A stretch of DNA of 64,000 bases from Cognatundibacterium rivi (GTDB taxonomy: Bacteria > Pseudomonadota > Gammaproteobacteria > Burkholderiales > Burkholderiaceae_D): assembly GCF_018139565.1 (NCBI RefSeq), contig NZ_JAGSPK010000003.1:62001-126000 (forward strand), read 5' to 3'. Position 1 is the stretch's first letter. Every line of letters begins with the position of its first letter. A model generated the notes under the pieces. That model was not told the origin of the DNA and searched no databases. It saw only the letters and a list, made by a program, of their open reading frames with translations. Position numbers and translations under genes: made by a program. Positions 1 to 64,000 of the stretch are shown one piece after another.

Positions 1-392
1 GGACGCAGACAGACATACAGATCAAGTTCCTGACGCAGAGCCACGTTCAGGGAACGGATGCCGCCGCCAACTGGCGTCGTCAATGGGCCTTTGATAGAAA
101 CTACGTAGTCTTTCAGTACTTTCAGTGTTTCTTCTGGCAACCAGACGTCAGGGCCGTATACTTTTGTGGATTTTTCACCAGCATAGATTTCCATCCAGCT
201 GATTTTGCGCTTGCCTGCGTAGGCTTTCGCTACGGCCGCATCAACGACCTTGATCATGACCGGGCTGATATCAACACCAGTACCATCGCCTTCGATAAAA
301 GGAATGATAGGATTATCAGGAACATTCAATGAAAAGTCAGCATTGACGGTAATTTTTTTACCTTCAGCAGGTACTTTAATATGTTGATACAT
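1..392 (-). CDS. icd: Isocitrate dehydrogenase [NADP], N-terminal part (cut by window edge)
   Basis: Oxidative decarboxylation of isocitrate to 2-oxoglutarate in the TCA cycle, cytoplasmic. About 130 N-terminal residues are visible, starting [14 protein letters not shown]. The stretch [14 protein letters not shown] (about residues 31-44) is the nucleotide-site start of the decarboxylating dehydrogenase family. [16 protein letters not shown] (about 101-116) is the isocitrate-binding loop; its Ser114 matches the serine phosphorylated by AceK in E. coli Icd. The start ATG is at 392, and the gene runs off the left edge. It is divergent from the rluE-like gene across about 180 bp that must hold both promoters. 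Confidence 0.95.
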
Positions 393-574
393 CGTTTTCT
401 CCGTAGTTAGGCGATCAAGCGGGTCACGCTTTTCTCGTAATATGCCTTGCTTGCTAACATAGCGGTCAATATCGCTATTAACTCTTCTATAAGACACAAG
501 ACCTTCATTTCGTATTATGCACTAGTATTTTACTGGATGCCATCTGTTTACAAAATTGCGGTTACCATATTGCC

Positions 575-1120
575 ATGAAACTCATCTTATTCAACAAACC
601 TTTCAACGTCATGTGCCAGTTTTCCGCTCATCCGGACAGGCCAACTCTGGCGGACTATTTGCACATTCCTAATATATACCCGGCGGGACGTCTTGATGCA
701 GATAGTGAGGGCTTAATTTTACTGACAGATGACGGCAAACTTCAGAATCGCATCAGTCATCCCGATCACAAACAAGCGAAAACCTATCTGGTGCAAGTAG
801 AAGGTATACCGGATAAAGAAACGCTGGAGCGTTTGCGCAATCCTTTAGATCTGGGGGATTTTGTGACTCAGGCATGCACTGTCATGCACGTACAAACACC
901 TGAATGGCTATGGGAAAGAACGCCGCCAATTCGGCACCGGAACAATATTCCGACCAGTTGGCTGTGCATTATTCTGTCGGAAGGAAAAAACCGCCAGGTT
1001 CGAAGAATGACGGCAGCAGTCGGACTTCCCACTTTGCGCTTGGTACGTACTGCAATTGGAGGATTTTCATTAGAAACACATCCCTTATTGCCCGGAGAAT
1101 GGCAGGAAGTGAACGTCTGA
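575..1120 (+). CDS. rluE: RluE-type 23S rRNA pseudouridine synthase
   Basis: Member of the RsuA/RluB/RluE pseudouridine synthase family, which isomerises a specific uridine in rRNA. The protein is 181 residues. The signature GRLDADSEGLILLTDDG carries the catalytic Asp41 of the RLD motif, and SEGKNRQVRRM (about 139-149) is the second family motif. There is no N-terminal S4 domain, and the length fits RluE (which modifies 23S U2457 in E. coli) better than RsuA or RluB. No good Shine-Dalgarno precedes the ATG, but the motif-bearing protein begins right after it. Exact target position is inferred from the family. Confidence 0.88.
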   Translation: MKLILFNKPFNVMCQFSAHPDRPTLADYLHIPNIYPAGRLDADSEGLILLTDDGKLQNRISHPDHKQAKTYLVQVEGIPDKETLERLRNPLDLGDFVTQACTVMHVQTPEWLWERTPPIRHRNNIPTSWLCIILSEGKNRQVRRMTAAVGLPTLRLVRTAIGGFSLETHPLLPGEWQEVNV

Positions 1121-1264
1121 GTTGTTTTATTGCCTTGCAGCAGAATTAATTACGATTTCGGCCATGCGCTGCAATATCATGTCAACTTATCTGGGTTTGA
1201 GTGCGTTATCCAGATGATTCCTATTGAATCACCCTCCCAAATTACTCACGCAAAGGAAGTTAAC

Positions 1265-1465
1265 ATGAAAAAATTGATCGCCTCTCTGATTGCTGGTCTG
1301 TTTGCTTCAGCCGCTTTCGCACAAGCACCTGCACCGGCAGCTTCCACCCCGGCATCTGCTTCCGCTTCGGCTGAAGTTGCTAAACCAGCTAAAAAAGTTA
1401 AAAAAACGAAGAAAGCAAAAAAGGCTGCAGCAGAAGCCGCAGCTTCAGCATCAATGACAAAGTAA
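1265..1465 (+). CDS. Small secreted Ala/Lys-rich protein
   Basis: A 66-residue protein with a clear signal peptide: MKK, a hydrophobic stretch, then AFA-Q as the likely cleavage site near residue 21. The mature part is Pro/Ala/Ser-rich, then a Lys/Ala block (KKVKKTKKAKK) resembling histone-tail sequence. I chose the ATG at 1265 because AAAGGAAG precedes it at good spacing and the signal peptide starts there; a longer in-frame start at 1130 would bury the signal. A strong terminator follows. Similar low-complexity exported peptides are common in Burkholderiales; the function is unknown. Confidence 0.75.
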   Translation: MKKLIASLIAGLFASAAFAQAPAPAASTPASASASAEVAKPAKKVKKTKKAKKAAAEAAASASMTK

Positions 1466-1490
1466 TTACTGCAAATCAATTATCTGATCG

Positions 1491-1531
1491 CAAATAAAAA
1501 AGGCAGGATGCATTCCTGCCTTTTTTATTTG
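1491..1531. terminator. Rho-independent terminator after the Ala/Lys-rich gene
   Basis: Inverted repeat with arms CAAATAAAAAAGGCAGGA and its exact complement around a short loop, giving A-rich and T-rich flanks so it can work in both directions. It separates the 1265 gene from the DUF192 gene. Confidence 0.9.
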
Positions 1532-1574
1532 CGGTAGCATACCTGTTGTTATTTTTTTTAACCTGATTCCAACC

Positions 1575-2027
1575 ATGATGAACCTTTTTCCGAATATCAA
1601 ACTGAAAGCGACAAGTATTGTTCTGCTCAGCCTGCTGATGCCTCTTGCGCATGCTGAAAGAAAACTACCTGTCAAACAACTCTCTGCTGGAATTTATGTC
1701 ATCCAGGCCGAAGTAGCTGCCAGCGATGCCGATCGGGAACAAGGCCTGATGTTGAGAAGCAAAATGGGTATCAACGAAGGCATGGTGTTTGATTTTGGGG
1801 CCCCGGCCGGCGTTTGCATGTGGATGAAAAATACACTGATTCCATTGTCCGTTGCATTTATCGACGGCGAAGGGAAAATCGTGAATATTGAAGACATGCA
1901 GCCAGAAACGACCGACTCTCACTGTGCGAAAAAGACGGTGCGCTACGCACTGGAAATGAATCAGGGCTGGTTCAAACAAAAAAATATTAAACCAGGCAGC
2001 AAAATTGAAGGTCTGCCACTGCGCTGA
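1575..2027 (+). CDS. DUF192 family exported protein
   Basis: A 150-residue protein with an N-terminal signal peptide (hydrophobic about residues 12-25, cleavage after AHA near 27). The rest is a DUF192 domain with the family features REQGLMLRSKM, GMVFDFG, VCMWMKNTLIPLSVAFID and CAKKTVRYALEMNQGWF. Members are small single-domain periplasmic proteins with no established biochemical role. Two consecutive ATG codons at 1575 and 1578 are possible starts. It is convergent with rpsT, with a shared terminator between. Confidence 0.85.
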   Translation: MMNLFPNIKLKATSIVLLSLLMPLAHAERKLPVKQLSAGIYVIQAEVAASDADREQGLMLRSKMGINEGMVFDFGAPAGVCMWMKNTLIPLSVAFIDGEGKIVNIEDMQPETTDSHCAKKTVRYALEMNQGWFKQKNIKPGSKIEGLPLR

Positions 2028-2086
2028 TCAACTTCGCATCAGATACCCAACAAACTTGTGTATCTGATGAAATCTGAAGAAGAAAA

Positions 2087-2117
2087 CAAAAAAACCGCAA
2101 AAAAATGCGGTTTTTTT
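2087..2117. terminator. Bidirectional terminator between DUF192 gene and rpsT
   Basis: AAAAAAACCGCA and TGCGGTTTTTTT arms around an A-rich loop form a stem with T-tracts in both directions, serving the two convergent genes. Confidence 0.85.
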
Positions 2118-2159
2118 ACATCTGAAATTGCCTGCACTTATCTGCAGGCGAAATAGCAA

Positions 2160-2423
2160 TTAAGCTAAAGCTTTCAGAGCGGAAGCCAGGCGGCTTTTAT
2201 GACGAGCAGCCTTGTTTTTGTGAATAATTTTCTTGTCAGCGATGCGATCGATAGTCGATACGGAAGCTTGAAAAATTGTTGCAGCAGCAGCTTTATCACC
2301 AGCTTCGATTGCTTTACGAACAGCTTTGATTGCTGTACGCAGAGTCGAGCGTTGGCTGGAATTGTGTGCGTTTTGTTTTACTGCTTGACGAGCACGTTTG
2401 CGTGCTTGTGCGGTATTTGCCAT
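2160..2423 (-). CDS. rpsT: 30S ribosomal protein S20
   Basis: An 87-residue basic protein starting [13 protein letters not shown] with the family pattern [22 protein letters not shown] and a C-terminal [20 protein letters not shown]20 binds 16S rRNA early in 30S assembly. Length matches the family exactly. TAGGAAA provides the ribosome binding site. It is transcribed alone, with a recognisable promoter about 80-110 bp upstream. Confidence 0.98.
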
Positions 2424-2504
2424 GAGATTTCCTAAACGTGGTCAAAGCGACGAGGTCAAAACATTTGATTAAATGCCACGCCGCAAAATTCTATACAGCT
2501 TTGC

Positions 2505-2533
2505 AGTATAACGGCTTTTATTTTCGTTAGCAA
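2505..2533 (-). promoter_or_regulatory. Sigma70-type promoter of rpsT
   Basis: On the minus strand TTGCTA (-35) and TATACT (-10) are separated by 17 bp, about 80 bp upstream of the rpsT start codon. Box matches are four and five of six. Confidence 0.6.
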
Positions 2534-2672
2534 GCATTGCTGTTGTTTTGAGTGAATAGAAGATTATAACCCGTGAAACCATCTTTATTCACCCAATTTT
2601 TCATTATTGTTACTGATATTCACAGACTTTTTGTGCAACAGTCTTAAAAAATAACTACCGCGAGGAATCAGT

Positions 2673-3260
2673 ATGGAATGTCACCCACTACATTTACAGG
2701 GAACAAGTGTCAGTCTGGAGCCTTTAGAGCAAGCACACATTGCGGATATCCGCAATGCAGCCGCCGATGGTGAACTGTGGAAGCTGTTCTTTACTTCAGT
2801 GCCAGCGCCAGAACAAACACAACAGTGGCTTGATGCAGCGCTCGCCATGCAATCCCAGCAAAAGGCAATTCCGTTTGTCGTCCGCGAGAAATCTGGTGGC
2901 AAAATTGTAGGATCTACCCGCTTTTGCAATATAGATCACCAACATCAGCGGCTGGAGATCGGTTACACCTGGTATTCACAATCGGTGCAACGCTCGGCAA
3001 TCAACACGGAATGTAAATTATTGCTGCTGACCCATGCATTTGAAGTGCTGAACTGCATCGCGGTAGAATTCCGTACCGACTGGTTTAACCGACGTTCGCA
3101 AGCGGCGATTGAGCGGCTTGGCGCCAAACGTGACGGCGTTTTGCGCAATCACATGATATTACCCGACGGACGTATCCGTGATACGGTTGTGTATAGCATT
3201 CTGCAAAATGAATGGCCGGGCTTAAAAAAGAATTTGCAATATATGCAAAATAAATACTGA
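2673..3260 (+). CDS. GNAT family N-acetyltransferase (RimJ/RimL type)
   Basis: A 195-residue acetyl-CoA-dependent N-acetyltransferase. The segment SLEPLEQAHIADIRNAAADG at the N-terminus, GGKIVGSTRF (about 76-85), LEIGYTWYSQSVQRS (acetyl-CoA binding region) and the C-terminal RSQAAIERLGAKRDGVLRNH are typical of the RimJ/RimL acetyltransferase_3 branch. The substrate cannot be read from sequence and may be a protein N-terminus or a small molecule. GAGGAATC supplies the ribosome binding site. It ends 11 bp before the VWA gene, so the two are probably co-transcribed. Confidence 0.85.
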   Translation: MECHPLHLQGTSVSLEPLEQAHIADIRNAAADGELWKLFFTSVPAPEQTQQWLDAALAMQSQQKAIPFVVREKSGGKIVGSTRFCNIDHQHQRLEIGYTWYSQSVQRSAINTECKLLLLTHAFEVLNCIAVEFRTDWFNRRSQAAIERLGAKRDGVLRNHMILPDGRIRDTVVYSILQNEWPGLKKNLQYMQNKY

Positions 3261-3271
3261 GAGATAAACAA

Positions 3272-4441
3272 GTGCTGATTGATTTTTTCTTTACCTTAAA
3301 AGACGCCAAAATTCCTGTCTCGATCAAAGAATTTCTGATGCTGCTTGAAGCATTGGATAAAGGTCTGATCAACATGTCACTCGACGATTTTTATTTTCTG
3401 TCGCGCACAATCATGGTGAAGGATGAGGCACATTACGACAAGTTCGATAAAGCGTTCGGCATGTATTTCAAGGGGATAGACACGATCTTTGAGCAACGCC
3501 CAGACATCCCTCTCGATTGGCTGACCAAGCGACTGCAACGCGAACTGAGCGATGAGCAAAAAGCAGCGATCGAAAAGTTCGGCTACGACAAGCTCATGGA
3601 CAGACTCAAAGAGCTGCTGAATGAGCAAAAAGAACGGCATGAAGGCGGCAATAAATGGATAGGTACCGGTGGTACCTCGCCCTTCGGTAATGGCGGCACG
3701 AATCCCGAGGGAATACGCATCGGCGGCAAGGGTGGCAACCGCAGTGCGGTCAAAGTATGGGAAGAGCGCGCATTCAAAGATTACGACGCTGAACGTGAAC
3801 TCGGCACACGCAATATCAAAGTCGCGCTGCGCCGTTTGCGTAAATTCGCGCGTCAGGGTGCCGAAGAAGAACTGGCGCTGGACGCTACCATCAAAGCAAC
3901 GGCCAACAACGCTGGCTACCTCGATATCAAGATGCAACCCGAGCGTAAAAACAATATCAAAGTACTGATGCTGCTGGACGTCGGAGGTACGATGGATGAT
4001 CACATACAGCAAACGGAAGAACTATTTTCAGCAGCAAAAACTGAATTTAAAAATATGGAATTCTTTTATTTCCATAATTGCGTGTACGACTATCTTTGGA
4101 AAAATAACCGTCGCCGTCATGCAGAAAAATTCCCGACCTGGGATGTTTTGCGCAAATATCCGCCAGATACCAAGCTCATCTTTGTTGGCGATGCCACCAT
4201 GAGTCCGTATGAAATTCTGCAACCGGGCGGCTCGGTCGAATACAACAACGAAGAAGCTGGTGCTGTCTGGCTACAACGTTTTGCAACGACATTTCCCAAA
4301 TATATCTGGCTCAATCCCGAACCGGAAGGCTTGTGGCAATACCGGCAATCTATTTCGGTTATTCGTCAGGTCATGAGTAACCGCATGTTTCCGGTCACCA
4401 TAGAAGGGTTGGAACGGGGAATGCGCTTACTCAGCAAGTAA
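3272..4441 (+). CDS. VWA domain protein, CoxE-like, without its MoxR partner
   Basis: A 389-residue protein of the CoxE-like VWA family, usually partnered with a MoxR-type AAA+ ATPase in chaperone-like complexes. Residues 1-125 are an alpha-helical N-terminal region. A Gly-rich linker covers about 129-156. The VWA domain follows, with KVLMLLDVGGTMDDH (about 230-244) as the MIDAS. The canonical DxSxS is here D-V-G-G-T, so the middle Ser is Gly and the last is Thr. Start is GTG at 3272. No MoxR ATPase gene lies next to it; neighbours are an acetyltransferase and a convergent receiver protein. Confidence 0.8.
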   Translation: MLIDFFFTLKDAKIPVSIKEFLMLLEALDKGLINMSLDDFYFLSRTIMVKDEAHYDKFDKAFGMYFKGIDTIFEQRPDIPLDWLTKRLQRELSDEQKAAIEKFGYDKLMDRLKELLNEQKERHEGGNKWIGTGGTSPFGNGGTNPEGIRIGGKGGNRSAVKVWEERAFKDYDAERELGTRNIKVALRRLRKFARQGAEEELALDATIKATANNAGYLDIKMQPERKNNIKVLMLLDVGGTMDDHIQQTEELFSAAKTEFKNMEFFYFHNCVYDYLWKNNRRRHAEKFPTWDVLRKYPPDTKLIFVGDATMSPYEILQPGGSVEYNNEEAGAVWLQRFATTFPKYIWLNPEPEGLWQYRQSISVIRQVMSNRMFPVTIEGLERGMRLLSK

Positions 4442-4450
4442 GCGCCGGGC

Positions 4451-5284
4451 TTATTTAAATAAGTGTAAGTACTTTCTAATCGTACTGAGTAGAACACGAC
4501 GGGACAATGGCTTTACCAGAAAACCGTCGCAACGCACCCGCTCCGCCAGCCCGAGTTTGTAATCAAAAGATTGATCGATTAAAAAAATCACGGAAGTCTT
4601 TAAACCATGATTTTGTTTTTTCAGCCCATCACACAGGTGATAAGGGTCGACATCCGGGGTGGATGTATTGATTAAGGTCAGTGCATGCTGGTTGTTCCTA
4701 TCCAGCATCAGTGCGCTGCGTTCATCGGCAGCCAGCGTCACAGTAATGCCGTAATGATCCATAATGGCCGCCACGTATTCACGAAATTGCGTATCCTTAT
4801 CGACGATCAGAATACCGCCCTTCGCCATCGGCGTATCACGCATTTTTTGATACACCTGTGGATCGGTAAGATCAAAATCGATGCGTTTATGCGCCCGCCG
4901 CTCATGTACCGTTAAATTGATGGTGTGCGCGGCTAACGTATGCAGCAACAGCTCACGTTTATTGATCAGCTCGTCGAGAATGCCGAAAATATTGCGCCAG
5001 CGGATAGGCCTTGGCATCACTTGATAAGGTAAATCAATATCGGTTTTACCAATTAACAACACCGGCATCGCATCGCCGGGATTAAGGTCAGACAGTGTCG
5101 CAATCGCTTTGATATTACTGGCATTGACGATATACATGTCCGGATCCTGGACGCACCCGGTCCTCAGACACGTATAGCTGTAACCGGTCTCGCGCGCTAC
5201 GGCGAGTACTGCAGAAAAAGTTTCTTCCTCTTTAGCGGAAAATCCAAGCAGTCGGATCGCGATCGTTGGAGTTTTTATTGACAT
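4451..5284 (-). CDS. Receiver-domain protein with degenerate phosphoacceptor site
   Basis: A 277-residue protein. The N-terminal 150 residues look like a second, highly diverged receiver-like fold (VLLIGKTD near 76-83) with no known motif. Residues about 157-277 form a recognisable receiver: ILIVDKD (acidic residues 162 and 164), FLVKP (Lys258) and a TIRKYL C-terminal helix. Where the phosphorylated Asp should be, the sequence is ALTLINTSTPDVD, giving Asn206. No output domain follows. It is probably a phosphorylation-independent pseudo-receiver; its role is unknown. It is convergent with the VWA gene. Confidence 0.7.
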   Translation of the reverse strand: MSIKTPTIAIRLLGFSAKEEETFSAVLAVARETGYSYTCLRTGCVQDPDMYIVNASNIKAIATLSDLNPGDAMPVLLIGKTDIDLPYQVMPRPIRWRNIFGILDELINKRELLLHTLAAHTINLTVHERRAHKRIDFDLTDPQVYQKMRDTPMAKGGILIVDKDTQFREYVAAIMDHYGITVTLAADERSALMLDRNNQHALTLINTSTPDVDPYHLCDGLKKQNHGLKTSVIFLIDQSFDYKLGLAERVRCDGFLVKPLSRRVLLSTIRKYLHLFK

Positions 5285-5419
5285 CGTTTATCCATCTACC
5301 TATTACAGCTACAATAGCTGCCAAAACGTATGCAAGAATACATCTAAAATCATGTATTCCGTATTTAAAAATTGCAAAATATTATTGCACTTTAACCAAA
5401 ACAACAGATTTCTATTTGC

Positions 5420-7411
5420 ATGGCCACTAAAAAAAATACGACTCCGTCCGACTATAGCGAATCATCCATCCGCGTCCTCAAAGGATTGGAACCGGTTAAA
5501 CAAAGACCGGGCATGTATACCCGCACCGAAAACCCTCTGCACATCATTCAGGAAGTCATCGACAATGCTTCCGATGAAGCCCTGGGCGGTCATTGCAAAC
5601 ATATACAAGTCACTCTGAACACCGATGGCAGCATCAGCGTTGAAGATGATGGCCGCGGCATTCCGGTTGGTCTGCATCCGGACGAGGGTGTTCCTACTGT
5701 CGAAATTGTATTCACACGTTTGCATGCCGGCGGCAAATTCGACAAAGGTTCCGGCGGAGCTTATGCGTTTTCCGGTGGTCTGCACGGCGTTGGTGTCTCT
5801 GTCACTAATGCATTATCCAAACGTCTGGAAATTACCGTCTGGCGCGAAGCTGGCTTGCATCAGCTGACCTTTGCTGATGGCGATGTGATTGAGCCGCTGC
5901 GCAGCCAGCCGATTCCGCGTGGCGATAAAAAGAGCGGCACCCGCGTCAGTATCTGGCCCGATGCAAAATATTTCGATTCCGCGAATATACCGCAAGGTGA
6001 GTTACAGCGTTTGCTGCGCTCAAAAGCGGTCTTGCTGCCAGGCGTAAAAGTCACGCTGAGCAATGCCAAAACCGGTGAATCGCAAACCTGGCAATACGAT
6101 CAGGGCTTACGCGGTTATCTGACCGAAGCGCTGGCCCAGTATTCGCATGGCGAACCGCTGATCCCGCTGTTTGAAGGCGAGCAATTCGCCAGCGCAGACA
6201 CCGAAGGCTTTGCCGAAGGCGAAGGCGCATCATGGGTGGTGGCCTGGACCGAAGAAGGCAATGTGGTACGTGAATCGTATGTGAATCTGATTCCGACACC
6301 GGCTGGCGGTACGCATGAATCCGGTCTGCGCGAAGGCTTATTCGGCGCGGTCAAGAGCTTTGCGGAAATGCATTCGCTGCTGCCGAAAGGCGTCAAGCTG
6401 TTGCCGGAAGATGTGTTTGCGCGCGTCTCATTTGTGTTGTCAGCAAAAGTGCTGGACCCGCAATTTCAGGGGCAGATTAAAGAGCGTCTGAATTCGCGTG
6501 ATGCGGTGCGGCTGGTCTCTTCATTCACCAAACCACCGCTGGAATTGTGGCTCAATTCGCATGTCGATTACGGCAAAAAACTCGCGGAACTGGTCATCAA
6601 ACAAGCGCAGTCGCGTTTGCGTTCAGCGCAAAAAGTGGAAAAGAAAAAATCCTCCGGCGTGGCCGTTTTGCCGGGCAAGCTGACCGACTGCGAATCCAGC
6701 GACATCACCCGCAATGAATTGTTTTTAGTCGAAGGTGATTCCGCTGGTGGCTCCGCAAAAATGGGGCGTGACAAAGAGTTTCAGGCGATTCTGCCCTTAC
6801 GCGGCAAGGTACTCAACACCTGGGAATCGGAACGTGACCGTTTGTTTGCGAATAACGAAATTCACGATATTTCGGTCGCCATCGGCGTCGATCCGCATGG
6901 GGCTAACGATAACGTTGATCTGTCGAATCTGCGTTACGGCAAGATCTGTATTTTGTCGGATGCGGACGTCGACGGCTCACATATTCAGGTGCTGTTGCTG
7001 ACGCTGTTTTTCAAACATTTTCCACAACTCATCGCCCGTGGTCACATCTGCGTTGCGCGTCCGCCGCTGTTCCGCGTTGACGCTCCGGCACGTGGCAAAA
7101 AGCAGGCGCAAAAAATCTATGCACTGGATGCTGCCGAACTGACATCCATCGAAGACAAGTTACGCAAGGAAGGCGTCAAAGACGGCGCATGGAATATTTC
7201 CCGCTTCAAAGGTCTGGGTGAAATGAATGCAGAACAGTTATGGGAAACCACGATGAATCCTGACACCCGCCGCTTGTTACCGGTCAGCCTCGGTGAATTC
7301 GATCAGGATTTTTCCGAAGGTCGCTTCAATATGCTGATGGGAAAAGGCGAAGCCGCGGCCCGTCGCGCCTGGATAGAAGAACACGGCAATGCTGTCGAAG
7401 CCGATATTTAA
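5420..7411 (+). CDS. parE: DNA topoisomerase IV subunit B
   Basis: ATPase subunit of topoisomerase IV, which decatenates daughter chromosomes with ParC. It has 663 residues. An N-terminal GHKL ATPase includes EVIDNASDEAL, DDGRGIPV and GGLHGVGVSVTNALS. The transducer domain follows. The Toprim region carries EGDSAGGSAKMGRD and DADVDGSHI, and FKGLGEMNAEQLWETTMNP is the C-terminal signature. The length (about 630-660) separates it from the longer GyrB. No strong ribosome binding site is seen. parC follows 164 bp downstream, with a repeat element in the gap. Confidence 0.95.
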   Translation: MATKKNTTPSDYSESSIRVLKGLEPVKQRPGMYTRTENPLHIIQEVIDNASDEALGGHCKHIQVTLNTDGSISVEDDGRGIPVGLHPDEGVPTVEIVFTRLHAGGKFDKGSGGAYAFSGGLHGVGVSVTNALSKRLEITVWREAGLHQLTFADGDVIEPLRSQPIPRGDKKSGTRVSIWPDAKYFDSANIPQGELQRLLRSKAVLLPGVKVTLSNAKTGESQTWQYDQGLRGYLTEALAQYSHGEPLIPLFEGEQFASADTEGFAEGEGASWVVAWTEEGNVVRESYVNLIPTPAGGTHESGLREGLFGAVKSFAEMHSLLPKGVKLLPEDVFARVSFVLSAKVLDPQFQGQIKERLNSRDAVRLVSSFTKPPLELWLNSHVDYGKKLAELVIKQAQSRLRSAQKVEKKKSSGVAVLPGKLTDCESSDITRNELFLVEGDSAGGSAKMGRDKEFQAILPLRGKVLNTWESERDRLFANNEIHDISVAIGVDPHGANDNVDLSNLRYGKICILSDADVDGSHIQVLLLTLFFKHFPQLIARGHICVARPPLFRVDAPARGKKQAQKIYALDAAELTSIEDKLRKEGVKDGAWNISRFKGLGEMNAEQLWETTMNPDTRRLLPVSLGEFDQDFSEGRFNMLMGKGEAAARRAWIEEHGNAVEADI

Positions 7412-7440
7412 GGCGCTGGAATGCTTTTTAAAGTCTGAAA

Positions 7441-7512
7441 ATACTCCCCCCAGTATATGTAAACACCCCAATGAATATGCGGACATAAGGTGTATTTTCA
7501 GACATACTCCCC
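7441..7512 (+). repeat. Intergenic repeat, copy A (parE-parC gap)
   Basis: Member of a four-copy family in this window (others at 36060, 50062 and 57490). It starts with ATACT-CCCCCC-AGTAT, an inverted pair around a C-run (7441-7456). An internal hairpin follows (ACACC 7463-7467 with GGTGT 7489-7493), and it ends in a third site, ATACTCCCC (7504-7512). Total length is 72 bp, flanked by A-rich sequence. It lies 29 bp after the parE stop and 63 bp before parC, so it is probably transcribed within the parEC mRNA. Confidence 0.8.
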
Positions 7513-7575
7513 GAAAATTACAGATGACGGCAAACAGAACGGCGTTTTGCCGGATGCCACGAAGAATAAAAAACT

Positions 7576-9891
7576 ATGAGCGAACAAGCGAATTTATTTG
7601 AACAAACACCGCCGCCGGGCGATGGCGAAGCACTGACGCTGGCGAGTTTCGCCGAACGTGCTTATCTTGATTACGCAATTTCCGTCGTCAAAGGACGCGC
7701 CTTACCGGACGTCTGCGATGGTCAGAAACCGGTGCAGCGCCGCATCCTGTTTGCGATGAACGAACTCGGTCTGAATTCGTCGGCCAAACCGCGTAAATCC
7801 GCTGCGGTAGTCGGTGATGTGCTCGGTAAGCTGCATCCGCATGGCGATCAGTCGGTGTATGACGCGCTGGTGCGGATGGCGCAGGATTTTTCGCTGCGTT
7901 ATCCACTGATTGATGGGCAAGGTAACTTCGGCTCACGTGATGGCGACGGCGCGGCGGCGATGCGTTACACCGAAGCGCGCCTGACGCCGATCGCCAAATT
8001 ACTGATGGATGAAATCGATCAGGGTACCGTCGATTTTCAGCCGAATTATGACGGCACCACCGAAGAGCCGAAGCTACTGCCAGCGCGCTTGCCTATGGTG
8101 TTACTGAATGGCGCATCCGGTATTGCGGTCGGTCTGGCCACCGAAATTCCTTCGCATAATCTGACCGAAGTTGCGAAGGCTGCTGTCGCGCTGATCCGCA
8201 ACCCGGCCATGAAACAGGCCGAGCTGATGGAATATATCCCCGGCCCGGATTTCCCCGGCGGCGGACAAATCATTACACCGGCATCGGCAATTGCCGAGAT
8301 GTATGCCAGTGGTCGCGGCAGCATGAAAGTGCGGGCACGCTGGAAGATAGAAGACATGGCGCGCGGTCAGTGGCAAGCGGTCGTGACCGAATTGCCGCCG
8401 GGCGTGTCGTCGCAAAAAGTGCTGGAAGAAATCGAAGAGCTGACCAATCCAAAAATCAAAACCGGTAAAAAAACCTTGTCGCCGGAACAGGTCGCGTTAA
8501 AACAAGTGATCTTATCGGTGCTCGATACTGTGCGTGACGAATCGGGCAAAGATGCGCCTGTGCGTCTGGTGCTGGAACCAAAATCGAAAAATCAGGATCA
8601 GGCCGAGTTCATGCAGATGTTGCTCGCGCATACGTCACTGGAAACGTCGGCGTCGATGAACCTGGTGATGATCGGTGGCGATGGCCGTCCGCGTCAGAAA
8701 GGTCTGCTCGATATCCTCAGCGAATGGATTGCGTTCCGTTTCACGACCGTCACACGTCGCACGCAATTCCGTCTGAAAAAAGTCGATGACCGTATTCATA
8801 TACTCGAAGGTCGCGAAGCCGTTTTACTGAATATTGATGAAGTGATCCGCATCATCCGCGAGTCAGATGAGCCGAAACCCGCACTGATACAGGCTTTCCG
8901 CTTATCTGACCGGCAGGCGGAAGATATCCTGGAAATCCGTTTGCGTCAGTTAGCGAGGCTGGAAGCGATTAAAATTCAACAAGAGCTGGCAGAATTGCGT
9001 AAAGAAAAAGCAGGCTTGCATGACTTGCTGGACAATCCGGCGTCGATGAAGAAAACGCTGATAAAAGAAATCGAAGCGGATGCAAAACAATACGGTGATA
9101 CACGCCGCACGCTGATCGAAGAAGCAGTCCGTGCGTCGGTAGAGCAGAAAGTCGTCGATGAGCCGGTCACGGTCGTCATCTCAGAAAAAGGCTGGGTACG
9201 CGCCCGCACTGGTCACGGGCATGAAGCCAGTCAGTTCACTTTCAAGGCGGGCGACAGCCTGTATGGCACGTTTGAATGTCGTACGGTCGATCATTTACTG
9301 GTGTTCGGCTCGAATGGCAGAGTCTATTCTGTCCCTGTCTCCGCCCTGCCCGGCGCGCGTGGCGATGGCGTACCGATTACCACCCTGATCGATCTCGCAG
9401 CCGGCACCAAGATTCTGCATTACTTCGCCGGTAACAATGAAATCGGTTTATTACTGGCATCGGATGCTGGTTATGGCTTCACCGCCAAAGTGGGCGACAT
9501 GGTTGGTCGTATGAAGGCTGGCAAAGCCTTTATGACGCTGGAAGAAAAGGATTTACCGCTGCCGCCCGCGGTCATCAGCGAAGATGCCAGCGCGATTGCC
9601 TGTTTATCTGGCAATGGCCGTTTGCTGGTCTTTGGTCTGAATGAAATCAAGCAATTATCGAGCGGTGGACGTGGCGTAATTCTGATGGAACTCGAAGACA
9701 AAGAGGTGCTGCTCGCAGCACAGGCAATCAGCCAGAAAGGTGTCAGAGTAACGGGAACCGGACGCGGCGGCAAAGCGCAGGAAGTGAATCTGAGCGCTAA
9801 CGCCCTGTCTGTCCACATCAACAAACGCGCCCGTAAAGGTAAGCCGCTGGAGGTAAAAATTAAGGCCAGCAGTCTGCAGAAACTGAGTTAA
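7576..9891 (+). CDS. parC: DNA topoisomerase IV subunit A
   Basis: DNA cleavage and religation subunit of topoisomerase IV, 771 residues. The breakage-reunion domain shows [30 protein letters not shown] and [11 protein letters not shown] with catalytic Tyr131. A long coiled-coil region (about 420-510) is followed by a C-terminal beta-pinwheel with repeated GxxG blades ([19 protein letters not shown]). At the position of E. coli ParC Ser80 there is Gln92 and at Glu84 an Asp96. It forms an operon with parE and ends at a terminator. Confidence 0.95.
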
Positions 9892-9923
9892 GCGCCTTAA
9901 ATTAAGTTAGCTTAATGTAGACG

Positions 9924-9959
9924 AATAAAAAGCCTGAAGCATCTTCAGGCTTTTTTATT
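9924..9959. terminator. Rho-independent terminator after parC
   Basis: AAAAAGCCTGAAG and CTTCAGGCTTTTTT pair around a small loop, with A-rich and T-rich flanks. It ends the parEC unit and may also act on the converging GGDEF gene. Confidence 0.9.
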
Positions 9960-10001
9960 GCGCGTTCGTTTAGCTGTAATGCCGCATCCGCTATGCGTGT
10001 C

Positions 10002-11654
10002 TCAGGCGATCGTGATGCAATTGCGTCCGCTTTGTTTGGAGACATACATCGCCGCATCCGCTGCATCAAACAAGGTATCAACATCGCCAGATAACTCAAG
10101 ACCAGCAATTCCCGCAGAAAACGTTGAAGAAAACTCCCTGTTTTCTGAATGCTGAAGAATTTTCGCAAATGCGATACGAACCTGATCCAGCACCTTGCGT
10201 GCAGTACTCGCATCGGTATTCGGAAAAATAACAGCAAACTCTTCACCACCATAACGCCCGACGATATCGGTGCGGCGCAGACGCTGGCGCAACAAACGCG
10301 CCAACATACGTAATACATGGTCGCCGGCAGCATGCCCATGCTGGTCATTCACCTGTTTGAAATAATCGAGATCAATCATGGCTAATGCCAGCGGCGTCGC
10401 ATTGCGGTGTGCCTGCAAAATCTCGGCGGCAAGATGTTCTTTGATCGCTGTATGGTTATATAAGCCAGTCAGACCATCGCGCATAATCAGCGCACGCAGG
10501 GAACGGTAGCGCTCGGCGCGCGTTGCCAACGATGAGACCAGATAATCCGGCGCCACCGGTTTGGTAATGAAATCATCCGCACCAGCGCGCACGGCTTCTA
10601 ACTGCTTTTGCGGGTCAGCTTCGCTGGATAAAAACACGATAGGCACATCCACATACGAATTGTCCTGCCGGATCAGTTGCGACAACTCTATCCCGCTGCA
10701 CAGCGGCATGTAGACATCCAGCAGCAGCAACTCAGGGCGGAAATCTGTCATGACAGATAATATCCGGGACGGCTCATTCAGCAATTGCACGATCATGCCG
10801 GCATTGCGCAAAATCGCGCCGTAATAGTTCGCCGTCACCACATCATCATCGACGATCAGTATCCGGTAGCCTTTGGTTTCATCCCGCTGCAATATCGTAT
10901 CGATTCTTTCGGTCAGCTCAACAACATCCACTGGCTTAGTAAAATAGCCGTCGCCCTTGGCGTGCACCGCCATCAGGCGCGAATCAAAACTACTCGATTT
11001 CGAAATAAAAATCGTTGGAATACGCAAGCGTTGCAGTTGTTCTACTTTCTTTATTTCTTCGACTCCGCCAGTGCCATCTTCGACAGATCCCATATCGATC
11101 ACAATCACATCCGGGCGACGTCGCGCCACTGCCAGAGCCAGATTTTTCGATTGTTCCACGCTGACGGTCTCGTAACCGAAATGCTCAAGTTGGGTCGTAA
11201 TTTCCTGATTTTGCCGACAATCCTGATTGACCAGATAAATCAGCCGTGACTGATTACCGGGCAAGGCCGCTTCGCCCGCGTCTGCGGATGCGATATCACC
11301 CGGCGCATGTTCCTTGTTGAGATTGTTTAGCGCGGCAGCAAAGTAATCGCGAATATCACGGGCGTAATCTTCCAGCTCAGTCTGGCTCCACTCGGTGCCG
11401 CTGAGTAATGGCTTCAGACGCGACTCAAACACCCGCGCCTGCACACCCAGATCTTCAAAGCCGAAAGTACCTGCCGAACCGGCCATCGTATGCAGATGAC
11501 GATGTAAAGCCGTCAGTGATTCTTTGTCCTGTGGGTTGTGCAAATACTGCCCTAATGCGCCAGTAATCTCATCAAACCGGGAGGGTAATTTCTGCAAAAA
11601 AAGTGCTTCCAACTTACGCAGTTTTTCTTGCAGGTTATCCATTTTTTCGGACAT
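10002..11654 (-). CDS. Hpt-REC-REC-GGDEF diguanylate cyclase
   Basis: A 550-residue soluble signalling protein with four modules. An Hpt domain spans about 8-110, with LHTMAGSAGTFGF giving phospho-accepting His55. A first receiver spans about 137-257: phospho-Asp187 is present, but the acidic pair is weakened to VNQD. A canonical second receiver spans about 264-380 (VDDD, LLLLDVYMP with Asp313, ITKP). A GGDEF domain spans about 390-550, with YGGEEF at 468-473 and the product-inhibition I-site RRTD (460-463). It should make cyclic di-GMP under phosphorelay control. Its start abuts the stop of the CheY-like gene with no gap, so the two are translationally coupled. Confidence 0.9.
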   Translation of the reverse strand: MSEKMDNLQEKLRKLEALFLQKLPSRFDEITGALGQYLHNPQDKESLTALHRHLHTMAGSAGTFGFEDLGVQARVFESRLKPLLSGTEWSQTELEDYARDIRDYFAAALNNLNKEHAPGDIASADAGEAALPGNQSRLIYLVNQDCRQNQEITTQLEHFGYETVSVEQSKNLALAVARRRPDVIVIDMGSVEDGTGGVEEIKKVEQLQRLRIPTIFISKSSSFDSRLMAVHAKGDGYFTKPVDVVELTERIDTILQRDETKGYRILIVDDDVVTANYYGAILRNAGMIVQLLNEPSRILSVMTDFRPELLLLDVYMPLCSGIELSQLIRQDNSYVDVPIVFLSSEADPQKQLEAVRAGADDFITKPVAPDYLVSSLATRAERYRSLRALIMRDGLTGLYNHTAIKEHLAAEILQAHRNATPLALAMIDLDYFKQVNDQHGHAAGDHVLRMLARLLRQRLRRTDIVGRYGGEEFAVIFPNTDASTARKVLDQVRIAFAKILQHSENREFSSTFSAGIAGLELSGDVDTLFDAADAAMYVSKQSGRNCITIA

Positions 11655-12047
11655 CTATTTTCTTTCCTGCCAGAGTTTAACGACCTGTGCGGATAACTCC
11701 ATAGGATCGAAAGGCTTCGCGATCACGCCGATGGCACCTAAAGAATAATACAGCTCCAATTCAGATGCCTGCACTTTCGCCGTCATAAAAACGACCGGCG
11801 TCGTCGCCGTCACGGATAATTGGCGTAACTCAGCCAGTGTCGTTGGCCCATCCATATTCGGCATCATGACATCGAGCAATAGCAAATCCGGCACAAAACC
11901 CGCTTTCACCTCAGACAATGCCTGACTGCCTGAGCTGCAGGTCTTCAGAACAAAGCCGCCAACAACTTCAAGGGCAATCTGTGCCACCGTCTGTATATCG
12001 GAGTCGTCCTCAACATATAAAATGTTGACCAGGTTTGCAGATGTCAT
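11655..12047 (-). CDS. Single-domain response regulator (CheY-like)
   Basis: A 130-residue stand-alone receiver domain. ILYVEDDSD gives acidic residues 14-15, DLLLLDVMMPNMDGP contains phosphorylatable Asp59, FMTA the switch Thr and IAKPFD Lys111. There is no output domain. It is the first gene of a two-gene unit with the Hpt-REC-REC-GGDEF gene, so it may pass phosphate to or from that protein's Hpt domain. No histidine kinase is adjacent. Confidence 0.9.
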   Translation of the reverse strand: MTSANLVNILYVEDDSDIQTVAQIALEVVGGFVLKTCSSGSQALSEVKAGFVPDLLLLDVMMPNMDGPTTLAELRQLSVTATTPVVFMTAKVQASELELYYSLGAIGVIAKPFDPMELSAQVVKLWQERK

Positions 12048-12088
12048 TCTCAGTCCTTAAACAAAATTGTTACACCGTACAGATCAGC

Positions 12089-15000
12089 TTATTTCAATGA
12101 AAAATCAACGCGGTTTGGAGCTCCCTTATCTTTGATGCCATCCGCATTCAGTTTGGGGGCAATCAGGAACATGCGTTCGCGGCTCACCAACGCCACATCT
12201 TCAAGATAATCGCGCACAGTATCTGCACGTCTTTGCGCCAGGTCCCGTAAATCATCAGTGTCCACCGTCAGATTTTGCAATAACAACTGTTCCGCTTCTG
12301 CGTCTGGCAGAGTTTTAGCCAGCCCCAGCACATTCCGTGGTTTATTGAATTTTGCCGCATCGTATAAGGATTGCAGAAATTTATGTCGTTCGTCTGCCGT
12401 CAGTGTCAGCGACTCCGCTTTGATACCGCGATTTTTACGCCCAAGCTCACGCCATTTAGCTTCACGCAAACGATTTTCCAGCATTTCATGACGTACGCCC
12501 TCAGTATCGCTTTTGACATCGACGCGGCCGATAATATCGAGATGCAGGCTGGTGCGTTCTTTCAATGCTTTCGCCAGATTGTCGAGTTTTTCGGTTGCTG
12601 CCGGGGTCAGAACTGCACTGCCAGGATTAAATTCGAGATAAGCGAGCTCTTCACCACCACCGAACATCGATCCCAGTAAAGCAAACGGCGACGTCACGGC
12701 CTTGGTAATGATGTTCACGAACACTTTAAAAATAATGCTGCTCACAGAAAACTGCGGGTCGGCTAATGAGCCTGAGATGGGTAAATTGATCGTTATCCGG
12801 CCTTGATTGTCACGCAACAGCGCCACTGCCAGCATCACTGGTAATCTGGTTGCACTCGGGCTATCTACTTTTTCACCGAATGTCAGTTGATCCAGCCTGA
12901 CCTCATTCTCTGCAGTCAATTGCTGGTTTTCTATCTTATAACTGGCTTGCGCTGATAATTTTCCTTTTTCAATCGCGTAACCCGCGTATTTGGCCGCATA
13001 CGGCGTCAGCTTGGTCAGCTCGATACCGTTCGCGCTGCCTTTAATATCCAGAAACACCGGCGTTGATAATGGGTTCATGCTACCTGAAATCAACAGCGGA
13101 GCATCGTCATCCACCTTACCATTCAGTTCCACCGTCGCCACTTGTGGATTATCGGATGAAATCGCGCCTATGCTGCCGCTGATGCCAGTCAGATTGGCAT
13201 GGTAATTCGGCTGTATAAAATTATCGGTAAAGTTAACGTTGCCACCGGTGATAACGGTTTGACCTATGCGCATGACGACAGAAGATGGCGTACCGGTGAC
13301 CGGCACTTTCTGCGTCACGGTGGTGCTACCGGCAAGGCCTGCACTGGTTTTCGGCGTCATTTCTTTCGACGTCGGCACTGCGATTGCAGGTGTGTCCTTC
13401 GCGGTTTGGCTGACCACAATATTCTGCAAATTCAAGCGCGCCTTGTCAGACAACACCAGACGCGCAAAAAAATCATTCAGACTCAGTTTTTTTACATCAA
13501 TCAGTTGTTTGGTTTTTCCTATGTTCGCGTGTATGCCTTCAGCGGAAATCGCTTTCCAATCCAGAAAATCTTCCTCTGTACCATTTTCAAATATCTGAAA
13601 ATTATTCAGACTCAGCGTGCCGTCGTAATCAAACTGACGATCGGCTTCCAGGATATTCGTCAGCACCAGCTTACCTTTGGCAGTGCCGCCACCTTTAACA
13701 ATCTGCACATTCAGAAATTGTGAAAAATACGAAGACAGTCGCGCGATCGGCAAACTCTCGGTATCCAGATTCACGTTGACTTTTTTCATGCCGGCGGAAC
13801 TGCTGCCATCCAGATTCAGCTTAGAACGCCGGTTCAGCTTCGATTGCAGACGGAAGCTGATATCTTTAGAAAAATCACTGCTCAGTTGACCCAGATTCAG
13901 GCTGATGCTGTTCAGGTTTAATTTCACTTCCGGAGTAACAGACTGATCGAGAAAGTCGATTTCGCTGTTTTTCAGATCAAATTGATTCAGGCTGATTTTC
14001 CACGGCGCAGCTCCTTTGCTGGCCGCGACAGCCTGGTCAGTCTTACCGGCTACGACTGTTTTACTTGCAGGCGCAGAAGCCATCGGCTCAGGCAACCAGC
14101 TCTGCATCAGCATCGCCGCCGATTTATCGCGCCGGATATCGCCCCGCAAGCCATCAAATTCCGCAGTTCCCATCTGTATGGCGCGGTTCGCGGAATCAAA
14201 CAATGTTTTGTTCAGCGTAAAAGATTTCAGTGCAACGCTGCCGTCGCTGGCTTTTCCCTTCAGCAGCAGATCACGCAGTCTGAGCGATAAATCACTGAGC
14301 TGAAATTCGCCAGCCTTCAGGCTGACGCCGGATTCCGCATCCAGTTTGCCACTCAAGTTCGCCTTCAAAAACGGGTTCAGAAAAGCCTGATAATTAGCAA
14401 GCGCCACATCACTGATCGCAAGCTTGCCATTCAGCGCAGAGGAAAAAATCTGCAATTGTCCGTCAAACCCGATTTTTTCATCGGCTTTTGTTTCCAGACT
14501 CAGTTTGAATTGCGCTGGTTTGACGTCTTTCGCAGTCGATAACTGCTGCGCCTTCAAACTGATGTTTTGCAATTCCAGTTTTTGTTCTGGTCTGGCGTGC
14601 ACGGCGTCAGAAAAGTGTATCTGTCCATTCGCCACCTGCAGATCGTGCACCTGCACGAGGGGCGAAGCTGCCGGGGTTGCTGTCGCTGCTGCCGCTGTCG
14701 ATGCGGATGTTACAGGGGATGTCTTTCCGGCTGCTGCAGTCGTTACCGCACTTGATTTAGCAACGGGCGCGGCTTGCAGATTCGCCCAATTCAGCCCATT
14801 TTTCGCATCAAAATCCAGCCATACCTGTGGTGCGCTCAGGCTTAATTGCTGCAACTCTGTCGCCGCCGTCATCAGATTCATCTGGCGGATCTGCGCCTGC
14901 AAACCTTCCAGCTTCAGCAAAGGCTGGCTTTGTTTATCTTTCAGGAAAACGTCATGCAAACGCAAATCACCGGACAGAAAAATCTCCATCTGCTTTTTCT

Positions 15001-15808
15001 GGCTGAATGTCAGATTGAGCTTGCTGCTCAGTCTGGCACTGGCGACCTGCACCGGCAAAGCCACGGGCACATAGGGAGTCAGCTGCGCCAGATCTAATTG
15101 ATCGAAATCGATCGCCAGCGTGCTTTCATGGGTTTCAGAAAATGGCTTGGCGCGCGCCTGCAAAGAAAAATCCGCACCGTTGATATGGGCAGATAATCGG
15201 GGTTCGACAAAACTGTCTATCTGTTTCGGGAAATTAGAAATGAAAGGTAAGCCTACCTGTAAGTCTGTCAGTTTAAATTGCTTACCGAAGACCTGATCAT
15301 CAAAGACGATAGTGCCTTTGCTGATCTGTATGTTTGCAACAGAAAAACGCAGCGGCGCATCACTTTTGGGTGCTGCAGCAATTTTATCCAGCACGTCACT
15401 GACGTTATAGCGACTATGCTGAGCCGCACTGTAACGTACCAGATGCACATCCGGCGCGGTCAGATAAAACTCATCGAGTACCAGTGCGCGATGAAACACG
15501 GATGTCATTGACAGATTGACTCTCAGCTCTTGTACCGCTAAAGCTGACGTCTTCTGATCAGCTTCATAGAGGCGCACATTCGTCGCCGTCAGGGCAAGTG
15601 AAAATGGAGAAAAACTGACCTCGCCGATATCCAGTTTGCGGCCAGTTTGTTGTTGCACCTGCTCTATCGCCATGCGTTTTACAAACACCGGCAGAAATAA
15701 GTAGCTGAGCAACATCAGCAGCACGACCAAGAGCAGCCCCCCGGCAAGCCAGCGCACCGGTCTCCAGCGTTGAAAACGAATAGGAAAAGAAATAACCGGT
15801 AATGCCAC
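12089..15808 (-). CDS. Large AsmA-like DUF748 envelope protein
   Basis: A 1239-residue protein of the AsmA/DUF748 superfamily, whose members are inner-membrane-anchored and span the periplasm. An N-terminal membrane anchor (about 17-40) is followed by QQQTGRKLDIGEVSFSPFSLALTATNVRL, the typical AsmA-like start, and then long beta-rich repeats. Low-complexity Ala/Thr/Pro linkers occur near 350-390 and 585-605. The C-terminal part contains YLEFNPGSAVLTPAATEKLDNLAKAL, reminiscent of an OmpA-like segment as is usual in DUF748. A role in outer membrane lipid homeostasis is inferred from the superfamily. It is monocistronic. Confidence 0.8.
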   Translation of the reverse strand: MALPVISFPIRFQRWRPVRWLAGGLLLVVLLMLLSYLFLPVFVKRMAIEQVQQQTGRKLDIGEVSFSPFSLALTATNVRLYEADQKTSALAVQELRVNLSMTSVFHRALVLDEFYLTAPDVHLVRYSAAQHSRYNVSDVLDKIAAAPKSDAPLRFSVANIQISKGTIVFDDQVFGKQFKLTDLQVGLPFISNFPKQIDSFVEPRLSAHINGADFSLQARAKPFSETHESTLAIDFDQLDLAQLTPYVPVALPVQVASARLSSKLNLTFSQKKQMEIFLSGDLRLHDVFLKDKQSQPLLKLEGLQAQIRQMNLMTAATELQQLSLSAPQVWLDFDAKNGLNWANLQAAPVAKSSAVTTAAAGKTSPVTSASTAAAATATPAASPLVQVHDLQVANGQIHFSDAVHARPEQKLELQNISLKAQQLSTAKDVKPAQFKLSLETKADEKIGFDGQLQIFSSALNGKLAISDVALANYQAFLNPFLKANLSGKLDAESGVSLKAGEFQLSDLSLRLRDLLLKGKASDGSVALKSFTLNKTLFDSANRAIQMGTAEFDGLRGDIRRDKSAAMLMQSWLPEPMASAPASKTVVAGKTDQAVAASKGAAPWKISLNQFDLKNSEIDFLDQSVTPEVKLNLNSISLNLGQLSSDFSKDISFRLQSKLNRRSKLNLDGSSSAGMKKVNVNLDTESLPIARLSSYFSQFLNVQIVKGGGTAKGKLVLTNILEADRQFDYDGTLSLNNFQIFENGTEEDFLDWKAISAEGIHANIGKTKQLIDVKKLSLNDFFARLVLSDKARLNLQNIVVSQTAKDTPAIAVPTSKEMTPKTSAGLAGSTTVTQKVPVTGTPSSVVMRIGQTVITGGNVNFTDNFIQPNYHANLTGISGSIGAISSDNPQVATVELNGKVDDDAPLLISGSMNPLSTPVFLDIKGSANGIELTKLTPYAAKYAGYAIEKGKLSAQASYKIENQQLTAENEVRLDQLTFGEKVDSPSATRLPVMLAVALLRDNQGRITINLPISGSLADPQFSVSSIIFKVFVNIITKAVTSPFALLGSMFGGGEELAYLEFNPGSAVLTPAATEKLDNLAKALKERTSLHLDIIGRVDVKSDTEGVRHEMLENRLREAKWRELGRKNRGIKAESLTLTADERHKFLQSLYDAAKFNKPRNVLGLAKTLPDAEAEQLLLQNLTVDTDDLRDLAQRRADTVRDYLEDVALVSRERMFLIAPKLNADGIKDKGAPNRVDFSLK

Positions 15809-16247
15809 TGTGAACCTCTGAGCGTAGGTGAAATGAAGCAGAAAACCGCTGCAGGCTTCATTTTTGAATTGAATATTATTTTTCCAGCATTATACGTCTC
15901 GCGCTACCTCAAAGCGGGGAAAACCCGGGCTGTGCGGGTTAAATAATGTGTCAAAAGATTACCAGAGTTCATTCGGTACCAATCAACACTCATTCGAACA
16001 GAAGCGCGTAAGGATTAAACAAACCATGAATAAGCGCCCGCTCGGGCACGGCTTCATGTTGGTCAGTGTCAGTCAGGAGCAACAGCGGCTAGTCTTCGTT
16101 TCCAGTTCTTGCGCTTCAGGAGAGAAAACCGCGCCGGTCAAGATAGGTCATGCAAGCAGTGCAGCAGGCGGTCGGGCTGACTGCCGACTTAAACGCATCC
16201 GACCTTGGCTGCTAAGCGTGCACCTCAACTAGAAAAAACCACCGTCG
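15809..16247. other. 439 bp gene-free interval between AsmA-like gene and hutI
   Basis: No convincing protein gene. It must hold the promoter of the AsmA-like gene (minus strand) and the 3' end of the hut transcript. Two hairpins are visible. One is AACCCG/CGGGTT at about 15925-15943, which on the minus strand is followed by TTTT. The other is a longer one at about 16025-16057 (CATGAA..AGC..GCCCG with CGGGC..GCT..TTCATG). A minus-strand small RNA ending at the first hairpin is possible but unproven; I could not match it to 6S, tmRNA, RNase P or SRP RNA. Confidence 0.4.
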
Positions 16248-17456
16248 TTATTCTGGTCGCCCGCCGAAAACCCGGCTCCAGAGCGGATTCGCACCGATGT
16301 GGTAGGCCAGATCAGCTGGTCGCTGTATTTTCCACAAAATAAAATCGGCTACTTTGCCCACTTCCAAGGTGCCGCTGATGCCATCCGTTCCCAATGCCAG
16401 CGCTGCATGGCAAGTCACGCCCTGCAATGCTTCGAGTGGCGTCAATCGGAACAGGGTGCAGCCCATATTCATCGTCAGTAACAGTGAGGTCAGTGGCGAT
16501 GTGCCGGGATTACAATCGGTCGCCAGGGCAATCTTCACACCGGCAGCACGTAATGCCTGCACCGGAGGCAATTGCGTTTCACGTAAAAAATAATAAGCGC
16601 CGGGCAATAACACGGCGACCGTACCGCTGGCGGCCATCGCAGCGATCCCGGCGTCCGTCAGATATTCCAGATGATCCGCCGATAAGCCTTGATAACGCGC
16701 GGTTAACGCCGCCCCACCCTGATCTGATAATTGTTCTGCATGGAGTTTTACCGGTAAACCAAGTGCTTGCGCAGCCATAAATACCCGCTCAGTCTGAGCC
16801 GGAGAAAAACCGATTTTTTCGCAAAACACATCGACTGCATCCACCAAATCTTTCGCCACCAGCGCCGGCAACATTTGCTCGCACACCAGCGTGATGTAAT
16901 CGTCTGGTCGCCCGACGTATTCCGGTGGCAAGGCATGCGCGCCCAGAAATGCGGTCTTGACGCGTACCGGAAATTCCCGCCCTATGCGCCGTGCAACACG
17001 CAACAGACGCGCTTCGCTAGGCAAATCAAGACCGTAACCGGACTTAATTTCTAGCGTGGTCACACCCTCACTGAGCAGCGCGCGCAGACGTGGCAGGGTC
17101 GCTTGCAATAATTCATCTTCGGTCGCTGCTCTGGTCGCCCTGACGGTGGATAGAATACCGCCCCCCTGCCTTGCAATGGTTTCATAACTGACGCCATTCA
17201 GACGCGCCTCAAACTCATCACTGCGGTTACCTGCGTACACCAGATGTGTATGGCAATCGGTCAGCCCCGGCGTGACCCAACAGCCCGCGCCATCATGCTG
17301 AGCTGTGACCAAATAATTTGCAGGCAAGGCATTGCGCTCACCTAACCAGACGATCTTGCCGTCACGCACAGCAAGCGCCGCGTCATTGATCTCGCCATAG
17401 CCATCGACCATCGTCGCGAGGTGGATGTTGGTCCACAAGCTGTCCCAGTGCAACAT
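16248..17456 (-). CDS. hutI: Imidazolonepropionase
   Basis: Third step of histidine degradation: hydrolysis of imidazolone-5-propionate to N-formimino-L-glutamate. The protein is 402 residues and of the metal-dependent amidohydrolase fold. [17 protein letters not shown] (about 61-77) carries the metal-binding HxH, followed by the family marker [33 protein letters not shown] and [12 protein letters not shown]. Length is normal. Its start overlaps the hutD stop by one base, so it is the last gene of the hut operon in the window. Confidence 0.97.
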
Positions 17457-18091
17457 CAGTCTGCTCCTTTGTCGAAAAATTGCAGCGCAATCAGATATAG
17501 GATGGCGCCCTGATCAGCAATCAACTCCAGTGCTATGCCGGAAGCAGGACGTGCTTCACTCAGCAGCATAAGCTCACCACTGCTGAATGTTTCACCGCTC
17601 GTCATACGGGCATTGCCAGCAACGCAGTACAGCAAGATTTGCCGAGCTCCCAGCGCATCAATATGATGATGGCCGCTTAATAGCTTACGCATCGTATGAG
17701 TACAAACATCGCGGCGCGTCATGATGTTCAGATCTAACACGCATCCGTCTGACAATTCGGCATCCAAAGCCAGCTCGCCGGGAAAGCGATACGGCGGACT
17801 ATCTTGCGTCAGATGTACCACACCCGGCGGCGTAGTTCCCGGCTCCGCCTTCGTATGCAAAATCAGGCCAGCGTCCGATAGCACCGCCAGCGTTCTGTCT
17901 ATGCCGTGAAAATGGGAGAATGGTCCGTCCGTCGCGACTTGTGCCGTACTCAGGCGCCAGATAAAATTATCCAGATTGGCACCAGCCGGAAAAATCGCCA
18001 GCTCCGTCGTGCTGCCGCCGCCATTTTTCCAGGGCATCGTCTGATAATCGCTCACCGACCAACGCTGCATCAACATACGCGGCATCAACAT
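17456..18091 (-). CDS. hutD: HutD family protein
   Basis: A 211-residue cupin-like protein of the HutD/Ves family, accessory to histidine utilisation; in Pseudomonas it appears to set an upper limit on hut expression. Key stretches are [17 protein letters not shown] (about 18-35), [26 protein letters not shown] and [12 protein letters not shown]. The start is uncertain: a near-perfect 15 bp tandem duplication gives [11 protein letters not shown] with four in-frame ATGs and none has a clear ribosome binding site. It lies 3 bp after hutH and overlaps hutI. Confidence 0.85.
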
Positions 18092-18094
18092 ACG

Positions 18095-19636
18095 TCAAGC
18101 CAGATATAAATGCTGATACAGATGCTGGCATTCAGCGCTGATGCGGCCAGAGACCACCAGTTCTTTGGCCGCCTCGATGTCTGGTGCAAAAAAACGGTCT
18201 TTGTCATAGAACGCAACTTGATCCCGCAAGGTCTGATGCACCTGCGCCAGCATAGACGAGGTTTTCAGTGGTGCATGAAAATCCACACCTTGCGCCGCTG
18301 CCAGTAATTCGATACCAACGATGGTCGCGGTATTCTGCGCCATTTCATGCAGGCGGCGCGCACCATAGGTCGCCATACTGACGTGATCTTCCTGATTGGC
18401 TGAGGTCGGAATCGAATCAACGCTGGATGGATGCGCGTGCGATTTATTTTCGGAAGCCAGCGCTGCCGCTGTCACATGCGCGATCATGAAACCGGAATTC
18501 AGACCTGATGATGGCACCAGAAATGGCGGCAAACCAGACAAGGAAGCATCGATCAGCAAGGCAATCCGACGTTCGGAAATAGCACCGATTTCAGCAATTG
18601 CGAGCGCCAGCGTATCGGCCGCAAATGCAACTGGCTCAGCATGAAAATTACCACCGGAGATGACTTCGCCGGTTTCTACAAACACCAGCGGATTATCGGT
18701 CACGGCATTGGCTTCGATCAGCAAAGTGCGCGCTGCATTATTGATGATATCGAGGCAGGCACCCATAACCTGAGGCTGGCAGCGCAGGCAATACGGATCC
18801 TGCACGCGCTCATCATTCACCAGATGCGATTGACGGATTTCACTGCCGACCAAAAGCTTACGGTAAATTTCTGCCGTGGCAATCTGCCCCGGCTGACCAC
18901 GACTGCTATGTATCCGCGGATCAAATGGCGCATCGCTGCCTTTAGCGGCATCGACCGACAAAGCACCGGTAATGGTCGCCGCTTCCAGCAAACGTTCCGC
19001 CATGAATAAGCCATGCAAAGCCAACGCGGTTGATACCTGCGTACCGTTAATCAGCGCCAATCCCTCTTTTGCGGCCAGCACCACCGGCGTGATGCCGGCA
19101 TCCGCCAGCGCCTGTTTGGCTGGAATCAGTGCGCCGTTAACACGCACATCACCTTCGCCCAGCAGCGCCAGCGTCATGTGTGATAACGGTGCCAGATCAC
19201 CCGAAGCACCGACCGATCCCTTGACCGGGATGGTTGGCATAATGCCCGCGTTGAGCATCGCGATCATGGTATCGATCACCACTGCGCGGATGCCGGAGAC
19301 ACCGCGTGCCAGGCTGGCTATTTTCATCGCCAATATCAAGCGCACGACCTCATCGGCAATCAATTCGCCCGAACCAACCGAGTGCGACAAAATCAGATTG
19401 CGTTGCAAGAGCTCAAGCTGGTCATCCGGTATACGGGTTTTTGCGAGCTTACCAAAGCCGGTATTAATGCCATACGCGGCATCACCTTTGGCAACGATTT
19501 TTTGTATCATTTCTGATGATGCATGTATCGCCGGATACGCAGACGCGACCAGTTTTAGCGGCGTCGGACTGATCCAGATGCGACGCAAATCCGACAAGGT
19601 GAATTCGTCAGGATGTATCTCAAGATGCTTGCTCAT
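18095..19636 (-). CDS. hutH: Histidine ammonia-lyase
   Basis: First step of histidine catabolism: non-oxidative deamination to trans-urocanate. It has 513 residues. [15 protein letters not shown] contains Ala144-Ser145-Gly146, which cyclise into the MIO prosthetic group. [11 protein letters not shown] (about 55-65), SQEDHVSM-like [14 protein letters not shown] and [14 protein letters not shown] are family signatures. It sits between hutU and hutD on the same strand, 136 bp from hutU. Confidence 0.97.
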
Positions 19637-19656
19637 ATTTTTTACTTTCTAATAAG

Positions 19657-19692
19657 GTGTCGCAATGGTTTTTTGCAATGGTGTGTCGCAAT
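19657..19692. repeat. Direct repeat upstream of hutH
   Basis: GTGTCGCAAT occurs at 19657-19666 and again at 19683-19692, with GCAATGGT-like sequence between. It lies 20-56 bp upstream of the hutH start on the minus strand. It may be a local duplication or a tandem protein site; no HutC-type palindrome is present here. Confidence 0.45.
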
Positions 19693-19772
19693 ACCTGCGC
19701 GCCTCTTCAGGCATTTTTGCGCCATGAAGCCCATATTACGCGGGCATTCTCATATCAACTCAAACGGTCTGC

Positions 19773-21476
19773 TTATTTAATCATCGGTAAGTTCAGACCT
19801 TCGCGCTTGGCACAGGCGATAGCCTGTTCGTAGCCAGCATCGGCATGCCGCATCACGCCGGAGCCACAATCGTTGACCAGTACACGTGCCAGACGTTTCG
19901 CAGCGGCATCCGTTCCATCAGCCACAATCACCATCCCGGAATGCTGGGAATAGCCCATGCCTACACCGCCGCCATGATGCAAAGAGACCCAGCTGGCGCC
20001 ACCGGCGGTATTCAGCAAGGCGTTCAGCAAAGGCCAGTCAGAGACGGCATCGGTGCCATCAAGCATCCCCTCGGTTTCGCGATTCGGGCTAGCCACTGAG
20101 CCGGTATCGAGGTGATCGCGGCCAATCACGACCGGTGCTTTCAGTTCGCCGTTTTTGACCATTTCATTGAATGCGAGTCCGGCGATATGGCGTTCGCCCA
20201 GACCCAGCCAGCAGATACGTGCCGGCAAGCCCTGGAAAGCGATGCGCTCACCCGCCATGTCCAGCCATTTATGCACGCCTTTATTGTGTGGGAATAATTC
20301 CTTGATTTTGGCATCAGTCTTACGGATATCTTCCGGGTCCCCCGACAAAGCCACCCAGCGGAATGGGCCTTTACCATCGCAGAACAGCGGACGGATGTAA
20401 GCTGGGACAAAACCGGGGAAATCGAAGGCATTTTTTACGCCGGTATCAAACGCGACCTGGCGGATATTATTGCCGTAGTCGACAGTAGGGATGCCCATCG
20501 CATGGAAGTCCAGCATTGCCTGTACATGCACCGCACAAGCCTGAGCTGCATCCGCAGTCAGCTTTGCATGTTGTGTCGAATCGTGCTGGGCAGCCTTCCA
20601 CTGTTCCACGCTCCAGCCTATAGGCAGATAGCCATTGATCAGATCATGAGCCGAAGTCTGGTCAGTCACCAGATCCGGTTTCATGCCGCCCGCTTTGGCG
20701 CGCTTGACCAGCTCAGGCAGGATCTCAGCCGCATTGCCGAGCAAGGCGATGGAAACCGCTTCTTTGCGTGCGCAATGCTGCTGTATCAGCGCCAGCGCAT
20801 CGTCCAGGTCTTTCGCTTGTTTATCGACATAGCGGGTACGCAGACGGAAGTTGATACTGCTTTGCTGGCATTCGATATTCAGTGATACCGCACCGGCAAA
20901 GCTGGCCGCCAATGGCTGCGCACCGCCCATACCACCGAGTCCGGCGGTCAGTATCCAGCGCCCGCCCCAGTCGCCGTTGTAATGCTGGCGTCCGGCTTCG
21001 GCGAAGGTTTCGTATGTGCCCTGCACAATGCCCTGGGTGCCGATGTAAATCCAGCTGCCTGCGGTCATCTGGCCATACATAAACAAGCCCTTGCGGTCGA
21101 GTTCATTGAAGTGTTCCCAGTTGGCCCATTTCGGCACCAGATTGGAATTCGCGATCAGCACGCGCGGCGCATCTTCATGCGTCTGGAATACCCCTACCGG
21201 TTTGCCTGACTGTATCAACAGGGTTTCATTGGTTTCCAGCGCCTTGAGCGAAGCCAGAATCTGGTCGTAGCATTCCCAGTTACGTGCCGCGCGGCCTATG
21301 CCGCCATACACCACCAGATGCTTAGGATTTTCAGCGACGGCCGGGTCCAGGTTGTTTTGTATCATGCGATAGGCTGCCTCAGCCACCCAGGTTTTACAAA
21401 CCTTCTCTGCACCATGCGGTGCGTGAATAACACGGCTGGCATCCCAGCGTGGGTCGTTTTGAAGAATCTCTGACAT
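19773..21476 (-). CDS. hutU: Urocanate hydratase
   Basis: Second step of histidine degradation: hydration of urocanate to imidazolone-propionate with tightly bound NAD+. From the chosen start it is 567 residues. Family marks are [37 protein letters not shown] (NAD+ site), [16 protein letters not shown] and [15 protein letters not shown] with the conserved active-site Cys. The ATG at 21476 ([11 protein letters not shown]) has AGGAGA at good spacing; a longer in-frame start at 21524 would add 16 residues with no such site. It is the first gene of the operon below the HutC operator. Confidence 0.96.
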
Positions 21477-21587
21477 ATGGTGTCTCCTGATCTCAGATGA
21501 TGTGCGGAAAATAGCGCTGGTCATTTAGCTGGAAATTTACTGCAGGTCGCACAAATACCAGCCTTGCCCTGAACATTTTTTGAGTTT

Positions 21588-21605
21588 AAGTTGTATATAC
21601 AACTT
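21588..21605. promoter_or_regulatory. HutC operator between hutU and hutC
   Basis: AAGTTGTATATACAACTT is a perfect 18 bp palindrome holding the TGTA-N2-TACA core known for HutC-type GntR repressors. It lies 112 bp before hutU and 54 bp before hutC. It therefore probably mediates urocanate-responsive repression of the operon and autoregulation of hutC. Confidence 0.85.
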
Positions 21606-21658
21606 TTGCAAGCGGATTTTTAGTGAGACAATAACGTATACATTTCAGCAGGAATCCC

Positions 21659-22369
21659 GTGCCAAAAGTACAAGTTAATGCTCCCGCTTTTCAAACCATC
21701 AAGAATTACTTACTGAAAGAAATTCAGTCCGGCACCTGGAAAGAAGGCGACGCAATCCCATCTGAAGCGATGCTGGCAGAACAATTCAAGGTTTCGCGCA
21801 TGACAGTCAATCGCGCAGTGCGCGAGCTGACCAGCGAACAGATCCTGCACAGAATTCAGGGCTCGGGCACGTATGTCGCGCAGCAGAAATATCAGGCGAC
21901 GCTGGTGGAAATCAAAAGCATTGCCGAAGAAATCCGTTCACGTGGGCACGTGCATCGAAGTGAATTACATCTGCTGGCAGAGCATCCTGCGAGTGAGCAA
22001 CTTTCTCAGGAGTTTATGGTCAAACCAGGGCATCGCCTGTTTCACTCAGTGATTGTTCACTTTGAAGACAATGTCGCGATTCAGGTGGAGGACCGCTGGG
22101 TCAACTCCAGTGTCACGCCTGATTATCTGCAACAGGATTTCAGCAGCATGACGCCGAATGAGTATCTGGTCGCGGTGGCACCGCTGCAAGGCGTTGATTA
22201 CCGGATAGAAGCGATGATGCCGCCAAAACACATCGCTGCAATGTTGCAGATTGCCGTGAAGGATACGTGCCTAGTATTGCACAGAAAAACCCGCTCAAAG
22301 GGGAAGATCGCCACTGTTGTGACCATGTGGCACCCGGGAAAACGCTACCAGTTTGCTGGCAGTTTTTAA
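21659..22369 (+). CDS. hutC: Histidine utilization repressor, GntR/HutC family
   Basis: A 236-residue transcription repressor of the hut genes. The N-terminal winged helix (about 8-75) contains IQSGTWKEGDAIPSEAMLAEQF and SRMTVNRAVRELTSEQIL. A UTRA ligand domain (about 95-235) with EDRWVNSSVTPDYLQQDF binds the inducer, which is urocanate in characterised HutC proteins. Start is GTG at 21659 with AGGA nearby. It is divergent from hutU with a palindromic operator between. Confidence 0.95.
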   Translation: MPKVQVNAPAFQTIKNYLLKEIQSGTWKEGDAIPSEAMLAEQFKVSRMTVNRAVRELTSEQILHRIQGSGTYVAQQKYQATLVEIKSIAEEIRSRGHVHRSELHLLAEHPASEQLSQEFMVKPGHRLFHSVIVHFEDNVAIQVEDRWVNSSVTPDYLQQDFSSMTPNEYLVAVAPLQGVDYRIEAMMPPKHIAAMLQIAVKDTCLVLHRKTRSKGKIATVVTMWHPGKRYQFAGSF

Positions 22370-22518
22370 TAACAAAATAACTGAGCACGTCATCGAAAAA
22401 CGTCGCTGACACGTTGCAACAACCAGTCTGATACGTTACGACATAATCTGGTAACAGTCTTGTAACAACGTTCATCCTGTCAAACAGTTAAAATGCAGTC
22501 TGAATGAAGGAAATGACC

Positions 22519-22716
22519 ATGGCAAAAAAGAACGAACTTGATCCGGAAACTGAAGCACTGATCGCATGGTGCACAGAAGTCGAAGGTTTTTTAGTCGCCG
22601 GTGGTGCGACCGTCGCACAGGCGCAGGATCACATAGAAGAACAAATCGAATGGTTCACCGATTTATTTTTTGATGGTCTGAGTCCCGAAGAAGCAGCAAA
22701 AGAGGCGCTTGCTTGA
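22519..22716 (+). CDS. Small acidic conserved hypothetical protein
   Basis: A 65-residue soluble, acidic, helical protein (MAKKNELDPETEAL...). I chose ATG 22519, preceded by AAGGAAATGACC, over an in-frame ATG 15 bp upstream. There is no signal peptide or known motif; the C-terminal SPEEAAKEALA is helix-like. It begins 150 bp after hutC and precedes a lipoprotein gene by about 33 bp. I do not recognise its function. Confidence 0.65.
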   Translation: MAKKNELDPETEALIAWCTEVEGFLVAGGATVAQAQDHIEEQIEWFTDLFFDGLSPEEAAKEALA

Positions 22717-22749
22717 GGATGAATCGTAGTAAAACCAGCCTCTGTTCAC

Positions 22750-23415
22750 ATGAAGTTTAGATTAAAAATGCGCCGTTTATTTTTGTACTTATCAGTCGCA
22801 CTTTCTTTGAGTCTGGTCAGTGCCTGTTCCACGACCAAATCCCCTTCGCAGCAACATGAGGAATTTGGTGCCAGCGGTGTATTTACGCGCAGTTTTCCCG
22901 GGACGGAGCAATCCGCCTGTGAAGCAGCGCGACGTGCATTGCTGAGCCAGGGATATGTTATCAACGACTGGAAACCTTCCATCCTCAAAGGTCGCCGCAA
23001 ATACCAGCACGATGCCGAAGTCCATGCAGAAATCGAGTTTAATGTCGTCTGCGTCGCAAACAGCCAGGGCAGCAACAGCACCACTATATTCGCGAATGCA
23101 GTCCGCGATCGCTACTCGCTGAAAAAGAGCAACACTTCTGCCAGTATCGGTGTGAGCGCCATTGGCTCGGTTTCTTTGCCATTTGGCACAACGGATGATG
23201 CGCTCGTCAAAGTCGCCAGCGAAACGATACCAACCGGTCAGTTTTATAACCAGTTTTTTGATCTGGTTGAACGCTATCTCGATAGTGTGCAAATGCCGAA
23301 TGATCCCGATACAGAAAAAAAAGAAAGTGCGTCTGTAAAGGCACCGCCGGTTGAACAAGCAGCCGCGCCAGATCAGGCGGGTAAAGAAATAAGTAAGTCG
23401 AATGCCGATAACTAA
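22750..23415 (+). CDS. DUF2242 family lipoprotein
   Basis: A 221-residue lipoprotein. A signal peptide ends in the lipobox LVSAC with the lipidated Cys near residue 26. The DUF2242 domain follows (about 40-185: QSACEAARRALLSQGYVINDWKPSILKGRRKYQ, and later SVSLPFGTTDDALVKVASETI). A Lys/Ala/Pro-rich tail closes the protein. The family is confined largely to Betaproteobacteria and has no assigned function. Its 3' end overlaps the DUF3820 gene by 14 bp. Confidence 0.8.
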   Translation: MKFRLKMRRLFLYLSVALSLSLVSACSTTKSPSQQHEEFGASGVFTRSFPGTEQSACEAARRALLSQGYVINDWKPSILKGRRKYQHDAEVHAEIEFNVVCVANSQGSNSTTIFANAVRDRYSLKKSNTSASIGVSAIGSVSLPFGTTDDALVKVASETIPTGQFYNQFFDLVERYLDSVQMPNDPDTEKKESASVKAPPVEQAAAPDQAGKEISKSNADN

Positions 23416-23653
23416 GCTGCCATTTGAAAAAGCCATGCAAGCAGATGATTTGCAGCGATTGCTGACACTGAAAATGCCTTACGGTAAATACGAAGGCAGA
23501 TACATCGCCGATTTACCGGGGCATTATCTGGGCTGGTTTGCGCGTGAAGGCTTTCCCAAAGGAGAGATAGGCAGATTATTGGAGCTGATGTACGAGATTG
23601 ACCATAATAATCTGCGGGAACTGCTGAATCCTCTGCGGCAAGCGTCGAACTAA
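23402..23653 (+). CDS. DUF3820 family protein
   Basis: An 83-residue cytoplasmic protein. MPYGKYEGRYIADLPGHYLGWFAREGFPKGEIGRLL is the family core in four short segments (MPYGKYEGR, IADLPGHYLGW, FAREGFPKG, GRLLELMYEI). This fold resembles a putative quorum-sensing regulator family and is common beside exonuclease-like proteins. A start at 23435 is also possible; neither has a strong ribosome binding site. Function is unknown. Confidence 0.75.
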   Translation: MPITKLPFEKAMQADDLQRLLTLKMPYGKYEGRYIADLPGHYLGWFAREGFPKGEIGRLLELMYEIDHNNLRELLNPLRQASN

Positions 23654-23703
23654 ACTACACGCTCCCTACCCTGTCAGCCTCAGAGAAGAAGTGAAAACTG
23701 ACG

Positions 23704-23737
23704 AAAAAAAGCAGCACAAAAAAATTGTGCTGCTTTT
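23704..23737. terminator. Bidirectional terminator between DUF3820 gene and the borosin operon
   Basis: AAAAAAAGCAGCACAA pairs with TTGTGCTGCTTTTTT around an A-run. It ends the plus-strand genes and, on the minus strand, the borosin methyltransferase transcript. Confidence 0.9.
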
Positions 23738-24580
23738 TTATTTCAGTAAAACCTGTACAAGTAAAGGCCATGCCACCCGGGAATCGGATAAGGCTCTTAA
23801 CTGATCGACGATTTCCTGATCAATCTGCATCTTGTTTGCCGCCGGAATCACCAGTGTGGTGATCTGTTTGAGTGCCGCCTGCGGCAATTCACAGAGACGG
23901 ATTTTATCCGCTCTGGTCTGCTCCAACGGGTGCGTCGCGGCCTCATACAAAATCACCTCATGATCAGGTGAATATGTTTTCATGAGCTTATTCACGATAA
24001 TCTGTAAATGCGCTGGTTCTGTCTCAAAACGTTTGAGTGTCAGATCGCCAGCAATACCGATCTGCCACAAAACCAGCAAAGCCGTCGGATCGATCTGACG
24101 CTGATAAATCATAAATTGCGTAGCTTCCATCGACTGCATACCGAAAGTACCTGGGTCTATTCCCAGATCGGCGACCAGACTATCCAAGGCAGAAATCCCC
24201 GGCTCCATATGCGCTTCAAAGCCTTCTTGCCGTGCATCCGCAATCGCCATGTGAGAAATGCAGGCAAAAATACCGGGATGCCCGTAAAAAGCGGCGCAGA
24301 CTTTTTTCCCTTGCCGGACTTCATGCAAAATCGTATCAGCCATACGCCGGTAAGTATCCCGCCGGGTCTTACCGTCAACTTTCGTGTCGTCGTAGTGATC
24401 TAATAAACAGACATACTCTTTTGCCACACCTTGCAGCCATTTGCGTGTGAACATGTTAGGGACGGCAGCGATCACCACATCAAATGATTCGATATAACTT
24501 TTGGCCAAGGGCGTCAATTGTCCCGCCATACGCATGCCAGTGCCGACACAAACTAATTTCCCTGCTTTTTTATTTAACAT
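23738..24580 (-). CDS. Split-borosin peptide backbone N-methyltransferase (SonM-like)
   Basis: A 280-residue SAM-dependent methyltransferase of the tetrapyrrole methylase fold. It matches the borosin family that methylates backbone amides of a ribosomal peptide (OphMA in fungi, SonM in Shewanella) rather than cobalamin or siroheme enzymes. Visible marks are KLVCVGTGMRMAGQLT (8-23), HYDDTKVDGKTRRDTY with Tyr63, Arg73/74 and Tyr77 in the place of the catalytic Tyr-Arg-Tyr set, FYGHPGIFACISHMAI (98-113, SAM site), MEPGISALDSLVADLGIDPG and LLVLWQIGIAGD. No precursor is fused to its C-terminus, so it is the split type. It is the third gene of an operon with the precursor (26364-26579) and a GGDEF protein, 6 bp after the latter. 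Confidence 0.9.
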   Translation of the reverse strand: MLNKKAGKLVCVGTGMRMAGQLTPLAKSYIESFDVVIAAVPNMFTRKWLQGVAKEYVCLLDHYDDTKVDGKTRRDTYRRMADTILHEVRQGKKVCAAFYGHPGIFACISHMAIADARQEGFEAHMEPGISALDSLVADLGIDPGTFGMQSMEATQFMIYQRQIDPTALLVLWQIGIAGDLTLKRFETEPAHLQIIVNKLMKTYSPDHEVILYEAATHPLEQTRADKIRLCELPQAALKQITTLVIPAANKMQIDQEIVDQLRALSDSRVAWPLLVQVLLK

Positions 24581-24586
24581 TGAATT

Positions 24587-26338
24587 CTATGAAAATACGG
24601 AAACGCGATTACGTCCATCTGCTTTGGATTGATACAGCGCTTTATCCGCCGCTTGCATCAGTTCCTGGAAATTAGTGATGCCGGTAGTGTTCATCGTCAT
24701 TGTCGCGAGGCCAAAACTTGCACTTAAAGGAAAATGGATGCCACGGGATTCGGTATCAATCGTAGCAATGGCATGTCGACAACGTTCTGCAAGTTGCAAA
24801 CCGATTTCCTGTTCCGCCGCGGGCAAAAAAATAGCAAACTCCTCGCCGCCAATACGCCCAAAAACATCACCTTTACGCAATACACCGGCAACAGCCTGAC
24901 TCACAGTTTTCAATACCCAGTCACCAGTCGGGTGACCAAAACTGTCATTCACATTTTTGAAAAAATCCATATCAAACATGATCAGGCTGACGGCTGAGGT
25001 ACGATATTTAACGCCAGCCTCAGCTGAACTCATGAAGTGCGAACGATTGCTGATCTGCGTCAGCCCATCTAGTTCTGCATGGCGTTGAAAAATATTTTTC
25101 TGTCTGATAACTTTCCACAACCAGAGGCCAAGCACACAAATAAAACACAGCACCAAGGCGATGATCAGCAATAGATTCTGATTGCTCTTCTTCTCTAATT
25201 TTTTTTCAACATCGAGAATTTTGTTCTTTTGTTCGAGTAAAACCATTTGATTGGCTTTATCCTGAATCTCGAACTTAACACGCTGGTAGGCCAGGTTTTT
25301 CTGCAACTGTTGATCAAGCAGCTTATTTTTTAAAGTCAGCGCCGTATCGGCATACTCCAGTGCTGAGAAATACTGCCCCTGTGATCGCTTGATATCTGCC
25401 ATAATTTCACTGGCTTTTTCCAATAACAAAACGACATTTTCTTTTTTTGCCCGGGCATATGCCAGTAAACCATATGACTCAGCCTGCTGTGTATTTCCCA
25501 TTTTTAGGTAAGCTTTGGCAAGTGCCGTTTCCAGCTGTATCAAGTAACCAGAACTCTGACTATTTTTTTTCAACTCTTCAAGCAAAGGTATTCCAGCTTT
25601 GATACCCAGAGCATAATTACCTGATTCAATCACATCAATATTGGCGATGGTTTTAATCAAAAGCGAAATAAAAAATCGCCCTTGAGCATCACAGGTCGTA
25701 ATAGCAACGTTTAACAACTCATTGGCTTTTTGACTACGACCCATTAAAAAATTGATTTCAAGCTGATTGCCAATCCCAAGACAAGTCGCTGGCCCCGGAA
25801 TTTCATCACGATCCAGTTCCGGCAAGCGGCGTGCATATTCCATCGATTCATCATACGCGCGCAATGAATTCAGAATAGTAATTGCTGATTGCAAAACATC
25901 AATCTTGGCATTTTTATTTTTCAGACCGGGTAGCATTACTATGCTCTGATTCATATAACTCAGCGCATTTTCATACTCACCCAAATTGATGTAGCCATCC
26001 GATAGCTGATATAAAAATCGGGCGCGATAGTCGATATCAGAAATATCTGAGATGACAGACTGAACAAATTCCACCCGCTCGCGGTGTTTTCCGAGAAAAC
26101 CGAGCGCCGATGCACGTAAAAGCAGAAATTTATTTTTTTGTTCGGTAGAGAATGTCGCCTGCTGCAACACCAGCTCATCTAACTTCCTGAGCGATTCATC
26201 TGGAGAATTGAGTAAACTCCGCGAGACATTTTTTAAAAGCGCATCGTTTTTTTCATCCGTACCAGCCTGACTGTATTGAGGCAGAAATGCGATGAGCAGC
26301 ATTGCGCATAATAACAAAAACTTTTTGAATGCCTTCAT
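24587..26338 (-). CDS. TPR-transmembrane-GGDEF diguanylate cyclase inside the borosin operon
   Basis: A 583-residue membrane protein. A signal peptide (MKAFKKFLLL..., cleavage near 26) leads into a periplasmic region of tetratricopeptide-like helices (about 30-370). A coiled coil and one membrane helix (NLLLIIALVLCFICVLGLW, about 393-412) follow. The cytoplasmic GGDEF domain has IGGEEFAIF and the I-site RKGD five residues before it, so it is probably active and product-inhibited. Start is ATG 26338, where the signal peptide begins; a longer frame to 26419 overlaps the precursor gene. Gaps of 25 and 6 bp to its neighbours indicate one operon. What its periplasmic part senses is unknown. Confidence 0.85.
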   Translation of the reverse strand: MKAFKKFLLLCAMLLIAFLPQYSQAGTDEKNDALLKNVSRSLLNSPDESLRKLDELVLQQATFSTEQKNKFLLLRASALGFLGKHRERVEFVQSVISDISDIDYRARFLYQLSDGYINLGEYENALSYMNQSIVMLPGLKNKNAKIDVLQSAITILNSLRAYDESMEYARRLPELDRDEIPGPATCLGIGNQLEINFLMGRSQKANELLNVAITTCDAQGRFFISLLIKTIANIDVIESGNYALGIKAGIPLLEELKKNSQSSGYLIQLETALAKAYLKMGNTQQAESYGLLAYARAKKENVVLLLEKASEIMADIKRSQGQYFSALEYADTALTLKNKLLDQQLQKNLAYQRVKFEIQDKANQMVLLEQKNKILDVEKKLEKKSNQNLLLIIALVLCFICVLGLWLWKVIRQKNIFQRHAELDGLTQISNRSHFMSSAEAGVKYRTSAVSLIMFDMDFFKNVNDSFGHPTGDWVLKTVSQAVAGVLRKGDVFGRIGGEEFAIFLPAAEQEIGLQLAERCRHAIATIDTESRGIHFPLSASFGLATMTMNTTGITNFQELMQAADKALYQSKADGRNRVSVFS

Positions 26339-26363
26339 TATTACGCGCACAACGTTAAACACA

Positions 26364-26579
26364 TCAGTGGGTTGTCTCAGTAGACTGGAGCGTGGGCAGG
26401 TTTGCCTCATCAATACCAATTAAATTTGCCACCCTCGATTTATCGCCTGAAATCAGGGCATTTTTTTCTTCCTCATTCAGACCAAAACTATCCATTGCAG
26501 CGACAGGGTTGGCTGCAAATGCTTCACGTGCGTCAGCGTTTTGATCCAGATAATTCAGATAGTCCAACAGTTTTGACAT
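26364..26579 (-). CDS. Split-borosin precursor peptide (SonA-like)
   Basis: A 71-residue peptide. Residues 1-50 form a helical leader with DYLNYLDQN, FAANPVAAMDSFGL, NEEEKNALISGD: the NP..AM..FGL..EE..A..SGD pattern of the borosin binding domain seen in Shewanella SonA, which has the same total length and start. The remaining C-terminal part, ending LPTLQSTETTH, has no such pattern and is the likely core that the downstream methyltransferase modifies. It is the first gene of precursor-GGDEF-methyltransferase. The ribosome binding site is weak (TGAGAAA). The leader also resembles Nif11-type leaders, but the SonM-like partner makes borosin the better reading. Confidence 0.85.
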   Translation of the reverse strand: MSKLLDYLNYLDQNADAREAFAANPVAAMDSFGLNEEEKNALISGDKSRVANLIGIDEANLPTLQSTETTH

Positions 26580-26623
26580 AGTGTTTCTCAGGTAAAAGTT
26601 GATGACATTACTTCGAAGAAAAC

Positions 26624-26651
26624 ATTCTATTCGGTTTCATCTTAAATGTAA
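26624..26651 (-). promoter_or_regulatory. Possible promoter of the borosin operon
   Basis: On the minus strand TTACAT and TAGAAT are separated by 16 bp, 45-72 bp upstream of the precursor start codon in the 88 bp gap after the M14 peptidase gene. The match is moderate; read-through from the peptidase gene is the alternative. Confidence 0.35.
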
Positions 26652-26667
26652 GCAAAAGTTACCGACA

Positions 26668-28374
26668 TTAGATTATCCGCAACACCGGATAACAACGCCA
26701 TTCTGGTTCTCTGAAGCGCTCGCAATGCGTGAAAATAAAATCGAGTACCGCTTCCTGATTGTTCAGCAACTCAGGATGATTGCTTTTCCATGTCTCAAAT
26801 AAGGCGCGGGTTACGGGTTCATCGCGCAGAATTTCTGCTGCGGTATCTTCGAAGACGTAATCGGAATAGGCTTCTTTTTTCTCCAGCACACTGTTAAAGA
26901 AACCCCAGCGGAAGAAGCTGTCATGCGCTTGTGGCTCCAGCGTTTCCATCACATACCGTGCCTGTGGCTGATTAAGATCAATCAGGTAGTCACCAGGTAC
27001 AGCCTGCACTGTCTGCTGACGGCTGACGAGCGTCAACTGGTCATAAAACATGTGCCCCTCATACGCATGTGGACGCGACTGCACAGATTCAATCTGGTAA
27101 GTCTGCACCTCAAACACCTGCGCTTTTTCGATGCGCAGCATCTGCACACCATTCCATTGCAGTCGCTCGATCACGGCGCGCCATGCTTGTGGCAACAGAT
27201 AGGCTTTGGGCCGCGTAACAGTTACATCACTGACAAAGTGATTGAAATACGGAATCGCTTTTTCCCACGGCTGACTGCGGTCATAGCCTAAACGTGTGTA
27301 ATGACCAATCACGCTGGGACGATATACCGCCTGATAACCTTTAAAGAGAAAGCTGGAAGCACGGTTACGATCGACCTTCCAGCTGACTGCCGTATGAGTG
27401 CTGCTTGCTGCAGCCTGTCTGGCCTGTGCCCTCAGCGTTTGTATCTGTGCGGCATTTGCAATGGTGAAGTCCAGCACGGTTTCGACCAGTGCCCGCATCG
27501 ATGCGTAGCGGTCAGCGAACGGTTTCAGCATGTGCGTCTCTGGCATAAAACCTATCGTGTGATGCAGCGCGGCGTAACCTGTGGAAAAGCGCGGCGTTTC
27601 CAAAAAATCTTCTATGCCGTGATCCGGAATATCCTGCACAGGGTTCACATACGGGCATGTTGGCCAGCCGCGTTCGTTCATCTGTGTATAAATTGCAGGT
27701 AACATCGTCTCGCGCAAAAAGCCGCCGAGCGCACTCCCCAGCTTATCGGCCTGAGTCTGTATCAGTGTCATGGTGTACTGGTAATCTGCGCCGTTCGACG
27801 TATGCGTATCGACCATCACATCCGGGCTCCAGGCACTGAAGAAACGGTTAAAGGCCTGCGCATTCAGGCTGTCGCATTTGATGAAATCACGATTCAGATC
27901 AAGATGCAGGCTGTTACCGCGAAAGCCGAACATTTCCGGGCCATCCTGATTTACGCGCGATGTATTCTGACGATTGACGCAGCCATCAACGTTATATACG
28001 GGGATAAACAAAAACACCGTTCGTCCTAATGCTGCCAGACGCTCCGGCTGCAGACAAAAGTCACGCACCAACGCCATACAACCGTCAATGCCTTCCGGCT
28101 CTCCGGGATGAATACCATTGTTATTAAAAAAGACGGGGCGGCCTTCACTTTGTAATTGTTTACGATCAAACACGCCATCCGCCGTCACGACACCCGCATG
28201 AATAGGTCTTCCTGCATCGGATCTACCGATCTCAAAAAACTGTAAGGTTCGGGGAAATTCAACAGCAAGTCGCTGATAGAATTGTATGCACTCATCCCAA
28301 CTGGCTGTCTGATTCTGATTACCAGTTTCATAGGGAGTTAAGAACTGCGGTGCAAGCGTAGGCGTCGTGCTCAT
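26668..28374 (-). CDS. M14 family zinc carboxypeptidase-like protein
   Basis: A 568-residue cytoplasmic metallopeptidase of the M14 family; no signal peptide is seen. NNGIHPGEPEG gives zinc ligands His89 and Glu92, LDLNRDF an Arg near 162, VDTHTSNG the third ligand His191, and FMPETH a plausible catalytic Glu279. The C-terminal 280 residues are outside the peptidase core. It lies 88 bp upstream of the borosin precursor on the same strand, so it may be functionally linked to core release, or merely a neighbour. It is divergent from the aldolase gene. Confidence 0.8.
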   Translation of the reverse strand: MSTTPTLAPQFLTPYETGNQNQTASWDECIQFYQRLAVEFPRTLQFFEIGRSDAGRPIHAGVVTADGVFDRKQLQSEGRPVFFNNNGIHPGEPEGIDGCMALVRDFCLQPERLAALGRTVFLFIPVYNVDGCVNRQNTSRVNQDGPEMFGFRGNSLHLDLNRDFIKCDSLNAQAFNRFFSAWSPDVMVDTHTSNGADYQYTMTLIQTQADKLGSALGGFLRETMLPAIYTQMNERGWPTCPYVNPVQDIPDHGIEDFLETPRFSTGYAALHHTIGFMPETHMLKPFADRYASMRALVETVLDFTIANAAQIQTLRAQARQAAASSTHTAVSWKVDRNRASSFLFKGYQAVYRPSVIGHYTRLGYDRSQPWEKAIPYFNHFVSDVTVTRPKAYLLPQAWRAVIERLQWNGVQMLRIEKAQVFEVQTYQIESVQSRPHAYEGHMFYDQLTLVSRQQTVQAVPGDYLIDLNQPQARYVMETLEPQAHDSFFRWGFFNSVLEKKEAYSDYVFEDTAAEILRDEPVTRALFETWKSNHPELLNNQEAVLDFIFTHCERFREPEWRCYPVLRII

Positions 28375-28515
28375 GTTCAGGGCTTCTGCAAAGTGGAGTG
28401 AGGCAACAATTTTAGCTCACATTCAGTTTTACAAAAACCCGCAGCATACTTCGTCAGCGACGTACTGAACGATACCTCAGCAAAAAACTAAGCAGAAAAC
28501 CGACCGGAGAAAAAT

Positions 28516-29625
28516 GTGAATAACGCCGACACTCTCGCCCTGAAAAACACTTGTCATACCATCCTGCCCGGTCATAAAGCCTTGACCCCGGCGCAGAGTT
28601 TTGCACAGATGGCGAGCTGGTGCGAAGCGAATAATATTGAGCATGACGTGTATGGTGAGGGCGATTTTCTACAGTCATTTGAGAAAAAAATTGCCGGGCT
28701 ATTGGGAATGGAATCCGCGATGTTTTGCATCAGCGGCACCATGGCTCAGGTGATTGCATTAAAACTGGCCTGCGAAGAACGCGGTAGTGCGCTGGTCGCG
28801 CTGCATCCGACCTCGCACATACTTTTGCACGAACGCAGTAACTTTCAGGCTCTGCATTATTTCACTGCATTGAACATCGGTAATCCTCACCGTCCGTGGA
28901 CACTGCAAGACCTGCAAGCCCAGCCCGAACACATCGCCGCCACACAATATGAATTACCGATGCGCGAGATCGGCGGGCAATTACCGGGTTGGGAAGAACT
29001 CAATGCGATAAAAATCTATTGCCGTCAGCAAGACATTCACCTGCACATGGATGGCGCAAGATTATGGGAAGCGGCCAGCGGTTTCAATAAGCCCCTGAAC
29101 GACATCGCAGCAGGCTTCGATAGTGTCTATGTGTCGTTTTACAAAGGCATAGGCGGATTTGCCGGCGCCATGCTTGCCGGTCGCACTGATTTCATTTCGA
29201 AAGCCAGAGTCTGGATGCACAGGCAAGGTGGTAACGTTTTCCGCCGTACACCGTATGCGGTTGCCGCGACGATGCAGTTCGATCAGCGCATTGCGGCAAT
29301 GCCGGCGTATTTTCAGCGTACCAGAGAAATCTATGAAGTATTAAAAGACTATCCGGTATTCATCGCGAATCCGGCATCGCCACACTGCAATATGCTGCAT
29401 CTGCATTTACCGACAGACAAAGACACAGCAATACAGTTGCGCAACCGCATCGCCAGCGAACACGGCATCTGGCTATTTAACAACGCAGTGCATACAGCGC
29501 TGCCGGGCTATTGCATGTTTGAATGGTATGTCGGCGATCAAATGCTGAACATTGATAACAACACTCTGCGACAGGCTCTGGATTTGCTGGCAGCAGGCAT
29601 ACAGTCACCAGTTGCTCCACTGTGA
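28516..29625 (+). CDS. Low-specificity threonine aldolase / beta-eliminating lyase family
   Basis: A 369-residue PLP enzyme of the aromatic amino acid beta-eliminating lyase/threonine aldolase family, which cleaves threonine or related beta-hydroxy amino acids to glycine and an aldehyde. YGEGDFLQSFEKKIAGLLGMESAMFCISGTMAQ is the N-terminal PLP region (in three segments), HLHMDGARLWEA holds the PLP-pairing Asp, and YVSFYKGIGGFAGAML the Schiff-base Lys. Start is GTG at 28516 after GGAGA. Actual substrate is inferred only to class level. Confidence 0.85.
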   Translation: MNNADTLALKNTCHTILPGHKALTPAQSFAQMASWCEANNIEHDVYGEGDFLQSFEKKIAGLLGMESAMFCISGTMAQVIALKLACEERGSALVALHPTSHILLHERSNFQALHYFTALNIGNPHRPWTLQDLQAQPEHIAATQYELPMREIGGQLPGWEELNAIKIYCRQQDIHLHMDGARLWEAASGFNKPLNDIAAGFDSVYVSFYKGIGGFAGAMLAGRTDFISKARVWMHRQGGNVFRRTPYAVAATMQFDQRIAAMPAYFQRTREIYEVLKDYPVFIANPASPHCNMLHLHLPTDKDTAIQLRNRIASEHGIWLFNNAVHTALPGYCMFEWYVGDQMLNIDNNTLRQALDLLAAGIQSPVAPL

Positions 29626-29642
29626 TGGATGGTACGCAGAAT

Positions 29643-30971
29643 TTATCTGCTTTTTAGTAAAGACTGCACCCGGGTTCGTACAAACTGGATATGACTGCGC
29701 AGACCATATAATTCTTCTGCATACGACAAGGGAACGCTGATGCGGTTCACCTTGTCTTCAATTTCATCAAGATAATTCAACTGCTTTTCCAGCGTCGCTC
29801 TTTTATCTGAGTTGCTCAGGTTATCGATGATCTGCTCGACCGTACGTAACTGACCATACCAGCGATAAATTCTGGAGCGGATACGCCAGACGTATAAAGG
29901 GGGAATAATTTTGGATAAGGGCAAAAATAAAGCGCCCAGTGCAACGATCACTACCCACATGCGCTCGATAAAATTTGCGACCCAGAAAGTCAGATAACGT
30001 TGCAGCACCGGTGCACCGTTCTTATAGAATTTTTCAGCTTCGCCGGACACCGGAATTTCGGTGTAACGATCGGAAGGAAATTCCCCCTGCTTACTCAGCC
30101 AGTCAGCGCGGCTATGGATTTTAGCCGCTGCCTGCAACAACAAACCGGTCAATGCAGGATGCAGACTTTCGTGCGCCACCAGCGTTGCTGTCGGTGAGAT
30201 CAGGTGATAATCGCGGGCGGGCAAATCCAAACCGATATCGACAATGCCGCGCGGTAGCGTCACTTGCGAAAGATAAGGGAAACGCCGGGTATAGGCTTCG
30301 GCCTGTACAAAGTCAAACAAACGCACACCGGGTGTCTGCAACAACATCTGTACCAGCGGCGCATCGCTGGCGGTGCTGAATACCAGCACATCCAACTGTC
30401 CAGCCAGAAACGCCACTGTCGCCGGCGTATCATCAAGATGCTGGAAACTGACATCATCAGCACTCATGCTATTGACCGATAAAATCTGCTCGAAAATACG
30501 GCCAACACCAGTCCCATCAGGGCCGACATTTATACGACGCCCTCTGAACTGGCTGATGGTCGTCAATTCTTTTTTATCTCGGTAAAAAATCCAGATCGGT
30601 TCGTAAAATAAACTGCCCAGCGATACCAATCCTTTTTCTGCGGCATCCGCGCGATCAGTCGAGCCGCTACGCACGAAACCCACTTCGATTTCAGAATCAG
30701 GGTCGCTGATGCGCTGCAAATTTTCCTGCGAACCCTGTGAAGTTTTAAAGCGTAGTTGAATCTGGTTTTTCGCCAGCTCCGCCGCGTATAACTTGGCAAA
30801 ACGTTCGTAAGCACTGTTTTCCGGACCGGTGGAAATGTCGATAATGCGCGGCGGCGCCGGATCGACCAGCCAGAACCCGAGGCCGCAGACGATCAGCACC
30901 ATCAGTGTCACCGGCCCAAACGCGATGATCAGGTCGCGCAGCGAAAACAGGGTGAACTTGATCTTTTGCAT
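29643..30971 (-). CDS. TAXI family periplasmic solute-binding protein with C-terminal membrane tail
   Basis: A 442-residue protein. An N-terminal membrane helix (about 12-36) leads to a TRAP-transporter TAXI-type ligand domain (about 40-320: GPENSAYERFAKLYAAELAKN, FVRSGSTDRADAAEKGLVSLGSLFYEP, NVGPDGTGVGRIFEQIL). A second membrane segment (about 330-360) and a cytoplasmic coiled-coil tail follow. Classical TAXI proteins are 320 residues and soluble, so the C-terminal extension is notable. No TRAP permease gene is adjacent. Its start shares one base with the stop of the CinA-like gene. It may serve as a sensor rather than a transporter part. Confidence 0.75.
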   Translation of the reverse strand: MQKIKFTLFSLRDLIIAFGPVTLMVLIVCGLGFWLVDPAPPRIIDISTGPENSAYERFAKLYAAELAKNQIQLRFKTSQGSQENLQRISDPDSEIEVGFVRSGSTDRADAAEKGLVSLGSLFYEPIWIFYRDKKELTTISQFRGRRINVGPDGTGVGRIFEQILSVNSMSADDVSFQHLDDTPATVAFLAGQLDVLVFSTASDAPLVQMLLQTPGVRLFDFVQAEAYTRRFPYLSQVTLPRGIVDIGLDLPARDYHLISPTATLVAHESLHPALTGLLLQAAAKIHSRADWLSKQGEFPSDRYTEIPVSGEAEKFYKNGAPVLQRYLTFWVANFIERMWVVIVALGALFLPLSKIIPPLYVWRIRSRIYRWYGQLRTVEQIIDNLSNSDKRATLEKQLNYLDEIEDKVNRISVPLSYAEELYGLRSHIQFVRTRVQSLLKSR

Positions 30972-31774
30972 CAGGCGTCAGAACTCAGCGGTACCGGCAC
31001 ATATTCAGAGTGAAAATGATCGAGCCCTGCGAGCATTTTTATAAATGCAGCCTCGACCTGTTCCGGATCACCTTTGACACCCAGCTCGATATGTCGCCGC
31101 TGCGTCGTAGTGCCAACACTAGGCAGGCTGAAGACTTTAATCAGTGGAAATTCCGCTTCCAAAGCTTCCATTAACGGTGTCAATACAGACTCTATCGCTT
31201 CGTACACCAACACCGCTTTTTCTGCTCTTGCCTGCTGATGGAACAGATGGGAATAATGCGTATCCAGTACCCACTCTATCATCGGCCAGGCCATCACGGG
31301 AAAGCCCGGAACGAAATAATGCTGGCGTATCGCAAAGCCGGGAATCTTGTTGTAAGGATTCGGAATCAGGGCTGCGCCTTGCGGAAACTCGCCCATCTTC
31401 AGGCGCTGCAAATGATCGGGGCTGTTCAGATCCACGGTCTTACCGGCCTCTGCCGCCATGTCCAGTACCCGTTGCTGTATCAGCGTTTTGGCTTCAGTAT
31501 GCAATTCCAGCGGCAGATTCAGCGCAGCGGCAGCGCACTGACGGGTATGGTCATCCGGTGTCGCACCGATGCCGCCAGTCGAAAAAACGATATCGCCGCT
31601 GGCAAAACTACGCTGTAAGGTCGCGGTAATCCGTTCGCGGTTATCACCGACGTATTCTGCCCAATCCAGTTGTAAGCCTCGCGCATTCAGCGCAGAAATC
31701 ACTTGCGGCAAATGCTTATCCTGCCGTTTTCCTGAAAGAATTTCGTCACCGATGATGATCAGACCGATAGCCAT
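30971..31774 (-). CDS. CinA N-terminal/molybdopterin-binding domain protein
   Basis: A 267-residue protein carrying the MoCF-biosynthesis/CinA N-terminal domain. IIIGDEILSGKRQDKH (about 6-21), FSTGGIGATPDDHTRQ (about 63-78) and GFPVMAW are family signatures. The C-terminal nicotinamide-nucleotide amidohydrolase domain of full-length CinA is absent, so this is the short form. Substrate and role are unclear; short CinA-like proteins can act on pyridine nucleotides. It is co-transcribed with the TAXI protein. Confidence 0.85.
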   Translation of the reverse strand: MAIGLIIIGDEILSGKRQDKHLPQVISALNARGLQLDWAEYVGDNRERITATLQRSFASGDIVFSTGGIGATPDDHTRQCAAAALNLPLELHTEAKTLIQQRVLDMAAEAGKTVDLNSPDHLQRLKMGEFPQGAALIPNPYNKIPGFAIRQHYFVPGFPVMAWPMIEWVLDTHYSHLFHQQARAEKAVLVYEAIESVLTPLMEALEAEFPLIKVFSLPSVGTTTQRRHIELGVKGDPEQVEAAFIKMLAGLDHFHSEYVPVPLSSDA

Positions 31775-31805
31775 GTGCGTTCCTTAGTTGAAATTCGCGA
31801 TGTGC

Positions 31806-32633
31806 TTATTGTACAAGAGCAGACGATGACGCTGCTGCCGCACGCTGTTGCGCCAGCGCCGCCAGGCAATAGTGCTGAAACCACAGACCGGAAAAAACAA
31901 AGACCAGCACATACAGCCAGATCGCAAATCCGGCGATCACCGGCAAGAACATCACCGCCATCACGCCCCCCAGCCACAACAAGCCCGGTGCAGCGCCAAA
32001 TATACCGGCGATGGTTCCCATCAATAATAAAGACCAGCGATGCTGTTTCATCAACGCATGCCGCTCATCGGCATCGGCGTGTTCAGCCAGCGCATCGTAG
32101 ACAATCACGCGGTAAGTCAGCCAGCCCCAAAGCAACGGCTGCAAGACCAGGCTCACAGGCGGAAATAAAGTCAGCGGCAACGTCAGCAGCCAGACGACAG
32201 CAAAAATCACAAATGAACTGAGTGAATACCCTAGGCTGCCGAGCAAGGAACCACCGTGGAGTTGTTCCAACTGCGGATAATGGCGGGATCCCACATGTTT
32301 GCTGATCGCAGGCATCGCAAACAAGCCTATACATAACAACGCAGTAAACACCATCAGCGGTAACAGCAGCCACATCGCGACCAGTGGCACCACCATCGCT
32401 TTTAATGTGAATAAACCTATCATGCCCAGAACGTCGCCAGCAGTCTGAAAACTGTTATGTTCGGCAAACCACAACTGCAAATAATCAATCAGCGCCTGCA
32501 GACCAAACCACATAGCGACGCTCCAGATCAGCATTGCAACCAGAAACGGTGCGAACGTCAGCAACAGCATGCGAACATGTAATTGGGCGGCAACCGCTCG
32601 CCCCCATGCGATACCAACCGCAGCAATACTCAT
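31806..32633 (-). CDS. EI24 domain integral membrane protein
   Basis: A 275-residue multi-spanning membrane protein of the EI24/CysZ-like family, with several hydrophobic segments (for example about 22-48, 70-105, 145-180, 215-255). The chosen ATG at 32633 overlaps the desaturase stop in an ATGA; the longer frame to 32720 lies inside that gene. Family members include CysZ sulfate transporters, but this is the diverged betaproteobacterial form and its substrate is unknown. It is the last gene of a four-gene envelope operon. Confidence 0.75.
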   Translation of the reverse strand: MSIAAVGIAWGRAVAAQLHVRMLLLTFAPFLVAMLIWSVAMWFGLQALIDYLQLWFAEHNSFQTAGDVLGMIGLFTLKAMVVPLVAMWLLLPLMVFTALLCIGLFAMPAISKHVGSRHYPQLEQLHGGSLLGSLGYSLSSFVIFAVVWLLTLPLTLFPPVSLVLQPLLWGWLTYRVIVYDALAEHADADERHALMKQHRWSLLLMGTIAGIFGAAPGLLWLGGVMAVMFLPVIAGFAIWLYVLVFVFSGLWFQHYCLAALAQQRAAAASSSALVQ

Positions 32634-33622
32634 GAATGGGTTTCCTTTTCCATACCGGTCATGCGTTTGAGCCCCAGCCATTGCTGTGACCAGAATCCGC
32701 GCCCGTACTCGCGGGAACATCCTTCCGGCGCAGGCAGCTGATCTCGGATGCCAGTCTCGGCATATTCTTTACTGAATAAGGCTGTGCCAAACAACACATC
32801 CCATACCGGAAACAACACGGCAAAATTGTGCCCGCCCAAAGTGCCCTTACCCTGCGTTTCATGCCCGAGTCCAATCGCATGATGCATGCGGTGATAGCGC
32901 GGCGACACCAGCAGATAATCACCAAACCAGCCGAAATGAATACGCACATTCGCATGCTGCAGACTCTGTAACATCTGCGATGCCATCACCAGCATCACAT
33001 ACTGCCCAGGCTCCACGCCTATCACAATCGCAATCATGCCCATGTAAATATCGCGCAGAAAATCGTCGAGCAAATGATTACGGTTATCGCTCCACAGATT
33101 CATATTGCGCTGACTGTGATGCAGACTGTGCAAACCCCACCACCAGTTGAACTGATGGCTGGCACGGTGATACCAGTAATCAAAAAAATCCAGCACAAAC
33201 AGGTAAGCAATAAACAGCAAGGCCGGATATTGCAAGAAACCTGACCACAGATCTTCAAGATTAAACGGGTTGACGCCCTGTAAATGCAAGACCGCTGTCA
33301 GATAATCAAATACCGGTGTCAGCAGAAAAAACACCACCATCGAAAACGCGCCCAGGCGATGCAAGGCGGTATAAATAAAATCGTTCCAGCGGGCATAACG
33401 ATCAGTGATTTTATGTACGGGGATCCACGATTCCAGCGGTCGTAAAATCAGGAACAGAATAATCAGTTGTAAAACGCCAAAGATAAACCACTCAACACCC
33501 TCAAATGAATCTTCCACATATTCCCCCAGCCCGACATAAAACATCGTCGGCTGCACGATGGCTTGAAAAATCCAGGATTGCAGATTCGTCAGCAGATCAG
33601 AAAAGTAGGCAATAACATTCAT
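32630..33622 (-). CDS. Sterol desaturase / fatty acid hydroxylase family protein
   Basis: A 330-residue membrane di-iron oxygenase. Four to five membrane spans surround the histidine clusters YWYHRASHQ (about 167-175), LHSLHHSQRN (about 183-192) and YHRMHHAIG (about 243-251), which bind iron. Family members hydroxylate or desaturate lipids; the bacterial substrate is not predictable. Its start shares a base with the deacetylase stop and its stop overlaps the EI24 start, giving tight coupling. Confidence 0.85.
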   Translation of the reverse strand: MNVIAYFSDLLTNLQSWIFQAIVQPTMFYVGLGEYVEDSFEGVEWFIFGVLQLIILFLILRPLESWIPVHKITDRYARWNDFIYTALHRLGAFSMVVFFLLTPVFDYLTAVLHLQGVNPFNLEDLWSGFLQYPALLFIAYLFVLDFFDYWYHRASHQFNWWWGLHSLHHSQRNMNLWSDNRNHLLDDFLRDIYMGMIAIVIGVEPGQYVMLVMASQMLQSLQHANVRIHFGWFGDYLLVSPRYHRMHHAIGLGHETQGKGTLGGHNFAVLFPVWDVLFGTALFSKEYAETGIRDQLPAPEGCSREYGRGFWSQQWLGLKRMTGMEKETHS

Positions 33623-34461
33623 TATTTAACGGGAGTAGCGGAGAGATAAGAAGGATGCTCGCGTAGCGTAGCAAAACAAAAAGATTTCTGCTCAAGGCCG
33701 GCAATTAAAGGTTCCAGATTTTCCGGTGCCCAAGCCTGTTTGCGCGACCAGATGCCAAGGTGCGCCATGAAAATATCACCATCCCGCAAATGATCCAGTG
33801 CGCGTTTCAACAACACGGCATTACTGAATTTTTCGCTGGATAATTCATCGCCGGAAAAACCGGCAGGCGCCCATGCGACATGACGATAGCCGCAAGCTTC
33901 GCCAGCCTTTAATAAATTCGGCGTCAGTTTACCGCCAGGAGCGCGCCAGTAGGGATCAAGTTGCTTACCGGTCAGCTGCAGAAAGCGCTGGTTCACACGG
34001 CGCAATTCACTGCAGTATTGTTGCGGTGTCCACGCCAGTTTTTTTCCGGCATCAGCACCGAACTGCGGGCGCACTTCTATTCTGCCATCCGGCAGATCAC
34101 CAATCACATAAACGTGATCGAAAGTGTGCGACCCAAACGCATGGCCTTCGTTTGCCAGCGTTTTCCAATAGGGTGCCCAGGATGGATCGAGAGAATAATC
34201 GTCACGCACCGTTTTTTCGTTCGCCAGAAAAAAGGTGGCTTTGATCTGATGGCGACGCAGGGTTGTCGCAATCAATTCCGCCTGCGACTGACTGCCAGTG
34301 TCAAATGTCAGATAAATTGTTCCCTTACATGCGACAGAATGATTCGCAGCGGCCGCTGCGGTAGCGCTGATCTGCACTGGCAGAATCAAGGCTGCCAGTG
34401 CGGCTACAATGTAAGGACGGTGCTTAGATGTTGCCGGCACGATTGGCAAAGAAAACACCAT
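33622..34461 (-). CDS. Exported polysaccharide deacetylase family protein
   Basis: A 279-residue NodB-homology protein with an N-terminal signal peptide (KHRP, hydrophobic about 17-40, Ala-rich cleavage region). Motif 1 is TFDTG (about 52-56), where the family usually has TFDDG, so a metal-binding Asp is Thr. Motif 2, SHTFDH, and motif 3, WRAPGG, are intact. Substrate is probably an envelope or exported glycan. The start overlaps the propeller gene by 38 bp; no alternative with a better ribosome binding site was found. Confidence 0.8.
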   Translation of the reverse strand: MVFSLPIVPATSKHRPYIVAALAALILPVQISATAAAAANHSVACKGTIYLTFDTGSQSQAELIATTLRRHQIKATFFLANEKTVRDDYSLDPSWAPYWKTLANEGHAFGSHTFDHVYVIGDLPDGRIEVRPQFGADAGKKLAWTPQQYCSELRRVNQRFLQLTGKQLDPYWRAPGGKLTPNLLKAGEACGYRHVAWAPAGFSGDELSSEKFSNAVLLKRALDHLRDGDIFMAHLGIWSRKQAWAPENLEPLIAGLEQKSFCFATLREHPSYLSATPVK

Positions 34462-35398
34462 GCGGGGAACGGCCGACAGGAATCAGCTTGATGACTTTTC
34501 TGGAAGGAATATCCACGACCGCTACTTTTTTAATCCAGCGCAGAGTCGCCCATAAGGTCTTACCGTCTTCACTGACTTCCATGCAATCAGGACCACCGGG
34601 GACAGGAATACTGCCGACCATTTCCAACGTTTGCTGATCCAGAATATTGATTTCGTTGGAAGTGCGGTTCGACACAAACACATGGCGCTTATCACCCAGC
34701 GCACGGAAATTATGTGTGCCGACACCAGCTTTAATACGCTTGACGGTTTTTTGTGTGCGCCAGTCAATCACTTCAACGTAATCTTTGCCCATGATGCCGA
34801 CCAGCAGATATTTATCATCCGGCGTCATCACGATACCCGCCGGCAGCTTACCGACAGGAATCGTCCATTTCACTTTCTGGGTTGCCAGATCAATTGCTGA
34901 CACCTGATCACTGCCCTGCTGGGTAATAAACACCGTCGTGCTGGCGGCATCAAATGCCATGTGACTAGGTAATTTCGCCAGCGGAACACGGTTCACCAGT
35001 TTCAGATCCTGACCATCGAATTTATAAAAATCGACGCGATCAAGGCGCAACGAATTTGAGACAAACCATTTCTGATCCGGTGAAAAACCGATCTGGTACG
35101 GATCGGCAATATCCTTGATACGACGCTGAATCTGACCACTCTTGGGATCCAGAAACACCAGTTCATCGCCTATCGCATTCGCCACAATCAGAGATTTATT
35201 ATCTGGCGTCGCCATCAGATGATGCGGTTCTTTGCCGATAGGAAAGGTACTGATTTCTTTGTAGGTCTGCTGATCCAGCAAACTGACCGTCGCGTCACGT
35301 GAATTCAGCACGACCACCACATTTGACTGTGCTGCCGGTACAACCGCAGGAACCAATAAACCAAACAACAAAGATGCCAACAAAGAACGACTACGCAT
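34424..35398 (-). CDS. YVTN-type beta-propeller exported protein
   Basis: A 324-residue protein with a signal peptide (MRSRSLLASLLFGLL, cleavage near AQS at 24) followed by seven beta-propeller-like repeats of about 42 residues. Each contains a YVTN-like unit such as KSLIVANAIGDELVFLD, TTVFITQQGSDQVSAID and RHVFVSNRTSNEINILD. Related propellers act as surface or periplasmic binding proteins, some as lactonases. First gene of the operon with deacetylase, hydroxylase and EI24 protein. Confidence 0.8.
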   Translation of the reverse strand: MRSRSLLASLLFGLLVPAVVPAAQSNVVVVLNSRDATVSLLDQQTYKEISTFPIGKEPHHLMATPDNKSLIVANAIGDELVFLDPKSGQIQRRIKDIADPYQIGFSPDQKWFVSNSLRLDRVDFYKFDGQDLKLVNRVPLAKLPSHMAFDAASTTVFITQQGSDQVSAIDLATQKVKWTIPVGKLPAGIVMTPDDKYLLVGIMGKDYVEVIDWRTQKTVKRIKAGVGTHNFRALGDKRHVFVSNRTSNEINILDQQTLEMVGSIPVPGGPDCMEVSEDGKTLWATLRWIKKVAVVDIPSRKVIKLIPVGRSPHGVFFANRAGNI

Positions 35399-35638
35399 GA
35401 AAGAAGACCGCCAATAAATGAATTAAGTCTGCATTTTACCGTGCATAGTCATCAACGGCTCAGATCAGGCTTGCTGTTTTTTTACTTTTCAGCCGATATT
35501 GAGCAAAATCAAGGCAACAACTTTCATACAGGAAACTCCTTACAACCAGGAAAAAAGCGCGCGCTGGGCAGATTACAGCGCCGGACTCTGTTTTTGCTCT
35601 ACAATTGCGCCACTTTTTTGACAAATGAAGGGGAAACC

Positions 35639-35995
35639 ATGAGCACCATTACTACCGTCAGCGGTCTGCAATACGAAGATAAAGTCGTCGGTGAAGGCGC
35701 CGAAGCGCAAGCAGGCAATCACGTCGTCGTTCATTACACAGGCTGGCTGCAAAATGCCGATGGCAGCGCTGGCGCGAAATTCGACTCCAGCAAAGACCGC
35801 AATGATCCTTTCTCTTTCCCACTCGGCGCTGGTCACGTGATTAAAGGCTGGGATGAAGGCGTACAAGGCATGAAAATCGGCGGCACACGTATCCTGACAA
35901 TCCCATCCAGCCTCGGCTACGGCCCACGCGGCGCAGGCGGCGTGATTCCACCGAATGCAACTTTGATTTTTGAAGTTGAACTGCTGGGCGTTTAA
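35639..35995 (+). CDS. FKBP-type peptidyl-prolyl cis-trans isomerase
   Basis: A 118-residue cytoplasmic single-domain FKBP. VVVHYTGWLQNADG, FDSSKDRNDPFSFPLGAGHVIKGWDEGVQGM (two segments) and YGPRGAGGVIPPNATLIFEVELL are the full active-site signature, with no truncated loop. Start at 35639 follows GAAGGGGAAACC; the longer frame from 35441 is not needed. No signal peptide. A repeat copy and a long terminator follow. Confidence 0.95.
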   Translation: MSTITTVSGLQYEDKVVGEGAEAQAGNHVVVHYTGWLQNADGSAGAKFDSSKDRNDPFSFPLGAGHVIKGWDEGVQGMKIGGTRILTIPSSLGYGPRGAGGVIPPNATLIFEVELLGV

Positions 35996-36059
35996 GCTTC
36001 TGGTTGCGCAGAAAATGGCCTGAAAACAGTCTTTTTTGCCCTGTTTTTGCCATTTTTCA

Positions 36060-36141
36060 GGGAGTATCTTATTTAATTGCGGACATCTCCTTATAAACAA
36101 AGGAGGTTAGCGACACCAAAATTGATACTCCCTGGGAGTAT
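36060..36141 (-). repeat. Intergenic repeat, copy B
   Basis: Read on the minus strand it starts with ATACTCCCAGGGAGTAT (36125-36141). An internal hairpin follows (CTCCTT 36087-36092 with AAGGAG 36100-36105), and it ends with a third site ATACTCCC (36060-36067). It is 82 bp, about 10 bp longer than copies A, C and D. It lies 64 bp after the FKBP stop and runs directly into the long terminator. Confidence 0.8.
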
Positions 36142-36150
36142 ATGGAAAAT

Positions 36151-36200
36151 CAGGCAATAAAAAAGCGACGGTTATTTCACCGTCGCTTTTTTATTGCCTG
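36151..36200. terminator. Very long bidirectional terminator between FKBP gene and orn
   Basis: A 22 bp perfect inverted repeat (CAGGCAATAAAAAAGCGACGGT and its complement) around a TATTTC loop. A-run and T-run inside the arms make it a terminator in both directions for the convergent genes. Confidence 0.9.
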
Positions 36201-36258
36201 CTGCTGCCTGCTCACGTCCGAAACTCCACAACTACGCAGGAACAGCACCGCACTCAGC

Positions 36259-36843
36259 TTATTCTTTGATGAAATGCTCGCGGTAATATTTGAGTTCTTC
36301 GATCGATTCAACGATGTCGGCCAGCGCGGTGTGTTTCTGATGTTTCTTAAAGCCTGTCGATAATTCCGGTTTCCAGCGGCGGCATAATTCTTTCAGCGTC
36401 GAGACATCCAGATTGCGGTAATGGAAGAAGGCTTCCAGCTTAGGCATGCCGCGCGCCATGAAACGGCGATCCTGACAAATCGAGTTACCGCACATCGGCG
36501 ATTTACCGGCTGGCACATACGGTTTCAGAAACGCGATCAAGGCTTCCTCTGCGTCGGCTTCGCTGAACGTTGATGCTTTAACTTTATCGATCAGGCCGGA
36601 GCGGCCATGCGTGCCTTTATTCCAGGCGTCCATTTTGTTCAGCGTTTCATCCGACTGATGAATGGCGAACACCGGGCCTTCAGCCAGCACATTCAATTGC
36701 GAATCCGTAACGACCACGGCCACTTCGATAATGCGGTCATTATCAGGGTCAAGGCCAGTCATTTCCATGTCCACCCAGATCAGATTCATTTCATTTGGGC
36801 GTGCAGGTGGTGTGTTTGCTTGAATGTCGGTCGCTTGTGACAT
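36259..36843 (-). CDS. orn: Oligoribonuclease
   Basis: A 194-residue DEDD 3'-5' exonuclease that degrades 2-mers, including pGpG from cyclic di-GMP turnover. [25 protein letters not shown] carries Asp25 and Glu27 with the second Asp/Glu region; [17 protein letters not shown] and [15 protein letters not shown] complete the DEDDh set. The N-terminal 15 residues are extra; ATG at about 36789 is an alternative start. It is divergent from the M48 peptidase gene. With two GGDEF proteins in the window its pGpG role may matter. Confidence 0.96.
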
Positions 36844-36868
36844 AATTCTTCCTTAGCGTTTTTTACGA

Positions 36869-38152
36869 ATGTCACATTTTCCCATGATTTCAGTCGCCTT
36901 TTCGGTTTTCTTCATTTCCTTTCTGCTGCTCACACTGCTGGTGCAGTTCTGGCTGGGCTCGCGCCACATTCGTCACATACTGCAACACCGTTCACAGGTG
37001 CCAGCGCAATTTGCCGAAAAAATCCCGCTGGCAGCACATCAGAAAGCCGCTGACTACACCATTGCGAAGACGAAACTGGGTCTGGTTTTACTGATATTTA
37101 ACGCACTGGTACTGATCGGCTTCACCTTGTTTGGTGGTTTGCAGTGGCTGTCTGTCACACTGGTCAAGGTCACTGGCCCGGGCATGGTGTATCAGATCAG
37201 CCTGATCGCCGCATTTGCTGTGATCAGCAGCCTGCTGGAGCTACCGTTTTCGTATTACTCGCAATTCGTGCTCGAACAGAAGTTTGGCTTTAACAAAATG
37301 ACGCCAGGCCTGTTCTTCGGCGATCTGCTAAAAAGCACCTTGCTGGGCGCGGTGATTGGTCTGCCGCTGATCTGGGTCGTGCTGACGCTGATGGATAAAT
37401 CCGGTGCCTTGTGGTGGCTGTATGCATGGTTATTCTGGAGCGGTTTTCAGTTATTGATGATGCTGATTTACCCCAGCGTGATCGCACCGCTGTTCAATAA
37501 ATTCACCCCGTTGGAAGATGATGGTTTGCGTACACGCATCGAAGGTCTGATGCAGCGCGTCGGCTTTGCATCGAAAGGTTTGTTCGTGATGGACGGTTCA
37601 AAACGCAGCGCCCACGGCAATGCTTATTTTTCGGGTTTCGGCGCATCCAAGCGCATCGTCTTTTTTGATACTTTGTTGTCGCGTCTGGCACCGGCCGAAA
37701 TTGAAGCGGTACTCGCGCATGAACTCGGTCACTTCAAATTAAAACATATCGTCAAACGTATGATCGTGATCTTTGGTCTGTCACTGGTTTTTCTGGGCTT
37801 ACTGGGCTATCTGAAAGAGCAGATCTGGTTTTATACCGGCCTTGGTGTTGAACCTATGCTGCTGGCGAAAAATGATGCAATGGCCCTGATTTTGTTTATG
37901 TTGAGTGTGCCGGTATTCACCTTCCTGTTTTCACCGCTGACTTCGATCAGCTCGCGCAAACATGAATTTGAGGCTGATGCTTTCGCCGCCAAACATACCG
38001 ATGCCAATGATCTGGTGGCGGCGCTGGTGAAACTGTATGAAGACAATGCATCTACCCTGACGCCGGATCCGTTGCATTCTGCTTTTTATGATTCGCATCC
38101 GCCAGCGACCGTAAGAATTAACAAATTGTTGGCGGCATCGCCTGCCGCGTAA
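36869..38152 (+). CDS. M48 family (Ste24-like) membrane metalloprotease
   Basis: A 427-residue integral membrane zinc protease of the CAAX-protease-1/Ste24 type. Membrane helices occur at about 6-30, 70-100, 108-130, 158-175, 183-207, 297-315 and 335-355. VLAHELGHFKLKH holds His284, Glu285 and His288, and KHEFEADAF the third ligand Glu. Bacterial members probably act in membrane protein quality control. It heads the M48-phhB-rsgA unit. Confidence 0.92.
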   Translation: MSHFPMISVAFSVFFISFLLLTLLVQFWLGSRHIRHILQHRSQVPAQFAEKIPLAAHQKAADYTIAKTKLGLVLLIFNALVLIGFTLFGGLQWLSVTLVKVTGPGMVYQISLIAAFAVISSLLELPFSYYSQFVLEQKFGFNKMTPGLFFGDLLKSTLLGAVIGLPLIWVVLTLMDKSGALWWLYAWLFWSGFQLLMMLIYPSVIAPLFNKFTPLEDDGLRTRIEGLMQRVGFASKGLFVMDGSKRSAHGNAYFSGFGASKRIVFFDTLLSRLAPAEIEAVLAHELGHFKLKHIVKRMIVIFGLSLVFLGLLGYLKEQIWFYTGLGVEPMLLAKNDAMALILFMLSVPVFTFLFSPLTSISSRKHEFEADAFAAKHTDANDLVAALVKLYEDNASTLTPDPLHSAFYDSHPPATVRINKLLAASPAA

Positions 38153-38190
38153 TTTCAGAAATAACGTCAAAAATAATCTCAGGAATGACC

Positions 38191-38541
38191 ATGATTAAAA
38201 CCGCCGACCTGCTCGCTAAAAAATCACAGGAAACCTTCACCGGATTACCGGAATCGGAATTGCCAGCTTATCTGGCCGCCACGCCGGGCTGGGCAGTCGA
38301 TGGTGCGCGTATCGCCAAAACCTATCAGTTCAAAAATTATTATGAAACGCTGTCGTTCATCAATGCGATTGCGTATGTGATTCACGCCGAAGACCATCAC
38401 CCGGAACTGGTCGTCACTTATAACCGTTGTGTGGTGCGTTTTGACACGCACACGGTGAATGGCGGCAAAGGCGGCATCTCGGAAAACGACTTCATCTGCG
38501 CCGCTAAAATCGACGCCATTTTTGAGCAAAGTTTTTCCTGA
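38191..38541 (+). CDS. phhB: 4a-hydroxytetrahydrobiopterin dehydratase
   Basis: A 116-residue pterin-4a-carbinolamine dehydratase that recycles the pterin cofactor of aromatic hydroxylases. [28 protein letters not shown] is the family signature (in segments [26 protein letters not shown]). I prefer ATG 38191 because AGGA lies six bases upstream; ATG 38185 directly abuts it. Its stop overlaps the rsgA start. No phenylalanine hydroxylase is in view. Confidence 0.93.
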
Positions 38542-39446
38542 TGGCGCATCTACAAGGTCTGGTTATCGCTGCACATGGCCGTCATTACCTGATACAGGCG
38601 ACGATCAACGGCGAACTGCTAAAACTGCATTGCGTCACACGTGGCAAGAAAAGCGATGTCTCTGTCGGTGACGTGGTTGAATTTGCGCTGACATCAAAAA
38701 ATCAGGGCGTGATCGAAGCGATTACGCCACGTCAAACCTTGCTGTACCGCTCGGATCAGTACAAATCAAAAATGCTGGCAGCGAATCTCACGCAACTGTT
38801 GATTGTGGTGGCAACAGAGCCCAGCTTTACTGACGATCTGGTTTCGCGGGCGCTGGTTGCGGCAGAATCTTCCGGCATCAAACCACATCTGATTCTGAAC
38901 AAAGTGGATGTCACCGAATCACTGCCGAAAGCGCGTGAACGTGTCGGACTCTACGCGAAGCTAGGCTATCCGGTGCATGAAGTTTCTGCCAAGGCCGATC
39001 CTGAAGGCACACGGATGACGATGGAAAACCTGATGCGCGGCCAAAGCACGATATTGATAGGCCAATCAGGGATGGGGAAATCCTCGCTGATCAATCTGCT
39101 GATTCCCGATGCGGAAATCGCCACTCGTGAAATCTCGGCCGCGCTGGATACCGGCAAGCACACCACCACGTTCACCCGTCTGTATCAGATGGATGAAAAT
39201 TCGTATGTGATTGATTCACCGGGCTTTCAGGAATTTGGTTTGCATCATCTGAGTGAAGGCATGCTGGAACGGGCGTTCCCGGAATTTTTACCGTATCTGG
39301 GACACTGCAAATTCTACAATTGCCACCATCACGCCGAGCCTGGCTGCGCGATACTGGCCGCAGTCAAAGATGGCAGCATCGCCGCTATGCGGCACGAGCT
39401 GTTTGAACAACTCGTGCATGAATCCGCACAAACGGTCGGTTACTGA
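38541..39446 (+). CDS. rsgA: Ribosome small-subunit-dependent GTPase A
   Basis: A 301-residue circularly permuted GTPase that helps 30S maturation. OB-fold at the N-terminus, then NKVD (G4), [14 protein letters not shown] (G1) and [10 protein letters not shown] (G3) in permuted order. The zinc finger [14 protein letters not shown] is near the C-terminus. ATG overlaps the phhB stop. Confidence 0.96.
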
Positions 39447-39496
39447 TCGCTGATTTTCAGCGCTGATTTTTGTGCATTAAAAAATCAGCGCTGCAA

Positions 39497-40642
39497 TTAC
39501 AGCTTGCCTTGCTTCAGGCTTTCCAGCCAAGCGCGCTCGGAGGGCTTGAACGGCTTTTGCAACATACGTTCTGGTATCTCCCACACTACGACTTTTGGCG
39601 GCTCCTGCAGTAATGCTTTGCTATGCAGATAGGCTGTGGCGGAACCGTCAAAATCGCCGCCATCTTTGGCGAGATTCGCTACCGGTGCCGCCAGATGTTG
39701 ACTCAGAAATGGCACAAAATTACCGCGCAAACTGAATGAGGTACCGATTAAAGCCACCGCAGGCAATCCGGCATCACCAAACAAATCGTCGCTGTTATTC
39801 GCAACGGGTGCCACGGTACTGGTCGCCGTTTTTTCAATAGCGGGACGTAACGCAGCCGGCAATCCATCCAGATTGGCAACACGGAATAAATCCCCCATAC
39901 GCTCTGCGATCACGGTTTTCACTGCACCTGCAGGAAGATCGGCAGTGAACTTATCAACCAGACCTGCACTTTGCAAATGCCTCGCAATCGCTGCCGCAGC
40001 CACATTCGCACCCGCCTCACTCCAGTGCGAATCGGTCCGGTAATAACGCTCACCACTGAAACTGTTCAGCGCTGGATACAGGTCGATCACATCGACCTGT
40101 TTTGCACGTAAAGCCTTAATCCAGTCATCGCCACGCTGGGCAAAGCCCGCTGGCCGGTGCAGACCACAGAGGTGCTGCTGTTCCACCCGGGATTTATCCG
40201 GAACGACCGCCACCACCAGTTGCACGCCTTGTTTTTTCAGGCTCTGCGCAATCTGTCCGACCATGTATGCACGCGCATTGGCGTTCTGTGCACCACCATC
40301 AAATGTCGTCAGCTCTTCCTGTAAAAAGAACCAACCATCACAACCAACACGGACATTCGGACCAGCATCGCGCGCAAGATTCCATCGAACCGCGCGCTCA
40401 AATTTAGCAAATGTTTTACTCCATGAAAAATGTTCATTGAGCTGCGTCGTAAACATACGCGTCGCCTCACCCTGAACAATTTTCTGCCCGTCCCCCATCT
40501 CTCGCCACTTCTGCAGTGGCACCTCTTGCAAAGACGATACCGTCGCAACCAGGCCAGCGGCAAGTATCGCGGCAAATGACAAGGCCGGCACATAGCGCCA
40601 TGCCCCGGCTTTTTTTGCATCAAAGGAAAAAGATTCGCTCAT
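39497..40642 (-). CDS. AlgJ/WssI-like SGNH O-acetylation protein
   Basis: A 381-residue inner-membrane-anchored periplasmic protein (helix about 17-37) of the AlgJ/AlgX SGNH family. FFLQEELTTFDGG begins the domain, YRTDSHWSEAG (about 195-205) holds the Asp-His pair and LIGTSFSLRGNF the nucleophile Ser block. It would move acetyl groups delivered by the MBOAT protein to a polysaccharide. Last gene of a module with the MBOAT, AlgF-like and SGNH genes. Confidence 0.85.
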   Translation of the reverse strand: MSESFSFDAKKAGAWRYVPALSFAAILAAGLVATVSSLQEVPLQKWREMGDGQKIVQGEATRMFTTQLNEHFSWSKTFAKFERAVRWNLARDAGPNVRVGCDGWFFLQEELTTFDGGAQNANARAYMVGQIAQSLKKQGVQLVVAVVPDKSRVEQQHLCGLHRPAGFAQRGDDWIKALRAKQVDVIDLYPALNSFSGERYYRTDSHWSEAGANVAAAAIARHLQSAGLVDKFTADLPAGAVKTVIAERMGDLFRVANLDGLPAALRPAIEKTATSTVAPVANNSDDLFGDAGLPAVALIGTSFSLRGNFVPFLSQHLAAPVANLAKDGGDFDGSATAYLHSKALLQEPPKVVVWEIPERMLQKPFKPSERAWLESLKQGKL

Positions 40643-40651
40643 GTTTTCCTC

Positions 40652-42049
40652 TTAAAACTGGAAGTACAAAAATGGAATTGCCTTTTGCCCTGCCAGCACA
40701 ATCACGGCATAAGCGAATGTGAGCACAGGCCAGACCATACTCCAGCTCATCACACCAAGACCACCTTGCTTCGCGATCCGGGTCGCGGGATAAACCACGC
40801 AAATCAGGCCAATGACGAAGGTCAGTAAAATGCCGGGGCGCAAAGCCAGAATAATTTCATCGCCGATACTCATACCGTTGAAACCAAGTTGTCCCGCCCA
40901 CATGTCGAGCGCATTGTCGAAACCTGCGGCACGGAAGATGGTCCAGGCAAACATCACCGCCAACAAAGTCAGACTGCGCGACGCGAAATTGGGCATGGAC
41001 CAACCTCGCTGAGTAAAGGCGCGGTCACAGCACAATGCACTACCGTGAATGATGCCCCAGATCAGATAATTCCAGTTATCACCACCATGCCATAATCCGC
41101 CGATCGCCATCGTCAGCATCAGATTCACATAGGTGCGGACTTTTCCCTGACGATTACCGCCAAGGCTGATGTAGAGATAGTCCCGTAACCATGACGACAA
41201 GGTCATGTGCCAGCGCCGCCAGAAATCCTGTATTGACACCGCCAGATAAGGATTATTGAAGTTTTCCTCAAAATGAAAACCCAGCATCAACCCAAGGCCA
41301 ATTGCCATCGCGCTGTAACCGGCAAAATCAAAATACAACTGGAATGTGTAGGCGATACAACCAACCCAGGCATCACCGAATCCGGGATTTTTCAAGCCGA
41401 AAGCCAGTGCAACAACTGGTGCCAGCGTATCGGCAATCAGGACCTTCATCGAAAAACCGATCATGAAGCGACGCGCACCAAGCGTGAATTTTTCAAATGA
41501 AAAAACACGTTCGCGCAGTTCTTTGTCGATCACTTTATAACGGACGATAGGGCCAGCGATCAGATGCGGGAACATCGCCATATACGCACTGAAAGAAATA
41601 AAGCTGTACTGTGCTGGTACGGTCTTGCGACGCACATCGACGACGTAGGAAATCGCATGCAACACGGTAAACGACAAACCGATCGGCAGCATCAGATTTT
41701 CCCACGGTATGACGGGCATCTGCCGCCCCGTGAGTATCGTGTTGAGCGACGACACGACCATGTTGGTGTATTTGTACCAAACCAGCGATGCCAGATTCAG
41801 CACGATGGTTGCCACCATCACCCGTGTTTTCAGGCGTTCATCATTGGTTCTGTCAATCAGGATCGCAGCGCCCCACGCTAGGATGGTCAGCGCAATAATC
41901 AACAGCAGGAATTTCGGCGTCCACCATGCATAAAACAGCCAGCTGCCAAACAACAAAGTGTGATTGCGATACTGCTGCGGTGTGACCAGATACAGCGCAA
42001 AAAACAGAGGCAGAAACAGCGTCAGAAACTCAAGAGAAGCGAATACCAT
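40652..42049 (-). CDS. MBOAT family O-acyltransferase (AlgI/WssH-like)
   Basis: A 465-residue multi-spanning membrane-bound O-acyltransferase. FFALYLVTPQQYRNHTLLFGSWLFYAWW is the N-terminal family region (in segments), FNNPYLAVSIQDFWRRWHMTLSSWLRDYLYISLGG (in segments) is the central cytoplasmic part, and GGLWHGGDNWNYLIWGIIHG has the catalytic His. It transfers acetyl from the cytoplasm across the membrane for polysaccharide O-acetylation. Confidence 0.92.
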   Translation of the reverse strand: MVFASLEFLTLFLPLFFALYLVTPQQYRNHTLLFGSWLFYAWWTPKFLLLIIALTILAWGAAILIDRTNDERLKTRVMVATIVLNLASLVWYKYTNMVVSSLNTILTGRQMPVIPWENLMLPIGLSFTVLHAISYVVDVRRKTVPAQYSFISFSAYMAMFPHLIAGPIVRYKVIDKELRERVFSFEKFTLGARRFMIGFSMKVLIADTLAPVVALAFGLKNPGFGDAWVGCIAYTFQLYFDFAGYSAMAIGLGLMLGFHFEENFNNPYLAVSIQDFWRRWHMTLSSWLRDYLYISLGGNRQGKVRTYVNLMLTMAIGGLWHGGDNWNYLIWGIIHGSALCCDRAFTQRGWSMPNFASRSLTLLAVMFAWTIFRAAGFDNALDMWAGQLGFNGMSIGDEIILALRPGILLTFVIGLICVVYPATRIAKQGGLGVMSWSMVWPVLTFAYAVIVLAGQKAIPFLYFQF

Positions 42050-42069
42050 GAGAAAAGTCCTGAATCAGA

Positions 42070-42726
42070 TCAGGAAGTCGAATCACGTACAAAAAAAGTC
42101 TGACGACCTTTTTTCGCAGGAATCACGATAATGCTGTAACGTTCACCTGCTTGCAATTGCGACATATCTACCGCTGCACCGGCAGCGTCAGTGCCACAAT
42201 TCGCCTGCACTGTCAGCGCCACAGGATTCACCAGGCGACGTTGTGTTGTGGCTGGTTTCACGCCTTCAAAAATCATCGCAGACTTGGCACCACCCGTCAG
42301 CGAGGCGGCAGCGCAACTGCTATCAACATTCATCAGAGAAATAGAAGAACGCATCGCATTGAAATCGGTCGGCGCTTCGCGCACCAGCATACTTTCAAGC
42401 GCAGCTCCTTTATTCAGGATGGTGACAGTAATAAATTCACCCGGCTTCGCCACAACTTCCACATTGGTTTTAGCGGCACCGACTTGCACACTGGCTTTCA
42501 GTTTATCGCCAGCCTTGACCGGATAAAACCGCGAAACACGACTCTCATTTTTAACATCCAGACTCACTTTAGCGGCGCCGTTGACGACAAGCGCCTTATC
42601 GCTGCTGGCATTCAGAAAACGCACGAAGGATGAATCCTGACCAGGGCCGGTTTCATACAAAGGATTATCTGCGTAAGCACTCAGAGACAAGACAGAAGCC
42701 AGGCAAGTAAGGATAATTTTTTTCAT
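42070..42726 (-). CDS. AlgF/WssG-like periplasmic O-acetylation protein
   Basis: A 218-residue exported protein: signal peptide ending AYA near 19, then two beta-sandwich-like repeats with FVRFLNASSDKALVV, PVKAGDKLKASVQV and ISLMNVDSSCA. This is the AlgF-type organisation. AlgF works with AlgI and AlgJ in alginate acetylation. Two Cys residues may form a disulfide. It sits 20 bp before the MBOAT gene. Confidence 0.75.
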   Translation of the reverse strand: MKKIILTCLASVLSLSAYADNPLYETGPGQDSSFVRFLNASSDKALVVNGAAKVSLDVKNESRVSRFYPVKAGDKLKASVQVGAAKTNVEVVAKPGEFITVTILNKGAALESMLVREAPTDFNAMRSSISLMNVDSSCAAASLTGGAKSAMIFEGVKPATTQRRLVNPVALTVQANCGTDAAGAAVDMSQLQAGERYSIIVIPAKKGRQTFFVRDSTS

Positions 42727-42848
42727 TTTGATGAATCAGTCTATGCGGTCAAAGACAAAGCCGACAATACAAACAGGATCATGCCAGCCAAAAACACCCG
42801 TGCGCCACAGATAGGAATCTGGTGGCGCACGGCCGGACAATCTGGATA

Positions 42849-43508
42849 TTAACGTTTGATCGAATTCAGAATCGCAGGTGTGGCAATCGCATTACCAATC
42901 GCACTGCCCCAGGATTTATAGCCAGCGCCATCAAAATGCTGACCATCTATCGTGCCCCATTCGCCAGGTTTAGACAGGCTGAGTGAATCGATATAAGTGC
43001 ATGGCGCCACGATCTCAGACAGATAACCGGACATTTCTTTGGCACGGGCATAGGTTTTATTGAATTTGCCGCCTTCAGTACCCCAGGCCGGGCCAACCCA
43101 GACGCAACTCACATTGTTATTTTTGACGCCTTTGGTCAGACGGGAAACCTGTTGCCAGACCCAGTTTTTTTGCAGCTCTGGCTGAGAATACGACGCCATC
43201 GTATCGCCATTCACCACAACCACCAGATTTGGTTTGTAGGTTTTCACCAGTTCATTGAACGGGCGCGTCATTGCATCCTGCCCGGTTTTCACTTCGACCG
43301 GACCATCTTTCAGACGAACCGCACCGCCGCAAGAAGACTGGCTCTTTACCATCCAGTCGCCAGCAGCGACACCGCAGGCACCGAAAGAATAAACGACGGC
43401 ACCTTTATTCATCAGATCATCGTGTAAAGTCGTGATCAGATAATCTGGTGTGGACATATGGCTATCGCCAATAATCAGGACGGTCAGTCCGGCTAACAGT
43501 GCGCTCAT
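42849..43508 (-). CDS. SGNH/GDSL hydrolase of the O-acetylation module (WssF position)
   Basis: A 219-residue SGNH hydrolase-like protein. IIGDSHMSTPDYL (about 12-24) has the nucleophile GDS, NGDTMASY the Asn block and DGQHFDGAGYKSWG the Asp/His pair. A hydrophobic start (SALLAGLTVLIIG) is the first beta strand or a very short export signal; no in-frame upstream ATG extends it. First gene of the module, in the position of WssF. Confidence 0.75.
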   Translation of the reverse strand: MSALLAGLTVLIIGDSHMSTPDYLITTLHDDLMNKGAVVYSFGACGVAAGDWMVKSQSSCGGAVRLKDGPVEVKTGQDAMTRPFNELVKTYKPNLVVVVNGDTMASYSQPELQKNWVWQQVSRLTKGVKNNNVSCVWVGPAWGTEGGKFNKTYARAKEMSGYLSEIVAPCTYIDSLSLSKPGEWGTIDGQHFDGAGYKSWGSAIGNAIATPAILNSIKR

Positions 43509-43901
43509 AATAATTAATCCGGTAAATGTTGTTCAATACAAACAATCTGCCAGCTCGAACGCCAGTCAGATTAAGACGAATTCTCTGAAGAAATAAATTC
43601 TGCAATCAGCGGCATTATAAATAGCTTACCGAGAACCAATGATGTCAGATCAATAAGATTATCAAGCTGAGTTACTTTTTTTTACTAATTCACGAAAATT
43701 AACAATTCCGGACACAATCAAACAACATTTCAATATCACGACAACAAAGCTGATTTTTCGCAAATAAATGTCAAAAGCACCCACAAATTAATTTTCAAAC
43801 CCGTCATCTTCTGAATTTAATATGGGAAAGCCGCTTTAATCCTTTATAATGAAGCAGTTATAACAGGCGGCGGCAAGCTCAACTTGCTGCCGGTTTTATT
43901 T
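43509..43901. other. AT-rich divergent promoter region upstream of argF
   Basis: 393 bp without a gene. It carries the promoter of the O-acetylation module on the minus strand. On the plus strand a TATAAT box lies at 43845-43850 and a hairpin just before argF. Nothing else of note was seen. Confidence 0.6.
43868..43901 (+). promoter_or_regulatory. Leader hairpin immediately upstream of argF
   Basis: CGGCGGCAAG (43868-43877) pairs fully, with one G-U, with CTTGCTGCCG (43883-43892) around CTCAA, followed by GTTTTATTT and then the argF ATG. It looks like a terminator with its T-run, or a leader-stabilising hairpin. No Shine-Dalgarno is visible between it and the start codon. Confidence 0.6.
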
Positions 43902-44816
43902 ATGGCTATCAAACATTTCCTGCAATTTTCCGATTTTACGCTGACCGAATTTGAATATGTGATGCAACGTGCGCGCATCATCAAACAACGGTTCAAAGCT
44001 TATCAGACCTATCACCCTCTGCTCGACAGAACGCTGGTGATGGTTTTCGAGAAAAATTCCACCCGTACCCGTTTGTCATTTGAAGCTGGCATGCATCAGC
44101 TCGGCGGTGCTGCAATTTATCTGAACACGCGTGACAGTCAGCTTGGCCGCGGCGAACCTGTCGAAGACGCAGGTCAGGTCATGTCCCGCATGTGCGACAT
44201 CATCATGATCCGCACATTCGAGCAAGAGATGATAGAAAAATTCGCCGCCAATTCGCGCGTACCCGTCATCAATGGTTTAACCAACCAACATCATCCGTGT
44301 CAGGTACTGGCCGACGTGTTCACCTATATCGAACATCGTGGCTCCATCACCGGCAAAAAAGTGGCGTGGATAGGCGACGCGAACAATATGCTGTATTCGT
44401 GGCTGCAGGCCGCCCAGATATTCAATTTCCATCTGCATATTTCCACCCCTAAAGGCTATGACATGGATATGTCACTGGTCAGCGCAGATCCATCGCAGTA
44501 CACCTTGTTCGACAATCCATCCGATGCCTGTGCCGGTGTTGATCTGGTGAATACCGATGTCTGGACCAGTATGGGTTACGAAGCCGAAAATCAGGCCCGT
44601 CTGCAAGCATTTGACGGCTGGATTGTGGATGAAGAAAAAATGGCGCGCGCCAATCCGGATGCGCTGTTTATGCATTGTCTGCCAGCCCATCGCGGCGAAG
44701 AAGTCTCGGCTGGCGTCATTGATGGCCCACAGTCTGTCGTCTGGGATGAAGCAGAAAACCGCCTGCACGTACAAAAAGCTTTATTAGAATATCTGGTTGT
44801 CGGCGAAATCAGCTGA
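43902..44816 (+). CDS. argF: Ornithine carbamoyltransferase
   Basis: Sixth step of arginine biosynthesis: ornithine plus carbamoyl phosphate to citrulline. It has 304 residues from the chosen ATG (MAIKHFLQF). EKNSTRTRLSFE binds carbamoyl phosphate, NQHHPCQVLADVFT and MHCLPAHRGEE are further signatures. A TTG 18 bp upstream is in frame but less likely. It is followed by argG 56 bp downstream. Confidence 0.97.
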   Translation: MAIKHFLQFSDFTLTEFEYVMQRARIIKQRFKAYQTYHPLLDRTLVMVFEKNSTRTRLSFEAGMHQLGGAAIYLNTRDSQLGRGEPVEDAGQVMSRMCDIIMIRTFEQEMIEKFAANSRVPVINGLTNQHHPCQVLADVFTYIEHRGSITGKKVAWIGDANNMLYSWLQAAQIFNFHLHISTPKGYDMDMSLVSADPSQYTLFDNPSDACAGVDLVNTDVWTSMGYEAENQARLQAFDGWIVDEEKMARANPDALFMHCLPAHRGEEVSAGVIDGPQSVVWDEAENRLHVQKALLEYLVVGEIS

Positions 44817-44872
44817 ACCGGATTGAGCACACACGTTTTAACTCGAAATAATAGACACTTTGAAAGCACACT

Positions 44873-46105
44873 ATGAGCGATATTAAAAAAGTCGTCCTCG
44901 CCTATTCCGGCGGTCTGGATACCTCAGTCATTCTGAAATGGCTGCAAGACAATTATCAATGCGAAATCGTGACCTTCACTGCCGATCTGGGCCAGGGTGA
45001 AGAGCTGGAACCGGCACGCGCCAAAGCCATCAAATTCGGCATCAAACCGGAAAACATTTATATCGATGACGTGCGTGAAGAATTCGTCCGCGATTTCGTT
45101 TTCCCTATGTTCCGCGCCAATACGATTTACGAAGGTGAATACCTGCTCGGCACGTCGATTGCGCGTCCGCTGATCGCCAAACGCCTGATCGAAATCGCCA
45201 AAGAAACCGGTGCCGATGCGATCTCGCACGGTGCAACTGGTAAAGGTAACGACCAGGTACGTTTTGAACTCGGTGCTTATGCGCTGATGCCAGGCGTGAA
45301 AATCATTGCACCGTGGCGTGAATGGGATTTGTTGTCACGCGAAAAACTGATGAAATACGCCCAAGATGCCGGCATAGAAATCGACCAGAAACACAAAAAC
45401 GGCGGCGCGCCGTATTCCATGGATGCGAATCTGCTGCACATCAGTTTTGAAGGCCGCCACCTGGAAAACCCAAGTGCCGAAGCAGAAGAATCGATGTGGC
45501 GCTGGACCGTCAGTCCGGAACAGGCACCAGATGCACCTGAATATCTGGATATCGAATTTGAACGCGGTGACATCGTGTCCCTGAATGGCAAACGCTTGTC
45601 ACCTGCAGCGGTGCTGACTGAACTGAACCGTCTGGGTGGTAAGCACGGTATCGGTCGTCTCGATCTGGTGGAAAACCGCTATGTCGGTATGAAATCCCGC
45701 GGTTGCTATGAAACGCCAGGCGGTACCATCATGCTGCGCGCGCACCGTGCAATTGAATCGATCACGCTGGATCGCGAAGTCGCGCATCTGAAAGATGATC
45801 TGATGCCACGTTACGCCAGCATGATTTACAACGGCTACTGGTGGGCACCAGAGCGCATCGCTCTGCAAACACTGATCGATCAGACACAACAAACGGTCAA
45901 TGGCTGGGTACGCGTCAAGCTGTACAAAGGCAATGTGATCACCGTATCGCGTGATTCCAAAACAGATTCTCTGTTCGACATGAACATTGCTACTTTTGAT
46001 GAAGACGGCGGCGCTTACAACCAGGCGGATGCCGGTGGTTTCATCAAGCTCAACGCATTGCGTATGCGTATTGCAGCAAATGCCCGCGCAAAACGCGGTC
46101 AGTAA
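44873..46105 (+). CDS. argG: Argininosuccinate synthase
   Basis: Seventh step of arginine biosynthesis: ATP-dependent condensation of citrulline with aspartate. The protein is 410 residues. [12 protein letters not shown] is the PP-loop, [15 protein letters not shown] and GRHLENPS the substrate regions. Probable operon with argF; a terminator follows. Confidence 0.98.
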
Positions 46106-46139
46106 TCAGGAAATACACCCGCTTTTATCAATGCAACTC

Positions 46140-46168
46140 AGCCCGCTTTTTACGCGGGCTGTTTTTTT
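46140..46168 (+). terminator. Rho-independent terminator after argG
   Basis: AGCCCGC and GCGGGCT around a short loop followed by G and seven Ts. It ends the argFG unit just before ppnP. Confidence 0.85.
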
Positions 46169-46181
46169 GGAATAAAACAAG

Positions 46182-46499
46182 ATGACAACTCAATTCGACC
46201 AGGTCAGCGTCGTAAAAAAAGCGAATATTTACTTCGACGGCAAATGCGTTTCCCACACAGTATTGCTGGCTGACGGCACAAAAAAAACCATAGGCGTGAT
46301 CTTCCCATCCAGCCTGGTATTCAATACCGGTGCAGCTGAAATCATGGAGCTGAACGCAGGCAAATGCCGCATCCGCGTCAAAGGCGACAGTGAATGGTCA
46401 ACCTACGAAGGCGGCCAGCAATTCCAGGTACCCGCCAATTCCAGCTTCGAAATCGAAACGCTGGAAACCCTGGATTACGTTTGCCATTTCGTCGTCTGA
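46182..46499 (+). CDS. ppnP: Pyrimidine/purine nucleoside phosphorylase
   Basis: A 105-residue cupin-fold protein of the PpnP (formerly DUF1255/YaiE) family, which phosphorolyses various nucleosides. [30 protein letters not shown] and [21 protein letters not shown] are family segments. Length matches the family. It is monocistronic. Confidence 0.93.
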
Positions 46500-46732
46500 A
46501 TTATTTCATCACCTCAGAGTCAGTTGAGGTTTCGCAGCAGTAGCCATAAAAACCGCAAGCGATGGCAAACATGCTTTCGTCTTTCCTTTTCAGTTTGCTC
46601 TGTTGCACAGCGATTGCCCGGTCTTTTTTGGCTGGGCAATTGCATTTTTTACCGTATGTTGTGGAATACTGGACAGACACAAAGAAAAATCAGGTTCCCA
46701 AAAATCTTAGCCTTCAACTTTTCAAACTGAAA

Positions 46733-47161
46733 ATGAAAAAATCATCGTTCGCAAAATACATGTTGGCTACTATTTTTACACTACTTGGTAACGCAGCATG
46801 GTCAGCGCAAAACCTCGCAGTATGTGTCAATAGCAAAGGTATAGCCGAGGAGGCGGAGTGCCTCTCTAAGGAAATTGATTTGAAGGTCGCCAAGTTTCAG
46901 AAATATTTTTTGGCGGCGCAGAAACAGGAAAGTTTATCCGGGCGCTCCGCTGAAAAATTAATCGAAGCTCAGCAAACCTGGGAGAAATATCTGCGGCAGC
47001 ATTGTGATTATCTGTATAGCCGCGAGCAAGGTAGCGCTCGTTTTCGCGACTCTGCAGAATGTCAGTTACGGCTCTACGATGAGCGTATCAATGAAATCTG
47101 GATTTCCTATCTGACTTTTTTCGGTTCTGCAGAACCGGTACTCCCAGATCCTAAAAAATAA
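46733..47161 (+). CDS. LprI-like (DUF1311) exported protein
   Basis: A 142-residue protein from ATG 46733, where a signal peptide begins (MKKSSFAKYML, cleavage near AWSA at 24). The mature part has a four-Cys helical pattern: VCVNSKGIAEEAECLSKEI, QTWEKYLRQHCDYLY, SAECQLRLYDERINEI. This fits the lysozyme inhibitor LprI N-terminal domain. A longer frame exists from 46562 but lacks sense. The ribosome binding site is weak. Function is inferred loosely. Confidence 0.7.
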   Translation: MKKSSFAKYMLATIFTLLGNAAWSAQNLAVCVNSKGIAEEAECLSKEIDLKVAKFQKYFLAAQKQESLSGRSAEKLIEAQQTWEKYLRQHCDYLYSREQGSARFRDSAECQLRLYDERINEIWISYLTFFGSAEPVLPDPKK

Positions 47162-47286
47162 TTGCGCGTAATCCAAGTTGGGATGTATTGTTTTCTGAAC
47201 TTAATTCAGCGACTCAGGAACTAAAATCAGGCGCTAAAACACTTGTTCACTCACGGTGACATCCCTTTTTATTACAGTAAACAACA

Positions 47287-48840
47287 TCAGACTTTCGCTG
47301 TTTTCCTGAAATCTTTCGGGCGGAAGCCCATTACCGCCAGCGCACCGAAATACGCCGCAGCCGATATCAGTATCAGTACGAACAATGCGCCTGCGCGCAG
47401 CAATGGTGTATGTTTCATCGCAAGCCAGTGTATCTGATCTGACATCCAAGACGATACCGCAGCCATCAGCATTAAAGCCGCAGCCAGTTTAATCAGGAAC
47501 ATCAGCCAGCCTTTTTGCGGCTGAAAAATACCGCGGCGGCGCAATCCAACAAACAGCAACAGTGCGTTGATGCAAGCGCCCAGACCGACCGACAAAGCCA
47601 GACCGGCATGCGCAAACAAAGGCACAAACACCAGATTCAGTAATTGCGTTGCGATCATTACGGTCAGCGCGATTTTGACTGGCGTGCGTATATCCTGCCG
47701 CGCATAAAAACCCGGTGCCAGAATTTTCACCACGATCAGACCGATCAGACCAATGCCATAAGAAATCAGGGCATGCGAGGTCATCTGCACCGCATGATCA
47801 TCGAATTTACCATGATGAAACAAGGTAGCGGTCAGCGCTTCGGGAATCGTCGCAAGCGCCACAGCAGCAGGCATCGCTAACAGGAAAGTCAGACGCAAGC
47901 CCCAATCGAGCAATGCCGAATACTCCGTTGTGTCGCCGTCAGCATTCGCCTTGGACAAACCCGGTAGCAAGATCGTGCCTAAAGCGACGCCCAGCAGCGC
48001 GGTTGGGAATTCCATTAGCCTATCTGCACTGGCCAGCCAGCTGGTACTGCCTGCCACCATTTTGGAAGCCAGACTAGTGTTGATCAGAATACTGATCTGC
48101 GACGCCGAAACGGCCAGGATCGCTGGCAGCATATTGCGCACAATGCGGCGCACGCCTTCGTCCTGCCAGGCAGTATGCGGCCGCCAGCCTATGCGTGGCA
48201 ACATGCCAATTTTGACCAGAGCCGGAATCTGGATCGCCATTTGCAGCACACCCCCAACGAAAACGGCAATCGCCAGCGCATAAATCGGTTGCTCCAGATA
48301 GCGTGACAGCCACAAAGATCCGGCTATCGAGGTCAGGTTATAAATCACCGGCGTAAAAGCCGGTATTTTGAATTCGCGCCAGGTATTTAAAATACCGCCA
48401 GCCAGCGCCACCATCGACATAAAACCGATGTAAGGGAACATGATGCGAGTCATCACCACGCTGGCATTAAATACATCAGGCCGGTCTAACAGACCGTTCG
48501 CGGCCACATACAAAATCACCGGTGCACCGACGATACCGGCGGCGCAGGTCAGCAGCAAAGCCCAGGTCAGCAAGGTCGCGACATGATCGACCAGTGCCTT
48601 CGTCGCTTCTTCGCCCTGTCTGACTTTATATTCGGCCAGAATCGGTACAAAGGCCTGCGCGAACGCGCCTTCGGCAAATAAACGACGTAAAAGATTCGGG
48701 ATACGGAACGCGATATTGAATGCATCGGACAGTGCATTCGCGCCGAACTGGCTGTTAATCAGAATGTCGCGCGCCAGGCCTGTAATGCGCGACAACATCG
48801 TCATGCCGCTGATAGAAGCAAGAGTTTTCAGTAAATTCAT
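47287..48840 (-). CDS. murJ: Lipid II flippase
   Basis: A 517-residue polytopic protein of the MurJ/MviN family (about 14 membrane spans) that moves the peptidoglycan precursor lipid II to the periplasm. Typical stretches are TMLSRITGLARDILI, NAFRIPNLLRRLFAEGAFAQAFVPI and LPMRIGWRPH-like PRIGWRPHTAW. Length is normal. It is divergent from the serine hydrolase and convergent with the LprI-like gene. Confidence 0.96.
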   Translation of the reverse strand: MNLLKTLASISGMTMLSRITGLARDILINSQFGANALSDAFNIAFRIPNLLRRLFAEGAFAQAFVPILAEYKVRQGEEATKALVDHVATLLTWALLLTCAAGIVGAPVILYVAANGLLDRPDVFNASVVMTRIMFPYIGFMSMVALAGGILNTWREFKIPAFTPVIYNLTSIAGSLWLSRYLEQPIYALAIAVFVGGVLQMAIQIPALVKIGMLPRIGWRPHTAWQDEGVRRIVRNMLPAILAVSASQISILINTSLASKMVAGSTSWLASADRLMEFPTALLGVALGTILLPGLSKANADGDTTEYSALLDWGLRLTFLLAMPAAVALATIPEALTATLFHHGKFDDHAVQMTSHALISYGIGLIGLIVVKILAPGFYARQDIRTPVKIALTVMIATQLLNLVFVPLFAHAGLALSVGLGACINALLLFVGLRRRGIFQPQKGWLMFLIKLAAALMLMAAVSSWMSDQIHWLAMKHTPLLRAGALFVLILISAAAYFGALAVMGFRPKDFRKTAKV

Positions 48841-48942
48841 GGTGCGGCATTATATCGCGAGCGCCTTCATGCACTGCACAATCTTCCGCTTTTACCGTGA
48901 TTTGTTACACTGCGGTTTCTGATCTGTTCCCGGAGTAGAGCC

Positions 48943-50031
48943 ATGCCCCGCCTCTGTCATCTCATTAAGTTTCTGCGCAGCAGCACCCTCATCGTTCTGA
49001 GCCTGTTGAGTGCGCTATCCGCCCAGAATGTCGCGGCAAAACAGCCTGATCCGCTGGAAACCGCCGCCAGCCAGTTGTTTGCCAGCGGTTTCCGCGGTGC
49101 GCTACTTGCGGCGCGCGGCGATAAGATTTTGCTGCAAAAAAGCAGCGCCGACTTTGGTGATCTGCAACGCCCTTTCCGTTTCGCCTCGATCACCAAGCAA
49201 ATGACCGCGATCCTGATAATGCAGGAAGTCGATGCCGGGCGTTTGCAACTCGATCAGCCGCTGGGAAAGTATTGGCCCGATTATCCGAATCCGCAGGCGC
49301 GCCAGATCACGCTGCGGCAACTGTTGACGCATTATTCCAGCCTTTACAATGAAAACGCCGAGCCTACGTTTCACATGCGTAATGCCAATCAGGGCGACAA
49401 TATGCAGGCCTTCGCAAGCGGCATCTGCGCAGGGCCAATGAAAAGTGCGCCGGGCAGCACATTCGACTACAACAACTGCGACTATCTTGTGCTGGGTGCT
49501 CTGCTGGAAAAAATCAGCGGTCAGCCTTTTGCCCAATTACTCCAAAGACGCCTGTTCCAGCCTTCCGGCATGAAAAGCGCTGGCATGTACAACGCCGCGA
49601 TGCCGGACAACCCGGCGCATGTGCACGGCACACTGGGTGGGAAAGCTGAACCGGAAGTGAATTTCGCCAGTTACGGCGCGGCCGGTTCGTCGTATGGCAC
49701 GCTGCAAGACTTACTCGCCTTTGACCGCGCCTTCATTGCGGGCAAGCTGCTGACGCCCGCCGCCCGCGCTGACATGCTGAAACCGAATGCCACCGGCGGT
49801 GCGCTCGGCGTCTGGGTCTATCCATTCAAAGGCGCTGACGAACGCAAACCGACCACCATCGTCGAACGTCAGGGCTGGATCGCCGGTGTGCGCATCCTGA
49901 ATCTGCTCGATATCCAAAACGGTCATATCCTGATCCTCGTCAGCACCAACGGCGACCTTGATCTGACCCAGACCTGGAACAATCAGGGCCCGGCAGCAGG
50001 AATACTGAAAGCGCTGTTACAGAGTAAATAA
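48943..50031 (+). CDS. Exported beta-lactamase-family serine hydrolase
   Basis: A 362-residue penicillin-binding-protein-like serine hydrolase with a signal peptide (hydrophobic about 15-30). FRFASITKQMTA gives the S-x-x-K tetrad with Ser82 and Lys85. FDYNNCDYLVLG supplies the Y-x-N element and HGTLGG a likely third box. Family members are peptidases, esterases or class C-type lactamases; the substrate is unknown. Followed by repeat copy C. Confidence 0.85.
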   Translation: MPRLCHLIKFLRSSTLIVLSLLSALSAQNVAAKQPDPLETAASQLFASGFRGALLAARGDKILLQKSSADFGDLQRPFRFASITKQMTAILIMQEVDAGRLQLDQPLGKYWPDYPNPQARQITLRQLLTHYSSLYNENAEPTFHMRNANQGDNMQAFASGICAGPMKSAPGSTFDYNNCDYLVLGALLEKISGQPFAQLLQRRLFQPSGMKSAGMYNAAMPDNPAHVHGTLGGKAEPEVNFASYGAAGSSYGTLQDLLAFDRAFIAGKLLTPAARADMLKPNATGGALGVWVYPFKGADERKPTTIVERQGWIAGVRILNLLDIQNGHILILVSTNGDLDLTQTWNNQGPAAGILKALLQSK

Positions 50032-50061
50032 GCCTGTAAAACAGCTTCCAGAGGCAAAAAT

Positions 50062-50132
50062 ATACTCCCCGGGGTATATTTAAAAGCCCTTTGTTTATGC
50101 TGAGAATAAGGCGAAAATCGAAGATACTCCCC
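50062..50132 (+). repeat. Intergenic repeat, copy C
   Basis: Starts with ATACTCCCCGGGGTAT (50062-50077), a near-perfect palindrome, and ends with ATACTCCCC (50124-50132), 71 bp in all. The internal hairpin is short (CCTT with AAGG, about 50088-50111). It lies between the convergent serine hydrolase and Lrp-type genes. Confidence 0.8.
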
Positions 50133-50142
50133 TGAAATTGCC

Positions 50143-50616
50143 TTATTCCTCGAGTAAAGCAGTATCAATCTGCTGGGTATCTTTCAACGTCTGCAAGACA
50201 ATATTCGAGCGGATATCGAGCACGCCGGCGGTTTTGTAGAGGCGTTCCAGAACGAAGCTGGAGTAATGCTTGAGATTGCGGGCACGCACACGCAGCAGGT
50301 AATTGGCGTCGCCGGTGATGATGTAGGAACCGGTCACTTCCGGCCACTGCTGCAAGGCTTGCGAAAAATTCTCATGCCATTGTTCGACATCGCGCCGCAT
50401 CGTCACCTGCACAAACGCATCCACCTCCAGCCCGACTTTTTCGGTATCAATCACGGCGCAATAATGATGAATCACGCCGGCCTCTTCCAGCATACGCACC
50501 CGCCGCAGGCAGGATGAGGGCGATAAAAATACTTTGTCCGCCAATTCCTGATTGCTGATACGGCCATCGGTTTGCAGGTAATCGAGAATTTTCAGATCGG
50601 TCGCATCGAGTTGCAT
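50143..50616 (-). CDS. Lrp/AsnC family regulator of the kynurenine operon (KynR-like)
   Basis: A 157-residue regulator. An N-terminal helix-turn-helix (LDYLQTDGRISNQELADKVFLSPSSCLRRVRMLEEAG in segments) is followed by a RAM ligand domain (VEQWHENFSQALQQWPEVTGSYIITGDANYLLRV). I chose ATG 50616 with AGGAAA upstream; the frame opens 69 bp earlier. It is divergent from kynB, as KynR is in Pseudomonas, where it activates kyn genes in response to kynurenine. The link is inferred from position. Confidence 0.82.
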   Translation of the reverse strand: MQLDATDLKILDYLQTDGRISNQELADKVFLSPSSCLRRVRMLEEAGVIHHYCAVIDTEKVGLEVDAFVQVTMRRDVEQWHENFSQALQQWPEVTGSYIITGDANYLLRVRARNLKHYSSFVLERLYKTAGVLDIRSNIVLQTLKDTQQIDTALLEE

Positions 50617-50795
50617 GGTTTTCCTGTTTTCTGGTGTATTTGCGCAATGCAAAAAAACACCTTCACATTTTCCGTCAAATAACACTTATTTATTCGCAGC
50701 ATATTCTACCAATGCCGTTTTTAATAATGTGATTTGCAACAATTATTCAGGCAATCCAGCATAAAATCTCTGCCTGTTCTGTTAAGGAGTTTGCC

Positions 50796-51512
50796 ATGTC
50801 TGATCTGTCTAAGCTGCCTGAAATGCCGCGTTTGTGGGACATCACACCGGCGATACAACCGGGGATTCCGGTCTGGCCGGGCGACAGTGCTTACAGCGCT
50901 GAAACCACTTGGCAAATTGCCGACGGCTGCCCGGTCAAAGTCAGCAAGATCACGATGTCCACCCATACCGGCGCACATTGCGACGCGCCTTCGCATTACG
51001 ATGTTGACGGTAAATCCATCGATCAGGTCGCGCTGGAGACCTATATCGGTACCTGCCGCGTGATTCATTGTGTCGGCGTGGCGCAGGTTTTACCAGAACA
51101 CGTCAGCGACTGTTTGCACAACCTGCCGCCCCGCGTGCTGTTCCGCACCTATCGGCAAGCGCCGCAAATGCAATGGGATGCAGATTTTCCGAGTATTGCC
51201 CCGGCAACCATCGATCTGCTGGCGCAGCACGGCGTCAGGCTGATTGGCATCGACAGCCCGTCTTTCGACCCGCAGGAATCCAAAACGCTGGATGCACATC
51301 TGCGCATGAAGCAGCATCAGATGGCGATTCTGGAAGGCATTGTTCTTGATGATGTGCCTGAGGGCGATTACGAATTAATCTGTCTGCCCTTAAAACTCGC
51401 CGGACTCGATGCCAGCCCGGTGCGGGCGATACTCAGAGCGCTGCCGACAATCAAAACCGCATCAGCGTACAACCATATACACCACGATAATATTTTCAGG
51501 AGATCACGATGA
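50796..51512 (+). CDS. kynB: Kynurenine formamidase
   Basis: A 238-residue zinc hydrolase converting N-formylkynurenine to kynurenine. [16 protein letters not shown] (about 16-31) and the metal site [15 protein letters not shown] are cyclase-like/KynB signatures. AAGGAG gives a good ribosome binding site. The stop overlaps the kynU start in ATGA. Confidence 0.96.
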
Positions 51513-52759
51513 CCACGCCCAACAGCCGCGCCGCCTGCGAGCAACTCGATCAGCAAGACCCGCTGGCCGCTTTACGCGATGAATTTCTTTTGCCCGACGG
51601 CGTTATTTATCTCGACGGTAATTCACTGGGTGCGCGCCCGAAAGCCTCGCTGCAAAGGGCGCAGGAAGTGATCGCGCAGGAATGGGGCACCGATCTGATC
51701 AAAAGCTGGAATAAGGCTGGCTGGTTCGATCTGCCGTCCACACTGGGAAATCAGCTCGCACCGCTGATCGGCGCGCAGGCAGACGAAGTGGTCGTCACCG
51801 ACTCGACCTCCATTAATTTGTTCAAAGCCATCAGCGCGGCCTTGCAGATGCAATCCGGCGATGCGCAACGCAAAGTCATCATCACCGAGCGCAGCAATTT
51901 CCCTACCGATATTTACATGGCGGAAGGCATCACCCGCTGGCTGGATCGCGACTATCAGATACAACTGATCGATACTCCTGACGAGCTGCCGCAGGTCATC
52001 AATGAAAAAACGGCGCTGGTGATGTTGACGCATGTGAACTACCGCACCGGCTATCTGCACGATATGGCAGCGGTGACCGCCCTGATTCATCAGCACGGTG
52101 CGCTGGCCTTATGGGATCTGGCACATTCCGCCGGCGCGGTGCCTGTGGAATTGAATGCGGCGCAGGCCGATTTCGCAGTTGGCTGCACTTATAAATATCT
52201 GAATGGCGGCCCCGGTGCGCCCGCATTCATCTGGGTACCGCGACGCCATCAGGCTGCATTTCAGCATCCGCTGTCGGGCTGGTGGGGGCATGCAAGCCCA
52301 TTCGCGATGCAGCCGCATTTTGAGCCAACGGCCAGTATCCGCCGCGCCTTGTGCGGCACGCAACCGATGGTGTCGCTGGCGCTGGTCGGCTGCGGTCTCG
52401 ATATCTTCGGTAAAACCACGATGCAGGCGATACGCGAAAAATCACTGGCATTAACTGATTTATTTATCGCGCTGGTTGAAAGCCAGTGCGCCGCACATCC
52501 GCTGGAACTGGTCACGCCACGTCAACACCAGCAACGCGGCAGCCAGGCCAGTTTCCATCATCCGCATGCTTACGCGATTATCCAGGCCTTGATAGAACGC
52601 GGCGTGATCGGCGATTACCGCGAGCCCGGCATCATGCGTTTTGGTTTCACCCCTTTATACGTGCGTTATGTCGATGTCTGGGATGCCGTTGCCAATCTGC
52701 GCGACATACTCGACCGCGAAGATTACGATCTGCATGCAAAGCGTCATGCCGTGACCTGA
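51509..52759 (+). CDS. kynU: Kynureninase
   Basis: A 416-residue PLP enzyme cleaving kynurenine to anthranilate and alanine. [16 protein letters not shown] is the N-terminal signature, [17 protein letters not shown] holds the PLP Asp and [16 protein letters not shown] the Schiff-base Lys. It follows kynB with a 4 bp overlap and is 76 bp before kynA. Confidence 0.97.
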
Positions 52760-52835
52760 TCACAGCGGCGATAAAGACAAATGAGCAGATAAGTCAGCAG
52801 ACAAAGCAACAGCAACGATAAAAAAGAGGAACACA

Positions 52836-53690
52836 ATGAGCAACGACAATACACCCGCTGGCAAATGCCCGATGGCATGGCATGGCGCACAGATGGATTT
52901 TTCGAATGACATGAGTTACGGCGATTATCTGGGTCTGGATCAGATACTGACGGCGCAACATCCGCGCTCGCCAAATCACAACGAGATGCTGTTTATCGTA
53001 CAGCACCAGACCAGCGAACTCTGGATTAAGCTGATGCTGCATGAGCTGCATGCGGTGCGGGTACAGATACGCAATAATGATTTGCCGCCTGCGTTCAAAA
53101 TGCTGTCACGCGTGGCACGCATCATGGATCAGCTGGTGCACGCCTGGGATGTGCTGGCAACCATGACGCCGAGTGAATACACCGCGATCCGCCCTTACCT
53201 CGGAGCCTCGTCCGGCTTTCAATCGCATCAGTACCGCGAACTGGAATACCTGCTCGGCAATAAGAATGCGGCCTTACTGAGCGTGCATGAAAGCAAACCG
53301 GCAATCCATGCCACGCTCAGCGATGCGTTGCACACGCCATCGATTTACGATGAAGCGATCATGCTGATGGCACGGCAGGGTCTGGCGATTGATGCTGAGC
53401 GCTTGCAAGCAGACTGGACACAATCGACGACCGCCAATGAATCCGTTAAAGCCGCATGGCTGCAAGTGTACCGCGCGCCGGAACAACACTGGTCTTTGTA
53501 TGAGCTGGCAGAAAAACTGGTGGATATGGAAACCGCTTTCCGCATCTGGCGCTTCCGTCATGTGACCACCGTAGAACGCATCATCGGCTTTAAAACCGGT
53601 ACCGGCGGCACGGCTGGCGTCAGTTACCTGCGCAAGATGCTGGATGTGGTGCTGTTTCCGGAATTATTCGCCCTGCGCACCGCGCTGTAA
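52836..53690 (+). CDS. kynA: Tryptophan 2,3-dioxygenase
   Basis: A 284-residue heme dioxygenase that opens tryptophan to N-formylkynurenine, first step of the anthranilate pathway. [30 protein letters not shown] and [17 protein letters not shown] are family motifs; [25 protein letters not shown] ends the protein. The heme-axial His is in RFRHVTTVE. Last of the three operon genes. Confidence 0.97.
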
Positions 53691-53961
53691 GCATGAGTGC
53701 CTGTCAAACCTGACTCAAGAAGCTAGTCACAACATCCTCGCAGCCCGTCCGTCCCGGCAGCGGCTTGGCGGGATGTTGACGCCGCGCAATCTTTCTGCCC
53801 TTGATGGATTTATAATGTGAGGGTGTTTCACGGATACCCACTTATTGATTATCCACCCCGCCACAGCAACCTTATGACCATCACCAGTTGCATGATGAGT
53901 GTCCGTAGCAGTAAGAGGGCATAAGAACGATGTCGCGGCTGGTTTGATTATGGAGTCTGAC
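53691..53961. other. 271 bp interval after kynA
   Basis: No gene recognised. It contains a TATAAT sequence at 53811-53816 without a well-spaced -35 box and no terminator of normal form. It probably carries the promoter of the small gene and the LysE gene. Confidence 0.4.
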
Positions 53962-54207
53962 ATGCACCGCCACGGTATTACCGCTATTCCTGATTTCCCC
54001 GCTTCTGCCACACCGCTGACCGATATCGCCCATATTGACGCGCAGCGCCACGATCTGCGCACTGCAGCGTATGTGGAAACCGCGATCCGCCTGCAACAAA
54101 GCCACGGCACCAGTTGCGCGCTGGAATACCTGCAGGCGAATGATGTTGATCCAGTCACTAGCGGGCGAGTCCTGAGCCATCCGGAAAAACGCCGCCACTC
54201 ACTGTAA
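53962..54207 (+). CDS. Small hypothetical protein
   Basis: An 81-residue frame, MHRHGITAIPDFP..., with GGAG six bases ahead of its ATG at 53962; longer in-frame starts at 53899 and 53950 are less well placed. Sequence is His/Ala/Asp-rich without signal peptide or membrane segment. It lies 73 bp before the LysE gene. I do not recognise it, and coding is plausible rather than sure. Confidence 0.5.
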   Translation: MHRHGITAIPDFPASATPLTDIAHIDAQRHDLRTAAYVETAIRLQQSHGTSCALEYLQANDVDPVTSGRVLSHPEKRRHSL

Positions 54208-54280
54208 TTTAAGCACAGCGGACGATACCCGCTTGAAGGCAAATCGCAGATAATGTTGGTTTGCTTTTCTGGGTGATGCC

Positions 54281-54907
54281 ATGCTGACTTTACAAACTGC
54301 GCTGACTTTCTTTGGTATTTCAATTTTGCTGGGACTGACGCCCGGCCCCGATAACCTGTTCGTGCTGATGCAATCGGCAACGCAGGGACGCAAAGCGGGC
54401 ATGCTGGTCGTCTTTGGTCTCAGTACCGGCATCATCGTCCACACCAGCGCCATTGCGATGGGGCTGGCCACACTGTTTGCCGCCTCGGCGACCGCATTTC
54501 TTGTTCTCAAATTCGTCGGCGCAGCTTATCTTGCGTATCTGGCGTGGGGCGCGTTTCATGCTCCGGTCGGCGATACGGCAGGTAACAGCGCACTGATCAT
54601 GCGTCCGGCGCAGCTGTATTTGCGCGGCATTATCATGAATCTGACGAATCCTAAGGTCGTGTTATTTTTCCTCGCGTTGCTGCCGCAGTTTGTCTCCGCA
54701 GAACGTGGTGCGATTGCACCGCAGTTTTTTCAGCTTGGTGCCATTTTCATCATCTCAACCTTGATCACCTTTGGTGGTATCGCCTGGTTCGCCGCCAGTG
54801 TCGGTCAGCGTTTGCGCCGCTCGGCACAAGCACAGCGCTGGCTCAATCGCAGCGCGGCGACTGTGTTTGCCTTACTGGCCGCCAAACTCGCATTCGCGCA
54901 ACGCTGA
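54281..54907 (+). CDS. LysE/RhtB family amino-acid exporter
   Basis: A 208-residue membrane protein with six predicted spans. The N-terminal FGISILLGLTPGPDNLFVLMQSATQGRKAG is the LysE family hallmark (GxxPGPD), and FLRGIIMNLTNPKVVLFF-like LRGIIMNLTNPKVVLFFLALLPQF lies in the third to fourth spans. It exports an amino acid or related compound. Following a kynurenine operon, an aromatic amine or tryptophan metabolite is only a guess. Confidence 0.9.
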   Translation: MLTLQTALTFFGISILLGLTPGPDNLFVLMQSATQGRKAGMLVVFGLSTGIIVHTSAIAMGLATLFAASATAFLVLKFVGAAYLAYLAWGAFHAPVGDTAGNSALIMRPAQLYLRGIIMNLTNPKVVLFFLALLPQFVSAERGAIAPQFFQLGAIFIISTLITFGGIAWFAASVGQRLRRSAQAQRWLNRSAATVFALLAAKLAFAQR

Positions 54908-54965
54908 GAAAGTTCTTTACATCAATTCAACTGGTCGCTTTCGCGACAGAAATTCAGGAGTCAAC

Positions 54966-55574
54966 ATGCATACCGTGATACGCGAAAATCAGGCCGTCGT
55001 GCCATCCAAAATCGTCTGTGCTGGCCGCAATTATGTCGAACATATCGCCGAACTCGATAACGAAGTTCCGACAGAACCGGTGATTTTTGTCAAACCAAAT
55101 TCGGCTCTGTCTGAGGAACTGCGCTCGGATGGCGACGATATCCATTTCGAAGGTGAAATCAGCTTCCTGTTGCAGAATGGCCAGATCGATGCGGTCGGTT
55201 TCGGTCTCGATCTGACCCGCCGTGCGGTGCAGACCAACCTGAAAAAACAAGGATTACCGTGGGAACGCGCCAAAGCGTTTGATGGCTCGGCAGTATTCAG
55301 CCAGTTTGTGCGCTTCGACGGCAATCTGGAAGCGCTACGGCTGGAATTACTGATTAACGGACAGCTCGCACAACATGGCGGCACACCGCTGATGCTGTTT
55401 AAACCTGCACAATTACTGGCATCGATACAGAGTTTTATGAGCCTCAATGATGGCGACATCCTGATGACAGGCACACCGAAAGGCGTGGGACCAGTTCAAA
55501 GCGGTGCAATTTTCACCGGCAGGATTTATTCCGGCGACCACCTGCTGGTCGAGCAGCAATGGACGGCGTTGTGA
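54966..55574 (+). CDS. Fumarylacetoacetate hydrolase family protein
   Basis: A 202-residue enzyme of the FAH/YcgM family. KIVCAGRNYVEHIAEL, PVIFVKPNSALS and IHFEGEISFLL with metal-binding Glu residues, and MTGTPKGVGPV, are typical. It acts on beta-diketo or enol acids by hydrolysis, decarboxylation or isomerisation; exact substrate unknown. CAGGAGTC provides the ribosome binding site. It lies 58 bp after the LysE gene. Confidence 0.88.
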   Translation: MHTVIRENQAVVPSKIVCAGRNYVEHIAELDNEVPTEPVIFVKPNSALSEELRSDGDDIHFEGEISFLLQNGQIDAVGFGLDLTRRAVQTNLKKQGLPWERAKAFDGSAVFSQFVRFDGNLEALRLELLINGQLAQHGGTPLMLFKPAQLLASIQSFMSLNDGDILMTGTPKGVGPVQSGAIFTGRIYSGDHLLVEQQWTAL

Positions 55575-55714
55575 TCAAGTAAAAAATAAACCATCACTTT
55601 GTAACAGATATTTTACAATACCCCTCGATAAAATCTTTGTCTCCCGCCGCTGCATTGCTGGTCAGAAAAAAGCGCGGGAACAATTCATTACCTTTATTTT
55701 TGACTGGAGTATTC

Positions 55715-56302
55715 ATGCTCAACCCGGTTGTCTGTTTTTCTGTTGTGCTTATCCTGCTTGCACCGCTATCGGCACACGCTGATTTAAAAAAATGTGTCAG
55801 CAGTACCGGTACGGTTACCTACACAGATCAACCTTGCGCCAGCAAAGCAGGCGAATCAGTCAAGGAAGTCCGTGACGACGCAGCATTAAAGAAAATCAGC
55901 TCTCGCATCAAAGAGCAGGATGTAGGAAAAAGCTGCTGGCAACTGTCGCATCGCTATTCACAATGCAGCGTCGCCGTGGAGCAGTTGCTGATGTCGAATT
56001 TCCGCGAAAACTGCGCTATCCCTATGAATCAGTTCGAGCGCGAACGGGCAAATGAGAATTCACGATCAAGAAATTATCGTGAAGAACAAGAAGGAAATGA
56101 TCTCGAATACAACCATCGCTATACCCGTAAAAGCCGCGATGTACTTGAATGTGATGGTCTGCAAAGAAATATGTGGGACTTTCTGAAATCCACATTCAAC
56201 GACAAGATCAGCCAGCAAGACGCAAAAGCCATCGATTACAAACTGCAAGTAGCTCCCGCGGACGGTCGCGATCCCGTCATTCTGAAACGTAATAAACATT
56301 AA
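55715..56302 (+). CDS. DUF4124 domain exported protein
   Basis: A 195-residue protein from ATG 55715 (GGAG six bases upstream). The signal peptide ends near AHA at 22, then a DUF4124 unit: DLKKCVSSTGTVTYTDQPCAS. The rest is charged, with four more Cys (KSCWQLSHRYSQCSV, ENCAI, LECDGL). DUF4124 proteins are widespread periplasmic proteins of unknown function. Confidence 0.75.
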   Translation: MLNPVVCFSVVLILLAPLSAHADLKKCVSSTGTVTYTDQPCASKAGESVKEVRDDAALKKISSRIKEQDVGKSCWQLSHRYSQCSVAVEQLLMSNFRENCAIPMNQFERERANENSRSRNYREEQEGNDLEYNHRYTRKSRDVLECDGLQRNMWDFLKSTFNDKISQQDAKAIDYKLQVAPADGRDPVILKRNKH

Positions 56303-56414
56303 TCGTCACAGCTACTACTGCAAACAAACTGGGAATAGTGCCGAAAGAGCTTTATACACAGCCATTAACGCGTATGAAGCTATTTTTTATGCTTTTTTTC
56401 ACAGCCGTCGATTT

Positions 56415-57308
56415 TTACAGACGGTCAATCACACTCACATTGCGATAGCGGTAATTGTCACGCGCTTCGATGGCGAGATCTTTCGGCGTATTACCATCTT
56501 CATCTCTGACTGTGACCGGAGCACCGGCGGCCAGCAAGGTATCCACCACATTATTTGACTGTGCCGTCATCGCCGCAAAATGCAGCGCGGTTCTGCCCTT
56601 TTTGTCAGTCAGATAAACCGAGGCCGAATTGCGCAATAACTCGGCAACGATATCGTTCTTCCCTTCTTTGGCAGCGTAATGCAAAGGCGTCATTCCCAGC
56701 GGATCTTTCGCATCGATATCGGCACCGGCACCGGCCAGCACACTGATCGCTTTGACGCTGGCGTAATGTATGGGAAAGCGCCCGACATTATCCGGCTCAT
56801 TCATGTTCAGGCCTTTGCTCACCAACAGCGCCAGCACTTTATTATCCATACCACCTTGCGCAGCGATATGCATCAGGGTTTTACCGTCACGACTGCGTTC
56901 GGCAGGATTTAATCCCAACCCCAGAAAATATTCTATCCGGTCGCCCTGCGCCCGCATCGCCACTGATTGCAGCAAAGTCATATCACGCATGATGCCAATG
57001 TTTTTCGGTTCGGCACCATTGGCCACGATCCATTTCAGGCTATCCAGTGAAGCGCTGCCTGCCACATCGTACAGGAGACGGTTCATGCGGGCGGTTCCGG
57101 CTTTTCTGGCGACGTCCGCGAGATTACTGCGCTCGTTGTTGTTATCGATTAAGCCTTGCTCAAGAAAGATGGATTGCAACTCCATGCGCAGCGGCGCTGA
57201 TTGCGCCATCCTGCGATTATTAGTCGTACACCATGCCATCAAGCTGACCAGAATCAAAACGATGACGATTCTTGCCCACGTCATGCCACGAGAAGTCTTA
57301 CCACTCAT
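56415..57308 (-). CDS. Ankyrin repeat protein with membrane anchor
   Basis: A 297-residue protein: N-terminal helix ARIVIVLILVSLMAW (about 12-26) as anchor, then five to six ankyrin repeats (from about 95), with units such as DGKTLMHIAAQGGMDNKVLALLVSKG, LGMTPLHYAAKEGKNDIVAELL and KGRTALHFAAMTAQSNNVVDTLLAAGAP. These mediate protein binding in the envelope. Partner unknown. Confidence 0.88.
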   Translation of the reverse strand: MSGKTSRGMTWARIVIVLILVSLMAWCTTNNRRMAQSAPLRMELQSIFLEQGLIDNNNERSNLADVARKAGTARMNRLLYDVAGSASLDSLKWIVANGAEPKNIGIMRDMTLLQSVAMRAQGDRIEYFLGLGLNPAERSRDGKTLMHIAAQGGMDNKVLALLVSKGLNMNEPDNVGRFPIHYASVKAISVLAGAGADIDAKDPLGMTPLHYAAKEGKNDIVAELLRNSASVYLTDKKGRTALHFAAMTAQSNNVVDTLLAAGAPVTVRDEDGNTPKDLAIEARDNYRYRNVSVIDRL

Positions 57309-57489
57309 TCGTACTCCGTCACGAAAATTACAAAATAGATATGGTCTATTTTACTGAGTTTTATTTTTTACGAAGATATTTTCAGGCACATCGCAATGCT
57401 GCGACGGTTTTCATCCTTGTTTCAGGCGAGCCAACTAGCGATGACAGATTGCCCTTACGGGCAGTAAATGAAGGCTTTTTAATGAAAAG

Positions 57490-57561
57490 ATACTGGGGGG
57501 GAGTATTTTTAAAGCCCCTTATTTCATGCCGACAATCCGCATGAAATAGCAGATACTCCCC
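57490..57561 (+). repeat. Intergenic repeat, copy D
   Basis: Starts with ATACT-GGGGGGG-AGTAT (57490-57506), followed by a 10 bp hairpin (TATTTCATGC 57520-57529 with GCATGAAATA 57539-57548), and ends with ATACTCCCC (57553-57561), 72 bp in all. The C-run of other copies is a G-run here. It lies 6 bp from the 3' end of the CheW gene. Confidence 0.8.
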
Positions 57562-57566
57562 ATTTT

Positions 57567-59123
57567 TCAGTGAGCAGAAGATGTCAGCGCCTGCTGCAAC
57601 GGCAAATATTCGGCCGAATTCAGAATGCTGTAGCTTTTTTCCTGATCCTGATCGCGGACGGTGATGATGTGCGTGACGCCGCTCTGACGTCGCCCGAATG
57701 CTGCAAGTTTGCCGGTTCTGGCGGGTAGCAGGATCAGCAACTGCTCAACCGCAAGCCCGACCAGCGCACCGCCGATACGCGTGATCAGCACGCGGCGTTC
57801 CTGGCTATCCGGCGTTGGTGTTTGATTGGTCAGCATACGCAAATCCCACAAGGGTATGGTCTGCTGATTCCAGATAAAGTTACCCAACTGTGCCGGGTTT
57901 CCCGCTGTATTTTTATCGAGCTGCAACGGGAAAAGAATGATGGACTCCAGCCAGCGCATGCCGATTGCCCAGGCGTGTCCGCCCAGCACCACCACATGCG
58001 CTTGTAACGCCGCATCCTGATCCGCCTGACTCTGTTGATCTGACTGCTGGTTTTGCGGGCCTTGTTCGGCACTCGCGGTTTTCTGGCTCAGCGCACTCAA
58101 AGAGCAGGTATTCACCAGCGCTGCCCCATCGACCAGCAACAGACGTTCCTCCGCATTCAGATGCAATACGCCACTTAATACCGCGTTGACAGGTAAACCA
58201 GCGCTGGCAGCCGTTTGCGCTGCGCTGGTATCGAGTGGCGTGACCGCACGGGCGGCCCGCACCGGTAAGCCGGCATAACGCCCTTCGCTGCCCAGTATCA
58301 CCAGCAAATTTTCTTGCGCGGATGCCGTCGTTTTGTGCGCAGGTTCATCCGCTGTTGGCGGTGGTAAGCCTAAAGCCGCCATCGTGCGCAAGACCGGCAC
58401 ATCACGTTCGCGCCAGAGGGTCATACCGAGCCACGCCGGATGTCGTCCAAATATCGTGGTCACGACAGGCATGGAAATCACGGCGGCAACATCGCTGGCG
58501 GGAATTGCCAGCACCTGTCCGGCAAGCTCAAACAATGCATGCGGCACTGTGCTGATTGAGGCAGCAGCAGTTGCGGCCAATCCGCTATCGGCTGCTGCGA
58601 TGGAAGCCGCGAACTCTTCATCCGCTGCGCTCCATACTTGTGACAGCCGGATCAGCGCATCGACATCAAGCAAACCCAGAGCCTGCGACTCTTGTTCGCC
58701 AGCGGCAATACTGACGGTGGAGTGAAATAATTCTTCGTCATCCTCTCGCTGAATCACGCGCTGAATCTGACTGCCAGGGACGCGCTGCAAACCTTCAACC
58801 TGATCAATCACCACACCGACCAGATGCGCATTCTGGCGCAACAATAATATCTGTCCCGGTAATTCGTCACGCTCATCCGGCCACGGTAACCAGCGCCGCA
58901 AATCGAGCAATGGTATGGTCTGCTGCCGATACACAAACACGCCGACAATCGCCTGATCGCGACGTGGCAACAGCGTCAGTTGAGGTGGCTGCCGGATCGC
59001 CTGCACCACATCGTTCAGCGGCACAGCAAAACGCAATTCACCAAGCCGGCAGAATGTCATGCTCAGACTGCTGTCGTTGCGACGCGCGCCGTTTAACGCG
59101 ACCGGTGCGGTGGCGAGGGTCAC
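57567..59123 (-). CDS. Triple CheW-domain chemotaxis adaptor
   Basis: A 518-residue protein made of three CheW-like domains: about 20-165 ([37 protein letters not shown]), about 190-345 ([34 protein letters not shown]) and about 375-515 ([34 protein letters not shown]). Gln/Ala-rich linkers join them. CheW couples receptors to CheA; multi-domain forms are unusual. It overlaps the chemoreceptor gene by 4 bp in ATGA and is co-expressed with it. No cheA lies nearby. Confidence 0.88.
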
Positions 59124-60814
59124 AGGCGCTCCGTCGATTGATTCAATTCGTTGAGCAAGTTCACGACGTTGCGGGTCGCATCGGCCTGCTCAGTGGTTGC
59201 ACCGTGAATCGCAGCGATTGATTGCGTGGTGTTATTCATGGAATCGAGAATCCGCGCAAACGAATCACCGACCTGTTCCGACAAACGCCCGCCTTCGTCC
59301 ACCCGCGTCACGGTTTGCGTGATCAGCTTGGCGATCTCGCGCGCTGCCAACGTCGACTTTTCTGCCAGCTTACGCACCTCGTCAGCCACCACGGAAAAGC
59401 CCAGCCCTTGCTCGCCTGCGCGCGCCGCTTCAATCGCCGCATTAAACGCCAGCAAATTGGTCTGACTGGCAATATCAGCAATCGTATTGATAATTTCGTT
59501 GATATCGTTTGACGATTTCTGTATCGCCTGTATCGCTTCTTGCGAACGCTTCAGCACACCGCTGCCATCGGCCGCATGTTGCTGGGTTTTCTGCGCCAGA
59601 TCATTCGAGTGTTCAGAACTTTTGGAAATGCTGTCGATGGATGCTGACAGTTCGTCGAGTATGCGCGTGATCGATTCAACTTTTTCTGAAATCAGGTTTT
59701 CCCTATCGACTTGCTCGGTGATATCCACCGCATATTTCACAACCTTATACGGCTTGCCTTCCAGATCAAGAATAGGATTGTAGGTTGCCTGTATCCAGAC
59801 TTCGGCATCGTGTTTGCCTATCCGTTTATAGCGCCCGCTTTTAAACTGGCCATCTGCCAGATCGGCCCAGAAATGCCGGTATTCCAGTGATTTGACCAGC
59901 GCGGCTTCGCAAAACATTTTATGGTGCTGGCCGATGATTTCCTGTTCGGTAAAACCGAAAGTACGTAAAAAATTAGCGTTCGCCGCCAGGATATTGCCCT
60001 GCAAATCGAATTCAATCACCGCTTGCGAACGGGAAATCGCATTCTGCTTGCCCTCAGATTCCGCCTGTCTGGTACGCAATTCTGTAATGTCAGTCGCAAA
60101 CTTCACGATCTTGTATGGCTTACCATCGGGATCGAACACTGGGTTATACGATGCCTGTATCCAGACATCCTTGCCATGCACATCAAGCCGCCGATAAACA
60201 CCAGCATCAAATTCACCACGCCCGAGGCGTTCCCAGAAATTCAGATATTCAACAGAACGCGCTTCGTCCTGCGTGCAAAAAAGGCGATGATGTTGTCCGG
60301 TTATCTGTTCGATGTCGTAGCCAAAAATCTGCAGAAAATTCTGATTCGCCACTAACACTCTGCCATCCAGAGAAAATTCGATCACCGCCTGCGCCCGGTC
60401 TATTGCATTGATTTTCCCTTCATCGTTAGCGCGTCGTAATTTTTCTGCGGTGATGTCGGTCGCAAATTTGACGATGCGTGCGGGCTTGCCATCGTCGTCC
60501 ATAATGGGGTTGTAGGACGCGTGCAACCAGACTGTTTTGCCGTCTTTACCGTAACGATGAAACTCGCCAGTATACGTTTCGCCCTTAGCTAACTTACTCC
60601 AGAACTGGCTATATCCTATGCCATTGACATAAGACGGCTCACAAAAAATTTTATGATGCTGGCCGACCACTTCGTCGAGCGTGTAGCCCATCGTTGTAAG
60701 AAACAATTCATTCGCGTGCAGGATATTGCCTTGCAGGTCAAATTCGATAATCGCCTGCACACGGTTGAGCGCTTCGATCAAGGCATTCTGGCGGGAGATA
60801 CTGGACTGGTTCAT
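59120..60814 (-). CDS. Soluble triple-PAS methyl-accepting chemotaxis protein
   Basis: A 564-residue cytoplasmic chemoreceptor with no membrane helix. Three tandem PAS domains (about 10-130, 132-255, 256-375) each have a variant of [15 protein letters not shown] and GQHHKMFCE. The MCP signalling domain (about 385-564) has [47 protein letters not shown]-like core, here [32 protein letters not shown] and [13 protein letters not shown]. It resembles BdlA/Aer-type redox or ligand sensors. It lies upstream of the CheW gene. Confidence 0.93.
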
Positions 60815-61176
60815 GACGGTGCTCTTTATGTTTGATACTCAGTGAGGCTGAATCTGCCCACTGCTGTGGAAACGTGAAGGAATGTTTGGCCGACACTCTC
60901 GTGCTGAAAGTGCGCATGCGTTGAAAGCTGAAAAAGCTGCAGGGATAACATCGCTAAAATTGACAGATGATTAAAAATCAGCGTTGTATTGTTTTTGTGT
61001 ATATCGGTGCAATCGCTTGATTCTATAGGATATTCATCTGTAGTAATGCCTGATTGCCAGTAGGAAATAATATTTAACGAATCAGCCACGCATCATGTGT
61101 GGTCAAAGCTGACCGCTAATCACAAAACAGAGGGAAAAGTACGTCGATTACGTTGAGGAATGAGATGTGCCAGGAC
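60815..61176. other. Gene-free interval before tRNA-Arg
   Basis: 362 bp without a supported gene. It should contain the chemoreceptor promoter (minus strand). No clear boxes, repeats or terminators were recognised. Confidence 0.5.
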
Positions 61177-61251
61177 TGGTCCCGCCGACAGGAATCGAAC
61201 CTGTATCTTACGCTTAGGAGGCATACGTTCTATCCATTGAACTACGGCGAG
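61177..61251 (-). tRNA. tRNA-Arg (anticodon CCT)
   Basis: On the minus strand, CTCGCCG (acceptor) pairs with CGGCGGG, followed by discriminator A and an encoded CCA. D-stem GTTC/GAAC, anticodon stem TATGC/GCGTA with loop CTCCTAA (anticodon CCT), and T-arm ACAGG-TTCGATT-CCTGT all fold. 75 nt including CCA. It decodes AGG. Confidence 0.95.
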
Positions 61252-61440
61252 ACACGGTGTGAACAGCGGCAGGCGCGGTTCAGCAAGCCCGCCATCTTAC
61301 CTGAGCAGCCCCTAACAATCAATCAATGGCACATCAACACTGTGCATCAAGATCGCTAAGCGCCGGGCTGCCTGTCGTACAATACGGGTTTTCTCCAATG
61401 TAGTCCGGCATGATCTGCCGTACTGATCTCACAGGTATTT

Positions 61441-63351
61441 ATGGCAGTTATCTCATTAAGCGATGCCCAATTGGCATTCGGACACGTAGCTCTGCTCGAT
61501 CATGCAGAGTTTTCTCTTGAAACCGGCGAGCGCGTCGGTCTGATCGGCCGTAACGGCACCGGCAAATCTTCTTTGCTGAAAATTATCGCCCGCACTTCAA
61601 AAATCGACGATGGTCTGCTGGTGCAGCAACAAGGTCTGAAAATCGCGTATGTGGAACAGGAACCGCAATTTGACCAGAACATCAGCGTGTTTGACGCAGT
61701 GGCTTCGGGCCTCGGTGAATTACCGGCGCTGTTGCAGGAATATGAAAGCCTGACCGGCCAATTCGGTGGCGACAATGATGATGCGCTGATGGAGCGCATG
61801 CATGACATTCAGGTCAAGCTGGATGCAGCCGATGCCTGGAGTCTCGGCAATAAAGTCGAAACCACGCTGGACAAACTCAATCTCGGCAAAGACGCGATTA
61901 TGGGCACCTTATCGGGCGGGATGAAAAAGCGCGTGGCGCTGGCCTGTGCGCTAGTCAGTGCACCGGATGTATTGTTGCTCGATGAACCGACCAACCATCT
62001 GGATTTCTCTTCGATTCAATGGCTGGAAGGTTTGCTGAAAGATTTCAAAGGCAGTGTGCTGTTCATTACGCATGACCGTAGTTTCCTCGACAATGTGGCA
62101 ACGCGCATCGTTGAACTCGATCGCGGCAAGCTGACTTCGTATCCCGGCAATTTCACCACCTATCAGACCCGCAAAGCAGAGCAGCTGGAAAATGAAGAAG
62201 TCGAAAATGCGAAGTTTGATAAATTTTTGGCGCAGGAAGAAATCTGGATACGCAAGGGCGTGAAAGCGCGCCGCGTGCGCGATGAAGGTCGCGTCAAACG
62301 TCTGGAACAATTGCGTCTGGCACGCAGCGCACGACGCGAATTGCAAGGCCAGGTCAAACTCGATGTCACCACCGGCGAGCGTTCCGGCAAGATCGTGGCG
62401 GAACTGGAAAACGTCAGCAAATCGTTTGGCGAGAAAGTCATTGTCAAAGATTTTTCCAGCATCATTATGCGTGGCGATAAGATCGGTCTGATCGGTCAGA
62501 ACGGCGCAGGTAAAACCACCTTGCTGAAACTGATACTCGGGCAGGAAACACCGGATAGCGGCACCATCAAACAAGGCAGTAAATTGCAGATCGCATATTT
62601 CGATCAGATGCGCGCGCAGTTAAATGATGAAATGAGTCTGGCTGAAACGATTGCACCGGGTAGTGATTTCGTTGAAATCAACGGCCAGCGCAAGCATGTG
62701 ATGTCGTATCTGGGCGATTTCCTGTTTGCGCCGGAACGCGCCCGTTCACCGGTCAAATCTTTGTCTGGCGGCGAGCGTAACCGCCTGTTGCTGGCGCGCC
62801 TGTTTGCCAAACCAGCGAACGTCTTGGTGCTCGATGAACCGACGAATGATCTGGATATCGACACGCTGGAATTACTCGAAGAATTGCTCGAAGAATATAC
62901 CGGCACCGTGTTCCTGGTCAGCCATGATCGTACTTTCCTCGACAACGTTGTGACACAGGTGATCGTCTCTGAAGGCGCAGGCCAGTGGCGCGAATATATC
63001 GGCGGTTACAGCGACTGGGAACGTTACAGCAATTCCGTCGCTAAATCTGCAGTGAAAGCAGATAACAAGCCAGCCGCGAATGCTGCCAATTCTGCAGCAA
63101 CGGCGACGGCCACTGCAAAAGCAAAAAAACTCAGCTACAAAGAGCAACGCGAGCTGGAAGAATTGCCTAAGCTGATCGCGCAACTGGAAGCAGAACAAGC
63201 TGCGATTACCGCGAAACTCGCTGATGCTGATTTGTATAAAAATGGCCCGGATGAAGCGAATAAATTGAATGCGCGCTTTGCCGACATCGACGAGGAATTG
63301 CTGACCGCGCTGGATAAATGGGAAACCATCGAAGCCAGAAGCAAAGGCTGA
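61441..63351 (+). CDS. uup: ABC-F ATPase, Uup type
   Basis: A 636-residue cytoplasmic ABC-F protein with two ATPase domains: Walker A GRNGTGKSSLLK (about 36) and GQNGAGKTTLLK (about 351), signatures LSGGMKKRVALA and LSGGERNRLLLA, Walker B LLLDEPTNHLDF and LVLDEPTNDLDI. No membrane domain. A C-terminal coiled coil (about 560-636) after an Ala-rich linker is typical of Uup. It acts on ribosomes or DNA; precise role in this organism unknown. Confidence 0.93.
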   Translation: MAVISLSDAQLAFGHVALLDHAEFSLETGERVGLIGRNGTGKSSLLKIIARTSKIDDGLLVQQQGLKIAYVEQEPQFDQNISVFDAVASGLGELPALLQEYESLTGQFGGDNDDALMERMHDIQVKLDAADAWSLGNKVETTLDKLNLGKDAIMGTLSGGMKKRVALACALVSAPDVLLLDEPTNHLDFSSIQWLEGLLKDFKGSVLFITHDRSFLDNVATRIVELDRGKLTSYPGNFTTYQTRKAEQLENEEVENAKFDKFLAQEEIWIRKGVKARRVRDEGRVKRLEQLRLARSARRELQGQVKLDVTTGERSGKIVAELENVSKSFGEKVIVKDFSSIIMRGDKIGLIGQNGAGKTTLLKLILGQETPDSGTIKQGSKLQIAYFDQMRAQLNDEMSLAETIAPGSDFVEINGQRKHVMSYLGDFLFAPERARSPVKSLSGGERNRLLLARLFAKPANVLVLDEPTNDLDIDTLELLEELLEEYTGTVFLVSHDRTFLDNVVTQVIVSEGAGQWREYIGGYSDWERYSNSVAKSAVKADNKPAANAANSAATATATAKAKKLSYKEQRELEELPKLIAQLEAEQAAITAKLADADLYKNGPDEANKLNARFADIDEELLTALDKWETIEARSKG

Positions 63352-63371
63352 ATCCAACCGCAGTAAAACAA

Positions 63372-63398
63372 AGAGAGGTGCACAGATGGCACCTCTCT
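63372..63398. other. Hairpin between uup and the DUF4124 gene
   Basis: AGAGAGGTGC and GCACCTCTCT form a perfect 10 bp stem with a 7 nt loop, not followed by a T-run. It may end or stabilise the uup mRNA. Confidence 0.55.
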
Positions 63399-63421
63399 GC
63401 ATTTGGACGACAGGAGTCACT

Positions 63422-64000
63422 ATGAAGACGCGACGCGAAATATTCTCAACATCCACAGCTCTCGGCAGCTTGCTGCTGGTTCTCAGTATGGCGACGGGTG
63501 CGCAGGCGCAAACCCTGTATCGCTGCGGAAATTCGTATCAGGACAAGCCCTGCGACAAAGGCCAGAAAGAGCAGATCTTAGGCAAGCTCGCGGCCACGGA
63601 CAATGCGAACAAACCGGTGGTCGATGCATCGTGCCGTTTGCGTGGTGAAGACGCTAAAAAAATTATCTGGATGCGTGAAGCCGGTGCAACGCAGGAACGT
63701 GTTTTGTCCGAAGCCGGCACCGAAGAGCGCAAGAAACTGATCAATGAAATTTACGCGCAACGTGGCAATGCTGCGGATGTGCGGGCAGCGGTTGAAAAAG
63801 AATGCATGGATGAAAAACAGCGTGCAATGAATGCCGCAAGGCCTGCAGCGCCAGCCACGCCAGCGTCTGCCTCTGCACCGGCTGCCAACGAAAAAGCCGC
63901 ATCGGCAAGTGCACCCGACAATGGCGAAGCAGCGCGTAAAAAAGCGATGTGCGATAAGGTGCGTGAAGCACTGACCAGCCTGCGTCAGGGCGGTAATGCT
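63422..64000 (+). CDS. DUF4124-like exported protein (cut by window edge)
   Basis: 193 codons are visible. A signal peptide (MKTRREIFSTST, cleavage near AQA at 29) precedes a DUF4124-like unit, TLYRCGNSYQDKPCDKGQKE. A Pro/Ala/Ser-rich linker (about 142-170) and a further Cys-containing segment follow. ATG 63422 has AGGAG upstream. Continues past the right edge. Function unknown. Confidence 0.75.
   Translation, partial: MKTRREIFSTSTALGSLLLVLSMATGAQAQTLYRCGNSYQDKPCDKGQKEQILGKLAATDNANKPVVDASCRLRGEDAKKIIWMREAGATQERVLSEAGTEERKKLINEIYAQRGNAADVRAAVEKECMDEKQRAMNAARPAAPATPASASAPAANEKAASASAPDNGEAARKKAMCDKVREALTSLRQGGNA

Follow-up and report, generated by a model that had tools for sequence, protein, structure and literature searches.

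The window analysed here, a stretch of 64,000 nucleotides from Cognatundibacterium rivi, carries on its minus strand three genes in the order precursor peptide, TPR-TM-GGDEF protein and methyltransferase, separated by gaps of 25 and 6 bp. All three open reading frames and both gaps lie where a preliminary description, made from the sequence alone, had placed them. The features are as follows.

26364..26579, minus strand: split-borosin precursor peptide, 71 amino acids (SonA homology, leader HMM, Pfam LigA)
24587..26338, minus strand: receptor-like diguanylate cyclase (TPR-TM-GGDEF), 583 amino acids from ATG (Pfam, hydropathy, motifs, AlphaFold2)
25304..26266, minus strand: TPR sensor domain of the cyclase (alignment of relatives, fold similarity)
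23738..24580, minus strand: SonM-type peptide backbone alpha-N-methyltransferase, 280 amino acids (phmmer, active-site residues)
23705..23739, minus strand: strong intrinsic terminator that reaches into the stop codon of the methyltransferase gene (folding energy −23.2 kcal/mol, z −6.41, T-rich)

The list of open reading frames also offers a longer version of the TPR-TM-GGDEF protein, from a TTG at 26419 that overlaps the precursor. Two Rfam matches to mir-15 at 23696–23748, covering both strands, are an artefact that arises from the terminator, a near-perfect palindrome. Rfam returned no match to a c-di-GMP riboswitch in the operon, a promoter scan gave fewer sites than chance, and comparison with PHROGs found no phage relatives. 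On the opposite strand, directly past the terminator, are genes for QSregVF_b (PF12843; 23402–23653) and DUF2242 (PF10001; 22750–23415); we found no evidence tying either to the operon. Just upstream of the operon, an M14 carboxypeptidase gene (26668–28374) was considered as a part of the system and rejected as a genus-wide gene that is not specific to borosin carriers: it was found in 20 of 21 Undibacterium genomes (16 of 16 good ones), and its linkage to borosin loci is confined to Undibacterium-type loci.

Methyltransferase and precursor peptide

The methyltransferase (METHYLTRANSFERASE) matches SonM (7ltc_A) with a phmmer E-value of 1.7e-77 and 49.6% identity over 254 residues, and fungal dbOphM with an E-value of 1.1e-46. 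At E ≤ 0.01, the PDB matches are SonM and fungal borosin enzymes only, with no other methylase type among them. SonM residues Y58, R67, Y71 and Y93 correspond to Y63, R73, Y77 and Y99 of the window enzyme, and F99, E146, W166 and Q167 to F105, E152, W172 and Q173; SonM R68 is also kept. The roles of these active-site residues were described by Miller et al. 2021 (PMC8429565). The closest named relative of the enzyme is that of U. aquatile (94%). Its best NCBIfam score is 52.6 bits (YabN), against a cut-off of 525, the NCBIfam precorrin models reach at most 26 bits, against cut-offs of at least 163, and the match to Pfam TP_methylase reflects a shared superfamily. Given the SonM match, the kept residues and the precorrin and YabN scores below cut-off, the enzyme groups with SonM and not with the precorrin or RsmI methylases, as had been proposed. 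Membership in the type IV split borosins is secure on these sequence comparisons, and methylation activity is predicted.

The precursor matches SonA over residues 1–55 (E 4.3e-6), which bears out the SonA-like leader first attributed to this 71-residue peptide. It also matches a leader HMM (E 2e-24), a model made from relatives and trained on related members, and Pfam LigA (26.9 bits; cut-off, 25.3), the annotation that SonA likewise has in the PDB. The leader, or borosin-binding domain, occupies about residues 1–55, and the putative linker and core about residues 56–71 (IDEANLPTLQSTETTH). This C-terminal part differs among species around an LPxIxV pattern, and, Shewanella apart, the majority of the gammaproteobacterial relatives carry a Cys/Pro core followed by an acidic tail. 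SonA is methylated at L63 and I65 (PMC8429565); the equivalent region of the window precursor reads L61-P-T-L-Q-S66. Because P62 cannot be methylated and the SonA sites fall only near T63/L64/Q65, the methylation sites of the window precursor are not safely predictable. A second precursor, more diverged than the first, lies between the cyclase and methyltransferase genes in several loci from Undibacterium and Solimicrobium (L025:8585-9004, L026:8632-8856, L036:8624-8890 and L024:8647-8976); in the window this interval is just 6 bp.

This locus adds a new member to the type IV split borosins. It shares with SonM/SonA of Shewanella oneidensis (PMC8429565) a separate methyltransferase and precursor, a homologous leader and the same active site, but differs in having D179 where SonM has E173, in its core (LPTLQSTETTH-like, compared with YLVISHGNGD-like in SonA) and in its gene order, which is precursor–cyclase–methyltransferase here and methyltransferase–precursor–cyclase in Shewanella. 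The fungal fused borosins (OphMA and dbOphMA) have a homologous methyltransferase domain (E 1e-46), but there the precursor and enzyme form one protein, whereas they are separate in the window.

Recurrence of the gene set in relatives

Alignment of the methyltransferase was used to fetch a first sample of 80 named loci, the best-scoring matches, from Undibacterium, Solimicrobium, Rhodoferax, Shewanella, Rheinheimera, Dyella, Rhodanobacter, Lysobacter and other genera. A leader-type precursor is present in all 80. This SonA-type leader adjoining the enzyme, the PDB matches confined to borosin enzymes and the borosin active-site residues, all kept, already refute the scarcely credible alternative of an ordinary tetrapyrrole methylase (precorrin, RsmI or YabN type) beside an unrelated small open reading frame, for which the common TP_methylase superfamily and the weak NCBIfam precorrin and YabN matches, far under their cut-offs, could be cited.

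The precursor lies directly 5′ of a TPR-GGDEF gene in 78 of the 80 loci, usually with a gap of 0–50 bp, and 79 carry a GGDEF gene on the same strand, no more than 4 kb from the methyltransferase. Farther out, the flanks of these loci contain 7 GGDEF genes in 715 kb, a density equal to that of the window's own genome (39 in 3.9 Mb). Because the 80 loci are the best-scoring matches, a second, phylum-wide sample of 15 fetched loci outside the own genome was drawn; a TPR receptor lies beside the methyltransferase in 14 of them (12 GGDEF and 2 kinase), and the exception is a 1174-amino-acid protein that is apparently fused. The same holds for 39 of 40 loci in a third sample, from one gammaproteobacterial family (33 GGDEF and 6 kinase), although the three samples partly overlap and the loci are non-independent through relatedness. 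As the cassette recurs across genera, chance is ruled out. The three genes together make up a genuine borosin set of the bacterial kind.

The preliminary description held a c-di-GMP enzyme in such an operon to be unusual, a claim overturned by the 78 named loci that have one and by Shewanella itself. In Shewanella sp. ANA-3, the enzyme is 99% identical to SonM, and directly downstream come a SonA-type precursor and, after it, a TPR-GGDEF gene; close relatives of the best-studied bacterial borosin therefore carry this protein. Borosin clusters of this class in the Beta- and Gammaproteobacteria normally have a TPR-GGDEF gene as their third gene. What remains special about the betaproteobacterial version is not the presence of the cyclase but the gene order: in the neighbourhood survey, which had been suggested at the outset, precursor–cyclase–methyltransferase recurs in betaproteobacterial loci, whereas most gammaproteobacterial loci have methyltransferase–precursor–cyclase. 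The adjacency of precursor and cyclase is kept in both orders. Two precursor–receptor pairs accompany one methyltransferase at L031, L039, L041, L071, L074 and L096.

The shewasin-type, protease-linked gammaproteobacterial clusters have the same methyltransferase–precursor–TPR cyclase core. They differ in the addition of a pepsin-like aspartyl protease gene (27 sampled gammaproteobacterial loci) and a GNAT acetyltransferase gene (49 gammaproteobacterial loci, mostly directly flanking the methyltransferase gene, for example L058:8334-8891 and L069:9782-10321), neither of which lies beside the window operon. The GNAT neighbour suggests further modification of the peptide by acetylation.

The TPR protein and its output domains

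Pfam and transmembrane prediction agree with the first account of a TPR-TM-GGDEF protein encoded between substrate and modifying enzyme. The protein has a Sec-type signal peptide (residues 1–25), a predicted periplasmic TPR superhelix (25–345), a long linking helix with one transmembrane segment at about 388–411 (hydropathy) and a GGDEF domain (422–578; Pfam E 2.7e-39, 135 bits, with TPR matches as well). This domain has a GGEEF active site and an RKGD I-site (LRKGDVFGRIGGEEF; motif at residue 497), and the presence of both the GG[DE]EF active site and the RxxD inhibitory site marks the protein, by motif, as a predicted diguanylate cyclase. Pfam identified no HTH in the cyclase. The TPR residues C186 and C216 are invariant in an alignment of 66 cyclase-type relatives and likely form a periplasmic disulfide. 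At L095:9478-11316 and L134:9729-11582, the TPR-GGDEF proteins beside precursors have weak GGDEF matches (45 and 72 bits), and that of L095 lacks a recognizable GGDEF motif; in proteins of this type, the receptor may persist without cyclase activity.

AlphaFold2 predicted the full cyclase with a mean pLDDT of 93.7. Because a Foldseek search with the full cyclase gave only GGDEF-containing structures among the matches listed, the TPR part was predicted alone (pLDDT 94.6, pTM 0.90). This model resembles Rap with its pheromone (Z 24.4 over 312 residues, 4.8 Å), NprR (Z 22.8), AimR (Z 20.6) and PlcR–PapR (Z 18.4), and also APC5 and APPBP2 (Z 25–27) and LGN (about 20); the scores of MalT and of eukaryotic TPR proteins equal or exceed those of the Rap, NprR, AimR and PlcR structures. 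Since many TPR proteins of other function score equally high, the modelled likeness is weak evidence of peptide sensing, a lead to be followed. The resemblance to the RRNPP receptors (Rap, NprR, PlcR and AimR), a TPR superhelix of similar fold beside a small peptide gene, would be one of working and not of sequence membership. RRNPP receptors are cytoplasmic, whereas the window protein has a predicted signal peptide and transmembrane segment; the borosin-linked TPR proteins further differ in their GGDEF or kinase output, and in a peptide predicted to be a backbone-methylated RiPP.

The TPR sensor is found in 9 of 9 genomes of the window's bacterial family that have a close methyltransferase, and in 0 of 186 that do not. 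No second copy of the sensor occurs in the own genome, despite its 39 GGDEF domains; one orphan TPR-GGDEF copy in another genome has no precursor that we could find beside it. Strong TPR matches number 22 in 40 Alteromonadaceae-type genomes; 21 of them are no farther than 5 kb from a methyltransferase, and the 20 genomes that lack a methyltransferase have no strong match.

At eight loci of the wider sample, a gene for a TPR-TM-HisKA-HATPase-REC protein replaces TPR-GGDEF directly 3′ of a short-peptide gene, and at L173–L175 the next gene after the TPR-histidine kinase encodes a REC-GGDEF regulator. The peptides at L173–L177 (about 8845–9181) form a distinct short family of the type MDNLSRFYLEL...NIGRxGRTVTH, encoded between a diverged borosin-type methyltransferase and the TPR-histidine kinase. 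The leader HMM misses these peptides and the label of precursor rests on their position; they are possibly an undescribed type of borosin precursor. The invariant cysteines are absent from both kinase-type sensors that were aligned (n = 2), so the kinase-type TPR may be only distantly related to the cyclase-type TPR. It is the sensor, and not the output domain, that stays beside the precursor.

A proposed peptide-receptor reading and its alternatives

We propose, with a probability of roughly 0.55, that this type IV split-borosin cassette acts as a peptide–receptor module, in which the peptide would be a ligand for the periplasmic TPR receptor encoded next to it and c-di-GMP would be the output. 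The SonM-type enzyme would bind the leader of the 71-amino-acid precursor and methylate backbone amides in its C-terminal core, after which a protease would release the core peptide. The mature N-methylated peptide would enter the periplasm passively, helped by its N-methylation, or through an unlinked transporter, and dock in the groove of the TPR domain of the adjacent protein. Docking would alter the linking helix and hence the GGDEF activity that sets c-di-GMP; activation by the ligand, and with it the direction of the effect, is our inference. In kinase-type loci, a phosphorelay would be the output in place of c-di-GMP. The proposal builds on the genes and their kept linkage, the co-occurrence of sensor and methyltransferase, the intact cyclase motifs, the predicted TPR fold and the swap of output domains behind the TPR sensor. 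Apart from linkage the support is modest, and comes from the likeness of the TPR model to pheromone receptors and from a correlation between core and TPR distances. Among relatives, the peptide gene regularly has a signalling enzyme for a partner, an arrangement which suggests that borosin peptides act as cell signals.

c-di-GMP commonly controls the production of secreted products. It is conceivable, if rather unlikely, that the cyclase is instead an input or co-ordination device, in which the TPR domain senses some different signal from the envelope and c-di-GMP controls whether the borosin is made or used; the borosin itself would then work elsewhere, as an antimicrobial, metal-binding or surface peptide, for instance. 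Such a device would be in keeping with that commonplace form of control and predicts the same gene linkage, but it fits poorly with precursor–receptor pairs that duplicate together beside a single methyltransferase, and with loci at which the output changes to a kinase while the TPR sensor stays, which make the sensor, and not c-di-GMP synthesis, the lasting neighbour of the precursor.

Cleavage and export are the difficult steps of the peptide–receptor proposal. We found no transporter or signal peptide that would account for a cytoplasmic peptide reaching a periplasmic domain. Shewasin A, in the work of Lee et al. in 2024, reportedly cleaves a borosin precursor. A search for PF00026 pepsin-like proteases found none in the own Undibacterium genome and was positive in two control genomes. 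Shewasin D, of the same family as the cluster protease, is mainly cytoplasmic (PMC4814920), and cleavage by such an enzyme would leave the product in the cytoplasm. The missing export route and the near-zero gaps between precursor and cyclase genes in many loci would suit an improbable arrangement in which the full-length precursor or its leader binds the cyclase on the cytoplasmic side, perhaps at its GGDEF or coiled-coil part, and regulates it there. The TPR domain is predicted to be periplasmic, however, and core distance follows TPR distance (0.24 when controlled for methyltransferase and GGDEF distances; 0 of 200 permutations) and not GGDEF distance (−0.01), with leader distance adding nothing. 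The core–TPR correlation vanishes (−0.02) among closely related pairs, and may reflect residual phylogeny.

TPR domains often serve as scaffolds, and the joint gain and loss of sensor and methyltransferase would also be expected if the TPR protein provided immunity, scaffolding or help with maturation for a bioactive borosin, its GGDEF or kinase domain merely reporting peptide load. We consider this quite improbable, given the cyclase motifs that are intact in the window and in nearly all relatives, and the output swaps, which point to signalling as the selected function.

No paper in the literature that we searched, which did not extend to Crone 2023 or to the principal studies of genome mining (Imani 2022, Cho 2022 and Lee 2024), joins borosins with diguanylate cyclases. 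Provisionally, the linkage to a TPR receptor may be new, the kinase swap in particular; an earlier mention of the TPR-GGDEF neighbour is possible. We regard as evenly balanced the broader proposition that many bacterial borosins are signalling peptides, N-methylated ligands of periplasmic TPR receptors that are encoded next to the precursors. TPR-GGDEF receptors would feed c-di-GMP and TPR-histidine kinases, sometimes together with a REC-GGDEF regulator, would feed a phosphorelay, a Gram-negative, transmembrane counterpart of Rap, NprR and AimR sensing. SonM and SonA of Shewanella have already been purified and crystallized, and the receptor-like gene beside nearly every sampled precursor makes the question of what bacterial borosins do directly testable in that genus. 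If true, the proposition would add a peptide signalling route into c-di-GMP, and a class of signals with protease-resistant, membrane-permeable chemistry.
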